Shown: positions 1 to 64,000 of the stretch, one piece after another | Numbering within the stretch: the first letter of the stretch is position 1 | Layout of the letters: every line of letters starts with the position of its first letter | Assembly: GCF_030253575.1 (NCBI RefSeq) | Contig: NC_080557.1 | Span: 17,867,501 to 17,931,500, forward strand | Source of the DNA: Rhododendron vialii | Taxonomy: Eukaryota > Streptophyta > Magnoliopsida > Ericales > Ericaceae | Direction: 5' to 3' | DNA: 64,000 bases | Notes under the pieces: generated by a model | Databases searched by the model: none | What the model saw: only the letters and a program-made list of their open reading frames with translations | What the model was told of the DNA's origin: nothing | Translations under genes and position numbers: made by a program

Positions 1-10301: not shown

Positions 10302-12803
10302 GCTTTGTTTTCTCCCTCCTCTATTTCTCCTCTTCTTTGTATTTTCCTCTCTTAATACGTAAGTGCCAAAGGTGGACGAAAAAAATCCTAAATGAATAGA
10401 CTAAGACTTTTGCCTCCACAAATTTTCACGCCAAAAATAAAAAGGTTAACCGTAAAAGGGAAGTTTCGTCCGTATGTAATAGTGTTAAGGAGGAAGTTAA
10501 CGTGGGGTTGGAAAAGTTAAAGGGATGTTAATGGGTGTTTGGAGTGAAAATGTGGCATAAGGAGAAGTGTGGGATAGAGGACTGGACAGGCAATTTCAGA
10601 CAGAAGATCTGGGTCTCGCGAAATAGGTTTTGTAGGAAGAGACCCGGTACAGTCCATGACACTGGATCCATGAAACTGTCCATGAAACAATCTTGATGGT
10701 CCAAATTCACTTTAAACAAGACTATCCAGATTGTTTCATGGACAGTTTGATGGATCCTATCATTTTTTATATAGGGACGAGCTGATTGGATGTGGGATGA
10801 GTTTTGGGTGGATTAAATATTAAGGGTGGATAAGATAGTAGGGGCCCAATTGGATTGAGGATTAGCGAGGTGGATAAGAATATCCGGGGGAATGAGGGCT
10901 TGATGAGACTTATTTCCTCTTATTTGGATAGCCAAATGGAACTCATCAGCCTTTTTCTCTAAACCAACCTAAGTCGGACTGGGGGTTTATTTTTTACCCA
11001 CCTTTTTACTAGGGGCAAAACTCATCCGCCCTAATTGTCATGACCTTTGCTCGTCCAAAGCCATTCAAGAAATAATCATCTTATAAGCAATAACCAAATG
11101 GACAAAACATAGATTCAATTGAAACAAACAAACTTACATTACCATATTATACAACAGATTATTTACATAAATTTTCTTGTTAACCTCTAAGAGTTGTGCC
11201 TTTTACATGTCTTACAAAATAATTACAAACATACAAGTCTCAAAAGTACAGCTTTACTATCTACGATAAAAGTACAAGTCTTCTACCTATAGTCTATCCA
11301 CACAAAAAGAGTCCACATTGACACTTTAATCTTCATCACTTAAAATGTGGAGAAAATACATAAGCTAAAGCTTGTATTAGTGACCAATATATAATTTACA
11401 AGCTTTCCATGGAAATGGTAAAAGACATTTCATAGAGATTCAATCATAGAAGCATAACTTTTATAAAGCACATTCTCCATAGTCTGTATAACTAGTGAAT
11501 AATGTTCGACTTCTTAGCATTACCCATAGCGTATATATGTCACGTAGTAGGGATGTCTTTACTAGATAGAAAAATATATCTACCTTTCATTGATTTTCAT
11601 GGAGTTCAACTCAAAGTATAAAACATGTTCAATAGAGCCTTGAATCGAAACATTGTATAAAATTCATGTAATTTAGGAATAAATCACTCATCTCGGTCCA
11701 CATGTTAACCCGAGCTTCCTATAACATTCAATCAAATGGAAACATGTTTAGACAATAATCAATGATCTTATTTATGCTCTATATAATATCATAAAAGTGT
11801 TTAAGTTCAATTCAACCCAAACTAAATCATAACTAATTCAATTGAGATTCAAAAAGAGCAAAAACCAGGACTTAAAGATAGCTAACTCACAAAAATATTC
11901 CCAAACAAATATTGGAAATCAAAACTCCAAATAGATTCATCCCAGGAAGACAAACCGATGATTATTTTTAACAGGAAATATCATAGGACAGTCCGACTTT
12001 GAAAAATCACAATAAAATCGTACTTTTAACATTTTCCAATGATTTTAGGGTCAAAAGTTGCAAAACAAGATGTACTTTAAAAGTTGTGAAGGAACCCATG
12101 TCAAATTTGAATCCTAAGGATGAAAAATTGAGAAAATACAGTTGGTTCGCGAATTTATCTAAAAACGGATTCCCTAGTTGCAACCCAGATTTTAAAAATT
12201 CACTATAAATTGAATTCTTAATGGTTTTGAGTGATTTCAGTGACAAAAAAACAAGCTTTGAGTCTACTTATATTGTAGGAAGGAACCAAAACCTAATTCG
12301 AAGTTTACGATTGAAAAATTACATAAAAATTGAGATCCACTGAACATCAACTTACCTAATACCTAACTTTATCTTGAATTCAACTATAAAAGACATGGAA
12401 TTTAATATTTAAGAGTGGAATTCAACTCAAGAATTATGAAATTCTATTGAAGAGAAGCATGAATTACCAAGTTGGAACTTTAATTGCAAATAACTAAGAG
12501 ATTCCCTAGGTATTCACCCTAATTAAAGGCCCAAGAGGTGTTTAGTGTTTGAGCTCTAGTCTCAAGATTTCTACCAATTTTTTCTTACAAAAGTACACAT
12601 AATCACTTGGATCTTCGATGGAGTTCAAATCATTTTATGGAGAAATGAGTATGAATGAAATAATATACGTACATTAACTGTAGCTGTTGAGAGGAGTAAA
12701 TAGCCCTCATCAAACTCAGTTATGTGATAATTGAGGACACCTTTGTTTTGTATATACACTGATCGATCCCACGTGGCTTTGGGGAAGATATCAAAAATGG
12801 ATT
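10302..12803. other. Intergenic, no gene seen
   Basis: Upstream side of the FAR1-like gene and AT-rich intergenic DNA. The only clear structure is the inverted repeat at 10664-10757. The short reading frames here have no recognisable domains, and the two near 12.0-12.2 kb overlap on opposite strands, as expected by chance. Confidence 0.6.
10664..10757. repeat. 30-bp inverted repeat (hairpin)
   Basis: The arms 10664-10693 and 10728-10757 are 30 nt each, complementary with one mismatch, and separated by 34 nt. Both arms begin or end with GGATCC and contain the core ACTGTCCATGAAACAAT. It could be a small foldback transposon remnant or a hairpin RNA. No flanking target duplication is obvious. 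Confidence 0.7.
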
Positions 12804-13060
12804 TGTAACACCCCGACCCGAAATTCATACGCAACTCGATTAAATGTAAACACAATATAGGAGCTGACACGTAAAATTATTTAGTTTTATTTCGGAATAA
12901 GAATTGGGAATATTTTCACATTTTGTAAGCATAAAAAGAAAATAATAATAATGATAATTAGACACTTTACTTAGAAGGTAACAAATATCATGAGTATATA
13001 TACAGTGGTACGTAATAACTTTGAAAAAAAAGAGAAGAAGAAAAAGAGAAAATTCTACTT
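12804..13060 (+). mobile_element. LTR-like 5' end fragment
   Basis: Begins TGTAACACCCCGACCCG, a terminus typical of plant LTRs, followed by AT-rich sequence. No matching other end or internal domain was found nearby, so only a fragment is called. The right boundary is arbitrary. Confidence 0.35.
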
Positions 13061-13097
13061 ATTTCTAGAGAAAGTAGGGTGCCATATCATAGATATA

Positions 13098-13305
13098 CTA
13101 CCGCTGTCTCAAAACGTTTGTCTGGTCCACAAAACGAGGACTCAAAAATAATACATTTCTTTCAAGAAAAAATTCAAATTTTTTTCATAAATTAAAAGAA
13201 CTCATCGATATCTTGTTGGAAAAAATTTAAATTTTTCTTGCAAAAATTACATTATTTTTACATCCCCGTTTTGCAAACCGGACAAACATTATGGGATGGA
13301 GGGAG
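13098..13305. mobile_element. Stowaway-like MITE (Tc1/Mariner)
   Basis: Inverted ends: the left end CTACCGCTGTCTCAAAACG pairs imperfectly with the reverse complement of the right end, which reads CTCCCTCCATCCCATAATG, the Stowaway consensus CTCCCTCCGTCCC. Both ends continue into matching CAAAACG sequence and the interior is AT-rich. TA precedes the left end; the right TA is lost. Length about 208 bp. Confidence 0.7.
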
Positions 13306-14091
13306 CTTGGATACCTCATAATTATAGCTTTGCCATGTAATATATATAGGCTTGCCACATTAAGCTTGGGATTATGACACTTCATAAGTTAGGTGTCAAG
13401 ATTATGGTAATTCAAGAAGCATATGAATAGAATTTTACCCCTTTCGATAAGTTTAAAGAGAAAAAGAAAATAGTTAGTGTTTTACCTACCAGCACTAATA
13501 CGGCAAAGGAAGGTTGGATTAATTGGTGTTAACAATAAGGTAAAAGAAGAGAAATAGAAGAAGGAAAGAGGGAGTGTTTCTGCCGTGCTTTATTTTTCAG
13601 CGTTGAGCTACCACCACGTCATCTGGAGTTTAGCAATGGTACGAATTAAGTCTTCACTACACTCACAAAGTTTCAAGGTGAGATACTTATACTTTAGTTA
13701 CATGAGTTTTCTTTACAAAAGTAGCATGATTTTATGTTGAGAAAATATTATAATTTTATTTAAGATATTCCATGGAAAACGAGGTGATAAATCTTTCAAG
13801 TTTAAGAATAGAAACACGTTAGACAAAGGTGATGACGTTGTAAAGTTTAAGCTTAGAGAATGAAAGCGGTCAGACAAAGGTGATGACCTATTGATGCATC
13901 CAGACAGTTGTTCCGAGTTTGGGGGACGCCTAAAAAGATACCATAACACAAAAGGGAGTTATACGGATGGAAAGAATGTGGCCTAGTGGCTAGTGACTTG
14001 ATCATTTCACTCAGCAAGAGAGATCGCTCCCCTACAGAAAGATTAAGCTGCTGAATGAACATCATAAGATTAATAGTTTCAAATTCCGTCT
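13306..14091. other. Intergenic, nothing recognised
   Basis: AT-rich sequence with several short overlapping frames on both strands and no domain or repeat I can name. Confidence 0.5.
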
Positions 14092-15041
14092 CAGAGACGG
14101 AGGTAAATGAAGGCTTATGGGGGCCATGGCCACCACGTGTTTTCTGGATTATTTATTTATTTATAAATATTGTACTCATGGTGCCTGGTGGTCCCCCAGG
14201 TTGGACTTTGAGAAAGAGACTAGAAACAACATGGGTGGCCCCCACTCTGAAACTAAAAACGTGTTTGAAGCCTAGAACAGTAGAACCAAAGACCACATGA
14301 GCCCCCACTTTGAAATTGTACCCTAGAATAAATTAGGGTTTTTTTAGCCGGCAAATACAATCGAGATGCTTGAACAGTTACAAAAAATAATTTAGGGCTT
14401 TACGCAGACGACCGGCTCTCTCTCTCACGATAAAGTAGGAGCACCCACCTCTGCTCTCTCTCAAGTCTCACCTCTGGCTTTGGAGTCTCTAGACCGCAGG
14501 TAATTCCCCCCCTCTCTCTTCCTTTGGAGTCTGGACCAGTTTGGATTTTAATATATTTGTATTAGTTGTATAAACTATAAAGCTCCGATCTTTGCAATAT
14601 TTTTATCAGAGCATTGAACTGGCTATCTCTCACATGTCGCACCTGATTTGTACTAAAAAAAGATATGTTTGTTTTGTATTTGTAGTTTATTGATATGAGA
14701 ATGGTGTCTACCATTGATGGGTATTTCAAAAAAAAAACTCCAAATTGTTCAATTTCAGAGGTCAATGCTGGTGAGATCTCATTGCTGGCTTCAACAACTA
14801 TCGATATGCCAACAATCGAAAAAATTGACATACCAGAGGAAAATGCTGGTGAGACTTCATCGCCAGCTTCTACTACTAGTATTGATATACCAATATTTGT
14901 TTTTTGTTTGTTAGATATTGTGTTTTGTATGTGGTGTTATTTAGACATTTGAATCCTTTAGATTCTCGAACCTTGAAATTTTAAATTTTTGTTGTTCATA
15001 GTTCGGCCCCCACGTGTACAAAATCCTTGTTCCGTCCCACG
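14092..15041 (+). mobile_element. Non-autonomous hAT-type element with remnant transposase exon
   Basis: The left end begins CAGAGACGGAGG and runs into ATGGGGGCCATGGCC. The right end, reverse-complemented, reads CGTGGGACGGAACAAGG and runs into GTGGGGGCCG. These imperfect terminal inverted repeats with GGGGGCC subterminal motifs are usual for plant hAT elements. Inside, the frame at 14695-14952 starts MRMVSTIDGYFKKKTPN, like the N-terminus of the ZMYM1/TTF-zinc-finger hAT transposases (M-x-x-x-F-K-R-K). The rest of the transposase is absent, so this is an internally deleted derivative. I could not see a matching 8-bp target duplication, so the exact ends are uncertain. Confidence 0.55.
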
Positions 15042-15542
15042 TAATTATTTATAATTACAAGCAAACAATCTTCATGATTTTGTAAGTAAATTAATAAGCT
15101 ATATATCGGTTGTAACTATAAATACTTGTACTAATAAACAGGTATGTATTGACGGAATCATTCTTGGTTGCATCGATCCCCTTCCTCGAGGAATGGTGGT
15201 TAGAAATGGTTGAAAAGTAGTCACTTGTGTTTTTCAGTCAAGTTCATGTTGAACCCATTTTTAACCCACCTTTTTTTTTTTTTTTGAAACGATTTTTAAC
15301 CCACCTAAATCCATATAAATATGGGTTGATATGGGTTCAACCCATACGTATCAACCCATTATATAATGTGGACGGATTGGGTTGGATTACAAGTGGGTGG
15401 CTTTGTACAGATTAATAAAAAAGGAGAATATGGGTTGAGATTACCACCTCTATTATTATATATTAAAGGAGTGTACATATAATTGAAATAAAATTGAACT
15501 CTCTCCTACATAGACATATATTACAACCAATGTTAAATGTAC
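15042..15542. other. Intergenic, low-complexity
   Basis: Contains repeated ATGGGTT/AACCCAT words (15300-15360) and poly-T. No gene or classifiable repeat. Confidence 0.5.
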
Positions 15543-15982
15543 TTAGGGGGTGTTCCAGTTTTGCTTCCGTTTTCCAAAGCAACTTTTGGTGTAATGAACA
15601 GTACCAAAACCGAATGGGCGTTCCACTTTCTTCCAAACGGTTGTTCCTTTTTAAAATGTTTATAGCCGTAATGACCATATTGCCCCTTATAAATTCCCCA
15701 GACGGCCCTCCGTCTTCTTTCTCTCTTCGTTGCCGCACAGAGCAGACGCACGCCCTCCCTCCCTCTTCTTCCCCAGACGCCCTCCCTCTTCTTTCCCTCT
15801 TCGTTGACGCACAGAGCAGACGCGCAGACGCCCTCCCTCCCTTTTCTTCCCCAGACGCCCTCCCTCTTCTTTGACGCCCAGAGCAGACGCCCTATTTCAA
15901 ACCCTCACCTCACTCATTTTTTGTCTCGCCCAAACGAGTAGAGAGAGACTCAGAGAGATCTCTACTTGAACAAAAACAGACA

Positions 15983-17116
15983 ATGGGTAAGCATTTCTGG
16001 ATGTATTTTCCCCTGTTTGCAAATCTAGATTTGGTTTGTTTTTCCGCCTGTTCACCTAATATGCATAGATTTGCATAAATGGTATGAATGATTTCATTTT
16101 TTCTTCGTGCTTTGACGTGAAGCTGGAACCTCTTTTGGGTCTTGTTACTTTCATTGTGCGCTTCATATGGTACCGGATTTGGGTTGTTTTAGGGTTTGTT
16201 TTTTTTTCCCCTTTAGTTTGTGACTTGTCAGTATGAGTTCTTTTGGCTCTGATTAGTGGCGATGTTATCGAAGATCAATATGTATTAGAATGTTGATGCC
16301 CTTGGCTTTGTATACATATACATCTGAATTTTCGAACGTATCTGAATTCAAGTTCATACATTAGGAAAGTTTTTGTTTCTGTAAAGCTATGAATTTGAGC
16401 TGTTTATCATATGTTGCATCTTGATTCCGACAAGATGTATATATTGGTCCTGATCAAGGAAACACATATGATTTTGAAGTTGGAGGTGTTGAATAGCATA
16501 CATAAAGCAAATGATCTTACGGGTTAGGTAGTAATTTTTTCACTAAATCCCAGGGTGGGGTGAATCGCATTCTAATTCTACAACTATAGGTTCGGATTGT
16601 TGCTCATCCCTAGCTTCCATACCTTGTTAGTCATTGCTTTTGAGTAGTTGGGTTTTGCATATTGATATGCTCAAGCTCATGGAAACAAGAAATATTCAGA
16701 TAGTACAGCACCATGTATATGCTGATCTACGGTTATAAAACATTTTGGTCTGACATCTGTTAAGTAAATTTGGTTTTTGTTTTGGGAATAATGTTAGGGG
16801 CTTACGCTTACTTTTCGGAGATATGGAGGAAGAAGCAATCAGATTTGATGAGGTGTCTGCTGAGGTGGAGGTGCTGGGAATATCGCCTGCTTCCTTCCAT
16901 CTTGCGTGTCAGACACCCTACTCATCCTGATAAAGCCAACAGATTGGGTTACAAGGCCAAGCAGGTATATGATGTGTTTTGATGTTCGCGTCCGATGTTT
17001 TCCGTTAACTCTTGTTAGTTATTTTAGTTTGTGGTTTTGCTGTTTGTTTTTTGTGGTGAGTTATTTCTTTATAAAAACACACCAAAAAAGAAGGCAAGGG
17101 CATAGCCTTCTTTTGT

Positions 17117-17148
<32 letters not shown>

Positions 17149-17850
17149 AGGGGGGTGTTCAAGCCTAAGGGGATAGCCTTGAACCCCATTGACACCAACA
17201 ATGAACAGATTGGTCATTTTCAGGCTTTAAATTTAATATGTGATTGTATCAAATATGGTGGTGGTCTACTTTCTACAATGCCTGTACCGGCTGTACGTGT
17301 CCTCTTAAGTATGTTTTGTTTTTAATTCTAATTCCTCCAGCTTTAGTGTACGTGGAATGCTTTATATGCCTGTACATATCTGATACACTCAAGTCTTACA
17401 TGTTTGCTCCAAAAGTTTGTGAGACAAAGTGACAAACTTGTATGTTGTACGACATTTTTGCGGAGCGTGTGGTAGTTTTTTTAATGCTTTACAGTTAAAG
17501 CAATGTCAACTTAATTGTGGTAATTGGTATTTCATGGTTCAAGCCGGCGTGGATTTTTCAGGTTCTCTTTGGAAGGATCTAAATATTCAGGCTCATGAAG
17601 TACATAGACCGTCTGACAAGCCTTTCATCTGAATTTCATTAGAAACCCAATTTTCCCTTGGCAAAAACGGGTGCTGATGGGGACTAGGGTGCTATATTCT
17701 TCCTTCTTTTTCTGGTGTTTTGAAACACTTCTTGTATGGCTACCGAAAGTAATTCTTTATTTAGGGCTATGTGATTTACCATGTCCGTGTAAGTCGTGGA
17801 GGGCGAAAGCGACCAGTTCCCAAGGTTCTCAACTCATAGTGGCTCAATGA
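15983..17850 (+). pseudogene. RPL15: RPL15 (ribosomal protein eL15) gene fragment with introns
   Basis: Exon 1 is ATG G (15983-15986) followed by GTAAGC. Exon 2 (16798-16964) encodes [16 protein letters not shown], then [13 protein letters not shown] and RLGYKAKQ, and ends at a GTATAT donor. Exon 3 (from 17765, after TTTAG) encodes GYVIYHVRVSRGGRKRPVPK. The exon 1 split after ATGG is, as I recall, the arrangement in plant RPL15 genes. After RPVPK the sequence jumps to VLNS-stop-WLNE, matching the later VLNSYWLNE segment, so about 50 residues are deleted and a stop is present. The C-terminal third is not found. Retained introns show it was copied as DNA, not as a retrocopy. It lies inside the Harbinger termini, and a pyrimidine-rich 5' leader is retained upstream. 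eL15 is a large-subunit ribosomal protein; this copy cannot make it. Confidence 0.8.
17120..17155. repeat. Poly-T/poly-G tract
   Basis: A T run is followed by an uninterrupted G run of about 18 bases in the second intron of the RPL15 fragment. The length may be unreliable in assembled sequence. Confidence 0.8.
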
Positions 17851-18521
17851 GGTTTGTACGAGAATCACTTGTGATTTCAGAAGGGATATGGCTTCATCCT
17901 AGAAGCCAGATGTGTTCGCCTACCGAACACTATTGAATGCTTGATTAAGGAGAGTGAGGCCTCTGGGGAATATATTCCTGTTGCGGGAGTGTAGTTGTGA
18001 TACAGGCTTCAAAGAAGCAAAAAAAACTAGGCATTCATGTACATTTTAGTGGGAGATTGTTCAGTAGATAGGCAAAGAATGTATCAACCTAATTCGGAGA
18101 TGGTTTCCAAGCCTATCTCCATGGATGGTTTATTCAGAGACATTTTTTCCATGGTTTTATCTTAGTTGTTACCACATTTGAGGCTTTTAACCACATTTGA
18201 GGTACTAATTTCTGTGATTTCGCGTAATGAACAACACCTTTTTCGCGCAATGAACAGTACTATACATAAGTTGTTTCTGCTAAAACGCAAAAAATCATTA
18301 CAGAACGTTTGGAATCCATCACTTTCTATGCAGTGTGTGCAGACGGAAACCGATAATAGTAGGGCGTCGGCTCCGGTGGACCAAATGTATTTCAAAGGAT
18401 TGAGTAGGAAGCAGGGAAAAAAATTTGCTTGACCATACCATGAATTTTTCAATAGTACAAACGATAGAATAACCCAAGTACAGGAGTGCTCTCCAGGAAA
18501 AGGGAATTAACACTCCTCAGG

Positions 18522-20626
18522 TCAATTTCTTCGTCGACGTTGTGGTTGTTCAGCACTTGCCCGATCGTTGTTCAAGGCTGTCATTATGCCGTGCCGCACG
18601 ACTTCCATGTCCAAAGTATTTGCAGACTGAGGATATAGGTAACCTTCAGTGTCCTCCTGCGCCGCATACGTGGGATCAATGTCTGGCAGATCCTGGAACA
18701 CGTACCTCTCGTCCGTCCAGATCGCTTCTTCCAATTCGTCATCGTGTATAGAATTCCGTATAATGTAGTTGTGTATTGCCATGGAAGCAATAACAAACAG
18801 CTTATGAATGCGAAGTGGATAAGTTGAGCTCTCCTTCATCATTCTCCACCGACTTTTCCACACCCCAAATGTCCGCTCAATTGCAGAACGAAGTGATGAG
18901 TGCTACCTATTAAAATATTCGTACGGATCCATATGCCGTTTTCGTGAACGCCTAAAGTCTTCTAGGTGGTACGTGTAGCCTTTGTATGGTGCGAGATATC
19001 CGTCGCTATTTGGATAGCCACTGTCCACCAAGTAGTATTTACCTGAATATGGCATGACCTTATTTCAAAGACGACACATCAAATGCCTACTGATGGGCAG
19101 AGCATGAGTTGGGGCTAATCACGTGTAAATATAATCAAAGCATTACTTGGTGGTAATTGTGCATTTCACAAAAAAATGTTAGGAAAAAAACTTGTAAATC
19201 TGGGACAACAACATTACCGTTTGGCGGATGGGGAAACATATTTTTGCCCCTGCCGTAAACACATTCTCTGAATACGTGGTAATCGTGCATCGATCCCTCC
19301 TATCCAGCTGAGGCAAATGTGAAGCAGAGATCAAAATCGCAAATGGCTATTATGTTCATCGTGTGGCCACCCTTGCGACCAAAATATTTTGTGGCATCTT
19401 TCGGCGGCGGGTTGCAAAATACATGCGTACCATCCATCGCCCCAATGCAATCCTGGGAATGATGTACATAACACATTAGTATACTGGGGTGACGTCAAAT
19501 ACTATATGGTTTTTTTTCTTAACATTACCAAAGTACGGCAAATTAATATATAGCCTTCTAACTTACCATGAAATGTCTATACTGAGGTCTATGTGACAAG
19601 TAAGAATGTGGGTGATTATCGCGCGGTTGAATCTCTTCTTTGGCCATACGCGTCACACAAACCAATACTTTATTGATTTGCCTTGAACAGGTAGCCTGCC
19701 CATGGTTTAATAACTCCCCCACGAGTTTTATGGAGCATCCACGCAATATGCATAAAAACATTGTGAGGCTCTCAAAAATTCCGATTGCATGTCTTCGTAT
19801 TGTGTGGAAGCCGTATTTGAAAACCAATTCCTCGCATAGCTTCACGAAAACTTCGCTTGTCATGGAGAAGTTCTCAGGACACCTTCTAGCATTTGGGCAA
19901 GTTAAGACTGACATCACCCAATCAAAACCGTTGTGTGTAGACGTATGGTACGGTATCCTCACAATCTCAACTGGGACGTATTGAAGTGCATGATTCTTAA
20001 GCATTTCAAGATATTGCACATCTTTCTCGTAGACAGCGTGTGCGACATGTTCAGGAACATCATCTTCATCTTCAAGGAACAAACTTTCGTCGGTTTCCAT
20101 GGGATCCTCCTCTTCCGTTTCACTTGCACCATATTCACCCCCATCTTCGGTACCTTCATTCTGAAACCCACCGCACTAATTGGACGAACTCCCGTGGCCA
20201 GTCCCACCGTAACGACTCCCATATTCAGTCTTTTCATTACAAAAGAGACCTACGTTTGACGTACTCCACAATGGAGCTCCACTACCAGCTCCTGACCAAA
20301 GAGAAGTTTGGTTGTCGTGAGGCATGGGAGAAGGTCTTACGGGGGCTTGCCCTCATGCCCCTCCCACGTCCAACGCTCGGTGACAACATGCTAGTATGTG
20401 TATGTTGTGAGGACTGCAAGAAGTTGGCTTCTTGTGCAGCCTGGTCGAAGTTTGGCTGGTCATAATAATGGGAGAAGTGTGGTTGTTCATAAGACTGCAA
20501 TAATTGTCGTCACGGTGAAACCTGTGAGAAGTTTTGCGAGAAGTTTTGCTCTTCTGAAGGCTGCAAGATGGCTTTGCGGGGGGTTGACCTAATTCCCTTA
20601 CCACGTCCACCTCCCGGTGACGACAT
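18522..20626 (-). pseudogene. PIF/Harbinger transposase (DDE_4, HARBI1/ALP1-like), broken
   Basis: The start is MSSPGGGRGKGIRSTPRK (ATG at 20626), a Gly/Ser/Gln-rich N-terminus containing an internal duplicate (MLSPSVGRGRGMRASPRK). METDESLFLEDEDD follows, then the helical region RIPYHTSTHNGFDWVMSVL, FESLTMFLCILRGCS and NHGQATCSRQINKVL (20100-19558). A GTAAGT-AG intron precedes the catalytic part: DCIGAMDGTHVFCNPPPKDA (first D, near 19430), YYLVDSGYPNSDGYLAPYKG (second D, near 19030), SAIERTFGVWKSRWRMM (E, near 18880), then LFVIASMAIHNYI and a C-terminal QRRRRN. All three DDE acidic residues can be read, but frameshifts and stops split the frame, especially before 20100 and around 18.9-19.3 kb, so it is probably inactive. 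It is transcribed away from the right terminus. Confidence 0.85.
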
Positions 20627-20963
20627 GCTTTGGAAAAAAACAACATAGTTGTTTAGGTACAAAAGTTCAGATTACAATAATGTGCCCGAACACATTTACA
20701 TAACTAGCAAACCCATGCATTCATCTGAAACACAGTAGAAGTCCCAAATATGACATCGATTTCTACAATATTACAAGGTCTTATGCAGTACGAGTATTAC
20801 AAAAAAACGTACATAGGAAAACACATAGTACAAGTGGGTTTGGATTACAAAAGTGGAGTTAACTTAATTCTTGTCTTTCATTTTAAAATTTAGTGCATAT
20901 TTGAACGCATTTGCATGGCTAAAGACTTTCGTTAAGTTAACTTTAACTTTTTAATCCAAACTT

Positions 20964-21667
20964 TTACAATGGCATACGCAGTAGGGCAACAAGTAGTAGG
21001 ACACAAATTACAATTCCAATAAGCATTAAGGTCCGGACGGCATTTTCTAAAGCTAACATGCATTGACTTAAGTTCTGGCCGTTGAAGTTGTAAGCTTCGG
21101 ATGACTTCGTGAAATGGAATGACCTATCATCTTGAGAATGGGCGACATTCGGAATACTTTCATTGCACCAACCATTCCACTCCCGGCAAGGCTACTCAGA
21201 AAATAAACAAATAAAAGGTCACAACAAAGATTGTTTAAGGGGGTGTTCCGCTTTTTAAAAAAAGTAACTTTTAGAAAAAGAAGGCAATTTTAAGCTCAAA
21301 AATCATGTTTACGTAAATAATTTTCCTACAATGGTGAACTTGTTTGATAGATCTCATTGAAATCTTTTAAATGGTGCAAAAAAATTAAAAAATTATTTTC
21401 CATTTTTATTATATTTGAGCTTTAAATGACCCTTTTTTTTTTCTTCTAAAAGTTCCTTTTTTGAGAAAGTGGAACACCCTTTAAATCATTTTCCTAAGTG
21501 AAGGTCACAAGAAGTGAGAGGCTTACAGGGTCACCAGGGCAGTCATAGTACCACTAGCCAGGGTGCTTTGCGCGGGAGCCAGATTTTCTTGGAATGTAAG
21601 GACCAACTCCATAAATGCATAGCCTTGTGGGCCATGTAGAGGTGGCATTGGACGCAGCGGAAGCCAT
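20964..21667 (-). pseudogene. GRF-type zinc finger + membrane-anchor ORF carried by the Harbinger element
   Basis: Two exons on the minus strand. Exon 1 (21667-21527) starts MASAASNATSTWPTRLCIYG and contains KHPG-stop-WYYDCPGDP, ending at GTAAGC. Exon 2 (21191-20964) begins PCREWNGWCNES and ends with a hydrophobic segment, TLMLIGIVICVLLLVALL, before the stop. The pattern C-x-x-G, then NPGRRFY-C replaced here by HPG-stop-WYYDC, then C-x-x-W fits the GRF zinc finger of plant At4g04775-like proteins, which also often end in a membrane helix. Joined, the exons give 122 residues with one in-frame stop. A related Harbinger MITE sits in its intron. Its position upstream of and parallel to the transposase suggests an accessory gene of the transposon, but capture from the host is possible. 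Confidence 0.6.
21238..21480. mobile_element. Harbinger-type MITE, 243 bp, TTA target duplication
   Basis: Ends AGGGGGTGTTCCGCTTTT and AAAGTGGAACACCCT are inverted repeats, flanked by TTA at 21235-21237 and 21481-21483. The termini match those of the surrounding 8.1-kb element, so it is a non-autonomous relative inserted into the intron of the GRF ORF. The core is AT-rich with a polypyrimidine stretch. A similar core occurs inverted at about 63025-63190. Confidence 0.85.
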
Positions 21668-23290
21668 GTGGAGTGATTGGGAAATTTGTTATGACTCTAA
21701 TATGGAAAATAGGTTGTGGACAATTAGAATGTTGGGGTAACAATATGGTAATTTTAAGTTCTCTATCCTCGTACTAGACAAATGCAGGATAAGGAACGCT
21801 CGGTGACACATTGAAACCGGACTAAGAAAATGACATGATAACAATTTCGAACCAATAACAAAAACCAAATGAAATTAATGCAGAGGAAATAGCAGGAAGT
21901 TGAGTTGTCTAAGACTACATTGTTCAAATTATACTGACTTGCAGACTAGTCCCAAACAACTCGCATTTGCTAAATGATGAGATATTGCAGTATGAGAGAC
22001 ATTAGATTCCCTAAAAAATCTAATTGTAGACTACTAAAACAGTACATATCTATGTAAACTGTTCTTTGTGAAAAGAACGCACCCTTAGAGCATCTCCAAT
22101 AGACTGAATGACATCCTAAGCAAATTATGTTGTTTAGTACGTAGTCACGTTTGTAGGACGACTTAACCTAAGGTCAATAGTCGTACGTTTGAGACCGTAG
22201 GCTTAATAACGTATAAATTACCAGCATAGTGACTTGCAAAAAGATTACCACTATTAAAAATATTCTTCATTCCAAAATATGGGAGGTCACCAACATAATC
22301 AATGTCTTTGTCAATATATCAATTATTAACACAGATGACGGAGGCTTCAAAAGCTATAATACTTACCTCCAGCTAACAAATATGGCTTCATATGTTGTCA
22401 AATGCAGAGGAAATAACACGCAGATTGACATCTATGGACAATGCAGGATTGATATGCAAGTGTGACTAATATGAACGAGTTCTTCTCTTTGTCAGTAGGT
22501 GTCATAATGCTTGTCAATGCAATGATTCTATAAGAAGTATCTTGATGTGCAGAAAGGGAAGTTAATATCTCAAAAGGTCCTTCCACATGGACTCTGGATG
22601 ACCAAGTACATGTTGCTTTTCATAAGATGGCAGTACCCATGAAAAAGTATAAACTACATTTCAATCCCATGACTTTCATACGCAACATTTGGAGGAAAAT
22701 GAAAAAAAAAAGAAAAAAGAACAAGCAACAAGTAATCAATTACATGAACCAGTTTGAGGGAAAGATGGAGTTGTAGACAAATGAAAATCAAGCTAACCAT
22801 CTGCTAATTACTTCAACAACCAAAACATGCAATACAAACTGGCAGTAAAACCACCGACATCCCAATCCAAATCAGCTGGAAAATCGAAATAAGAACCACC
22901 GGCCACCGACATCCAAAATTCACGAAATCAAAACCACCGCCAAACTCTATTGATTTTAACTTCTATTTGGGTACACTAAAGATCCACATTGAAAATAAAA
23001 CCCAGACGGAGCAATATGAAAACTTTTGAATCAAACGCACACAATATATGAAAATCCAGCATCAAAACCCAATTGGAGTAATCTGAAAACAGTGCGAGAT
23101 TCCGGCCACATTCCTCGCCGTCGGTGCCGGAAAACCCAAAAATCGTTACACCAGACGAAGAAGGCAAGAGAGGGACGGGTAACCTTTCTTACCTTCGCCG
23201 GACGCAAACGACGGCGACAAGGCCGTAAAAAACACAGATCTAATGCTTGTGAAGACAAGGGGAAAGAGATAGAGAGAGGGGAACTCACTT
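21668..23290. other. 5' flank of Harbinger genes; no further ORF seen
   Basis: Between the GRF ORF and the right terminus I see no protein domain. On the minus strand the outer part (23290-23480) is CT/CG-rich, like a plant 5' leader, and contains possible splice donors (GTGAG near 23285), so the element's promoter and a leader exon may lie here. Confidence 0.4.
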
Positions 23291-23647
23291 GGAGCGAGTG
23301 CTACAGTCGTCCGGCAGGACCACCGAGCTACAGTAGCGGCTGCTACGAGTTAAGGCCCGTTCCGACTTCTGGAGAGGGGGAGAGAGAGGGCGGCGAGGGG
23401 GAGAGGGACGGGGACTTCTGGCTGTGGAGACGAGGGAGGGCAGCAGTAGCGGCTCGGGTTTTTCTGTTGTGAACGTAGACTGAAGCCCTGGGAGAAAAAA
23501 ATGGGGCAAGGACAGTATGGTCATTTCACTCGCGGACAGTGGGGAACTTCGACCAAAACGAAGTCGTTTTGGCCGAACATTTTTCAAAAAAAAAGGAAGG
23601 CTCGAGATCTGGAATCACCCTTCTTTTTGGACCAAAAAAAACCCACT

Positions 23648-23693
23648 TTTTCTAAAACTGGAACGACCCCTTAACTAAAACTGGAACGACCCC
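23648..23693. repeat. 23-bp tandem duplication of the Harbinger right terminus
   Basis: The terminal segment carrying AAAACTGGAACGACCCC followed by TTAACT occurs twice in direct succession, each copy ending ...GACCCC followed by TTA. Each copy could serve as the transposon end. Confidence 0.85.
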
Positions 23694-23696
23694 TTA

Positions 23697-25345
23697 ACGC
23701 AATGTTAACACCGTTACACGGTTAACCCAGATTTTGGTGGGGAGGGGGACTGTCTCTATCGTCAGCGGAAATCAGGGAGCGTTGTGGAATTTCAAAAACC
23801 CAGGAGAGGTATCTGTATCTGTATCTGTATTTTGTTAAAAACCTCAGAGGAGGTCGGAGAAATTGGCCCGAAACAAAAGTCTCTCGGATCCGGATCCGGA
23901 TCCTCAACCTTATACTGATAGATAGTGAGAGAAGCCAGGAATTCGCGGTGGCCTTACCTCGCGGCGAAGAACACTGTCTTGTCCATGTAAAACCCTAACC
24001 CTCTTTCTATTTTCTTGTGCTATCTACATATACAGCAATTTTCGAACACATTTATTTTTATTCAAGCTACAATTATAATCTTTGTCTGTATTAGCTATAT
24101 CTCATCTGACTTGGTTTAATTCTTTCAAACTCTTGCTTACTGTCATTTTACTCTAAATTTATAGCATATGATGTGTGTATCCACATTTATCTGTGTCCTA
24201 TGTTAATAATTGGACTCTGATTTTTCCCCCTTTCTTAGTGTTTTTGGATTTTAATTTTGTTAAAGGACACTCAGATGAAACAGACAGATCCAGTTATGGA
24301 TTCATTACAGGCTTACAGCTGAAGCACTGGATTATGAGACCCATCTGTGTTTTTTATTGGCAAGTTAGGGAGACTCAAACTTCAGGTTTTGTATTGGGTG
24401 AATGTGTCCTGAGCGAGTGGGCGCAGTCTTCTAAAACATGTGTTGTTTTCCCCAGCATGGTCAATAGAGCTCAATCCAAAAAGCTTGCTATTGGTGTGAG
24501 GTTGGCCTCTCGCGCTTAAGCATATCACTTTCATACCCAAGTGATGTGATACTACTTGGTAGTCCGATTGGACTTCGTTTAGTAGTCTGAAAAATCGCAT
24601 AGATTCTAGTTTGGTGATTTCTTTTGAAAGAAGCAGGAGGCAGAATCATTTTTTTTTTATCTGGTAACATAAACGTTTGAAGTGGTAAAATTGTGTTCCA
24701 ATTCTGTGTGTCATGGATGCTGGCTGCTAGTTTTTGTATACTTAATTAGAATGAAGCATATCTACGTACTCAAGAGAAGTTCTGGCTACAGCTTTGGATT
24801 GCTTTTCATTGCATTGATGCTTCACTACTTGATGGGGTAGCCGTTGATTGGTTGGACTGTAGTCGTCTGCTTTGGAAGCCTCAAGTAAATCCCATGGGCC
24901 TAATGCGTAGAATTTAGTCATTTTGGTCCAATAAGTGTCTTTGGTAATTTTGTCATTTTACTTATTAGCAATAGGAGGCATTTTTTATATTTAATTAGGT
25001 TATTTTTAATGTTTCCTTTTCTTTTCCGTTAGGGTTATGAGTCTATAAATAAGGTGTTCAACGATGTAATCGAGACTTTGATTAATGGGAATTTGAGAAT
25101 TAGGGTTTTGACCCTTGTGTGTGCCCCTCTCCCCTTCTTCTTTTTCTTGTCCGTCATCACACATGGTGGTGCTTGTGGTCAGGTAACGATCAAATATCCT
25201 TCATAATTTATACAGTGCACAAGACACGAAGTTGATAAACCATGCATGCGATACGTTTTATCTCTGTATCTGAGGTTTCAATTTCTCATTTGTGATGTAG
25301 TTTCATTTAATGGATAGGTACATAAAAGAGCAGGCTAGTTAGGGG
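23697..25345 (+). promoter_or_regulatory. Upstream region of the dihydrouridine synthase gene
   Basis: No protein-coding exon is recognised. Around 23940-23990 there is a leader-like GC-rich segment followed by GTAAAACCCTAACCC, which could be the end of a 5' non-coding exon. A TATA-like TCTATAAATAAGG lies at about 25042, some 300 bp before the ATG. The segment 24830-25200 resembles a copia-type LTR. Which promoter is used cannot be decided from sequence. Confidence 0.35.
24830..25200 (+). mobile_element. Possible LTR-like segment
   Basis: Composition and layout (TGATGGGG start, a TCTATAAATAAGG TATA-like box, then ATTAGGGTTTTGACCC and a C/T-rich stretch) resemble short copia-type LTRs. No partner LTR, clear end or target duplication was found. 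Weak call. Confidence 0.25.
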
Positions 25346-28300
25346 ATGATGAAGTCTACCGGGCATACTTTGTTTGCTTCTTTGACTCCTATTCATTCGT
25401 TTTCCCTGAAACATCATCGCAGATTTCCATTATTTAAAATTTGCAGCAGCTCCACAAAAGGAAGAAAACTATCAATATACAATCAGAAGCATCAACTAGA
25501 TAGAAAACCTAGGATGGTTGGCACGCGGTATCTTCCCCCTCTGTTCAGGCAAGTAATTTTTTGATTTTCACTTGAGCTTGCATTCCATAAGTAGTTTACT
25601 AAATCTTATGACCTGATTTGTGCTGTCTTTCTGATCTTTAGTGTTGCACCGATGATGGAATGGACAGATACTCATTATAGGACTCTTGCCCGACTCATTA
25701 CGAAACATGCATGGCTGTATACCGAAATGCTTGCTGCAGAAACAATTGTTTATCAGAAGGATAATTTGGTAAGCTTTGCAAAATTGACTATATGCTTTTG
25801 TTGAGACCAAGTGGAAAGATTGTTGACAATTCATTGTGGAGTTGAAAAAGGGGACTCTTAATAATACCCTGACTACCTGAGAAATAAACTTTGAATGACC
25901 TTCCTCTATGTAAAACACTCAGTTTAGCAGATGAGACTACATGAGCAATACTCATTTCCCATGGCATCCAAGTTTAATCTGGGATTAAAAGGTGGAAGGG
26001 AGTGGCGGAGAATGATTAGACTTTAGAGTATAATAAGCCAATTAGACTTTAGAGTATAAAATAAGCCAACCCTGGAAATATGTGAGTCAATTGAAATAAT
26101 ATTCTAGTTTTCTAATACTTAAAAGGGACTTGTCTTGGATTGTAACTTGCGCTGCTGCAATGAAGACATATTGTAAGACCAAAAAATTGGTTTTTAGTGG
26201 TGTGGAGAATGAAGCTAGGTAATTGGGGCTGTGAACAAAATGGGTTCATATTTCATACTATGCATTGGCTTTGAGTGGGCTGCTGTTTCTTTTGACTGTC
26301 CATTTTAATATTAGTTTCTTTGGTGTTTTATTTGTGAATGAAATGGTTTAGATTGGTCAAAGGGCAAGCCTTCTTCCTTAATTGGCTTTTTGTTGAATTG
26401 GTTCTCTCCAATTTGTTTATGGACGAACATAAGGTGGCATTTTTTGGCCAATCATTATTGGTGTTTGTTTTGTTGATCAACATTGATAAACAGGTGGGGA
26501 AGGTGACATGATTTTAGTTTTTTTCTCTGCACAAAGTTCACTAGATTAATGAGATACTGCTTTTGTATGGCAGATCATATTAGCTCAATTGCATTGAAAT
26601 TCTTGCAATCCTTTTGTTTGTTTATATGTTAATTTTTTTGGGTTGGTATTTTGAGTTCTTTGAGTGGTTCAGTGGTGTGATCTTTAAATACTCTGTAGCT
26701 TATTAACGTCACACTCTTATTTGCATCGGTAGATAACTAGGGATTCTTTGGTTTTATGTCTGATTTGAGTGGTTCAATAGCTGGCTGTATATAATATATA
26801 TGTAATTGTTTAAACCTTATAAACAATTATGTCTGTGATGATATTTGTTTCTTAGCCTTATATTTGTGATTGCTCAACTTTTTTAGATCTGATTTTCCAA
26901 ATACCTCTGATTGTGTGGTTTGTGTGGGATTGATCAGGACAGGTTTTTAGCGTATTCTCCGGAAGAACATCCTGTCGTGCTTCAAATTGGGGGAAATAAT
27001 TTGGAAAATCTAGCAAAAGCAACTGAACTAGCAAATGCTTACGGCTATGATGAGATTAATTTTAAGTTTGTTCTATTACTTTTGCTAATCTCTTTGAATT
27101 CTTCAATTCCATCAATAAACTGAGATCTTGTTCTTCTTCCAGCTGTGGATGTCCTAGCCCGAAGGTAGCTGGACATGGATGTTTTGGTGTGCGTCTAATG
27201 CTTGATCCGAAGGTTTGGATAATTGCGCTGATTACATCTTATTTGTGCAACCATTCTTGGCAGAGTTTATTTGTCAATTTGCTCTGACTTACATTTTTAC
27301 TTTTTGTAAGAAAAGTTTGTTGCTGAGGCTATGTCAGTGATTGCTGCCAACTCAGATGTTCCAGTCAGCGTTAAGTGCCGCATTGGTGTTGACAACCATG
27401 ATTCATATAATGAGCTCTGTAAGCATTTAATTTAGTGGATTTATCTAAATATTCAGTTAAAGCTGTTTCGGTATTAGATTTTGGAGTACTATTTCGGAGA
27501 ATTAAAATTATACCTTGAGAAAATCTGTATGGAACAGACTTTCTCCTCCGAACGATATTATGTGCTTCCTGGTGTATCTCAGCAGATGAGAGCTCTTCTT
27601 TCGTAACTTACATTTAAAATTTATGCATGTGAAACATTTCTTTATGTTTTTGGAAGTTTGGTATGACGTCATATTCTCCAATGTAATATTTTTCCTCTGA
27701 ATAACACAGCTATGATGGTAAAACATAAACAATGAGACTGACATGGCATTCAGCAAAGCTTGATCATTTTATATTTTGTGAAATAGGAGAGTATACACCA
27801 TTTGAAATGGTGTACCATTGAAATGATATGGAAACGTGAAATAAATTTCATGTCGAAATAGAAAAATCTTCAGGGATGCCAACAGAGAAGTGGAACAACC
27901 ACAAAATGCAAAAACATCGAAACCCTGATTGTTAAAAAAACAAAAAACCTAACGTTTCCTGAATCTGTCTAGTTTACCAAAGAAAACTAAGAAAAGCTAA
28001 GTTTATCTGAATCTTCTCGAGATTTTTCATTTGAAATCATTCTGAATTCTGCAATCTGCACGCTGCTGCTTCCGAAATGAATCTAGGGACTTGCGTGGAT
28101 TTGTCTTAAACTATACTGCTGCTTTTGAAGAGTTAGGCCCTCTATGGTGCACCTCCGTTTTATTATTCACGTAATCATCCTACAATTATTATTAAAAAAA
28201 AGATATAAAAATAGTTCGCCGTACCCTTGCCCTACCTGTACCCTACTTTTTTTTGGTTTTTTTCCGTATCCCCTACATGGACTGTACCGTACCCACATCC

Positions 28301-31300
28301 TGGATCTGTACCTGTGGTTCATTGCTTACGCATGTACTTCCTTTTCTGCTAGTGTGTATCCTCTTCCTCTCCGGTCTGTTAAGTGGGCGAATACATAATG
28401 TACATTATATAGATAAGTTGAGAATGGTGCTTTACCGATACCTTTTAAATGAAGTTGAAGCAAGGCAGCAAGCAATAGTTTGGATGTATTACATGGATTA
28501 CAAAAAGTTGCGATCCTTTGTAAACTGGTCGTCAGATACTCAGATTCTCTTAGAATCTGCATTGTCCAACAGTAGAAAACATAGTAGGAAGGGAAAAAAG
28601 ACCAAAGAATAAATGGAGAGTTCTATCTTTGGAATGTGCCTTCTTATTGTTCTGCACTGGGAATCGAGTCTGCTTAAGGGACTGGAGTGATGTTATTACT
28701 TTGGAGTGTAAGATAAGGAAGCTGTTTTCACTATTCAGGATAAATTTGACTACAATGGTTGGATTAGCCATGTCATGTTGTTATGCTTGATGGTGTTAGA
28801 AATGAGTATTTAATTTGTCATTTGAGGATCAACTTTCTTGTAAACTCACTTCATATGGTTTGCAATACTATTCAAATGATCCCCTCTCTGTCATGCACGC
28901 AACAGGGCAACGGCACGTTCAGAATTTCTTGTTTGTTTAGATATTTGCGTTTGGTGAGCCTAACTAAGTTGGGGGTGATATTTGGTTGGTCAGAAAGGGT
29001 AGTAGGACGATTTTAGGACACATTTTCTTATGCATTCTTTCTTTCCTTTTGATTAGTGGCTCCACATTTTGCTTCTTGTGTTGGTGTTGCTGGCCTCAGT
29101 ACCTGCATTGGCCTTCTCCTTCTTTGTTTCCATGTGGCTGATCAAGCATTTGCCCCTAGCTTCCGGAACATTTGCTTCCCTTCTCGAAGAAGCAGAGAAA
29201 GAAGGATTCACTGTATTTTGACGGATTTGGTTTTTGGTTTTGGTTTTACTGGTCTCTTTCCATAAGGGATGCTTCTGGGAAATTGTCTCCGTTTGCAAAT
29301 TTCTGGAGTATTTGAATAGGAAAAAATGATGACGGGAGATCTTATTCTGCTGTATTTAATTGTTTACAATGGACGGGAGTAACCCTTTATAACTTTAGTG
29401 TTTGTTTTAGATATCTAGTTGTGTTCTATATATTGACTGTAACTATATCTTTTCCATTTTGTTAGTGTCATTAGTCACAAAGACAAATGTCTATGTACAT
29501 TGATATTCTCGCGTACGACACGTGTCAAAATTCAGGTAGTATCGATAAAGAAAAAAGTTACTATTGGCAAATCATGGTGACTGTCTTTGCAATATGTTTG
29601 GCTCAAGCCTCAACTCTATGTTGCATGGATTAGGGTACAGGCACTTGGGGTGCTGTGTCTAAGTGTCAGATTTCGTTAATTTTCATGTCGTACCGGGACA
29701 ATGCAAAGTATCTATTATACTTCTTTCACATGTAAGAAGTTACCTTTGGTTTTGTTTCCTTCTTGTTTGTTTGGTGTACACGTTGTAGTGGCATGCATTT
29801 TCGTAGTGCTGTTCATTATATGCCTTATTTTTCTTTTATATTTTCTCCTGCTGGCTATCATCCCTCACAAGTCACAAGAGACTAAGCAGGCCACAAGCTA
29901 TAAATATATCCATCTGGTTTCAGTATTTCTGCTTTCCTTTGAATGTATGCTACCTCTTTGGTTATATATTGATTACTCCGGTGTTAGAGATACAAAAAGT
30001 ACTTGACACATTGATATCAAAACCCTTTATCGACTACATGCGGTTGAAGAAAACGGTTTCATGTAGCCGACCCCAAATTGATTAAGACTTAAGGCTTGGT
30101 TTGGTTTGGTTTACTACATCATGCAATAAATCTGTAAGGAAAGCTTCTTATGAATTAATGAAAATTCCCATAAAATCGTCAAATGGTGATAATTTTCTTT
30201 GCCTTCATGTCCTAAGATTTAGGGTTCCTAGACACCTGTAAAGCAACCAATAACATCATGCCAGAAACAGTATCAATAGATAGTTTGAATGTCCTTGCGC
30301 AGCTATGCTAGTTAATCCAAAAACCTGCATAGGGTGGACTTAGGCAGTCTTCCTTTAATTTCCTTGCTATTTATTCGGTAAGGGTCAGATTTGTGGTTTC
30401 ATTAGATGTCGATATCTATGGCAATCTGATATGCAAAAATAGACACATCTCAAAAAAATTTCTCTTTTCTCTTTCTTTTTTGCAGGTGATTTTATATATA
30501 AGGTTTCTTCGCAATCTCCAACTAGGCATTTCATTATACATTCACGAAAGGCATTGCTCAATGGCATTAGCCCAGCCGATAACCGAAGAATCCCTCCCCT
30601 GAAGTATGTAGTTCCTTGGTTCTTTGGTTGTATTGTTGGCTTCAAGGTTATTAGCTCATTGTTTCACAGCGGAAGAATTGATCAAAACTAATTAAGAACA
30701 AGGTTTTCAGATCTGAACAGTCTACTTTTTCAATGCTGTTATGAAGTTTGTTTATTGCAGATATGAGTACTATTATGCCCTCTTGCGTGACTTTCCGGAC
30801 TTGAGGTTTACTATTAATGGAGGCATAAATGGTATCAATGAGGTAACTGTTGTTTTGGTCCAGCAACCTTGAAATAGGATACCGGGTAGTCATGTACTTA
30901 TGCCCAATAAACACCAATTTTGATAAACATAGATCTCAAAGAGATCATACCTGGTGCACAGGTTTTCATATTGCTACTTATGTTATGTAGATATTGATGC
31001 TTTCCTGACCTTATCTGTCTTAATGCAAATTCAGTATTCGAAATCATGTGGTGCTTAAATTTTGTAAAATTTAAAGTATCTTACATCAGGAGGTTAGTTT
31101 GTCTGTGGCCCTTTGTGGCAATGATCTTGATTAGTTTGGTAAGGAATGAAAAATCATACTCTCTTTGTCCCATTTTGTTTGTCCACCTTTCCTGGGATGT
31201 CCCGAAATGAATTTCAACTTTGAAAGTCAAAGCATGCAACTTTTTTGTTTTCCAGCATATCTTTACATCACGAGTGCTTTAAAGGTGGGCATAAAGGGAA

Positions 31301-34300
31301 ATATTGGATAGCAATACCTTCTGATTGGAATTGAACTGCATACGGTAAAACATAATAGAGCAACACCGCAACTCAAAGAAACGTAGGTCAACCGTAAGAC
31401 TAGAAATTAAGAAGCAAAGAAACTATCATTCCAAACTACAAGACGTATGCAAAGTATTTGTTTGTAGCTTTGCTAGAAGAAGGATCTCAACTGCATGGGC
31501 ATGTGGATCCAATGTCCCGATAAAAGAAAACAGAAACGAAGCAAAAACTTGACAGATTAAACTGAAAGAAGAAGATGACGTAGAAGAAAGATAAGCGCCC
31601 GCACAACCCCCAAAACTCTCACATACACACACACATGCACAGGGAGATGCATGTTCTGGAAAAGCATTTAAGGTATTTCTGCAAACTGCCTGTGGTTAAC
31701 ATCAAAATTCTTTTAGTTGCCTTGTCCACCCTTTATCTTCTTGTTGTTTCTTCTCTTAATCTGGTGGTAATACTTCAGCAGGCAGCGTAAGAATATCACA
31801 CAGATTTTGAACTCTACTTTTCTCAGAAAATGATGAAACCATAGTAGCATTGGCAAAACTGGAAATGGGGGACCATCAATCCTATTTTTCCCATCTTTTG
31901 TCCTTGAAAGTTATCTATACGTTAGTGAAAGGCTGGTGGCATCCACAGCCCAAGTGAATAGAAATGGAGACAATATCATCATTTTCCTTGAGACTTCGAG
32001 CCAGCCATTGCTCTCACCCATAGTACCTACTGAAGATAGGTAGCCGGTTAGCTGTTTACCAAATCCTCTTTGTAGACCCAAAACCTTTCCTGAATATCGA
32101 TCCCTTGCATTTTTCCTGGATTCTTTAAGTATTTGCTAAAGTTATGTTAACTTCTCTTTCGTTATTTTTTGTTTACAGTCAAGAATAGTGGTTACTATGC
32201 TACTGTTGTATTATTTTTGTTTTCTGCCACGACATGGAATTGTATGCCACCTATTTTGTTTTCGACTGAAAACTTGCATTTCCAGTTGAAGGCTTACAGC
32301 TGCTCATTTGTGAAACTTTAACTCATAGGTGAACGCTGCCCTAAAGGCAGGCGCACACGGGGTTATGGTTGGACGTGCAGCCTACAACAAGTATGTACAA
32401 TGCGCGATCAATTGTATCTGTTTTTCTTCATTAAACTATTGCTGTGTTAGGACAGTTAGAGGGTAGTTATGCAGCTATTTAGTTCTGCCATACAAATCGA
32501 ATACAAGTAATTTTCAAAAGTATGTTAGACTTGAAGAATTTAGATAAATTTCCTTTACAGCTTTCTAGGTGGTGATAATTGAAAACCAGCCTAGATGTAT
32601 TTATTAAAATTTCCCCCCTCTTATACTATGATCCTCAGAAAGTGAAGAAAAAGGCACAAAGGGACAGCTCTTCTCTTCAAAATTTTAACATATGAATTCA
32701 CCGGGCCAGAAAAATTCTTCAAGAGAACAGCAACAAGTACCTCAACATCCAATGCTTGCTTATGAACAGAGAGCTCACGCCTTAAAATGCTTTTGAGCCC
32801 TGGCTGTATGCACCACATCATTTAGGGAGGCTCCACTTGCTTAGCCTTACGACTGTCCAAACACGACAGAATTAATACCTACCCAGCCATGGTCCAAGAA
32901 TCTTTCTATATTGCAAGTCCAACAATATATGAAGACATAGATAAATAATCAAAGTTAGATATAGGCCAAAAAAATAAAATAAAATTAGCACTCATAAAAT
33001 AGGAGCAAGTATAACATCGTAGGTCACTTGGGCAGTTAAAGAAGAATAAGGAGGAGAGAAGAAGTACCAGACTTCTGTCAACCAACGTTAACACCCGAGA
33101 CTTCGATTGGCAATCGGCTGGTTTTGAACGTGATGGAGGGCCAAGCGAGCCCATCAGACAGCTTGTTTGAGCCATTAGCTTACATGGATCTTAGATTTCT
33201 TAATTTCTTTTGCTATTCATCTTAGTTGCCTTTTCTCTACTGCTTACGATAGCTTATAAACATTTATTATGTTTCAGGTCTTATTTTTGTAGTCGTGTGT
33301 CTAGCATGTGATACTTTAAATAGCTTTAATGCGGAGCTTAGAACTTTTTATTTGAGGTGTGGGGCGTAGATGCTCAGGCTGCTGTAACCCAGTGTGAACA
33401 TTCTTTTATGACCTTATCTAGGAAGTTTTTTCGCATCGTATAGTCGTACTACAGAACTTCAGACTCTAGAGACATTCTTGGGCCATAAACCCCAGAATCT
33501 TGTTTCTTGAAATTTGCCAGGGTATAGAATGCGAAGCATCCGACATGCTGGTCCACTGAGAGGCGCAGCTTTACCAAATTTTCCAGGGTACAGAATGCCA
33601 CCAATAGAATTCCACCTGCACATCGTGCTGAAATGCAAAAATAAGTGGAAGAACTGTTTGCCAATGGTTTGGTTGTAGGAGAGCGTGAGTCATTTGGAGG
33701 ATATGGTTGACATGCTCTTTGGATCCAAGTTGTTCTCCAAAATAGACATGAGAAGTGAGAATCTCCAAATCTGGGTCCAAAGTGGTGGTGAGTGGAAGAC
33801 TTCATTCAAGATGCCAGATGGACTCTACAAGTTGTTAGTGATGCCATTCATACTTTCTGATTCGCCAAGCACATTTTAGCGGTTTTCTAAGGAGTACACA
33901 AACATTTATTGGGATTATATTTTGTTTTTTATTTTGATAACATTTTGATATATAGTTGGACCAGAGGAGCATTTAGTCCATTTACGCCAAGTCATAGAGG
34001 TTCTTCATTGAGAGATCTATCATAGGCCTATTGGCAATTTCATTTCTATCTTTGCTGAGCTATAAGGATCAGTAGGAGTGAAGAAGCTGCTATACATGAT
34101 GAATGATGGGTATTTCTTTAAGGGAATTTATGTGAATATTTCGGAGGGATCATTATGGGAGCAGATTATCAGAAAACAGTGTGGCAGTGGCTTATGGGGC
34201 AATTTTGGAAGGGATAAAACAGTGGATATGGTTGTTGATCACCATTATTGGGCGAATATGTAAAAGGATGTGGAGAAGTTAGTGAGAAAGTGTCGAATTT

Positions 34301-37300
34301 TTCAATTTGGCAAATGGAGTTCACAAAACACTGGCTTGTAAACTTCCCAACATAGTAAGGGTACACGACTCCATTTTTACAGTGGTGGATTGATTCTCTA
34401 CACTGACTCATTTTATTCCTTGTTTGTGGACGGCTGATGCCACACGTGTTACTGATTTACTCAGTAAGCAAGAGGTGACATGGAATTCCAACTTTATCTC
34501 TGACTCTGATAGAGATATCAAATTTGTGGGGCATTTTTGAAGGACTTTCTGGAGAACTTGGGCCTGAACTAAAGTATCTAGTACTCGCCATCCACGAATA
34601 GATGGCCAAACAAAGGTAGTCAACTAAATTTTGGGCAACTTGTTGAGATGCCTTGTTGGAAGTTATGTGAAGTCATGGGATTCTATGATACCGCAAGCAG
34701 AATTTGCTTATAACTCAGTGGATGGGACCACGAAGAAAGCACCCTTCTAAGCCACCTCTTTGACACAAACCTCAGCATATTTTTGCTCTAGTTCGGCTAC
34801 CACAAGAAGGGTGAGTAAATGGAGAAGCTGTTGCGGATCATATATTAAAGTTCATGAGAGTTAAGGCAACAACCAACAATCAGGGCTACTAAATAATCCT
34901 ATTCAGCAACAGCCAACCAAGATCAGTGAGCTAAGGGATTTGAAGAAGGTGACATGGTGTTAGTGCGTTTGAGGTGAGACAAATTTCCCAAGGTGACCTA
35001 TCATAAGCTGAAGTCAAAAAAGTTTGGGCCATGCAAAGGGCTGAGGAAAATTAGCTGAAATGCCTATATGTTGGAGCTACCACCATACTTGCAGATCAGC
35101 CCTATCTTCAACGTCTCTGATTTGTACTTGCTCGATGGATTCACTGGAGAAACAATTTCTGCCAAGGATCAGGTTGAACAGCTTCCAAAGGCTAAACAAT
35201 GCGTTGAAGATGGTTTGGACATTAAAGAAGGGGTCATCCAGGAGAGGCAACTAGTACAGACAATTCTTACTGAAGTGGCTACGCAAACCAACTAGTGAAA
35301 GTACATGGATTTCAGAAGAAAGAGCTCAAAAGAATTGATCCTCAGGTGTATGCTGAGGGCATTGAAGTTTCCTTGAGGGCATTGAAGTTTCCTTGCCCCT
35401 GGTCAAGTTTTTTCCAACCTGAGGAGTTGATGTAGGAGCATACAAAGCACTTTTGAAGGCAAAGCGGGTCCACTTTCTTGGTCGAACCACTAGTTAACAT
35501 GGAGTTTAGATTTCTTTTGCTATTTATCTTCTTTGCCTTTTTCTGTCCTGCTTACAATAGTTTATAAACTATTACTACGTTTCTTTTCTTATTTTTGTGG
35601 TCATGTACCTTGCATGTGATGTTCTAAATGGGTCGGGGGGATGATATCGCAAGTTTCTATTTGAGGTGTAAGGCTCAGGTGCTAGGGATGCTATAACCCT
35701 ATTATGAGTACTCTTTTGTGAGATCATGTAGTCAGTTTTTGCCTATCTTACTACAAAACGTTGGACTCTAGAGACATTCTTGGGCCATACCTCTCCCTAC
35801 CTGCTTTAAGCTGCCCAACTTGAGGCCTAACAAGGCCTAGGTGCCTGCGGCCCTGCATAGGCTCTCCTTTACCATTTATGGCTGCTTATTACGCACAAAA
35901 TGTTATTTCTGTTTTCATCATGACGACTTTGAAGGACTTAAGGGCATAGCTGTGCACGTAATCAGCCGATTTGTGATGATTCATAGGGTTGTAAAATAAG
36001 TTGGCATTTGCAAACAGGTGAAAAGTGCTTGAAAAATGGTTTGAAATAGAACTTGTACTGCTCAATGTTACTTGAATTTGTGTTTTCTGTTAACACTGTA
36101 GACTGGTCAACACATCCTGAACTTGGAGCAATTTTTTTTTATTTGATGTATATCACCATATAGATTGGATTTCAAGGGACAATATTCTTGTATACTCCTG
36201 GAACTCTTATTTGATTTTCTTAAGTCATTTTCTTCTGTTGCTTTGCAATTCTTCTCTCAATCTGTATGCAATTATGTGTTTCTGGCAGCACTTGGAACAC
36301 TTTGGGACACGTTGATAGTGCTGTTTATGGGGCACCTCAATCCAATGTTACACGTCGTCAGGTTATGCAACAGACTCAGTTCTTTGTGGGAGAAATCTGC
36401 TGAATATCCACTAACCACTAAATCGATGCTGATGTTATCTTGTGTAGGTCCTTGAAAAGTACCAAGTATATGCGGATTCTGTGGTACGGAAGTATGGAGA
36501 CAGACCCTCTGTTCGGGAAGTGGTTAAGGTAGGATGCATTCATATATTGTTACGAAGTTCTCAACCCACATTCATTTGTGATGGGCCATGATAATTACAA
36601 GAATGCACTGGCTAATACGCTAACAAAACAAGCATAAAGATTAAACATGCCAACTTGATGGTTAATTGCTGAAAAGTAAAACGGGGTAAGGGTTTTGTGA
36701 CCATATCTCCAATTAATTCTCCCAGAATGTAAGGAGTAATGATGTACTTCTGCATCATTAAATCTCGAATATAGTGACTATCAACCTCAATATGATTAGT
36801 GTGCTCATGGGAAATCATATTTGCTAGAAATTAGAATTATCAAAACCCCTTGGGATTATAGGAATGATGATGCCAAAATCCACATGAAGAGCGCGGACCC
36901 TCACCATTTTAGTGATTGTCGGGCAATGATATATTGTTCTAACCACGTCAGGTAACAAGATTGTCGCTGACTACTGTACAATAGCCAAACGTAGATCCTT
37001 TTTATAGTGACTGTTAGCAAATAATTGTTGTACAAGGATTAATTTCTGAAGTACCAAAAAAAAAAGTTGTTCAAGGATGATGAGCACCTCGCCCATGTAC
37101 AGGTTGACAGGAACCATTGGCTAAAAAATATGATGCTTAATAGTATTGATGTCAAATAAAAAGGAGGAATTACAACACGTGTGTGCCAGTGCCATAATCT
37201 AGAACCCAAGCGGGGCTTAAGAGTTGCAAATGCAATGTTATCTGAATTTGCTGAAGTAGCAATAGACGGAAAACCTATCTTATTTCCTCTTCGGTGACAC

Positions 37301-40300
37301 CCCTTCCTAGCTTCACAAACAGGACTTGGGTCATTTTCTTGGGAAATGTGGGCAAAATCGAATCTGAACGAAGTGTCTGGATAATCTCACTGAGCTGAAT
37401 AGTGAGTGCATCATGAGAATCAAAATTAGGAGGGCCCATTTTCTAACTTAAGCTTTTCAATGAGAATCAAAATTAGGAGGGCCCATAACCAAAAAGAGTA
37501 GGAGCTGTACAAGGGCTGAATAGTGAGTGCTTCATGAGAATCAAAATTAGGAGGGCCCATTTTCTAACTTAAGCTTTTGGGACATTGGCAACTTAACAGG
37601 CTGGTGATGTAGAAGACTATTTGGTGATGTAGAAGACTATTTGGTGGTGTAGAAGACTATTTGAGACTCGATGTATACAATGTTCTAAATGGCGCTTGGC
37701 GGTAGTAGGGCGGAAACCCACCTCCAAGCGCCAAGTCGCCTAGGCAGCGCCAAGAAATTCGGCGGATTTTTTTATTTTTTATTTTTTTTAACAAACAATT
37801 ATCCAATCAAACTATATTCCATGTTTCCATAATGCAAGTTCAAACTTCAAAGTATAAACCCAAATGAAATTAAGTAGTAGCAACTAGCAAACAAGTTGAA
37901 TAAGACAATAAGTAGCAGGGCTTTGCTCACCTCCCTCGTATTATTATATATATATATATTATATTTTTAGGCCGCCAAAGGCCTCCAAAGACGCCGATGG
38001 CGCCGCTAAGGCCCGCCAAGACCGCCGCCAAGCACTGCCAAACCTCCCTGGGCGCCAAATCAAACGCCAAGGGCTATTGGCGTGGCGGCAGGGTACCTCC
38101 AAGCGCCTAGGCGGCTGCCATTTAGAACACTGGATGTATATAATTGGTCTACCATACTTCATTAGTAGGGTCTACGTGATTAGTTGTTCCAGAATGATCA
38201 CATTTCCTTTCACCGCGATATCTAGTATGGACACCACCAGGAGAACAATGAAGAAAACCACGGTCACCTCTGCCACCACATCCATCACCACAGAAACACT
38301 TGCGGCCACCACTACTAGAAACTAAAGCAGAAAACTAGGGAGTGGGAGCAAAGGAGCTGGGCACATTAGACTGTCCCAGGGATGAATTTGACTAGCAAAA
38401 AATGGTATTTAGAGTCTATCTCTAAATAGCAAGAATTTAATATTTCACCCATGAAGATAAAATCAAAACTAGAAGGCAATGACACAATCTTAAAATCCTC
38501 CAAATCATGATTTTGCTGCCCCGAATCTAGAGTAAAAGGACGACGCTGCAACAATTGGTTTGTAGAGCTTATAAGGGTGTTGTAGTTGTTATGTAAGGAC
38601 TTCTAGACAGCTTAGGACCCAAAATTTCTCATGAACCTTATACATAATAAATATACTTGAGTAATCATTTCTCAGTTGTCAAAAAGACTTGGCAAGAAAA
38701 TCCGAAAGATGTTTGGCTGTTAACCAAAACTCAATTGTACTAGCAACCCAAAACTCTCATGTAGTAGCAAGGGCTTCTTACTATGCCATAACTACCTTCT
38801 AATAACAGGATCCTCTTGCTCCCAATCAGCAAGTGTTTTATATTCTTTTGAAGGCGACTAATTAGTGATATACATCAATTGTTGCTTACTGAACCCCCAC
38901 GGCATGTGTCCATTCCAAATAACTTACGGCCATGCATCTTGGATGTTGTGGATCTTAGGCAAGTTGGTGGTTTGCTCTCAGTCATGTATGAAATCAAGGT
39001 GTTCCCTAAAACAATTCACCGAAGGTTTAGCAAGCATAAAAAATGAACTATTAAACCTTTTCTTGGATAAGTTATAGAATTATATTGAAAAGGCCTAGGC
39101 ACCCATGTACAAAAGAAAGCGAGTAATAAAAAGAAAAGGCCAAATTATGAAAGGACCTATACACACTTGAAAGTCCAAAAATATCTTCATGTCAAAGAAT
39201 TGATCTAATGTATGGATGCATCCCCTCGTCTCCCAACTAAACAAAGTAGAAGTCAAGTCTCTTAATTTTGCAGTGTCCTATACTCCCCGTCAAAATATCT
39301 TCGATTCCTCTCTACAGATTGACCACATCAAGCACAACGGGATCATTATCCAAAGCTTCCGTCTTCTTCTACCCACTCTAGCCCCATACGATTCTCGAAT
39401 AAGCTCCACCACCCTTGACCACGACATACCCCACGAAACAAGAACTGCATTCCAAAGCTCCTTTGCAACAAGACAATGAATAAAAAAATGCACCACCGAC
39501 TCTTCATCTCTCAAGCACATGCAATGCCGATTCACAATAACCATCCGACGCCGAATAATTTGCCCCTTCAATAAAATGATTGAGAAGCATGAGTTGGTAG
39601 CCCCTTCAACCTACATATATTTGTATCAATATAGCATGATAATTACAACACTTCCCTGGTTTAACATGCTGAGAATACTGTAGGGGTGAGCAGGCTTTGG
39701 ATGAACCCAATGAATCAAATTGCGATCTGGTCCGAAGGCCGTTGGATGGTTTCCAAGCATTGAGCATTCGATATCAGTTTGAAAATTCAAGATTTTCCTG
39801 TGTTTTGGTTGGGGGCCGGTTAAGGCTGCAAAACTTGTGAACCCGACCCGACATTTTAATAAATACACCCTGAGCCATATGTGTGGCAATAATGCTGTCA
39901 CCTACAGTGTTTACTCTGCACCCAATTCTTCCTTTTTTTTGATTCTGCATTGGTTTTTTGCGATGCTCCTCTCTTTCTCTTCTCCCTCTCCTGTGATGAA
40001 TCTCTCCTGGCGATGGCAATCACCACCGACTGTACCAAGACCGACGATGACAGTCACTTCATCACTTTCATGTTCGAAAGTCTGTATGTTAACCCTAACC
40101 CCTACAGGGTTCGATTTTCGGGATTTAGGCATTAATCTCATATTTGCTCTGATTATAGGTTTTCTTTGAAACCCGTAAAACCTGACTGGCCCAACTGATA
40201 AATCGACTATGCAGTTTCGGACAGTTTTTGTGCCATGTACAGTCTGAATTGGATTCAAAAAAGGGGAAACCAAACATTGTGGGTTGGGTGACGGTTTGGC

Positions 40301-42079
40301 CGGAAACCTGACCTGTTCACACCCTTAGCTGAGATCTTTAGATGGCTTCTCCTTAACAATTGCTTGGTAATATTGTTTCCCTAAACTGCGAGATTATGGA
40401 AAATAGAATTGGTCTTTGGGCTTCACAAAGGTCATATCTTGGATCATCCTATAGATCTTTACAGCATTCCCATAGCTCCTTACCTTCATGCACCAAAGTT
40501 CAACCCCATGCTTGTTTGATTTGAAGACGGTATAGGAGATGTATTCCCATGGGGTCCATAAATCCGGTGTTTGGTGCCTGCAAAGTGAGATAGGATTACA
40601 TCTCAGGAGGGCATCCACATCCCGTACGGACGTTGGATTATGGATCCCGTTGGGTGGGAGGTGGGGGGAAACTATATATCCCTTCCATCTTGGTTTTGTG
40701 AGTTAACTTTGCCCTTTGGTCTGTATGAAGCTTGTGTTTGCATGAGGACAATTTTGGAAATTCATGCCATAGTTTCAACCAAAACAAACACCAATTCATA
40801 CCACACCTGAGTTACTTTTTCTCCACCAACTCATATGCCAAGCAATATCCCAAGGATATCCCATGTCCCATGGATATGGTATCCTGTCCGTGAGCTCTAA
40901 AATGTGGAAAATCCTTAGGTCTGTGCTCTGTGATTGTCACTGCTGCTACGATGGTAGTTTAGATTAGCCCTTGCGGATTATTGGCTGGGTATCATCAGTG
41001 CGAGAGTTACTGTGTTGGGAAGCTTTCTCGGACAAAGAACGTTCTGTTCTAACCTCATGGAATTATGCAGTTATGTCCATCTGCAAATCTAGTCCTTGGT
41101 AAGTGGGAGGATAAATAGTTGACGTGAAGGGAGGTTTGTTTCTCTTAAGATTTCTCAGTTCATTGATTTCCCAACTATAAAAAATTAAATGCATCCCATG
41201 TTAATTTTAATCTGCTGAGCACGTGTCACTTGTGGGATAGTTTCTAGGAGCATCTTATGTATTCCCACATGCCCGATGTTAATTATGCTTATATCATCCC
41301 TCGGCATTGCAGCCTCTGCTTAGTCTCTTCCATTCAGCACCTGGAAATGGCTTGTGGAAACGAAAAGCTGATGCTGCTTTACTGCATTGCACGGTATGTC
41401 AATTACCAATGGCTACAGTTTTCGTATTCAAAATTCTTTTGTTATTGTCTCAATTTCATAAAGTTACCTAAGGGTTTGATCAACAGTTATGCCTCGCAAA
41501 ACTGGTTCAAAATTCATGCTTCTCTCAAGTACCTTGAGTAGCCCACTTTTCTCTTTTGATCAAAACCATCACATAAGCATGCACCGTCAAGATAATTTAC
41601 CAAACATCTTGGACGCAATTAAGACACCCACTCCAAGGGGTTAGCTGAGTGGTAAGTTGAACGGTGATAGCACCTCAAGAAACTAAGACCATGGGTTTGA
41701 ATTTCATGAAGTGGTTGCTCTTGGTCCCCCTAGGGACACCCCTGGACTATGCCTGTTAGTTACCCATATGTGCTAGTTGAGGGACTGCATGTCCCCAGGA
41801 GGCTAGTCAGGGCAAAACCCTCCAATACCTCGGCTTGTCCTAAGAACTATGGAGCATGCCAATGATCCCCATCAGTCATGGACTAACTTTCTCTCATGGT
41901 TCTTCAATATGCAGACAGTGAAGTCCTTTTGTGAGGAATCTCTTGTGGTGATTCCCGATTTTGTTTTGGATTCAACTGTTGGTGCGGCACCCTCTGGTTG
42001 TGTAGATACTTTCGCGAAATTAAGTAATTCGCTACCTCCTCCATATGCCGCAATACAACATGAAGCCTTGCGTGCTTAG
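25346..42079 (+). CDS. tRNA-dihydrouridine synthase, DusA-like (12 exons)
   Basis: Reduces uridine to dihydrouridine in the tRNA D-loop, using FMN and a reduced nicotinamide cofactor. Exons: 25346-25548, 25642-25768, 26938-27065, 27143-27212, 27316-27418, 30486-30603, 30761-30842, 32329-32390, 36289-36361, 36448-36528, 41313-41393, 41915-42079. Together they make 1293 nt (430 codons plus TAG) with no break. Landmarks: PMMEWTD at about 71-77 (FMN phosphate side), Q126, GCP at 155-157 with the catalytic cysteine C156, VSVK ending at K196, H229 in IIHSRK, NGG at 269-271, GVMVGR at 288-293. The first 60 or so residues are Ser/His/Arg/Lys-rich with few acids, consistent with a plastid or mitochondrial transit peptide (inference). 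Intron 1 has a GC donor (AG|GCAAGT); the others are GT-AG. Introns 5, 8 and 10 are several kb and filled with transposon relics. All junctions keep phase and the motifs are intact, so the gene is probably functional. Confidence 0.9.
27419..30485. other. Intron 5 of the dihydrouridine synthase gene
   Basis: About 3.1 kb of AT-rich sequence. The only recognised insert is the SINE-like tail near 30030-30115. The reading frames at 28.1-28.6 kb show no domain. Confidence 0.6.
30030..30115 (+). mobile_element. SINE-like 3' fragment
   Basis: Contains CATGTAGCCGACCCC and AAATTGATTAAGACTTAAGG followed by repeated GGTTT, a sequence I recognise as a common 3' part of plant TS-type SINEs. Only the 3' part is present. 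Confidence 0.5.
31158..31280. mobile_element. Possible Stowaway half-element
   Basis: ACTCTCTTTGTCCCATTTTG followed by GTTTGTCCACC resembles one Stowaway terminus. I could not find the opposite end in the rest of intron 7. Confidence 0.3.
33131..35787 (+). mobile_element. Ty3/gypsy LTR retrotransposon, old and broken, in intron 8
   Basis: Two direct LTRs of about 355 bp (33131-33485 and 35428-35787), both starting TGATG and ending TTGGGCCA. The 3' LTR is preceded by a purine-rich GAGGAG tract. Between them, on the plus strand and in several frames, are remnants of reverse transcriptase (33.6-33.9 kb), the integrase zinc region (34.2-34.35 kb) and a C-terminal part resembling the end of gypsy integrase (35.05-35.3 kb). 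Much of the internal region is missing. The LTRs differ at many positions by eye, so the insertion is old, and the element has many breaks. It lies in the sense direction inside a host intron. Confidence 0.75.
37392..37578. repeat. Direct repeats within copia remnant
   Basis: A block of about 66 bp containing GAGAATCAAAATTAGGAGGG occurs at 37392-37457 and 37513-37578, with a shorter third copy of its core at 37459-37489 between them. Confidence 0.85.
37603..37662. repeat. 3 x 20-bp tandem repeat
   Basis: Three consecutive copies of GGTGATGTAGAAGACTATTT, the third with one change. Confidence 0.9.
37678..38132. mobile_element. hAT-type MITE, 455 bp, perfect 8-bp target duplication
   Basis: Starts CAATGTTCTAAATGGCGC and ends GCCATTTAGAACACTG. 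These are inverted termini of the common plant hAT form CAGTGTTCTAAATGGC. It is flanked by GATGTATA at 37670-37677 and 38133-38140. The interior is rich in GGCG/CGCC words (GCCGCCAAAGGC and similar) around an AT-rich middle. No coding capacity. Confidence 0.92.
38133..38560 (-). mobile_element. Possible copia remnant (distal part)
   Basis: Continues the interrupted sequence on the other side of the hAT MITE. Minus-strand frames are short and only weakly copia-like; the link rests mainly on the target duplication, which shows that the two flanks were once contiguous. Confidence 0.35.
39120..39571 (-). mobile_element. L1-type LINE fragment (3' zf-RVT region)
   Basis: The minus-strand frame contains [17 protein letters not shown] and [13 protein letters not shown], then [19 protein letters not shown]. 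This matches the zf-RVT zinc-binding region downstream of plant L1 reverse transcriptases (C-x-x-C...ES-x-x-H-x-x-x-x-C...P-x-x-x-x-W-x-x-W-x-E-R). Frameshifted afterwards. No reverse transcriptase core or poly-A is evident. Confidence 0.75.
39681..40327. mobile_element. hAT-like non-autonomous element
   Basis: The left end TAGGGGTGAGCAGG and the reverse-complemented right end TAAGGGTGTGAACAGG form the TAGGGGTG-type inverted ends of a widespread plant hAT MITE group. GCTGAGA occurs on both sides (39668-39674 and 40328-40334), a likely target duplication if the left boundary carries 5-6 extra bases. No transposase. Confidence 0.6.
40328..41312. other. Rest of intron 10; nothing recognised
   Basis: No exon, domain or transposon end identified between the hAT-like element and exon 11. 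Confidence 0.5.
41630..41840 (+). mobile_element. tRNA-derived SINE in intron 11
   Basis: Contains an A-box-like GGTTAGCTGAGTGGTAAG and a B-box-like GGTTTGAATTTC about 50 bp apart, the internal Pol III promoter arrangement of tRNA-derived SINEs. The surrounding tRNA does not fold into an intact gene. Confidence 0.65.
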
Positions 42080-43211
42080 TTTGTACAATGAAGTTCATTT
42101 TTGTACTTGCCGATGACTGTATCCCTTTTCTGTTGATCGGCCAAAGAAGAAAATAGGAAAAGGAAAAAAAGAAGCCAATGACTAAATTTCCTTGTTAGAA
42201 AGATCGTCTAATTCTTTGGGATAAGAGTCCCATGTAACAATTGCTGCATCGAATACTTGTCTGATTAGTGTACTTAAATTTTAACACTACACCTGAAGTC
42301 AGTGTATAACATTATGCTAATCTTTGGGTTATGCCTTGAGCTAGATGGGTGGAGTGCTATTTTTGTTGAAGTCCTAGATCTGTTTGACTGGTTGTGGGCT
42401 GAATACTGTGTAGTCGTATTGGACAGATTTAATTAATTAAAGCTTTATATTTTTTTTGTGTCCAAATTATTCTTAGTTATTTGCGTAGGGGAAATTTCAC
42501 ACTTAAGCTTTTGGTTGTATTTTTTTTTTTGAAAAATTGACCCCTTTTCGATGAATTTGGGCAATGCTCCCTTTGCCCTCCTTTCTATGCTATTCTTAGC
42601 TCTGTTCAGGAAGGAGATTACCTAAAAACAGAGACGGTAGAAGTGTAGGTCATTCATAATTTGTTCTGTATCTTGGTTACCTCAATTGGATTTACGCGGT
42701 TCTAAATTATTGTCATGCACCGTGGCATTTCTTTCTTTGCAAGCTGTTTGTGTTCGGCAGTTGTTATTCATCACGTATATTGTTGCTAGGCTCAAATACT
42801 AGAGAAAATTATCTTTTAGCAAATTTGTGTTGGCATGTGTGTCAATAAATGATTATTTAACTAATTTTCTGAGTCTCCTCAATCGCTAGATAAACAGTAA
42901 TGTGCCAACTGTGTCAAATTTGACAGAGAATTTGCATATGCTCATAGAAGTTGGAGGGCTTTCGAGATATGGTTAAATACTGCAAATGTGTTTTCTAGAC
43001 ATGGTTTGATTGGGTTTGGCATCTGTGAGTTTGTTCTTTTATAAGCTGTAGGTTATGATTGAGCCGAATAATAAGTCGTTAAGGCTTAGTTTGAACCTGG
43101 GATTTAGATTCTCTCCGATTGCAATAAGATCGACTGTTGGAACTGCTATATTCAAGAGGTCATTGAGAATATTAGTCATGTCAAAAATCGTAGTAGGATT
43201 TTCAAACATAA
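42080..43211. other. 3' flank of the dihydrouridine synthase gene; no gene seen
   Basis: Begins with the 3' untranslated region. AT-rich, with poly-T runs near 42450 and 42525. No other gene recognised. Confidence 0.5.
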
Positions 43212-43531
43212 CTAGGTTCTTCGTTCGTGCAAGGCACGAATGCCATGCCCGTCGAAAGGAAGAAGTTATGTTTGAGGGCAATAATTTTTTTGGGTTTTAG
43301 CTGCATAGTTGAAACTGTAAGAAGTAGCGGGTAATAGCTACGAAGGCACAGCACATGTATTGATCAAAACAGCTAAGGCATTAGTTCTTCCTTGCATATA
43401 GAAATTACACACTGTGCAATCTATTGGCAGCTGTTGCAGTAGCATAAGCACAGAAAAGTTTGCGGTAGTTATAGGTAGATGGTTTTAAAGTAGCAAAAGG
43501 GTTATTTGCAGACGTTGTAGGTGCACAGCTG

Positions 43532-44550
43532 CCAGAAAGTCTATGTGCAAGGTACAAATGTCATGTCCGTTAAAGAGGAAAAGCAACACACCAAACGCAA
43601 AACACCATCCACATGCACATTCATGTTTCACGATAGCTTCAAAAACTTGAATGTCTAAGTAAAAACAAATCTACACATATTGAGAGTTCTCCTTTGAATC
43701 ATTCTTCCGCGACTGTTGTGTGAGCTACATTGCCAAGCTTTAAAGAATTTTGAACATTTCCTGTAACAAAATAATTCAAACAATAGAGTAAATCTAACAA
43801 AAGTGGCCAAAAGAATAAATACAACTAAACAATCGAATATTAGAAAATGAAATCCAAAGAGCTCGTGGTTTGGAAATTTTACATTTTCCCGTATATTTTG
43901 CAAAATGCATTTCAGCCAATATTTTTTCCAGTGACTTTTTCGTCAGCAACATCGTCTAGATGCAAAGCCTTAAAGCATGGAGCCCAATTTATCTGAATTC
44001 ATCAAAAAATGGCAATGTGGCGCATAAAGATGTGATATTCCTAGAATAGACAGCAAATGTCTGACAAACAAATGAACTTAATCAATGTAACAAAGTGTAT
44101 GACAAACTGGTAATTGGGACAACCAAGTTGGGAGACCAAGCCACAAATTTAAATGCAATGTAAAAACATGTTAAATAAACACCCTTGTCCAACACCTTGA
44201 ATGCGTCCTCAGCTGGCAGTCGAAGGGCTTGGGCCTGAGGTGTTTGGACATGAGGTCAAAATAACGGAAAAATACAATGGACTTGAGCTGGGCTTGGGTC
44301 GGGTTGCCGCGCTAGGATCGCATCAAGATTCTGAGTTCCGATGGGGCGATCCTTCTCTCTCTCTCTCTAAACCGGAGGAAGAAAAGGGGAGGGGGAGAGG
44401 TGGCTTGATTTGGTCCACGTTTTTCGCATGAGCCAAATAGACAGAATTACCCTCCTCATCAAAACCAGTAGCTCCCTAATTGAGGGGCAAATGTGTCCCA
44501 AATTGAAAAATGGCAACCCAAAACAACTTCTTTTTACACAGGCAGGAAAT
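43532..44550 (-). mobile_element. Nested, related Helitron, about 1 kb
   Basis: On the minus strand the 5' end, TCCTGCCTGTGTAAAAAGAA, and the following 200 bp match the 5' end of the outer Helitron (shared words TTTGGGAC, TTTGCCCCTCAATT, CAAGCCAC and CTCTCCCCCTCCC). Its 3' end has a decayed hairpin (TTTGTACCTTGCACA) followed by CTGG at 43532-43535, parallel to the outer element's 3' end. It carries short exon-like segments on the minus strand (for example [12 protein letters not shown] near 44190 and FKALHLDDVADEKVTGKN near 43950) of unknown origin. Confidence 0.5.
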
Positions 44551-44981
44551 TAAAAAATTAAAAAATGTAGCAAACCATCGCCAAAACATGCTCTAAAGAG
44601 GTCACCATTAACAAGACTGAAGAAACCCCCACATAACACAGTATAAAAAATGGAATCGATTTGACACAAACCCAAAAATGCACCCAAAATATTTAACGAA
44701 AACAAAGCAGACAAATGATTCTTCATTTGTATTGCCATACAAGAATGTAGAGAGCTAAATAATTGGGTGAAATGGTTACCTCCACACACCAGTAGAATGC
44801 CAAAATAAATCAATCTAGATTGAACTTATGCATCCCAAAGTCCCAAGCGGAGTCTAACCTGCAAAACCAATATTGAAAAGAGATGTACCACACCCACATA
44901 CACCACACAAATGCGACAAATAACTAAATTGACACAGAAACCAGCAGGATGCCAAGTAGGTTTAGCTATGGTAAACAAACC

Positions 44982-45187
44982 TTGGACTTGAATAGGAAAA
45001 TTTCAGAACGTACACGGTTACCCTCCCTCTCCAATGACTTCATTCTTCTTGCCTCGTTATTTCTCTTTTCATTGAGCACCTTCAATTCACTGTGCTGATG
45101 ACTATTAATTTCTTTTCGTGCACCTAAATTAGTTTCCAATTCCTTGATATAGCTTTCCTTTTCGGTAAGACATGATTCAAGCTCCTG
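44982..45187 (-). pseudogene. Captured coiled-coil exon in a Helitron
   Basis: An open exon with splice-like borders (CCAAG before, GTTTGTTT after) encodes GQELESCLTEKESYIKELET, then NEKRNNEARRMKSLEREGNR and RSEIFLFKSK. Charge pattern and heptad leucines indicate a long coiled coil. The motif NEK-x-x-x-EARR-x-KSLERE-x-x-R-x-RSEI recalls the coiled-coil part of plant MAD1-like spindle-checkpoint or kinesin-stalk proteins, but I am not certain which. The neighbouring exons of such a gene are not evident, so this is best read as a fragment picked up by the Helitron. Confidence 0.45.
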
Positions 45188-48060
45188 TCCTTGGAAATCA
45201 AAACAACAAACAAAGACCCCATTAGGAACGAAAATTTCCTGGAGCAACAAATAAAACAGGTTTGGATCTGCAAAAGCTTAAAAGGGATTGTGTCCTGTGA
45301 ATCTATTTAGTTCATTGAAACCTCTGTTAGGGCCAAAAAGGTGAATACCAAATGAAATCACTATGATTGCCATTTATGCAAGTATATCCAGCCAAATTGC
45401 AGGGAATAAGTTTTGATTAGTTGGTATTTGTGTAATGCCATATTTACCAGAACACAATGGAGAGGAATTAAACTAAAGCAAATCTCTTTTCATATTTATC
45501 TTTGTGTCACTAAATGAAAACTAAACATGAATAGGGGCATCACATGTGAAAAATGCAAACAACTCACTACTCATATGGGAAAGAAGATAAAATTTTCTTC
45601 TATGAATAATAGCAGCCAGCTGTGCAAATTTCTGAAAGCAGACAATGTGAGGAGTCCAAACGAACATGAAATATAACAATTGACCAAGTGGAAGCAAATG
45701 CATTTACATAATTCAAAACGAAAATTCATCATTTTAAAATGGCACGAAGCATCTAATCATGCGAAACTACAGCGTTGAGAGTCAATCTTGCAAAAAAGAA
45801 TATGCACCATACTATCTATATTCTCAACATAATTAGAGTGCCAAACATGTGGAGCAATCGGGCATAATAGAGAAACAGTTCTAATTGTTGTTGCTCCTGC
45901 ATTCTGAAAAGTTTTAGCTTTGAAAATCTGAACTCAAAAGAGAGAGAAGAGGTGTGAGAGAAATGTTGGAGTTCAAAGACAAACAAATAAAATTTACACA
46001 ACTAAAAATAAACAGAAATTATGCGAAATGGGAAATAGAACTTACTGTTAGCAAAACATTAAATAGGAAAAGATCATTAACCTCAATGTGTCATATACAA
46101 CTGTAAAAATACATTGTCAATTTCTTCAACTTGCAAGTTTAACAGGTCCAAATTGGGAAAAAAGAAAATAAAAGAAGATGGCCGGCTAACTCCTCCGACT
46201 AATTTTAGCCTCAACTACTGTTAGGTTCTCTAAACTTGAAGTAAAATTTGCTTCGACATATTTTTTTTGGTCAAACGTAAATTATGCTTCGACATTGAAT
46301 GTATATTAAATGAACTATTAGAAAATAAACAGAACAAAACTGAAATGTTCAAAACTAATGGCATAATATCGTTTGATTCAACATTCCTCTAATCTCCGGC
46401 CTTAACTGACCATTCTTGAGTTTAAAAAAATGCCTCCAACCCAGGACTAATGTCCTTCACAATAACGATAAGTTTACAAGAGTAGCCATGGACTCACATA
46501 CTTAAACTTCTAAGCAAGTCCAATTCCATATTACCCACTATTTTCAGCAAAGATGTAAACCCTTGGAATATCCGGAGAAGTATGTAAAAATCAAGGAATA
46601 AGTTCACAATGGACATGCCTCAACAAATTAGGTATGAAATGATAGATAAATAAATGAGTAAATACAATTGAATGAAACAAAGTAATGAAACCAGTGGCGC
46701 ATTTATGTCAATCAAGGGCGAAACTTATTTCTGGTGCCAACAACAAACCACACCTAAAAAGAATAAAAATAATGTAAGGTTCTCAAAATACAAGAGTTCC
46801 CAATCGTGGCAGGGACAATAATGGGTAAAGCAATATATTTAATCCTTATAAAATTTAGTTGAAACAAATTTAATACATAATATGCATGTCAATGAATCAT
46901 CAAAATAATGATACCTTGAAGACTATAACGAACAAATGAGCGACAAACAACTGAATCCAACTAATCAACTAATTTACTCTTCAAATCTCATTCAGAGGTA
47001 CCGCCCAAAGATAGAATTTCACCTTAATCACACACAAAGTTGCTAAATGGTCTGTAGTAGAGGTGTCCAGGGGCTCTATGAGTTGACACAACAGCAATTG
47101 TTCTCATTCTACCGGCGGTTTCCACAGCAAAAAACTCCATTCAAGGCCAGATGGCTTTGACGTTCCACACGGATCCAACGCACAAAGGGGACCTGAACTA
47201 CCATTGCCATGAAACAACAATCAAAATATAAATTTAGTGAATCAATACCAAGGGTTTAAGCCATGCACAAAGAAACCACACAAAAAAAAATGGCAGGCAA
47301 TAACACTATTTAGCTAAATCAATGACAAATTAACAACTGAGAAAAATCATGAAACTATAAACACTTTTTGGAACCCGCATTTACACCGGAACACAAAAAT
47401 CGCAAAATCCCAGTCGGAGAATGTACCAAACATGTGTGAACCCACCACAAAAGCACATATTAAAGACAGCGGCAAATTATCTAAATAGATGCATCTAAGA
47501 AACCAAAGAGCTACAGCAAACCAGAAAACCCTTAACACTAAAACTGAGCAAAGTTGCTCTCAAAATAAACACTACTCCAATTTTTTTGAAGATGAAAACA
47601 GCGGAAACTTCAATATCTAACAAATTTCCCAAAAAGAGTTGCAAAATAACACATCGCAACTTCAATATCTAACAATTTCCCCAAAAACAGTTGCAGAACA
47701 ACACATAGCAAGACAAAACGATGAGAACACGTAGATCTTTTGCACATCAACCCGAAAACCCCAAACACGCAAACCACAACCAAAAAAATGGGAACATGGT
47801 ATTTTAGAACACGGCATCGCCTACAGCCAACAAGGGAAGAAATGGTCTTCCAACTGGAACTAAATTATCTACACTTCTACAAGAACGATCTGGAAGCATG
47901 CAACGGCTCAGAGTGGGCAAATCTCCAAAACGGGTAAACAAAATCGATAAATACAAACATGGGCAGATAGAATGATAGAAACACTTACCTCTTTCGTGAT
48001 CAAACAACGATGTGCAAAACAACGGGGATCCAGATCTTTGTCAAGCTTTCGCAAACCTAT
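45188..48060. other. Interior of the outer Helitron, no intact gene
   Basis: AT-rich. A 54-bp-type tandem repeat of AACTTCAATATCTAACAA words lies at 47603-47716. A leader-like segment on the minus strand (48100-48000) ends CACGAAAGAG before GTAAGTG, probably a captured first exon. Confidence 0.45.
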
Positions 48061-48109
48061 CCTTCATCGAGAGAGAGAACAACGCACATGAAACCCTAGC
48101 CCTTTTTTT

Positions 48110-48763
48110 CTTGCGAAGAAGAATGCCTTGAGCACACCCCAAAGAAGAATCCAGATGCCTGGTAACTATGGGCGGCGAGAGAGAGACAGGGGTATATGTG
48201 CGTTTGTGTTGTGAGAGACAGAGAGAGTGAAGAGGCAGTCAGCTCTGGACGGCAAGCGGCAACGCTGTTGAAGGCTAGAACCCACAAAATCGCCTCAAAA
48301 CTTCTCTCTCTCTCTAACCAGAAGACGAAGAGAAGAAAAAGGGAGGGGGAGACGTGGCTTGATGCCGTCCACTTTTTTTACATAGGCTGAAAAAGACCGA
48401 ATTACCCATGTGGCTACGCTTGCACTATTTGCAATTCTTGCGAAGAAGAATGCCTTGAGCACACCCCAAAGAAGAATCCAGATGCCTGGTAACTATGGGC
48501 GGCGAGAGAGAGACAGGGGTATATGTGCGTTTGTGTTGTGAGAGACAGAGAGAGTGAAGAGGCAGTCAGCTCTGGACGGCAAGCGGCAACGCTGTTGAAG
48601 GCTAGAACCCACAAAATCGCCTCAAAACTTCTCTCTCTCTCTAACCAGAAGACGAAGAGAAGAAAAAGGGAGGGGGAGACGTGGCTTGATGCCGTCCGTT
48701 TTTTTTACATAGGCTGAAAAAGACCGAATTACCCATGTGGCTACGCTTGCACTATTTGCAATT
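48110..48763. repeat. Near-identical 327-bp tandem duplication
   Basis: The block starting TTGCGAAGAAGAATGCC at 48111 recurs at 48438. The copies differ by a couple of bases only (near 48371 and 48698). It lies in the 5' part of the outer Helitron and includes a leader-like CT-rich region. The near-identity points to a recent event, or to an assembly artefact. Confidence 0.92.
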
Positions 48764-48833
48764 GAGGGGCAAATTCGTCCCAAATTAGAAATTGACCTCC
48801 GAAAAACTCCTTCCTTTTATATAGGAGGAGGAA

Positions 48834-49597
48834 ATAGGTACCGAAGATCTATATTCATCTCAAGATAATCGTGTTACATTGAGATCTAACATAAGTTTTG
48901 CATGATTAATATTCTCAACAAACTCGGAGAGACTAATAAACATTTTTAATCATCAAAGTGGGTTCGAAAATGGCATCCTCCATAAAATTATCGTCAAAAC
49001 TAGGCTAATTTATCTTTTGAAGGTGCTTTTTGCTAAGGATACTGTACCATTTTAAAATTTATTTTTTCCCCGGCTGTATGAAATTGATTTTTGAGAGGTT
49101 TATAAACACAAAACACCCCAGACAAGAATGGGGATGCTGTCAAGCAGGTGCTGAGCGGCTGATTTGATCATTCATCTCGGCAATCGACAACTCAGATTTG
49201 GTCGAGCAATGGACGGTTAAGATCTGTATGCGTTCAAATTTAATCCGAACCATCTGTGTCAAGACCGAATCATCTGTACCGAGATGAACGGCTAGATGCC
49301 GCTCAGCGCCCGCTAGACAGGGGGTGCTTGGCATGTCCAGACATGTCCTAATATTCTGACCTTAAAATCAACAAGAGAATTGAGAACCACCGGCTCTAAT
49401 AAGCATACATATAGATAAGAGCGTGACACGTGGCAAGAAACCATTGGACCGACATGTCTTTGTGATAGGATGATGATCCCCACAGTCAGCTTTCTCATAA
49501 CCGTTACTTCCATGCCACACATGCATAATTAACAAAGTACACTATAGAAAAGAAAAGAAAAGAAAAGTTGAGGGAGTTTTCGGTTAAGTGTAGAAGA
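48834..49597 (+). promoter_or_regulatory. Upstream region of psbTn
   Basis: Intergenic between the Helitron and psbTn. An AAAGA microsatellite (49549-49566) lies immediately before the gene. The segment 49130-49330 is a degenerate inverted repeat (CCGCTCAGCGCCCGCT near 49300 against AGCAGGTGCTGAGCGGC near 49143), possibly a MITE. Confidence 0.4.
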
Positions 49598-49945
49598 ATG
49601 GCATCAGTCTCCGTGACAGCCTCATTCCTCGGTGGAGCCACCCGTCCGGGCGGGTCTCCGGCCACCACCGCCACCGCCACTCACCGGAGGTCGCTTGTTA
49701 TCATCAGAAGTTGTATGCCCAAAAGTGTTGGAGGAGAAGGGAAGATAAGCCAAGAAATTAGCAAGAATGATCAGAGCAGCAGCAGCGGAAGGCGAGACTT
49801 GGTTTTTGCCGCAGCGGCGGCTGCAGTTTGCTCTGGTGCCGGCTTTGCTGCGGCGGAGGAACCGAAACGGGGAACCCCGGTGGCTAGGAAGATCTATGCT
49901 CCGGTTTGTGTCACCATGCCAACGGCCAGGATCTGTCACAAATGA
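49598..49945 (+). CDS. PSBTN: Photosystem II 5 kDa protein (PsbTn), chloroplast precursor
   Basis: A single exon of 115 codons. I chose MASVSVTAS (49598) over the in-frame upstream ATG at 49568 because MAS-type starts are usual for plastid precursors and the upstream residues are basic and unconserved. Residues 1-60 are a Ser/Thr/Ala-rich stromal transit peptide. [20 protein letters not shown] then AAA (about 64-86) is a lumenal targeting segment with twin arginine, hydrophobic core and A-x-A cleavage site. The mature protein, [18 protein letters not shown] onward, is 29 residues with two cysteines (APVC and ARIC) that are expected to form a disulphide. This layout matches the nuclear-encoded PSII 5 kDa lumenal subunit. 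A CT microsatellite follows at 50012. It looks intact. Confidence 0.92.
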
Positions 49946-50009
49946 GGATCTCTGCACACCCGGTTTTTCGTTTTCTGTTTCGATTTGTTTGAAGTAATAC
50001 TTTAGCATT

Positions 50010-50011
<2 letters not shown>

Positions 50012-50046
<35 letters not shown>
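50012..50046. repeat. (CT)n microsatellite
   Basis: About 17 CT units in the 3' flank of psbTn. Confidence 0.95.
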
Positions 50047-50049
<3 letters not shown>

Positions 50050-50390
50050 GTTTTCTTACCATAGATGATGCTTTTGAGTATATCAATCACTCTCTTATTT
50101 TACTCTGATTGTCTTCTTGATATTATAATTATCGACCAAGTGAAAATAGTAAAAGAATTTTGATATTAAAATCCTCAAAAGAAGCAGTTGCCTTGACACA
50201 TAAACCCAAACCTCAAAATGGCACAATTGCACTTGATCCTGGCCACATGCCTAGCCTGTATAGAACAGCTCAAATTAAGCAAAGAGGGGGGACAACAAGA
50301 AAAGCTTAGAAGATGAGCTAGCTAGCTAGCATCAATATAATTAATAGCTAGGTCAAACCCTACATATATATGTAATTAGTCGTCGTCATA

Positions 50391-50660
50391 CTCCCTCCGT
50401 CGTTTATTTAGAGTCTAGTATTTTATTTTGGGCTGTTCTTTAATAATGTCCATTTTCTAAAGTTAGTGAGTAAAAATTAGTGTATTGCCTATTTTGTCCC
50501 TAAAAGTAAATTCCATTTTGAAAAGTTAGTGAGTAAAAGTGTAATGATGATGGATAAGTAGAAAAAGTGAAGGAAAAAATTGATGTGAAAAGTATAATAA
50601 TGATGTTTTTTTAATAAGTTGAAATTACGAAACATGACATTTAAAAAGGGACGAAAGATG
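50391..50660. mobile_element. Stowaway MITE
   Basis: The left end is CTCCCTCCGTCGTTTATTTA after TA. The right end, reverse-complemented, is CATCTTTCGTCCCTTTTTAA, followed by TA (50661-50662). The interior is AT-rich. About 270 bp. Confidence 0.8.
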
Positions 50661-51937
50661 TATGAAATTTAACATGTCAATCGATATAACACGAGTTGAG
50701 AATTGTGTTTTGGTCAAGGTCGTATTGATTTGTCCATCGATCCCGGGTCATGTCAAGCTTAAAATCGCTGTCAATACTAGCGTACGTACTAATTAAAATA
50801 CTTTTTTCTTGTAGTAGTGAAGAAGTTGTATATAGTACGTGGTTTTGTTTTTGTTATGGGGCCGAGGTTTGAGCACAAGAGCATCGAGCCATGATTGTAA
50901 CCTAACCACTACTGACCCTAATATTATTATTAGGTGAAAAAAAAACATGAACATCTCGATCTTCAAGTTTTTTGTTTCATCACCAGATTACTTTTGTGGC
51001 GGACGTGGCGACAATGGTCAACTAGGAATGGGAAACGCTGCATGTAGTGCATCAGCCATCTCGGCACGAACGACACGAATTTAATTTTAACTCCTATAAA
51101 TCCGAGCAGCACGTCCATTGTCGAGATGGACGGTCGGTTCGACGGAGGATGCATTACAGAACCCCCGGATCCGGTCAAATGTGTCATACACGTCTATCAT
51201 TTTACTCAATTCTTGTGTTTATCTTCTAAGTGAACTCGGGAAAACTATATAACCTTCGGGAATCCAAGCCAATAACCAACAATTAATTACTCTAATTTGT
51301 TCTATTTTGTACTATTTCACTCACCTTCTTTGTTGTTTTTGGTATTTTGATTGATTATTGGTATGACGGAATTGAGGAAGATTTGTTTAAGGAGACAAAT
51401 CTAATTGCAAGTATCATTTTTTCTGGTGGGTCGTCACAAATCTAGGCTGTAATTTGGAAGATTAGAGCAAAAGATGCTTTAATATTGTCATTCTTACCAA
51501 ATTGAAAATGGAGGTAGAGGAAAAAGAGTAGGGTGATTATCATAAATATAAACCTACCTTTCTATTGGCAATTGGATTCCTTCACAGATTGAAATCACAT
51601 CCATATGGGTACTCTTTGTTTTTTTATTTATTATTATCATTATTATTATTATTTATTTTTTTATGTATTCTCTGTTATCTAACCAAAAAAAAAAAATGCA
51701 TTGTCTGTCATTTTCTATTTTTTTTGGGGGTCAAACGGGAAATTCATAAAAAACTTACAAAACACAATACCACATCAAGAGTATCAACATAATAAACATA
51801 GCGTGCAAGGAAGTAAATAACTACTAAGCTTAGTCTAAAACTTGCCTAATATTCAGGCTATCTCTAAGCACAAATTCTCTCATAACAATGGGCATTTCCA
51901 TAAGGAATTGTCTATCATTGGGTGTGTTTATCTTGGT
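50661..51937. other. Intergenic, nothing recognised
   Basis: AT-rich sequence with ATT/TTA runs at 51630-51660. No supported gene. Confidence 0.5.
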
Positions 51938-52251
51938 TAGGGTTGTAAATGAATTGAGCTGCTCGCGAGTAGCTTGTGGCTCGGCTCATTTTTTTTAAGT
52001 AATCGAGCTGACCTCAAGATCGAGTTTAAGGTTTATTTAGTAAACGAGCCGATCAACACTCAAAAGTTCGGCTCGGTTCTTAAAAGCTCGGCTTATTTGC
52101 ATAGGCTTGGCTCGTTTAAAGAGGAGCTAAGTAAATTAACTGGGCTTGGCTTATTTACAACTAAACCGAGCTCGAGCTCTAATTTTAGGCTCATTTAGTA
52201 AACAAGTAGCTTGAACACTACAAAGCTCAGCTTGACTCGTTTGCACCCCTA
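51938..52251. mobile_element. hAT-like MITE rich in GAGCT/CTCGGC words
   Basis: The left end TAGGGTTGTAAATGAATTGA and the reverse-complemented right end TAGGGGTGCAAACGAGTCAA are inverted repeats of the plant TAGGGGTG group. The interior consists of many short GCTCGGCT/GAGCTCG words in both orientations. No exact 8-bp target duplication seen. Confidence 0.65.
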
Positions 52252-54184
52252 TTTGATATCAATGGATCATGTGACATGGAAAAACCTATGGTACCATGTG
52301 TTAGCTAGGAAAAACAGTTAATTATAATTATAGTAGCTGAATTAAAATTATAAAAGAAACTTTAAAAGGATTAGAATTGAAAACCGATGCCCGTGTTTCA
52401 CACGTTGTCATTAAGACAAATTCGCCGCCTTACTGGAGTTGGAGGAGGTTTTGTCGGCATTTGTCTCTCAGGAATTTGGTCAAACTCAGTTGCAGAAACG
52501 CTGCCTAAACTCCCCGTCGAACCAAACTGTGTTTGTACTCTGCCACTAAAACAAAGGAGTTTTAGGAGTAGAAACTATCAAGGAAGAAGAGGATTACTCT
52601 TTCTTGATGTGTTTGAACCAAAGGTATTAAAGTGCCTTTTGTAGGCCGAAGGAAGAGACCAAATGAATCCAAACCTTACCAAGAAGTTATTTTCTTTGAA
52701 CTGGATTAATTTTTTTTTAGAACTGGATCATGCTAATTAGAAAACATTATAATCGGGTTTGCTTTTTGATTTTAAAATTTTGATGTAATTCAAGTTAAAA
52801 ACACAATACTGTGTTTGGTTAATCTTTTTGAACTTTTATTTCAGGAAGTTAATTTTAAATGCAAACTTTTTGTAAAGTAAGTGGACCAAAAGTAGCGGAT
52901 CCCTTAAAAAAGAAGGTCCCTTCTCTCTCTCCCCTCCGAAATTGGTCACACACTCTCTCTCTCTCTCCTACGAAATTGATCCGAAGTTGTTTGCTTTAAA
53001 AAAGTGAGATTGGGTGGATCAGAACAGACTTTTGAAAACTTGGGGCAACTCGTGAGTAATTTGAGTGAGTTTTTTTTCCCCTTCTCATGAGAGAGTCAAG
53101 GGGACCCACTCAAGTCCCCACTCATCTTTGAGATCTTGCATCCAATCACATGTTTTTACATTTTAACTCAAAATTTTTATTCTAAAATTGTCAACCAAAC
53201 ACAGTGATTCATGTAATCTTGTTTTTGTTTTTGTACTTTTTTTTATGGCTTTAATATTAATTGAGCAACCAAGTTAGAGATCGGGCTTGAACAACCCAAA
53301 TGTCGGAACCGAGATTGAAAGTAGTTCATCAGAGCTAGAAGTAGTTCATCATAGGGGAGATTCCACAACAAGCTTTATAGCCGTTGGATCGTGATCGGTT
53401 TTGGAGATCGAATCATAGGATTTGTTATTTCCTGGTAAAGGACAAATCACACAGGATTTTACCAATTGTTTATTTAAATCAATAAAATCATATGTTGTGC
53501 ATATATGGTCATGACTTTATAGCATGACCCAAATTTCTGTGTCCCAAAACCATTATGTTGCTTTGTTATGACATTTTTTGGTAAGAATAGTAATGAAATT
53601 TGTGGTAAAATTTATTTATTTTTCTTACTACGGATAGTTACGAACCATTATGCATACATGGTGGAACTAGGCCTGTCAATGGACCGAATTGAATCTAAAT
53701 CCGACAAATCCAAATCCAAACTTCATAAATCTGTTAGTACGTGGTAACCCGAATCTATAAAATCGAATATCAGAATTCAATCCATTTTTTTAAATGCTTC
53801 CAGAATTTTAGCAAAAAAAGAAAAAAAAAACAATTTTTTTCAACTATACACAAATGTGAAAATTAAAAAAAAAATGGAACGGAACCATTTTAAAAACAAT
53901 ACAAACAAACAAAAATCAAGATTCTCTCACTTATCATTCATTCTGATACTAGCAGCAGATCAAAATAACTCAAAGGAGTCAAAGCCATACAAAAACTAGA
54001 ACCCATAACTCCCACACACCCATACAAAACCAGAACCCATATGGTATGTTGAATTAGGGGTGAGCTAGCATGGTCCGGATTGGTTCGTTTGGAGTGTGGA
54101 ATCAACTGTTAAAAGACCGCGCAGAAGGTAGGAATCATTACAATTCACAAGTAGTAGTAATGTACGTCTATTTTCTACGAGGGA
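52252..54184. other. Intergenic, no gene seen
   Basis: The frame at 52387-52644 has no recognisable domain or gene context. Two segments (near 53660 and 54055) resemble single ends of TAGGGGTG-type MITEs without partners. Confidence 0.45.
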
Positions 54185-54515
54185 GTCCTCACTTTAATTA
54201 AAATACAGACTTTCTTATTTCTCTTATTTTCTGATCGAATTTCGATGATCCGAGTGGTTCAATGTGATTGGAACGTGATTGTAAGGGTACCCATGATAAA
54301 TCAGCAAAAAAAAAAGAACCGGGAATGACTTCATTCGAACAGTTTTTTATTGAACGGTTCAATAAAAAACTACTCAAATCAAGTTCTTTCCGGTCATTTT
54401 TTTTTTGTTAATTTTTCACGGGTACCCTTAAAATTACGTTCTGAAGACAATGAGCGGCTCGAATCATCAAAATTCGATCGAAAAAAGGGAGTCCGCATTT
54501 TAAGAGGTCTTAATT
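54185..54515. repeat. Foldback hairpin 1, arms about 160-170 bp
   Basis: A long imperfect palindrome centred at about 54356 (ATTGAAC-G-GTTCAAT). Arms pair through GGGTACCC, CCGG, GATCGAATT and TAAAAT...GACT segments. No coding capacity. Related in sequence to hairpin 2. Confidence 0.85.
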
Positions 54516-54543
54516 TAAAACTTTCCGTATACCGGATCCTATA

Positions 54544-54870
54544 AGGGATCCCGCATGGCCTTACCGTGCTGGACTTCCCTTTTCCAATCGAATTGCGACA
54601 ATCCGAGCTGTTCAAAGTGATCAGAACATGATTTTAAGAGTATTCGTGAGAAATCAGAAAAAAAAATGATCAGGAAGGGCTTGATCCGAATAGTTTTTCA
54701 TTGAACGGTTCAGTAAAAAACTGCTCGGATCAAGCCCTTCTCGATCATATTTTTTACTGATTTTTCGCGGGTAGCCTTAAAATCACGTTCTGAACACATT
54801 GAGCGGCTCGGATCGTAGCAATTCGATTGGAAAAGGGGAGTTCCTCACGGTAAGGTCGTGCGGGATCCCT
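54544..54870. repeat. Foldback hairpin 2, arms about 163 bp
   Basis: A palindrome centred at 54707. The arms start and end with GGGATCCCGCA-type sequence and pair along almost their full length (CCTTACCGTG, CTTTTCCAATCGAATTG, GATCCGAGC, TTGATCCGA). It shares the inner arm sequence with hairpin 1, so the array is four copies of one unit in alternating orientation. Confidence 0.88.
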
Positions 54871-54884
54871 CATTGGAAATTTGC

Positions 54885-54887
<3 letters not shown>

Positions 54888-54950
<63 letters not shown>
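54888..54950. repeat. (TA)n microsatellite
   Basis: About 31 TA units directly after hairpin 2, upstream of the small gene at 55173. Confidence 0.95.
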
Positions 54951-54952
<2 letters not shown>

Positions 54953-55172
54953 TTATCATCGGACTCACACGTTCCAGGTCCCCACGTGTCCTATATCTCT
55001 TGCCCTAACATACACGTGCCTTCCAATACTCAGTCACGTGTCACCGTCTCATTATTTTGATTACGCCTTGTCTCTCAATCTGGAGTATTTATTTACGGAT
55101 CCCGGCAGACCGTTCATCACCCAATCCCAAATACTACCCTCCAAAGCGCAGATTCAAAAGAAAAACCCAGAA

Positions 55173-58012
55173 ATGATTACTACCGAAGAGCCGATCATGT
55201 CTAGACTCCATCGTCTAGACAAAATTGTAAGTATTTACTGTATTAATTTTGTCTTTTATCTTTCAAAAACTTTCAACAAGGATTTTTATTTTTATTTTTG
55301 AGATACTGAGAGTGTCTGTTAGATTTCATATAGTATTTGTTTTCAAAAGAATTACAAGTATAGGTTTGTAGTCATTTTCCTGAAAATTAAACCAAACCTC
55401 AAAAAAACACTCTCCCTCTGTCCCAAGTTGTTGGGTCATATACGAAAAAAACTTACAAATTTTGGATCATAAAATAAAGTATTTTCGTGCATAATTTTTA
55501 AAATTTTTGACACCAAATTAGATATCTCAATCGAAATCAAGAAATTTAAAAAATTATGCATGAAAGTACTTGATTTTTTTGGTCCAAAAATTGCACGTTT
55601 TTTCGTATAAGTCCAACAATTCAGAACAGATGGAGTGTATACTTGGACGTGAGGAAAAGATATATTTGGAAAACCAAGTGGTCGAAATGCTTAATAGCCA
55701 GTGTACTCATTTTTGGGAATATTACCTAAAATAAGGACAAATAAGAAAGGAACATGACTTTTTGTCTTCTGATGAATAGGAAGGAAGTATACACTATCAA
55801 ACAACATGCTTTGTTTACCAATGGGCTCCTGTTTCAGTTGGTAATCCTTGTCATCGATTTCAATGTAGAAGGTCAGGGTTCGAGCTTCGTCATGAGTCCT
55901 ATGGACTAATCTTTAACATTCTGCTAACTACGCTTATATTTACAGTATTGGCAAAAAATATATATGTTTTGTTTGTCTATTTTACCCAAAAAAAAAAAAA
56001 ATCATTGCTAATTTACGATGATGATGCAGTTGAATCACTTGGAAGAAAGAAGAGGCAGTAGAACCAGGTCACCAAGGAGCTCGTATGCGTCCACTACTAC
56101 CTCAAGTGGGACCCTCACTAGTGGTGGGGACGGCCGGGTATCGTCCACCGCGGATTTATCTCCGGAGAGCATAGAGGATCACTGCCTTCCGGTCGACGTC
56201 GTGGTGGTGGAGGCTGAGATGAAGGGTACCCTCCTTGAGAGGCTGGTTCTCCTGGAGAATCGAGTGCTTAAGGTATATACGTATTAATTAATATACTATA
56301 CTCCATTCATTATTAATTCAGAAAAATAATAAATCATATATAGTTCTAAAATCAGAATGTAAAATGGGAGGTGACAGAATGCATGTATCTCTATATCCGT
56401 ACTTGTTAATTTGCAGGAAAGGCTATTTCGGGGTGTTTTTACTAATCAACCAGTGGTAGACTGCCGACTTTTTTTTTTGTCCTTGTTCATATTTTTTTTC
56501 AAGTTTGTTATTTTCACTCCAACCTTTAATGTATTATTGGTTCGATTTCGTCTCGACACGAGAAATTAGAAAAGTAAAAAATTTTGACTTTTACCCAATT
56601 TTTTTGGAGAAATATCCAAGAACAATTCAAAAGCCGACTTTGAGGGGTTTTTTTTTTCATTTATTAGTTTTGTATCAATTTTTTTTTGTGGATTTTTAAT
56701 TCTTGTTGACGAGAGAATTAAAAAGTAAAGAATTGTAAACTAAATTTATTTATTTTTTAAATAAAGAAACATAATACAAAAAGTTGACATGTTTTGGATT
56801 AATTTTTTTAGTGAACTAAAGAGTTTAACCATAATGTTTTACTTTTTATATTTTTATCGTTCATCCAATAATCCACGACCAACAGGGGCTAGCTCAATTG
56901 GCCAGGATTCTTGCATCTCACTAAGAGGTCAGGAGTTCGAGTCTCTCCACCTGCGTATGAGTGTTCTACCTTAGATTGTTTTTCCTTGCTTTCTTTGTTT
57001 CTTTCCTATAATAGGCTTATTTTGTGTATTGGTTGGGTCGTTGGGCTTGATTGTCCCGTGGACTCTCACAATTGATATAGAGTCTCAGGATTGTACTTTG
57101 TACTTCGTGTCTGATGTAAAAATGATCTCTTATATCGATTGACAAAAAAAAATCAATAATCCACACAAAATCGGCCCTAAACTAAGGGGAAAATGACTAA
57201 AGAAAAACAATAATCTGGCTCAATTATTTAGCTAATACTCATAGTTTTGCGAGTGAATTGAAGGCTACTATTTATAATTTCTTGTACTGCTATTAGCCTA
57301 AAGGTTTTCATGGAATACCTTATCTGCTTTTAGCATGAAGACGAAGCATATATAAGGGTTGGCAGTTTTTTTTCGAACTTGAAAACTCATCATCTCACTT
57401 GGTCTGGAAACATCAAGCTCTGTATTGAATTCTTGGGTCCAACCATTTGTAGAGTTTAAGATTGGAAAATTCTAATGACATCGCATTTTGACACTGCATT
57501 TTTTTCCTCCAAGGATGCAAGTGTGATGATCCCTACACTGAGTGTTTGTGTGGAGCCCACTGCAGTTGTGGCCAGTGTCAAAATACGGTGTCAGTAGCAT
57601 TGCTCTTTATGGTTTCTTTTTGTGTTTCTCTCTCCGGTATATATAGGGATACACAGCTTCTTGTACTTGATTGTTTCCAAAATACCGCTATCACAAATTC
57701 AGCACGCGGATCATTCTGTATAATGTTTACATATAATTCAATAAGCATAACAGCATTTCGTGTTTATGTATATTGACAGGCAAAAATGAAATCTTATGAT
57801 TTTTTTCTATTTTTCTTTTCCAATCCAATATTTAAAAAATTGAAGTAAATGCATTTCATTCACCATGTTTTTCGTATCAGCTGTGCGTGCAGTTTGAAGA
57901 AGAACTGGAGAGCGAGAAGGCGTTACCAGCTGCCCAGGTGAAGAAAAAGAAGAAGGGTCTAAAGCAGTTGGTTAAATCATGCGCGAAAGGAAGCAAGACT
58001 AAGGAAATATGA
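55173..58012 (+). CDS. Small conserved-looking plant protein of unknown function (3 exons)
   Basis: Exons 55173-55226, 56030-56272 and 57881-58012 join in phase 0 at GT-AG borders to give 142 residues plus TGA. The N-terminus MITTEEPIMSRLHRLDKI runs into LNHLEERRGSRTRSPRSSYA and a Ser/Thr-rich stretch. Then come VVVEAEMKGTLLERLVLLEN and LCVQFEEELESEKA, heptad-like and likely a short coiled coil, and a basic tail, KKKKKGLKQLVKSCAKGSK. No signal peptide or membrane segment. The layout recalls a small uncharacterised plant family ending in LKQLVKSC, but I cannot name a function. Intron 1 holds a MITE and a SINE, intron 2 a SINE and a MITE. Exact phase across three exons and the absence of stops argue for a real gene. 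Confidence 0.75.
55410..55637. mobile_element. Stowaway/Mariner-type MITE in intron 1
   Basis: The left end CTCCCTCTGTCCCAAGTTG and the reverse-complemented right end CACTCCATCTGTTCTGAATT are inverted repeats; both continue into GTTGG...ATACG. TA follows the right end; the left TA is not kept. Confidence 0.75.
55825..55960 (+). mobile_element. tRNA-derived SINE in intron 1
   Basis: An A-box-like TTTCAGTTGGTAATCC and a B-box-like AGGGTTCGAGCTTC at the expected spacing. The 3' part is degenerate. Confidence 0.55.
56884..57153 (+). mobile_element. tRNA-derived SINE with target duplication, intron 2
   Basis: Begins AGGGGCTAGCTCAATTGGCC (A box), with a B box TCAGGAGTTCGAGTCTC. It runs to an A-rich tail at 57143-57152 and is flanked by CAATAATCCAC on both sides (56866-56876 and 57154-57164). 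About 270 bp. It is a retroposon rather than a functional tRNA gene. Confidence 0.85.
57476..57593. mobile_element. Short MITE with 21-bp inverted ends, intron 2
   Basis: The left arm TGACATCGCATTTTGACACT and the right arm CAGTGTCAAAATACGGTGTC are inverted repeats (57476-57496 and 57573-57593). Similarity continues weakly outward. Family not assigned. Confidence 0.65.
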
Positions 58013-58689
58013 AACAAGGCATGGAAAATAGATAAGCTATGTATATACGGTTTTAGTTATGGTTTTGGGTATGTAGGAATTTTATGGCGCGCGCTACTTT
58101 TTCGATCAATTTACTTACGGAGTTTTTTTAGTTTGTACATATATAAAAAGTGAACCAAGGTGTATTATACGGTTAACTATAAAATCCATGATATTTTCTT
58201 CGTAGGATATTTTCTTCGTAGTTTTTACTGGCCAGCTATTTTTGGCCTTCTTTTTTCTCCTCTCTTCCAATGCTCTATTGGAAGTCTTTTTCCTCTCCCT
58301 ATTTCATGTATTAATATCATGGTTTAGGTGTCTTTTCTTTAATGTACCCGTATCAAGTTTTTAATAATATAATCTTTTTGTCGATAAAAAAAAAAACTAT
58401 GAAATCCATGATACGGATTGGTGTTGTTTTCCTTTTTTTTTGGAAAATGACGTCCAAGAACATGTTTTGATAATTAATAATCATCAAGGACATGTTGAGA
58501 ACATTTGTTAATGCTGAAAATATTTTTGGCGGGTATTAATTATCAAAACACGCCATTGACCGTCATTTCTCCTTTTCTTTTTTGGGTAATTGGCGGTGTT
58601 TTCCTTTGAGATGGCCATCAGTATAACTTGAGACGGATGGATATCCATCGTCTTGTTTGGGATCTCAAAAGATTTCGACACATTTAAAG

Positions 58690-58980
58690 GTTTCGTGTAG
58701 GGTTTTTAAATCTAATTGAGAGAAGAAATATATGATTGAGAGAGATTTGAAAGGAAAATAATAATGTCAAAACTATTGTGCATAAAAGTTTTGTATTTTG
58801 CACATGGTACAAGTTTTTGATGCAAAACAGTTTTGAAAGGGAAATATACGATTGAGAGAGATTTGAAAGGGAAATGATAATGCAAAAACTATTTTTGTTA
58901 ATGCCAAAACTATTGTGCATAAAAGTCTTATACTTTGCACATGGTACAAGTTTTTTATGCACAATAGTTTTGGCATTAGC
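58690..58980. repeat. Tandemly repeated hairpin unit
   Basis: The sequence GATTGAGAGAGATTTGAAAG with a following hairpin occurs twice (about 58735-58835 and 58850-58980). In the second copy the arms 58899-58924 and 58953-58978 are a perfect 26-bp inverted repeat with a 28-nt loop. The first copy's hairpin is decayed. Could be a MITE or a source of small RNA. Confidence 0.8.
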
Positions 58981-59114
58981 ACCATATTTGAAATTTAGGC
59001 CTAATGGGACCTTAAAAAAAAAGAACTCCGAATATTGGAAAGTAGCAAATTATACCCCCAAAAAAAATCCCAATTCAATTTACTTTGTACCTAGCAAAAA
59101 TTGAATATTAAATC
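58981..59114. other. Spacer before solo LTR
   Basis: AT-rich; nothing recognised. Confidence 0.5.
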
Positions 59115-60084
59115 TGTAACGACCCGAATTTTTGACCCAATTTTTTTTTTCTAAATATAATATTATTAGAATTATTTTCTTTAATGCAATTCTTTTTTTT
59201 TAAATACAATTATACATACAATATATACATGCATTCTTTTTTTAATTTTCCTACACATACATGCGTACATGCACACTCCTTCTCCTCCCTCACCTCAAAC
59301 TCTTTCCGTCTCTCCGTCTCTACTTCCTCCTTAACCCTAAAACCAAACCAAATTCGTCCATTCCAAATCCCATGAACCCAACCCTATTAAATTCACTCTT
59401 ATTCTCTTCCACCAAAATTTTCCTATAAATACTTCACCCCATTGATCCACGAAATTTACACCACAATATTCCCCGCGCCCCACCAGTCCAAAAGAGAGAA
59501 AAATCAGAAAAAATCAAGTTTCAATCCATTGAGTTTTAGAGAGAGAAAGAAAGAGAGAGAAAAGTGGGTTTCATAGCCACGACCAACCGAGACCCGAATT
59601 GATCATTCCAATCACTTCCCACAACTTCTAGCATCACCAAGTATCGTCCAATTTGGTTCCAAAGTCTCCCGATCAAAAAAAAATCCGAAGTCTTCTTTCC
59701 CAAAATTCAAGATTCGTTTTTAAATCAATTCGATCCGATTAAAGGTATTATAATCCTATCCAACCTCTTCTCTAAGTATCTTAAGTGTTTATATGCTTAA
59801 CCCTATGTCCCAAACGAAAAAAATATAGTCAACCGCGCGTTTTCTGCCGTATTTACCAAATTGATATTATTTTTGAGCCCGATACTTTATTTGAAATTAT
59901 TTACGAAGAAGATGACTTTTCTGATATTTATTTTAAAATCCTTATGATATTATTATTATAAAAAACTACTGACTTGATATTATTTTCTTACAATATAATA
60001 TCAACTTAGTATAAAACGTATTAATTATATCAGTTTAATTTATCTGGTAGATTAAGTTGGTTTTAAACGTTTCGAAACAACTTT

Positions 60085-60632
60085 GCGACCTCCCGAACAC
60101 CATTTTTGACGCCCGGACTATTTTTCCTAGACTTTTCACATCTCAAAGATCATAACTTGTTAAGATCATTTTTTATTTAATTATCTATTTATTAAATTAT
60201 TTATTCGTTATCTATCAAAGTTTACAAACGAAAAATCTTTGCGACCTTCCAAACAACATTTTAACACCCAAACTAATTTTTCTTAGACTTTTTGCATCTC
60301 AAAGATGATATCTTGTTAAATTGTTATATTTTTTATTTAATTTACTATTTATTGTTATTTCTATAGTGTTTCCGATCAAAAATTCTTTGTGACCTTATAA
60401 ACGTTATTATAAATGCCCGAGTAATTTTATTTCGACTCTCTATATTCTGAAGATGAAATTTTGTTGACCGTAACATATTTTAAATTTGTAAATTATTTAT
60501 TATCTATTACTTCACTTTCGGCCACTTTATTTAACGTCTTTATTTAAATAAATCTCGTGACCCTCCGAACCCAACTTTTGACACTCCACTGGTTGCGTAG
60601 GATCTTTAGGACTCTTATTTAGGTCATGATAA
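60085..60632. repeat. Four diverged blocks of about 150 bp inside the LTR
   Basis: Blocks starting near 60085, 60241, 60390 and 60555 each contain G(C/T)GACC(T/C)...AC...CCTAGACTTTT...ATCTCAAAGATGATATCTTGTTAA-type sequence. The same blocks occur inverted at 8580-8975. The duplication breakpoint near 4762 lies in one of these blocks. Confidence 0.7.
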
Positions 60633-61007
60633 ATATTTCAATATTTTTATCTAATTAATGTATTTAAATTGATTTTTAATTAATCTATTATCTTAGAATT
60701 AATTAATAAGAGCCCAGAAAATTTTCCTTTTAAATTATTTTAAAACTCTTACTTTATTATTGACATTGTGACCATACAAGATTAAGGGCAACGGCCCATT
60801 CATAAAAAGTTCCGTGATTTCATTATCTATTTATTGTTTAATTATTATTGATTAATTGCATATTGTGCCGATACTTGACTTTGATGCTAGAGTGGACCCT
60901 AGAGACATGAGGTGGTATTGCGAAATAGAATTCATCTAGACGATGCTAGATAATGGATAGACTGGAAAGTTTTTATTTTTAGATTGGCTGCAGGCGTGAT
61001 TTTAAAT

Positions 61008-61510
61008 TATGTGATGAAAATGAAACTGGCGGGTGTCCAGTGATAAAAACACCAGTGATAAATTATGTGATGAAAATAAAACTGGTGGGTGTCCAGTGAT
61101 AAAAACACCAGTGATAAATTGTGTGATGAAAATAAAACTGGCAGGTGTCCAATGATAAATTGTGTGATGAAAATAAAACTGGCGGGTGTCCAGTGATAAA
61201 AACACCAGTGATAAATTGATAGACTGGCGGGTGTCCAGTGATGAAAATAAAACTGGTGGGTGTCCAGTGATAAGACACCTGAGATTTGTGATGAAAATAA
61301 AATTGGCGGGTGTCCAGTGATAAAACACCTGTGATAAATTGATGAAAATAAAACTGATGGGTGTCCAGTGATAAAACACCTGTGATAAATTGATGAAAAT
61401 AAAACTGATGGGTGTCCAGTGATAAAACACCTGTGATAAATTGATGAAAATAAAACTGGCGGGTGTCCAGTGATAAATTGATAGACTGGCGGGTGTCCAG
61501 TGATGGTTGT
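61008..61510. repeat. Minisatellite array (inverted, second LTR copy)
   Basis: Tandem units built on CTGGCGGGTGTCCAGTGATAA and GATGAAAATAAAA. Compared with the left copy the units here are more uniform among themselves and have a different spacer, suggesting separate expansion. Confidence 0.88.
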
Positions 61511-62605
61511 GAAGTGATTTGTGAGGTGGTATATAAGATAGGCGAACCCTAGTTGTGATTCAGGCATGATACGCTTTCCCCTTGTTGTAGTTATTGGGAT
61601 GCATACTCGGTAAATAACTTAGGTGCATCTGCGACAGCAAAGGGAAGTGATCTCATGGGACCGAGCATAGCTAACGGTTGGGGAAGAAAGATCTCGCAGA
61701 GAGATCTTAGATTTTACATTAGGTTATGGATAGTAATGAATTGACTCATGTGGAGAATATTTGTTTGGCTTCTTCGATTCAATATTATCTTGTTATCTAC
61801 TAATTGTAAAGTAAGAGGGGTGGTTGGGTTGGATTATTCTACTGGGTGATTTATCACTCACGGATACGTCTATATCCTAGCCAATCGGTTGCTTCGGCGA
61901 TCAATTTGCCAGTGGGCGCAGGATTCGATGGAGAGGATTCAAAGATGTTGCAGTTCAACTCGGAAAGAATATCAGGAACGAAGATCGAGTATGTTTCGGA
62001 TTTGTATCAAGCCTAGAGTCAGCTCTGAAATTAATGTATTTTGAATCAGTAAATTTATCTTGTGACTGTAATAGCTAAACTTTATTTTGGAAAATTATAT
62101 TTATTTAGTAAATTTTCTTAAAATTTTATTTTATTTTGCTTCCGGAAAGTCGAGGCGTTAAAAACCATAAAAACGAAATCCATCTTTCTTTCTTTTTAAA
62201 AATAAAAACAACAAAATTCATCTTTCTTTTTGGGCATATCAATTTGTCATACTCCAACGACACTCCTCTCACATACATGTAGATTTTTAGCGGGTCTTTA
62301 GTATTTATTGTAAAATTCTCACATATGCATGTGAAAGAGTTGTAGTTGGGACCGGTGTGACACATTGATGTGTCCTTAGCATTTCATTCTCCCTCTGTAA
62401 CAAAATCCATGTACTGGTTTTTTGATGTATGAAGTTTACCTAATAGACAAAAGACTAAATTGACATGGGTAAAACTAGTTTACTCAAAGGTTAGAATGGG
62501 ATCCATCCAAATTGTTGAAAAAGAGAGTGAAGGAAACAACAGGTTGTTAGCATGTCATTTTGTTTCTCTGGAAAAAAAAAAGGCAAAACAATGCCTTGGC
62601 CGTGT

Positions 62606-62723
62606 GATCAAGATTCACAGGCGTGTCAGGATCACGGTTGGTCCGAGTGCTTAGAAAACGACTTGATCAAGATGCGCAAGTGTGTCAGGATCAAGGTTGG
62701 TCTGAGTGCTTATAGAACGACTT
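62606..62723. repeat. 2 x 59-bp tandem repeat
   Basis: Two copies starting GATCAAGAT and ending ACGACTT, sharing GTGTCAGGATCA and GAGTGCTTA, with a few substitutions. Confidence 0.85.
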
Positions 62724-63024
62724 CTGAATAGGCTAACTATGCGAGGTAGATGAAATCTACCACCGGTTTATTTTTGCCTAAAACGAAAAAGATTTGATAA
62801 TTTTTTCAAGCGATGTAAAAAAAAAATAGTGATCGAGCGCGGTGCTCAAATGCAAAGAACACCGTTGAAATGAAAAGTGCTAGGGATTTTCATTACCGAA
62901 ATTAAAAGTCACAATTATGGAGTGTGAGGAAATTAAATATGCAGAATAAAATTAAAGCAAATCGTATTGGACTACGAAAACTGAAATTTAAAGATAATTG
63001 TGACTGACCTATTCCAGATTCTCA

Positions 63025-63190
63025 AATAAGTACTTAAAAAATAAGAATTTATTTTAAAGCTTAAAAATAATAGACTTATGAAAATAATTTTTTAATTTTT
63101 TTTTGCAGGATTTAATAGATCTCAAATAAAATTCATATTACATATTTTTTTATTTTAATAAGCCTATTATTTTTAAAGTTTAAAAAGTGG
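63025..63190. mobile_element. MITE-like segment related to 21238-21480
   Basis: An internal inverted repeat (AAAAATAATAGACTTAT against ATAAGCCTATTATTTTTAA). The core (AAAAAATTAAAAAATTATTTT and AGATCTATTAAATC, minus strand) matches the core of the Harbinger MITE at 21.3 kb. Termini are worn. Confidence 0.5.
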
Positions 63191-64000
63191 TCCGCTCAAT
63201 TCCACAGTCTATCATGTTTGGGTACAAACACATTCTTCCCGTTTTCAAAAGAATACCATCTTTGTTGGGTCCGTTATGTCCCTACATTACTATTTGAACA
63301 ATAGTCCTACCATTAGCCAGTGGTGCATGTGACTACGTACAAGTTTGCATTAGTGGGGCACTATGAAATAAAAATTTCGGATCGAATCTCAGACATCCCA
63401 TCCCATCGACCAAGAACTTGATGTTTTTTGGCAATACGACAATGGCTTACGTGTTACATCACGAAAAACGAATGCAAGTTTTTCAGATTTTAGAACAGTG
63501 TTTTGTTCATCCACCTAATACGGATCCTAAATAAAGTAGATAGTAATGTTAAAATGTTCACCCTACTCTTGAGTTTGTTGAACAAAATATCTTTTATATG
63601 AATGTGCGTATTTGGAAGAACTGGTTGAACGATATAAAAAGCAATATCTATTTGGGTTTAAGAAAAACTAAAACTAAAAATAAATAAAAACACAGTGGAG
63701 GCCCGTGTCCTCAGTGGTCCTACATTGGCTCCGCCACGTACTGCAATAAACAGTTACGTTTCTGTGCCACGGAGAGAGATGATTCTTATTTTATTGCATT
63801 CCACAGGATATATAACAACTTCCACATCTTCATTATTCCATCGGAACATACAAATAGAAATTTATTACAAACTAGCTAGCTTAGCTAGCCTTTATTTTCA
63901 TATCCACCTTGCAATTCGCTATTTACACTGCCTAGCTCCTCATTCTGATTTTGTTTTTCGTATCACAGGTATTGGTTGTACCGTGGCCGCCCATTCATCC

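What the first reader, a model, noticed from the sequence alone, without database searches (positions are those of the whole stretch)
15546..23693. Large Harbinger element carrying a GRF-zinc-finger/membrane ORF beside its transposase
Inverted ends, TTA duplication, DDE_4 transposase and a GRF + C-terminal membrane-helix ORF in the same direction are found in one 8.1-kb unit. Plant PIF/Harbinger elements are normally described with a Myb-like ORF1, which I do not see here. A GRF ORF in that place could be an alternative accessory gene or a captured one.
Basis: partly seen in the sequence, partly recalled or inferred. Interest (0 to 1): 0.7.

Follow-up and report, generated by a model that had tools for sequence, protein, structure and literature searches.

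The report
Plant jumping gene with third gene
The window holds a decayed plant Harbinger transposon whose small zinc-finger, hydrophobic-tailed gene turns out to be an inherited third gene, found beside the usual two in many related elements of the same genome, and not a replacement for one of them.

Summary
The 8.1-kb element is real: matching ends, TTA duplication, and a DDE_Tnp_4 transposase and a GRF zinc-finger/C-terminal-helix gene on the same strand. A relative on C13 (83-90% identical over the genes, related ends) has three genes in a row: GRF, Myb/SANT, transposase. The window copy lost the Myb domain by an internal deletion. The GRF gene recurs: of 165 Harbinger transposase loci examined, 29 have it upstream on the same strand, none downstream (0.22 expected); 29 of 43 in one clade, 0 of 122 outside. 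Where a Myb hit is also seen with GRF (21 loci), the order is always GRF, Myb, transposase. The protein keeps its Cys pattern and hydrophobic tail, and is under purifying selection between diverged loci (dN/dS 0.32-0.52). I read it as a conserved, though not universal, accessory gene of one plant Harbinger clade; five literature searches found no description. Its function (a membrane-anchored single-strand-DNA binder) is inferred.

The parts
15546..23693 (.). PIF/Harbinger element; right end shared with relatives is about 23670, followed by a 23-bp tandem duplication of the end
15543..15545 (.). left target-site duplication TTA
23694..23696 (.). right target-site duplication TTA (another TTA at 23671-23673 behind the inner copy of the end)
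15546..15562 (+). left terminal inverted repeat GGGGGTGTTCCAGTTTT
23654..23670 (-). right terminal inverted repeat (inner copy; second copy 23677-23693)
20964..21191 (-). GRF-tail gene, exon 2: last Cys residues (PCREWNGWC) and C-terminal hydrophobic helix
21527..21667 (-). GRF-tail gene, exon 1 (MASAASNATS...); second motif Cys is Tyr and one in-frame TAG
21236..21480 (.). MITE nested in the GRF intron; the C13 copy has the uninterrupted site; 15 other places of 82-89% identity are listed in the genome
20301..20626 (-). remnant of the N-terminal part of the Myb/SANT gene (ORF1); its Myb domain is deleted
20299..20300 (.). deletion junction: about 3 kb present in the C13 copy (rest of the Myb gene, its second exon, transposase N-terminus) is missing here
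19567..20295 (-). transposase exon 1, N-terminus missing (one in-frame stop near 20176)
   Evidence: splice site read by eye
19218..19452 (-). transposase exon 2 (DCIGAMDGTH..., in-frame stop near 19300)
   Evidence: splice sites read by eye
18522..19042 (-). transposase exon 3 (end of DDE_Tnp_4, in-frame stop near 18903)
   Evidence: splice site read by eye
15889..17882 (+). captured ribosomal protein L15 (eL15) gene fragment with introns; coding pieces about 16810-16964 and 17765-17837 (read by eye)
17876..18193 (+). fragment 91% identical to C12:31786126-31786437; possibly also captured
22132..22848 (.). fragment 94% identical to C2:35789090-35789812; possibly also captured

Best explanation
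The window element is an internally deleted, mutated copy of a three-gene PIF/Harbinger transposon. The fuller unit, on one strand, reads: (1) a small protein with an N-terminal GRF zinc ribbon, a middle part (coiled-coil-like in some subtypes, by eye) and a C-terminal hydrophobic helix; (2) the usual Myb/SANT DNA-binding ORF1; (3) the usual DDE_Tnp_4 transposase. The GRF gene most likely entered this lineage before its three subclades split and has been inherited with the transposase, with losses. Mechanism: Myb protein and transposase cut and paste the element as in other Harbingers (inferred from the family). The GRF protein most likely acts as a tail-anchored accessory factor that binds single-stranded or forked DNA, or the transposition complex, at the nuclear envelope or ER membrane, aiding a step the other two proteins do not cover, such as handling of excision or repair intermediates. 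Shown: gene content, order, ends, 3-bp duplications, clade restriction in this genome, selection. Inferred: membrane insertion, ssDNA binding, any role in transposition. The confidence given is for gene content and inheritance; for the membrane/ssDNA role alone I would say 0.35. The window copy cannot make these proteins but kept its ends; its 96-98% sister 28 kb away has different flanking bases, which fits movement after the deletion and the RPL15 capture, with proteins supplied in trans.
For: C13 copy with related ends holds GRF, Myb (PF12776, E 3e-13) and transposase (PF13359, E 2.7e-28) in order. Five copies (L054, L055, L057, L058, L059) share their ends (GGGGGTGTTTGG...CCAAACACCCC; L057's right and L059's left end carry changes) with 3-bp AT-only duplications read by eye, GRF inside. 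29 of 165 listed transposase loci have GRF upstream on the same strand within 16 kb, 0 downstream, 0.22 expected by random placement, maximum 3 in 2000. With GRF places from the Pfam model alone, found without any Harbinger query: 17 of 51 upstream of a transposase on the same strand, 0 downstream, 1 opposite. GRF upstream of Myb in 21 of 21 loci with both hits. GRF and transposase identities rise together, Spearman 0.95 over 15 loci of subtype b, many of them near copies. One branch of the transposase tree (support 100/98) holds all 26 GRF-bearing rows. GRF dN/dS 0.37, 0.52, 0.32 with bootstrap fraction at or above 1 of 0.000, 0.0015, 0.009. Hydrophobic C-terminal 19-mer, mean 2.28-3.23, in all 15 sequences examined that reach the C-terminus. 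Profile of five GRFs hits NEIL3 GRF structures at 2.6e-13 and 5.9e-13, a domain reported to bind ssDNA and forked DNA (PMC9266487, passages).
Against: 14 of 43 clade loci show no GRF; of 26 with an upstream Myb hit, 5 lack it, and C3:24313212, with open Myb and transposase frames, has none recognisable in 2.2 kb: the gene may be dispensable, or supplied in trans. GRF evolves faster than Myb (0.11-0.21) and transposase (0.10-0.13), and most young or decayed pairs look neutral or faster (0.91, 1.00, 1.26, 1.74, 1.81; one at 0.39). 56 of 85 GRF places had no listed transposase within 20 kb. Within the tree the GRF label needs 8 changes and inner support is weak. No expression, localisation or binding data. 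The clade of 43 was set by identity (33) and by hand (10), so it is approximate.
Confidence: 0.85

Rival explanations
1. GRF is a host gene captured once by an ancestor of the clade and carried along without function, like the RPL15 piece.
For: Capture does happen in this element: RPL15 fragment. Young GRF pairs mostly look neutral, and 5 of 26 loci with Myb lack it.
Against: dN/dS below 1 between diverged loci with bootstrap support; Cys pattern and C-terminal helix kept across three subclades at 18-28% identity to the first row, one close row at 55%; by contrast C13 showed no match to the RPL15 block.
Confidence: 0.12
2. GRF replaces the Myb ORF1 as the DNA-binding partner.
For: The window copy has GRF and no Myb domain.
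Against: C13 and distant loci have both genes; the window copy keeps the Myb gene's N-terminal part, joined to the transposase by a deletion.
Confidence: 0.02
3. The GRF-tail gene serves against host silencing or controls expression, not the cut-and-paste step.
For: Absent from some copies and faster evolving; plant transposons with extra anti-silencing genes exist (recalled, VANDAL elements; no call).
Against: A C-terminal membrane helix is odd for a chromatin factor; no positive evidence either way. This rival is compatible with the three-gene reading and differs only on the role.
Confidence: 0.25
4. Two elements of different families are joined, and the transposase-GRF block was captured by a non-autonomous element.
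For: Short elements share only the ends; the RPL15 block shows that the ends can enclose foreign DNA.
Against: The C13 copy has related ends at both sides of the three genes (left 69% and right 79% identity) and TTT beside both ends (read by eye).
Confidence: 0.05

Closest known systems
PIF/Harbinger transposons (two-gene, Myb ORF1 + transposase)
   Same: DDE_Tnp_4 transposase, Myb/SANT ORF1, TIRs starting with G, 3-bp AT-only duplication
   Different: A third gene, GRF-tail, upstream of ORF1; six measured copies of 6.9-9.7 kb against a reported mean near 4.1 kb (PMC4482050, passages)
Master lineage (MtMaster, DcMaster; family MtPH-M)
   Same: orf1 lies before the transposase and the transposase has one or two introns (PMC2213677, passages)
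GRF zinc fingers of NEIL3 and APE2
   Same: The Cys pattern; profile hits 7omk and 7jl5, and weakly 5u6z at 0.056
   Different: Here the finger is in a 116-171-aa protein with a hydrophobic C-terminal tail; no nuclease or glycosylase domain was matched in the proteins scanned
Pack-TYPE elements (Pack-PIF)
   Same: A host gene piece (RPL15 with introns) lies between Harbinger ends; Pack-PIF reported in rice and maize (PMC8903248, passages)
   Different: This copy still carries remnants of its own genes

Membership tests
PIF/Harbinger | DDE_Tnp_4 transposase | tested here: met
   window; C13 protein, exons joined, E 2.7e-28
PIF/Harbinger | TIRs with a 3-bp TWA-type duplication | tested here: met
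   TTA in the window. By eye: L054 TTA, L059 TAA, L057 and L058 ATA, L055 AAA, C13 TTT; so 4 of these 6 copies (ATA, ATA, AAA, TTT) depart from strict TWA
PIF/Harbinger | Myb/SANT ORF1 | tested here: met
   Met in the family, deleted in the window copy
PIF/Harbinger | Only two genes | tested here: not met
   Third gene GRF-tail in 29 of 43 clade loci. Sources say 'most' (PMC4482050) or 'virtually all' (PMC2836001) have two genes, so this marks a variant and does not exclude membership
Master lineage (MtPH-M) | Transposase groups with MtMaster/DcMaster | not testable with these tools
   Reference proteins not held
GRF zinc finger | CxCG...C...C zinc ribbon over the Pfam cut-off | tested here: met
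   L054 40.6 and L056 40.0 bits against 25.9; L061 25.0 just under; C11 17.6 and C13 13.3 under. Window copy itself fails, decayed
Tail-anchored membrane protein | Single C-terminal helix inserted in a membrane | tested here: inconclusive
   Hydropathy only
Pack-TYPE | Host gene fragment between the TIRs | tested here: met
   RPL15, Pfam E 2.3e-30

The most novel reading that the evidence does not exclude
A tail-anchored GRF gene is a shared accessory module of unrelated plant DNA transposons: inherited in one Harbinger clade, and also carried by FAR1-type MULE elements. The basis for the second part is one locus, L045, where a GRF-tail gene of the same layout lies tail to tail with a MULE transposase (PF10551, E 1.1e-16; FAR1 match only 0.012, under its cut-off). 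No ends were sought there.
Probability: 0.35. Interest if true: 0.78.

Novelty: new variant of a known kind. Interest (0 to 1): 0.62.

Why it matters
Harbinger elements are described as having two proteins, both needed for movement. A third gene kept by selection in a clade, with a DNA-binding finger and a probable membrane anchor, points to an unknown step, place or control of transposition. It also suggests that some GRF zinc-finger genes listed as host genes in plants are transposon genes.

Tried and rejected
Rejected: GRF in place of Myb; the two ends from different elements; chance closeness of GRF and transposase. Pfam GRF_2 (PF23549) gave no match in this genome at E<=0.01. Synaptobrevin matches to the GRF protein (0.13, 0.0081) are under the cut-off and cover the hydrophobic tail, so I dropped them. 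The C6:26649153 copy has the second Myb exon and the transposase but no GRF or first Myb exon in 5.8 kb upstream; C11:14358377 has GRF alone in 9 kb: both are taken as broken copies. Other plant genomes cannot be searched with these tools. Genus: 13 contigs and 532.6 Mb fit Rhododendron by recall; one search looked up the name only, and identity was not tested.
Full report
WHAT IS THERE. The window lies at C1:17867501-17931500 of a 532.6-Mb assembly in 13 contigs. Between 15546 and 23693 lies an element with 17-18-nt inverted ends and a TTA duplication. The right end shared with relatives is about 23670; 23652-23674 is repeated exactly once more, and the inverted copy has this end once. Short relatives that keep only the two ends, for example C11:11182531-11183715, show that the ends belong together. 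On the minus strand come, from right to left, a GRF gene of two exons (21667-21527 and 21191-20964), the N-terminal remnant of a Myb gene (20626-20301) and a transposase in three exons (about 20295-18522; splice sites read by eye). On the plus strand the left third holds a piece of the ribosomal protein L15 gene with introns (Pfam Ribosomal_L15e, E 2.3e-30; 78 residues aligned to eL15), 88-92% like two places on C9.

STATE OF THIS COPY. It is dead as a source of protein. GRF has an in-frame TAG and a Cys-to-Tyr change; the transposase has three in-frame stops; the Myb domain is gone. Against the C13 copy, window 20299/20300 joins what C13 has about 3 kb apart, from 22284104 to 22287146-22287274. 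A MITE sits in the GRF intron at 21236-21480; C13 has that site without it. The sister copy at C1:17854226-17864342, inverted and 28 kb away, is 98% and 96% identical in two stretches, includes RPL15 and lacks the Myb domain too, is split by 1.9 kb of other DNA, and its match stops at the element's ends, so both arose after the deletion and the capture. Its left end is too changed to show a clean duplication.

THE THIRD GENE. The C13 copy (22280045-22289781) has related ends on both sides (69% left, 79% right), TTT beside both ends (by eye), gene stretches 83-90% identical to the window, and GRF, Myb/SANT (PF12776, 3e-13) and transposase (PF13359, 2.7e-28) in a row. Coordinates of the Pfam GRF model and of distant transposases fell close together, so I fetched nine such loci (L054-L062). 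The GRF, Myb, transposase order can be read in them, with some frames broken (first GRF exon of L062 and the GRF of L060, their Myb hits). Five of them are copies with the same ends in different flanks, 6.9-7.9 kb long, with 3-bp AT-only duplications as read by eye: L054 TTA, L055 AAA, L057 ATA, L058 ATA, L059 TAA. L059 has a disturbed left end and L057 a changed right end.

HOW GENERAL. I merged the transposase places (165 loci) and GRF places (91 loci; rows already covered within 800 bases were not added). Within 16 kb GRF lies upstream on the same strand of 29 of 165 transposases, downstream of 0, on the opposite strand upstream of 1 and downstream of 1; random placement gives 0.22, at most 3 in 2000 runs. 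A first count with fewer GRF places and 12 kb gave 25 of 165 upstream, 0 downstream, 2 opposite. Some GRF queries came from these elements, so I also counted the 51 hits of the Pfam model alone: 17 upstream on the same strand, 0 downstream, 1 opposite. By clade: 29 of 43 inside, 0 of 122 outside. The clade was set by identity of at least 55% (33 loci) or by hand from tree and neighbours (10 loci, 6 with GRF and 4 without), so the 43 is approximate. Of 26 clade loci with a Myb hit upstream on the same strand, 21 have GRF, each time upstream of Myb; 5 have none. The lists are lower bounds: the tool says that only the best candidates are scored, and both transposase lists stop at 150 rows.

TREE AND SELECTION. 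A tree of 41 transposase fragments (116 columns; of the outgroup rows tried, L001 gave no match and L004 was dropped as too distant) puts all 26 GRF-bearing rows and 10 without GRF in one branch with support 100/98; the other 5 rows have none. The GRF label needs 8 changes, with a shuffled mean of 12.4 and 0 of 500 shuffles as low. Inner support is weak (17 of 36 branches open), and the chosen outgroup was not one side of a branch. Across loci of subtype b, GRF and transposase identities rise together (Spearman 0.95, 15 loci, many near copies, typed by hand; the broken or split loci C2:34952228, C2:34701561, C4:31144187 and C9:11648560 were left out). GRF dN/dS is 0.37 (95% bootstrap 0.23-0.58) and 0.52 (0.33-0.80) between the L055 and L056 subfamilies and 0.32 (0.12-0.79) between L061 and L062; a further cross-subfamily pair gave 0.48. 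This is weaker than Myb (0.11-0.21) and transposase (0.10-0.13). Among young or decayed pairs it is near or above 1 (0.91, 1.00, 1.26, 1.74, 1.81), with one at 0.39. That fits selection while elements are active and decay afterwards.

WHAT THE PROTEIN LOOKS LIKE. Twelve invariant columns over five diverse sequences include five Cys (one row is a composite and one, L045, is not from a Harbinger). Hydrophobicity peaks within three residues of the C-terminus in all 15 sequences examined that reach it. The profile finds the GRF fingers of NEIL3 (2.6e-13) and, weakly, APE2 (0.056) among solved structures. [quoted passage not shown] A DNA-binding finger on a membrane tail suggests a factor at the nuclear envelope or ER. 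This is inference from sequence.

WHAT IS KNOWN. PMC2836001 (passages) says virtually all coding elements characterised then have two genes, both needed for transposition. PMC4482050 (passages) describes most autonomous PIF/Harbinger families with two ORFs, the second Myb/SANT; the word GRF does not occur in it. PMC2213677 (passages) describes a lineage with orf1 before the transposase, which the present clade resembles in layout. PMC8903248 (passages) reports Pack-PIF elements, the kind of capture seen for RPL15. Searches for GRF with Harbinger or plant transposons gave listings in which I saw no paper on the pair. Three listed papers that hold a GRF term were looked into by passages (PMC5413045, PMC6293580, PMC11099236): they name GRF zinc-finger genes in wheat, peanut and chickpea work without linking them to transposons. 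This covers open-licence papers only, and repeat databases were not searchable.

LIMITS. One genome only. No transcripts. The one I read (C3:24313212) has no GRF recognisable by eye in 2.2 kb next to its Myb domain, so the gene is not needed in each copy. C6:26649153 and C11:14358377 are broken copies. 56 of 85 GRF places had no listed Harbinger transposase within 20 kb; of these I inspected the flanks of two for other genes, and one of them, L045, lies beside a MULE transposase, which opens the wider question in the novel case.

Noticed in passing
window 15889-17882: Captured RPL15 (eL15) gene fragment with introns inside the element, about 90% like C9:38164880-38166911, whose own copy has an in-frame stop.
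   Followed up: partly
window 21236-21480: MITE nested in the GRF intron; its ends (GGGGGTGTTCC) resemble those of the host element, and the C13 copy has the uninterrupted site.
   Followed up: partly
L045 (C13:13667726-13670842): A GRF gene with C-terminal helix lies tail to tail with a MULE transposase, suggesting that GRF-tail genes ride in more than one transposon superfamily.
   Followed up: partly
window 23652-23698: Perfect 23-bp tandem duplication of the right end including TTA, single in the inverted sister copy.
   Followed up: partly
C1:17854226-17864342: 96-98% sister copy in inverted orientation 28 kb away, split by 1.9 kb of other DNA.
   Followed up: partly
window 22132-22848 and 17876-18193: Fragments 94% and 91% identical to C2:35789090 and C12:31786126, possibly further captured pieces.
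   Followed up: no
window 61002-61618: Long open frames made of an imperfect short repeat (reads like YHWTPASFIFI), probably a minisatellite.
   Followed up: no
genome-wide Myb/SANT and transposase lists: Some other Harbinger clades here carry Myb just downstream of the transposase (e.g. C6:9282852 and C6:9282123) or upstream without GRF (e.g. C3:10536064); none of the 122 listed loci outside the GRF clade had an upstream same-strand GRF.
   Followed up: partly
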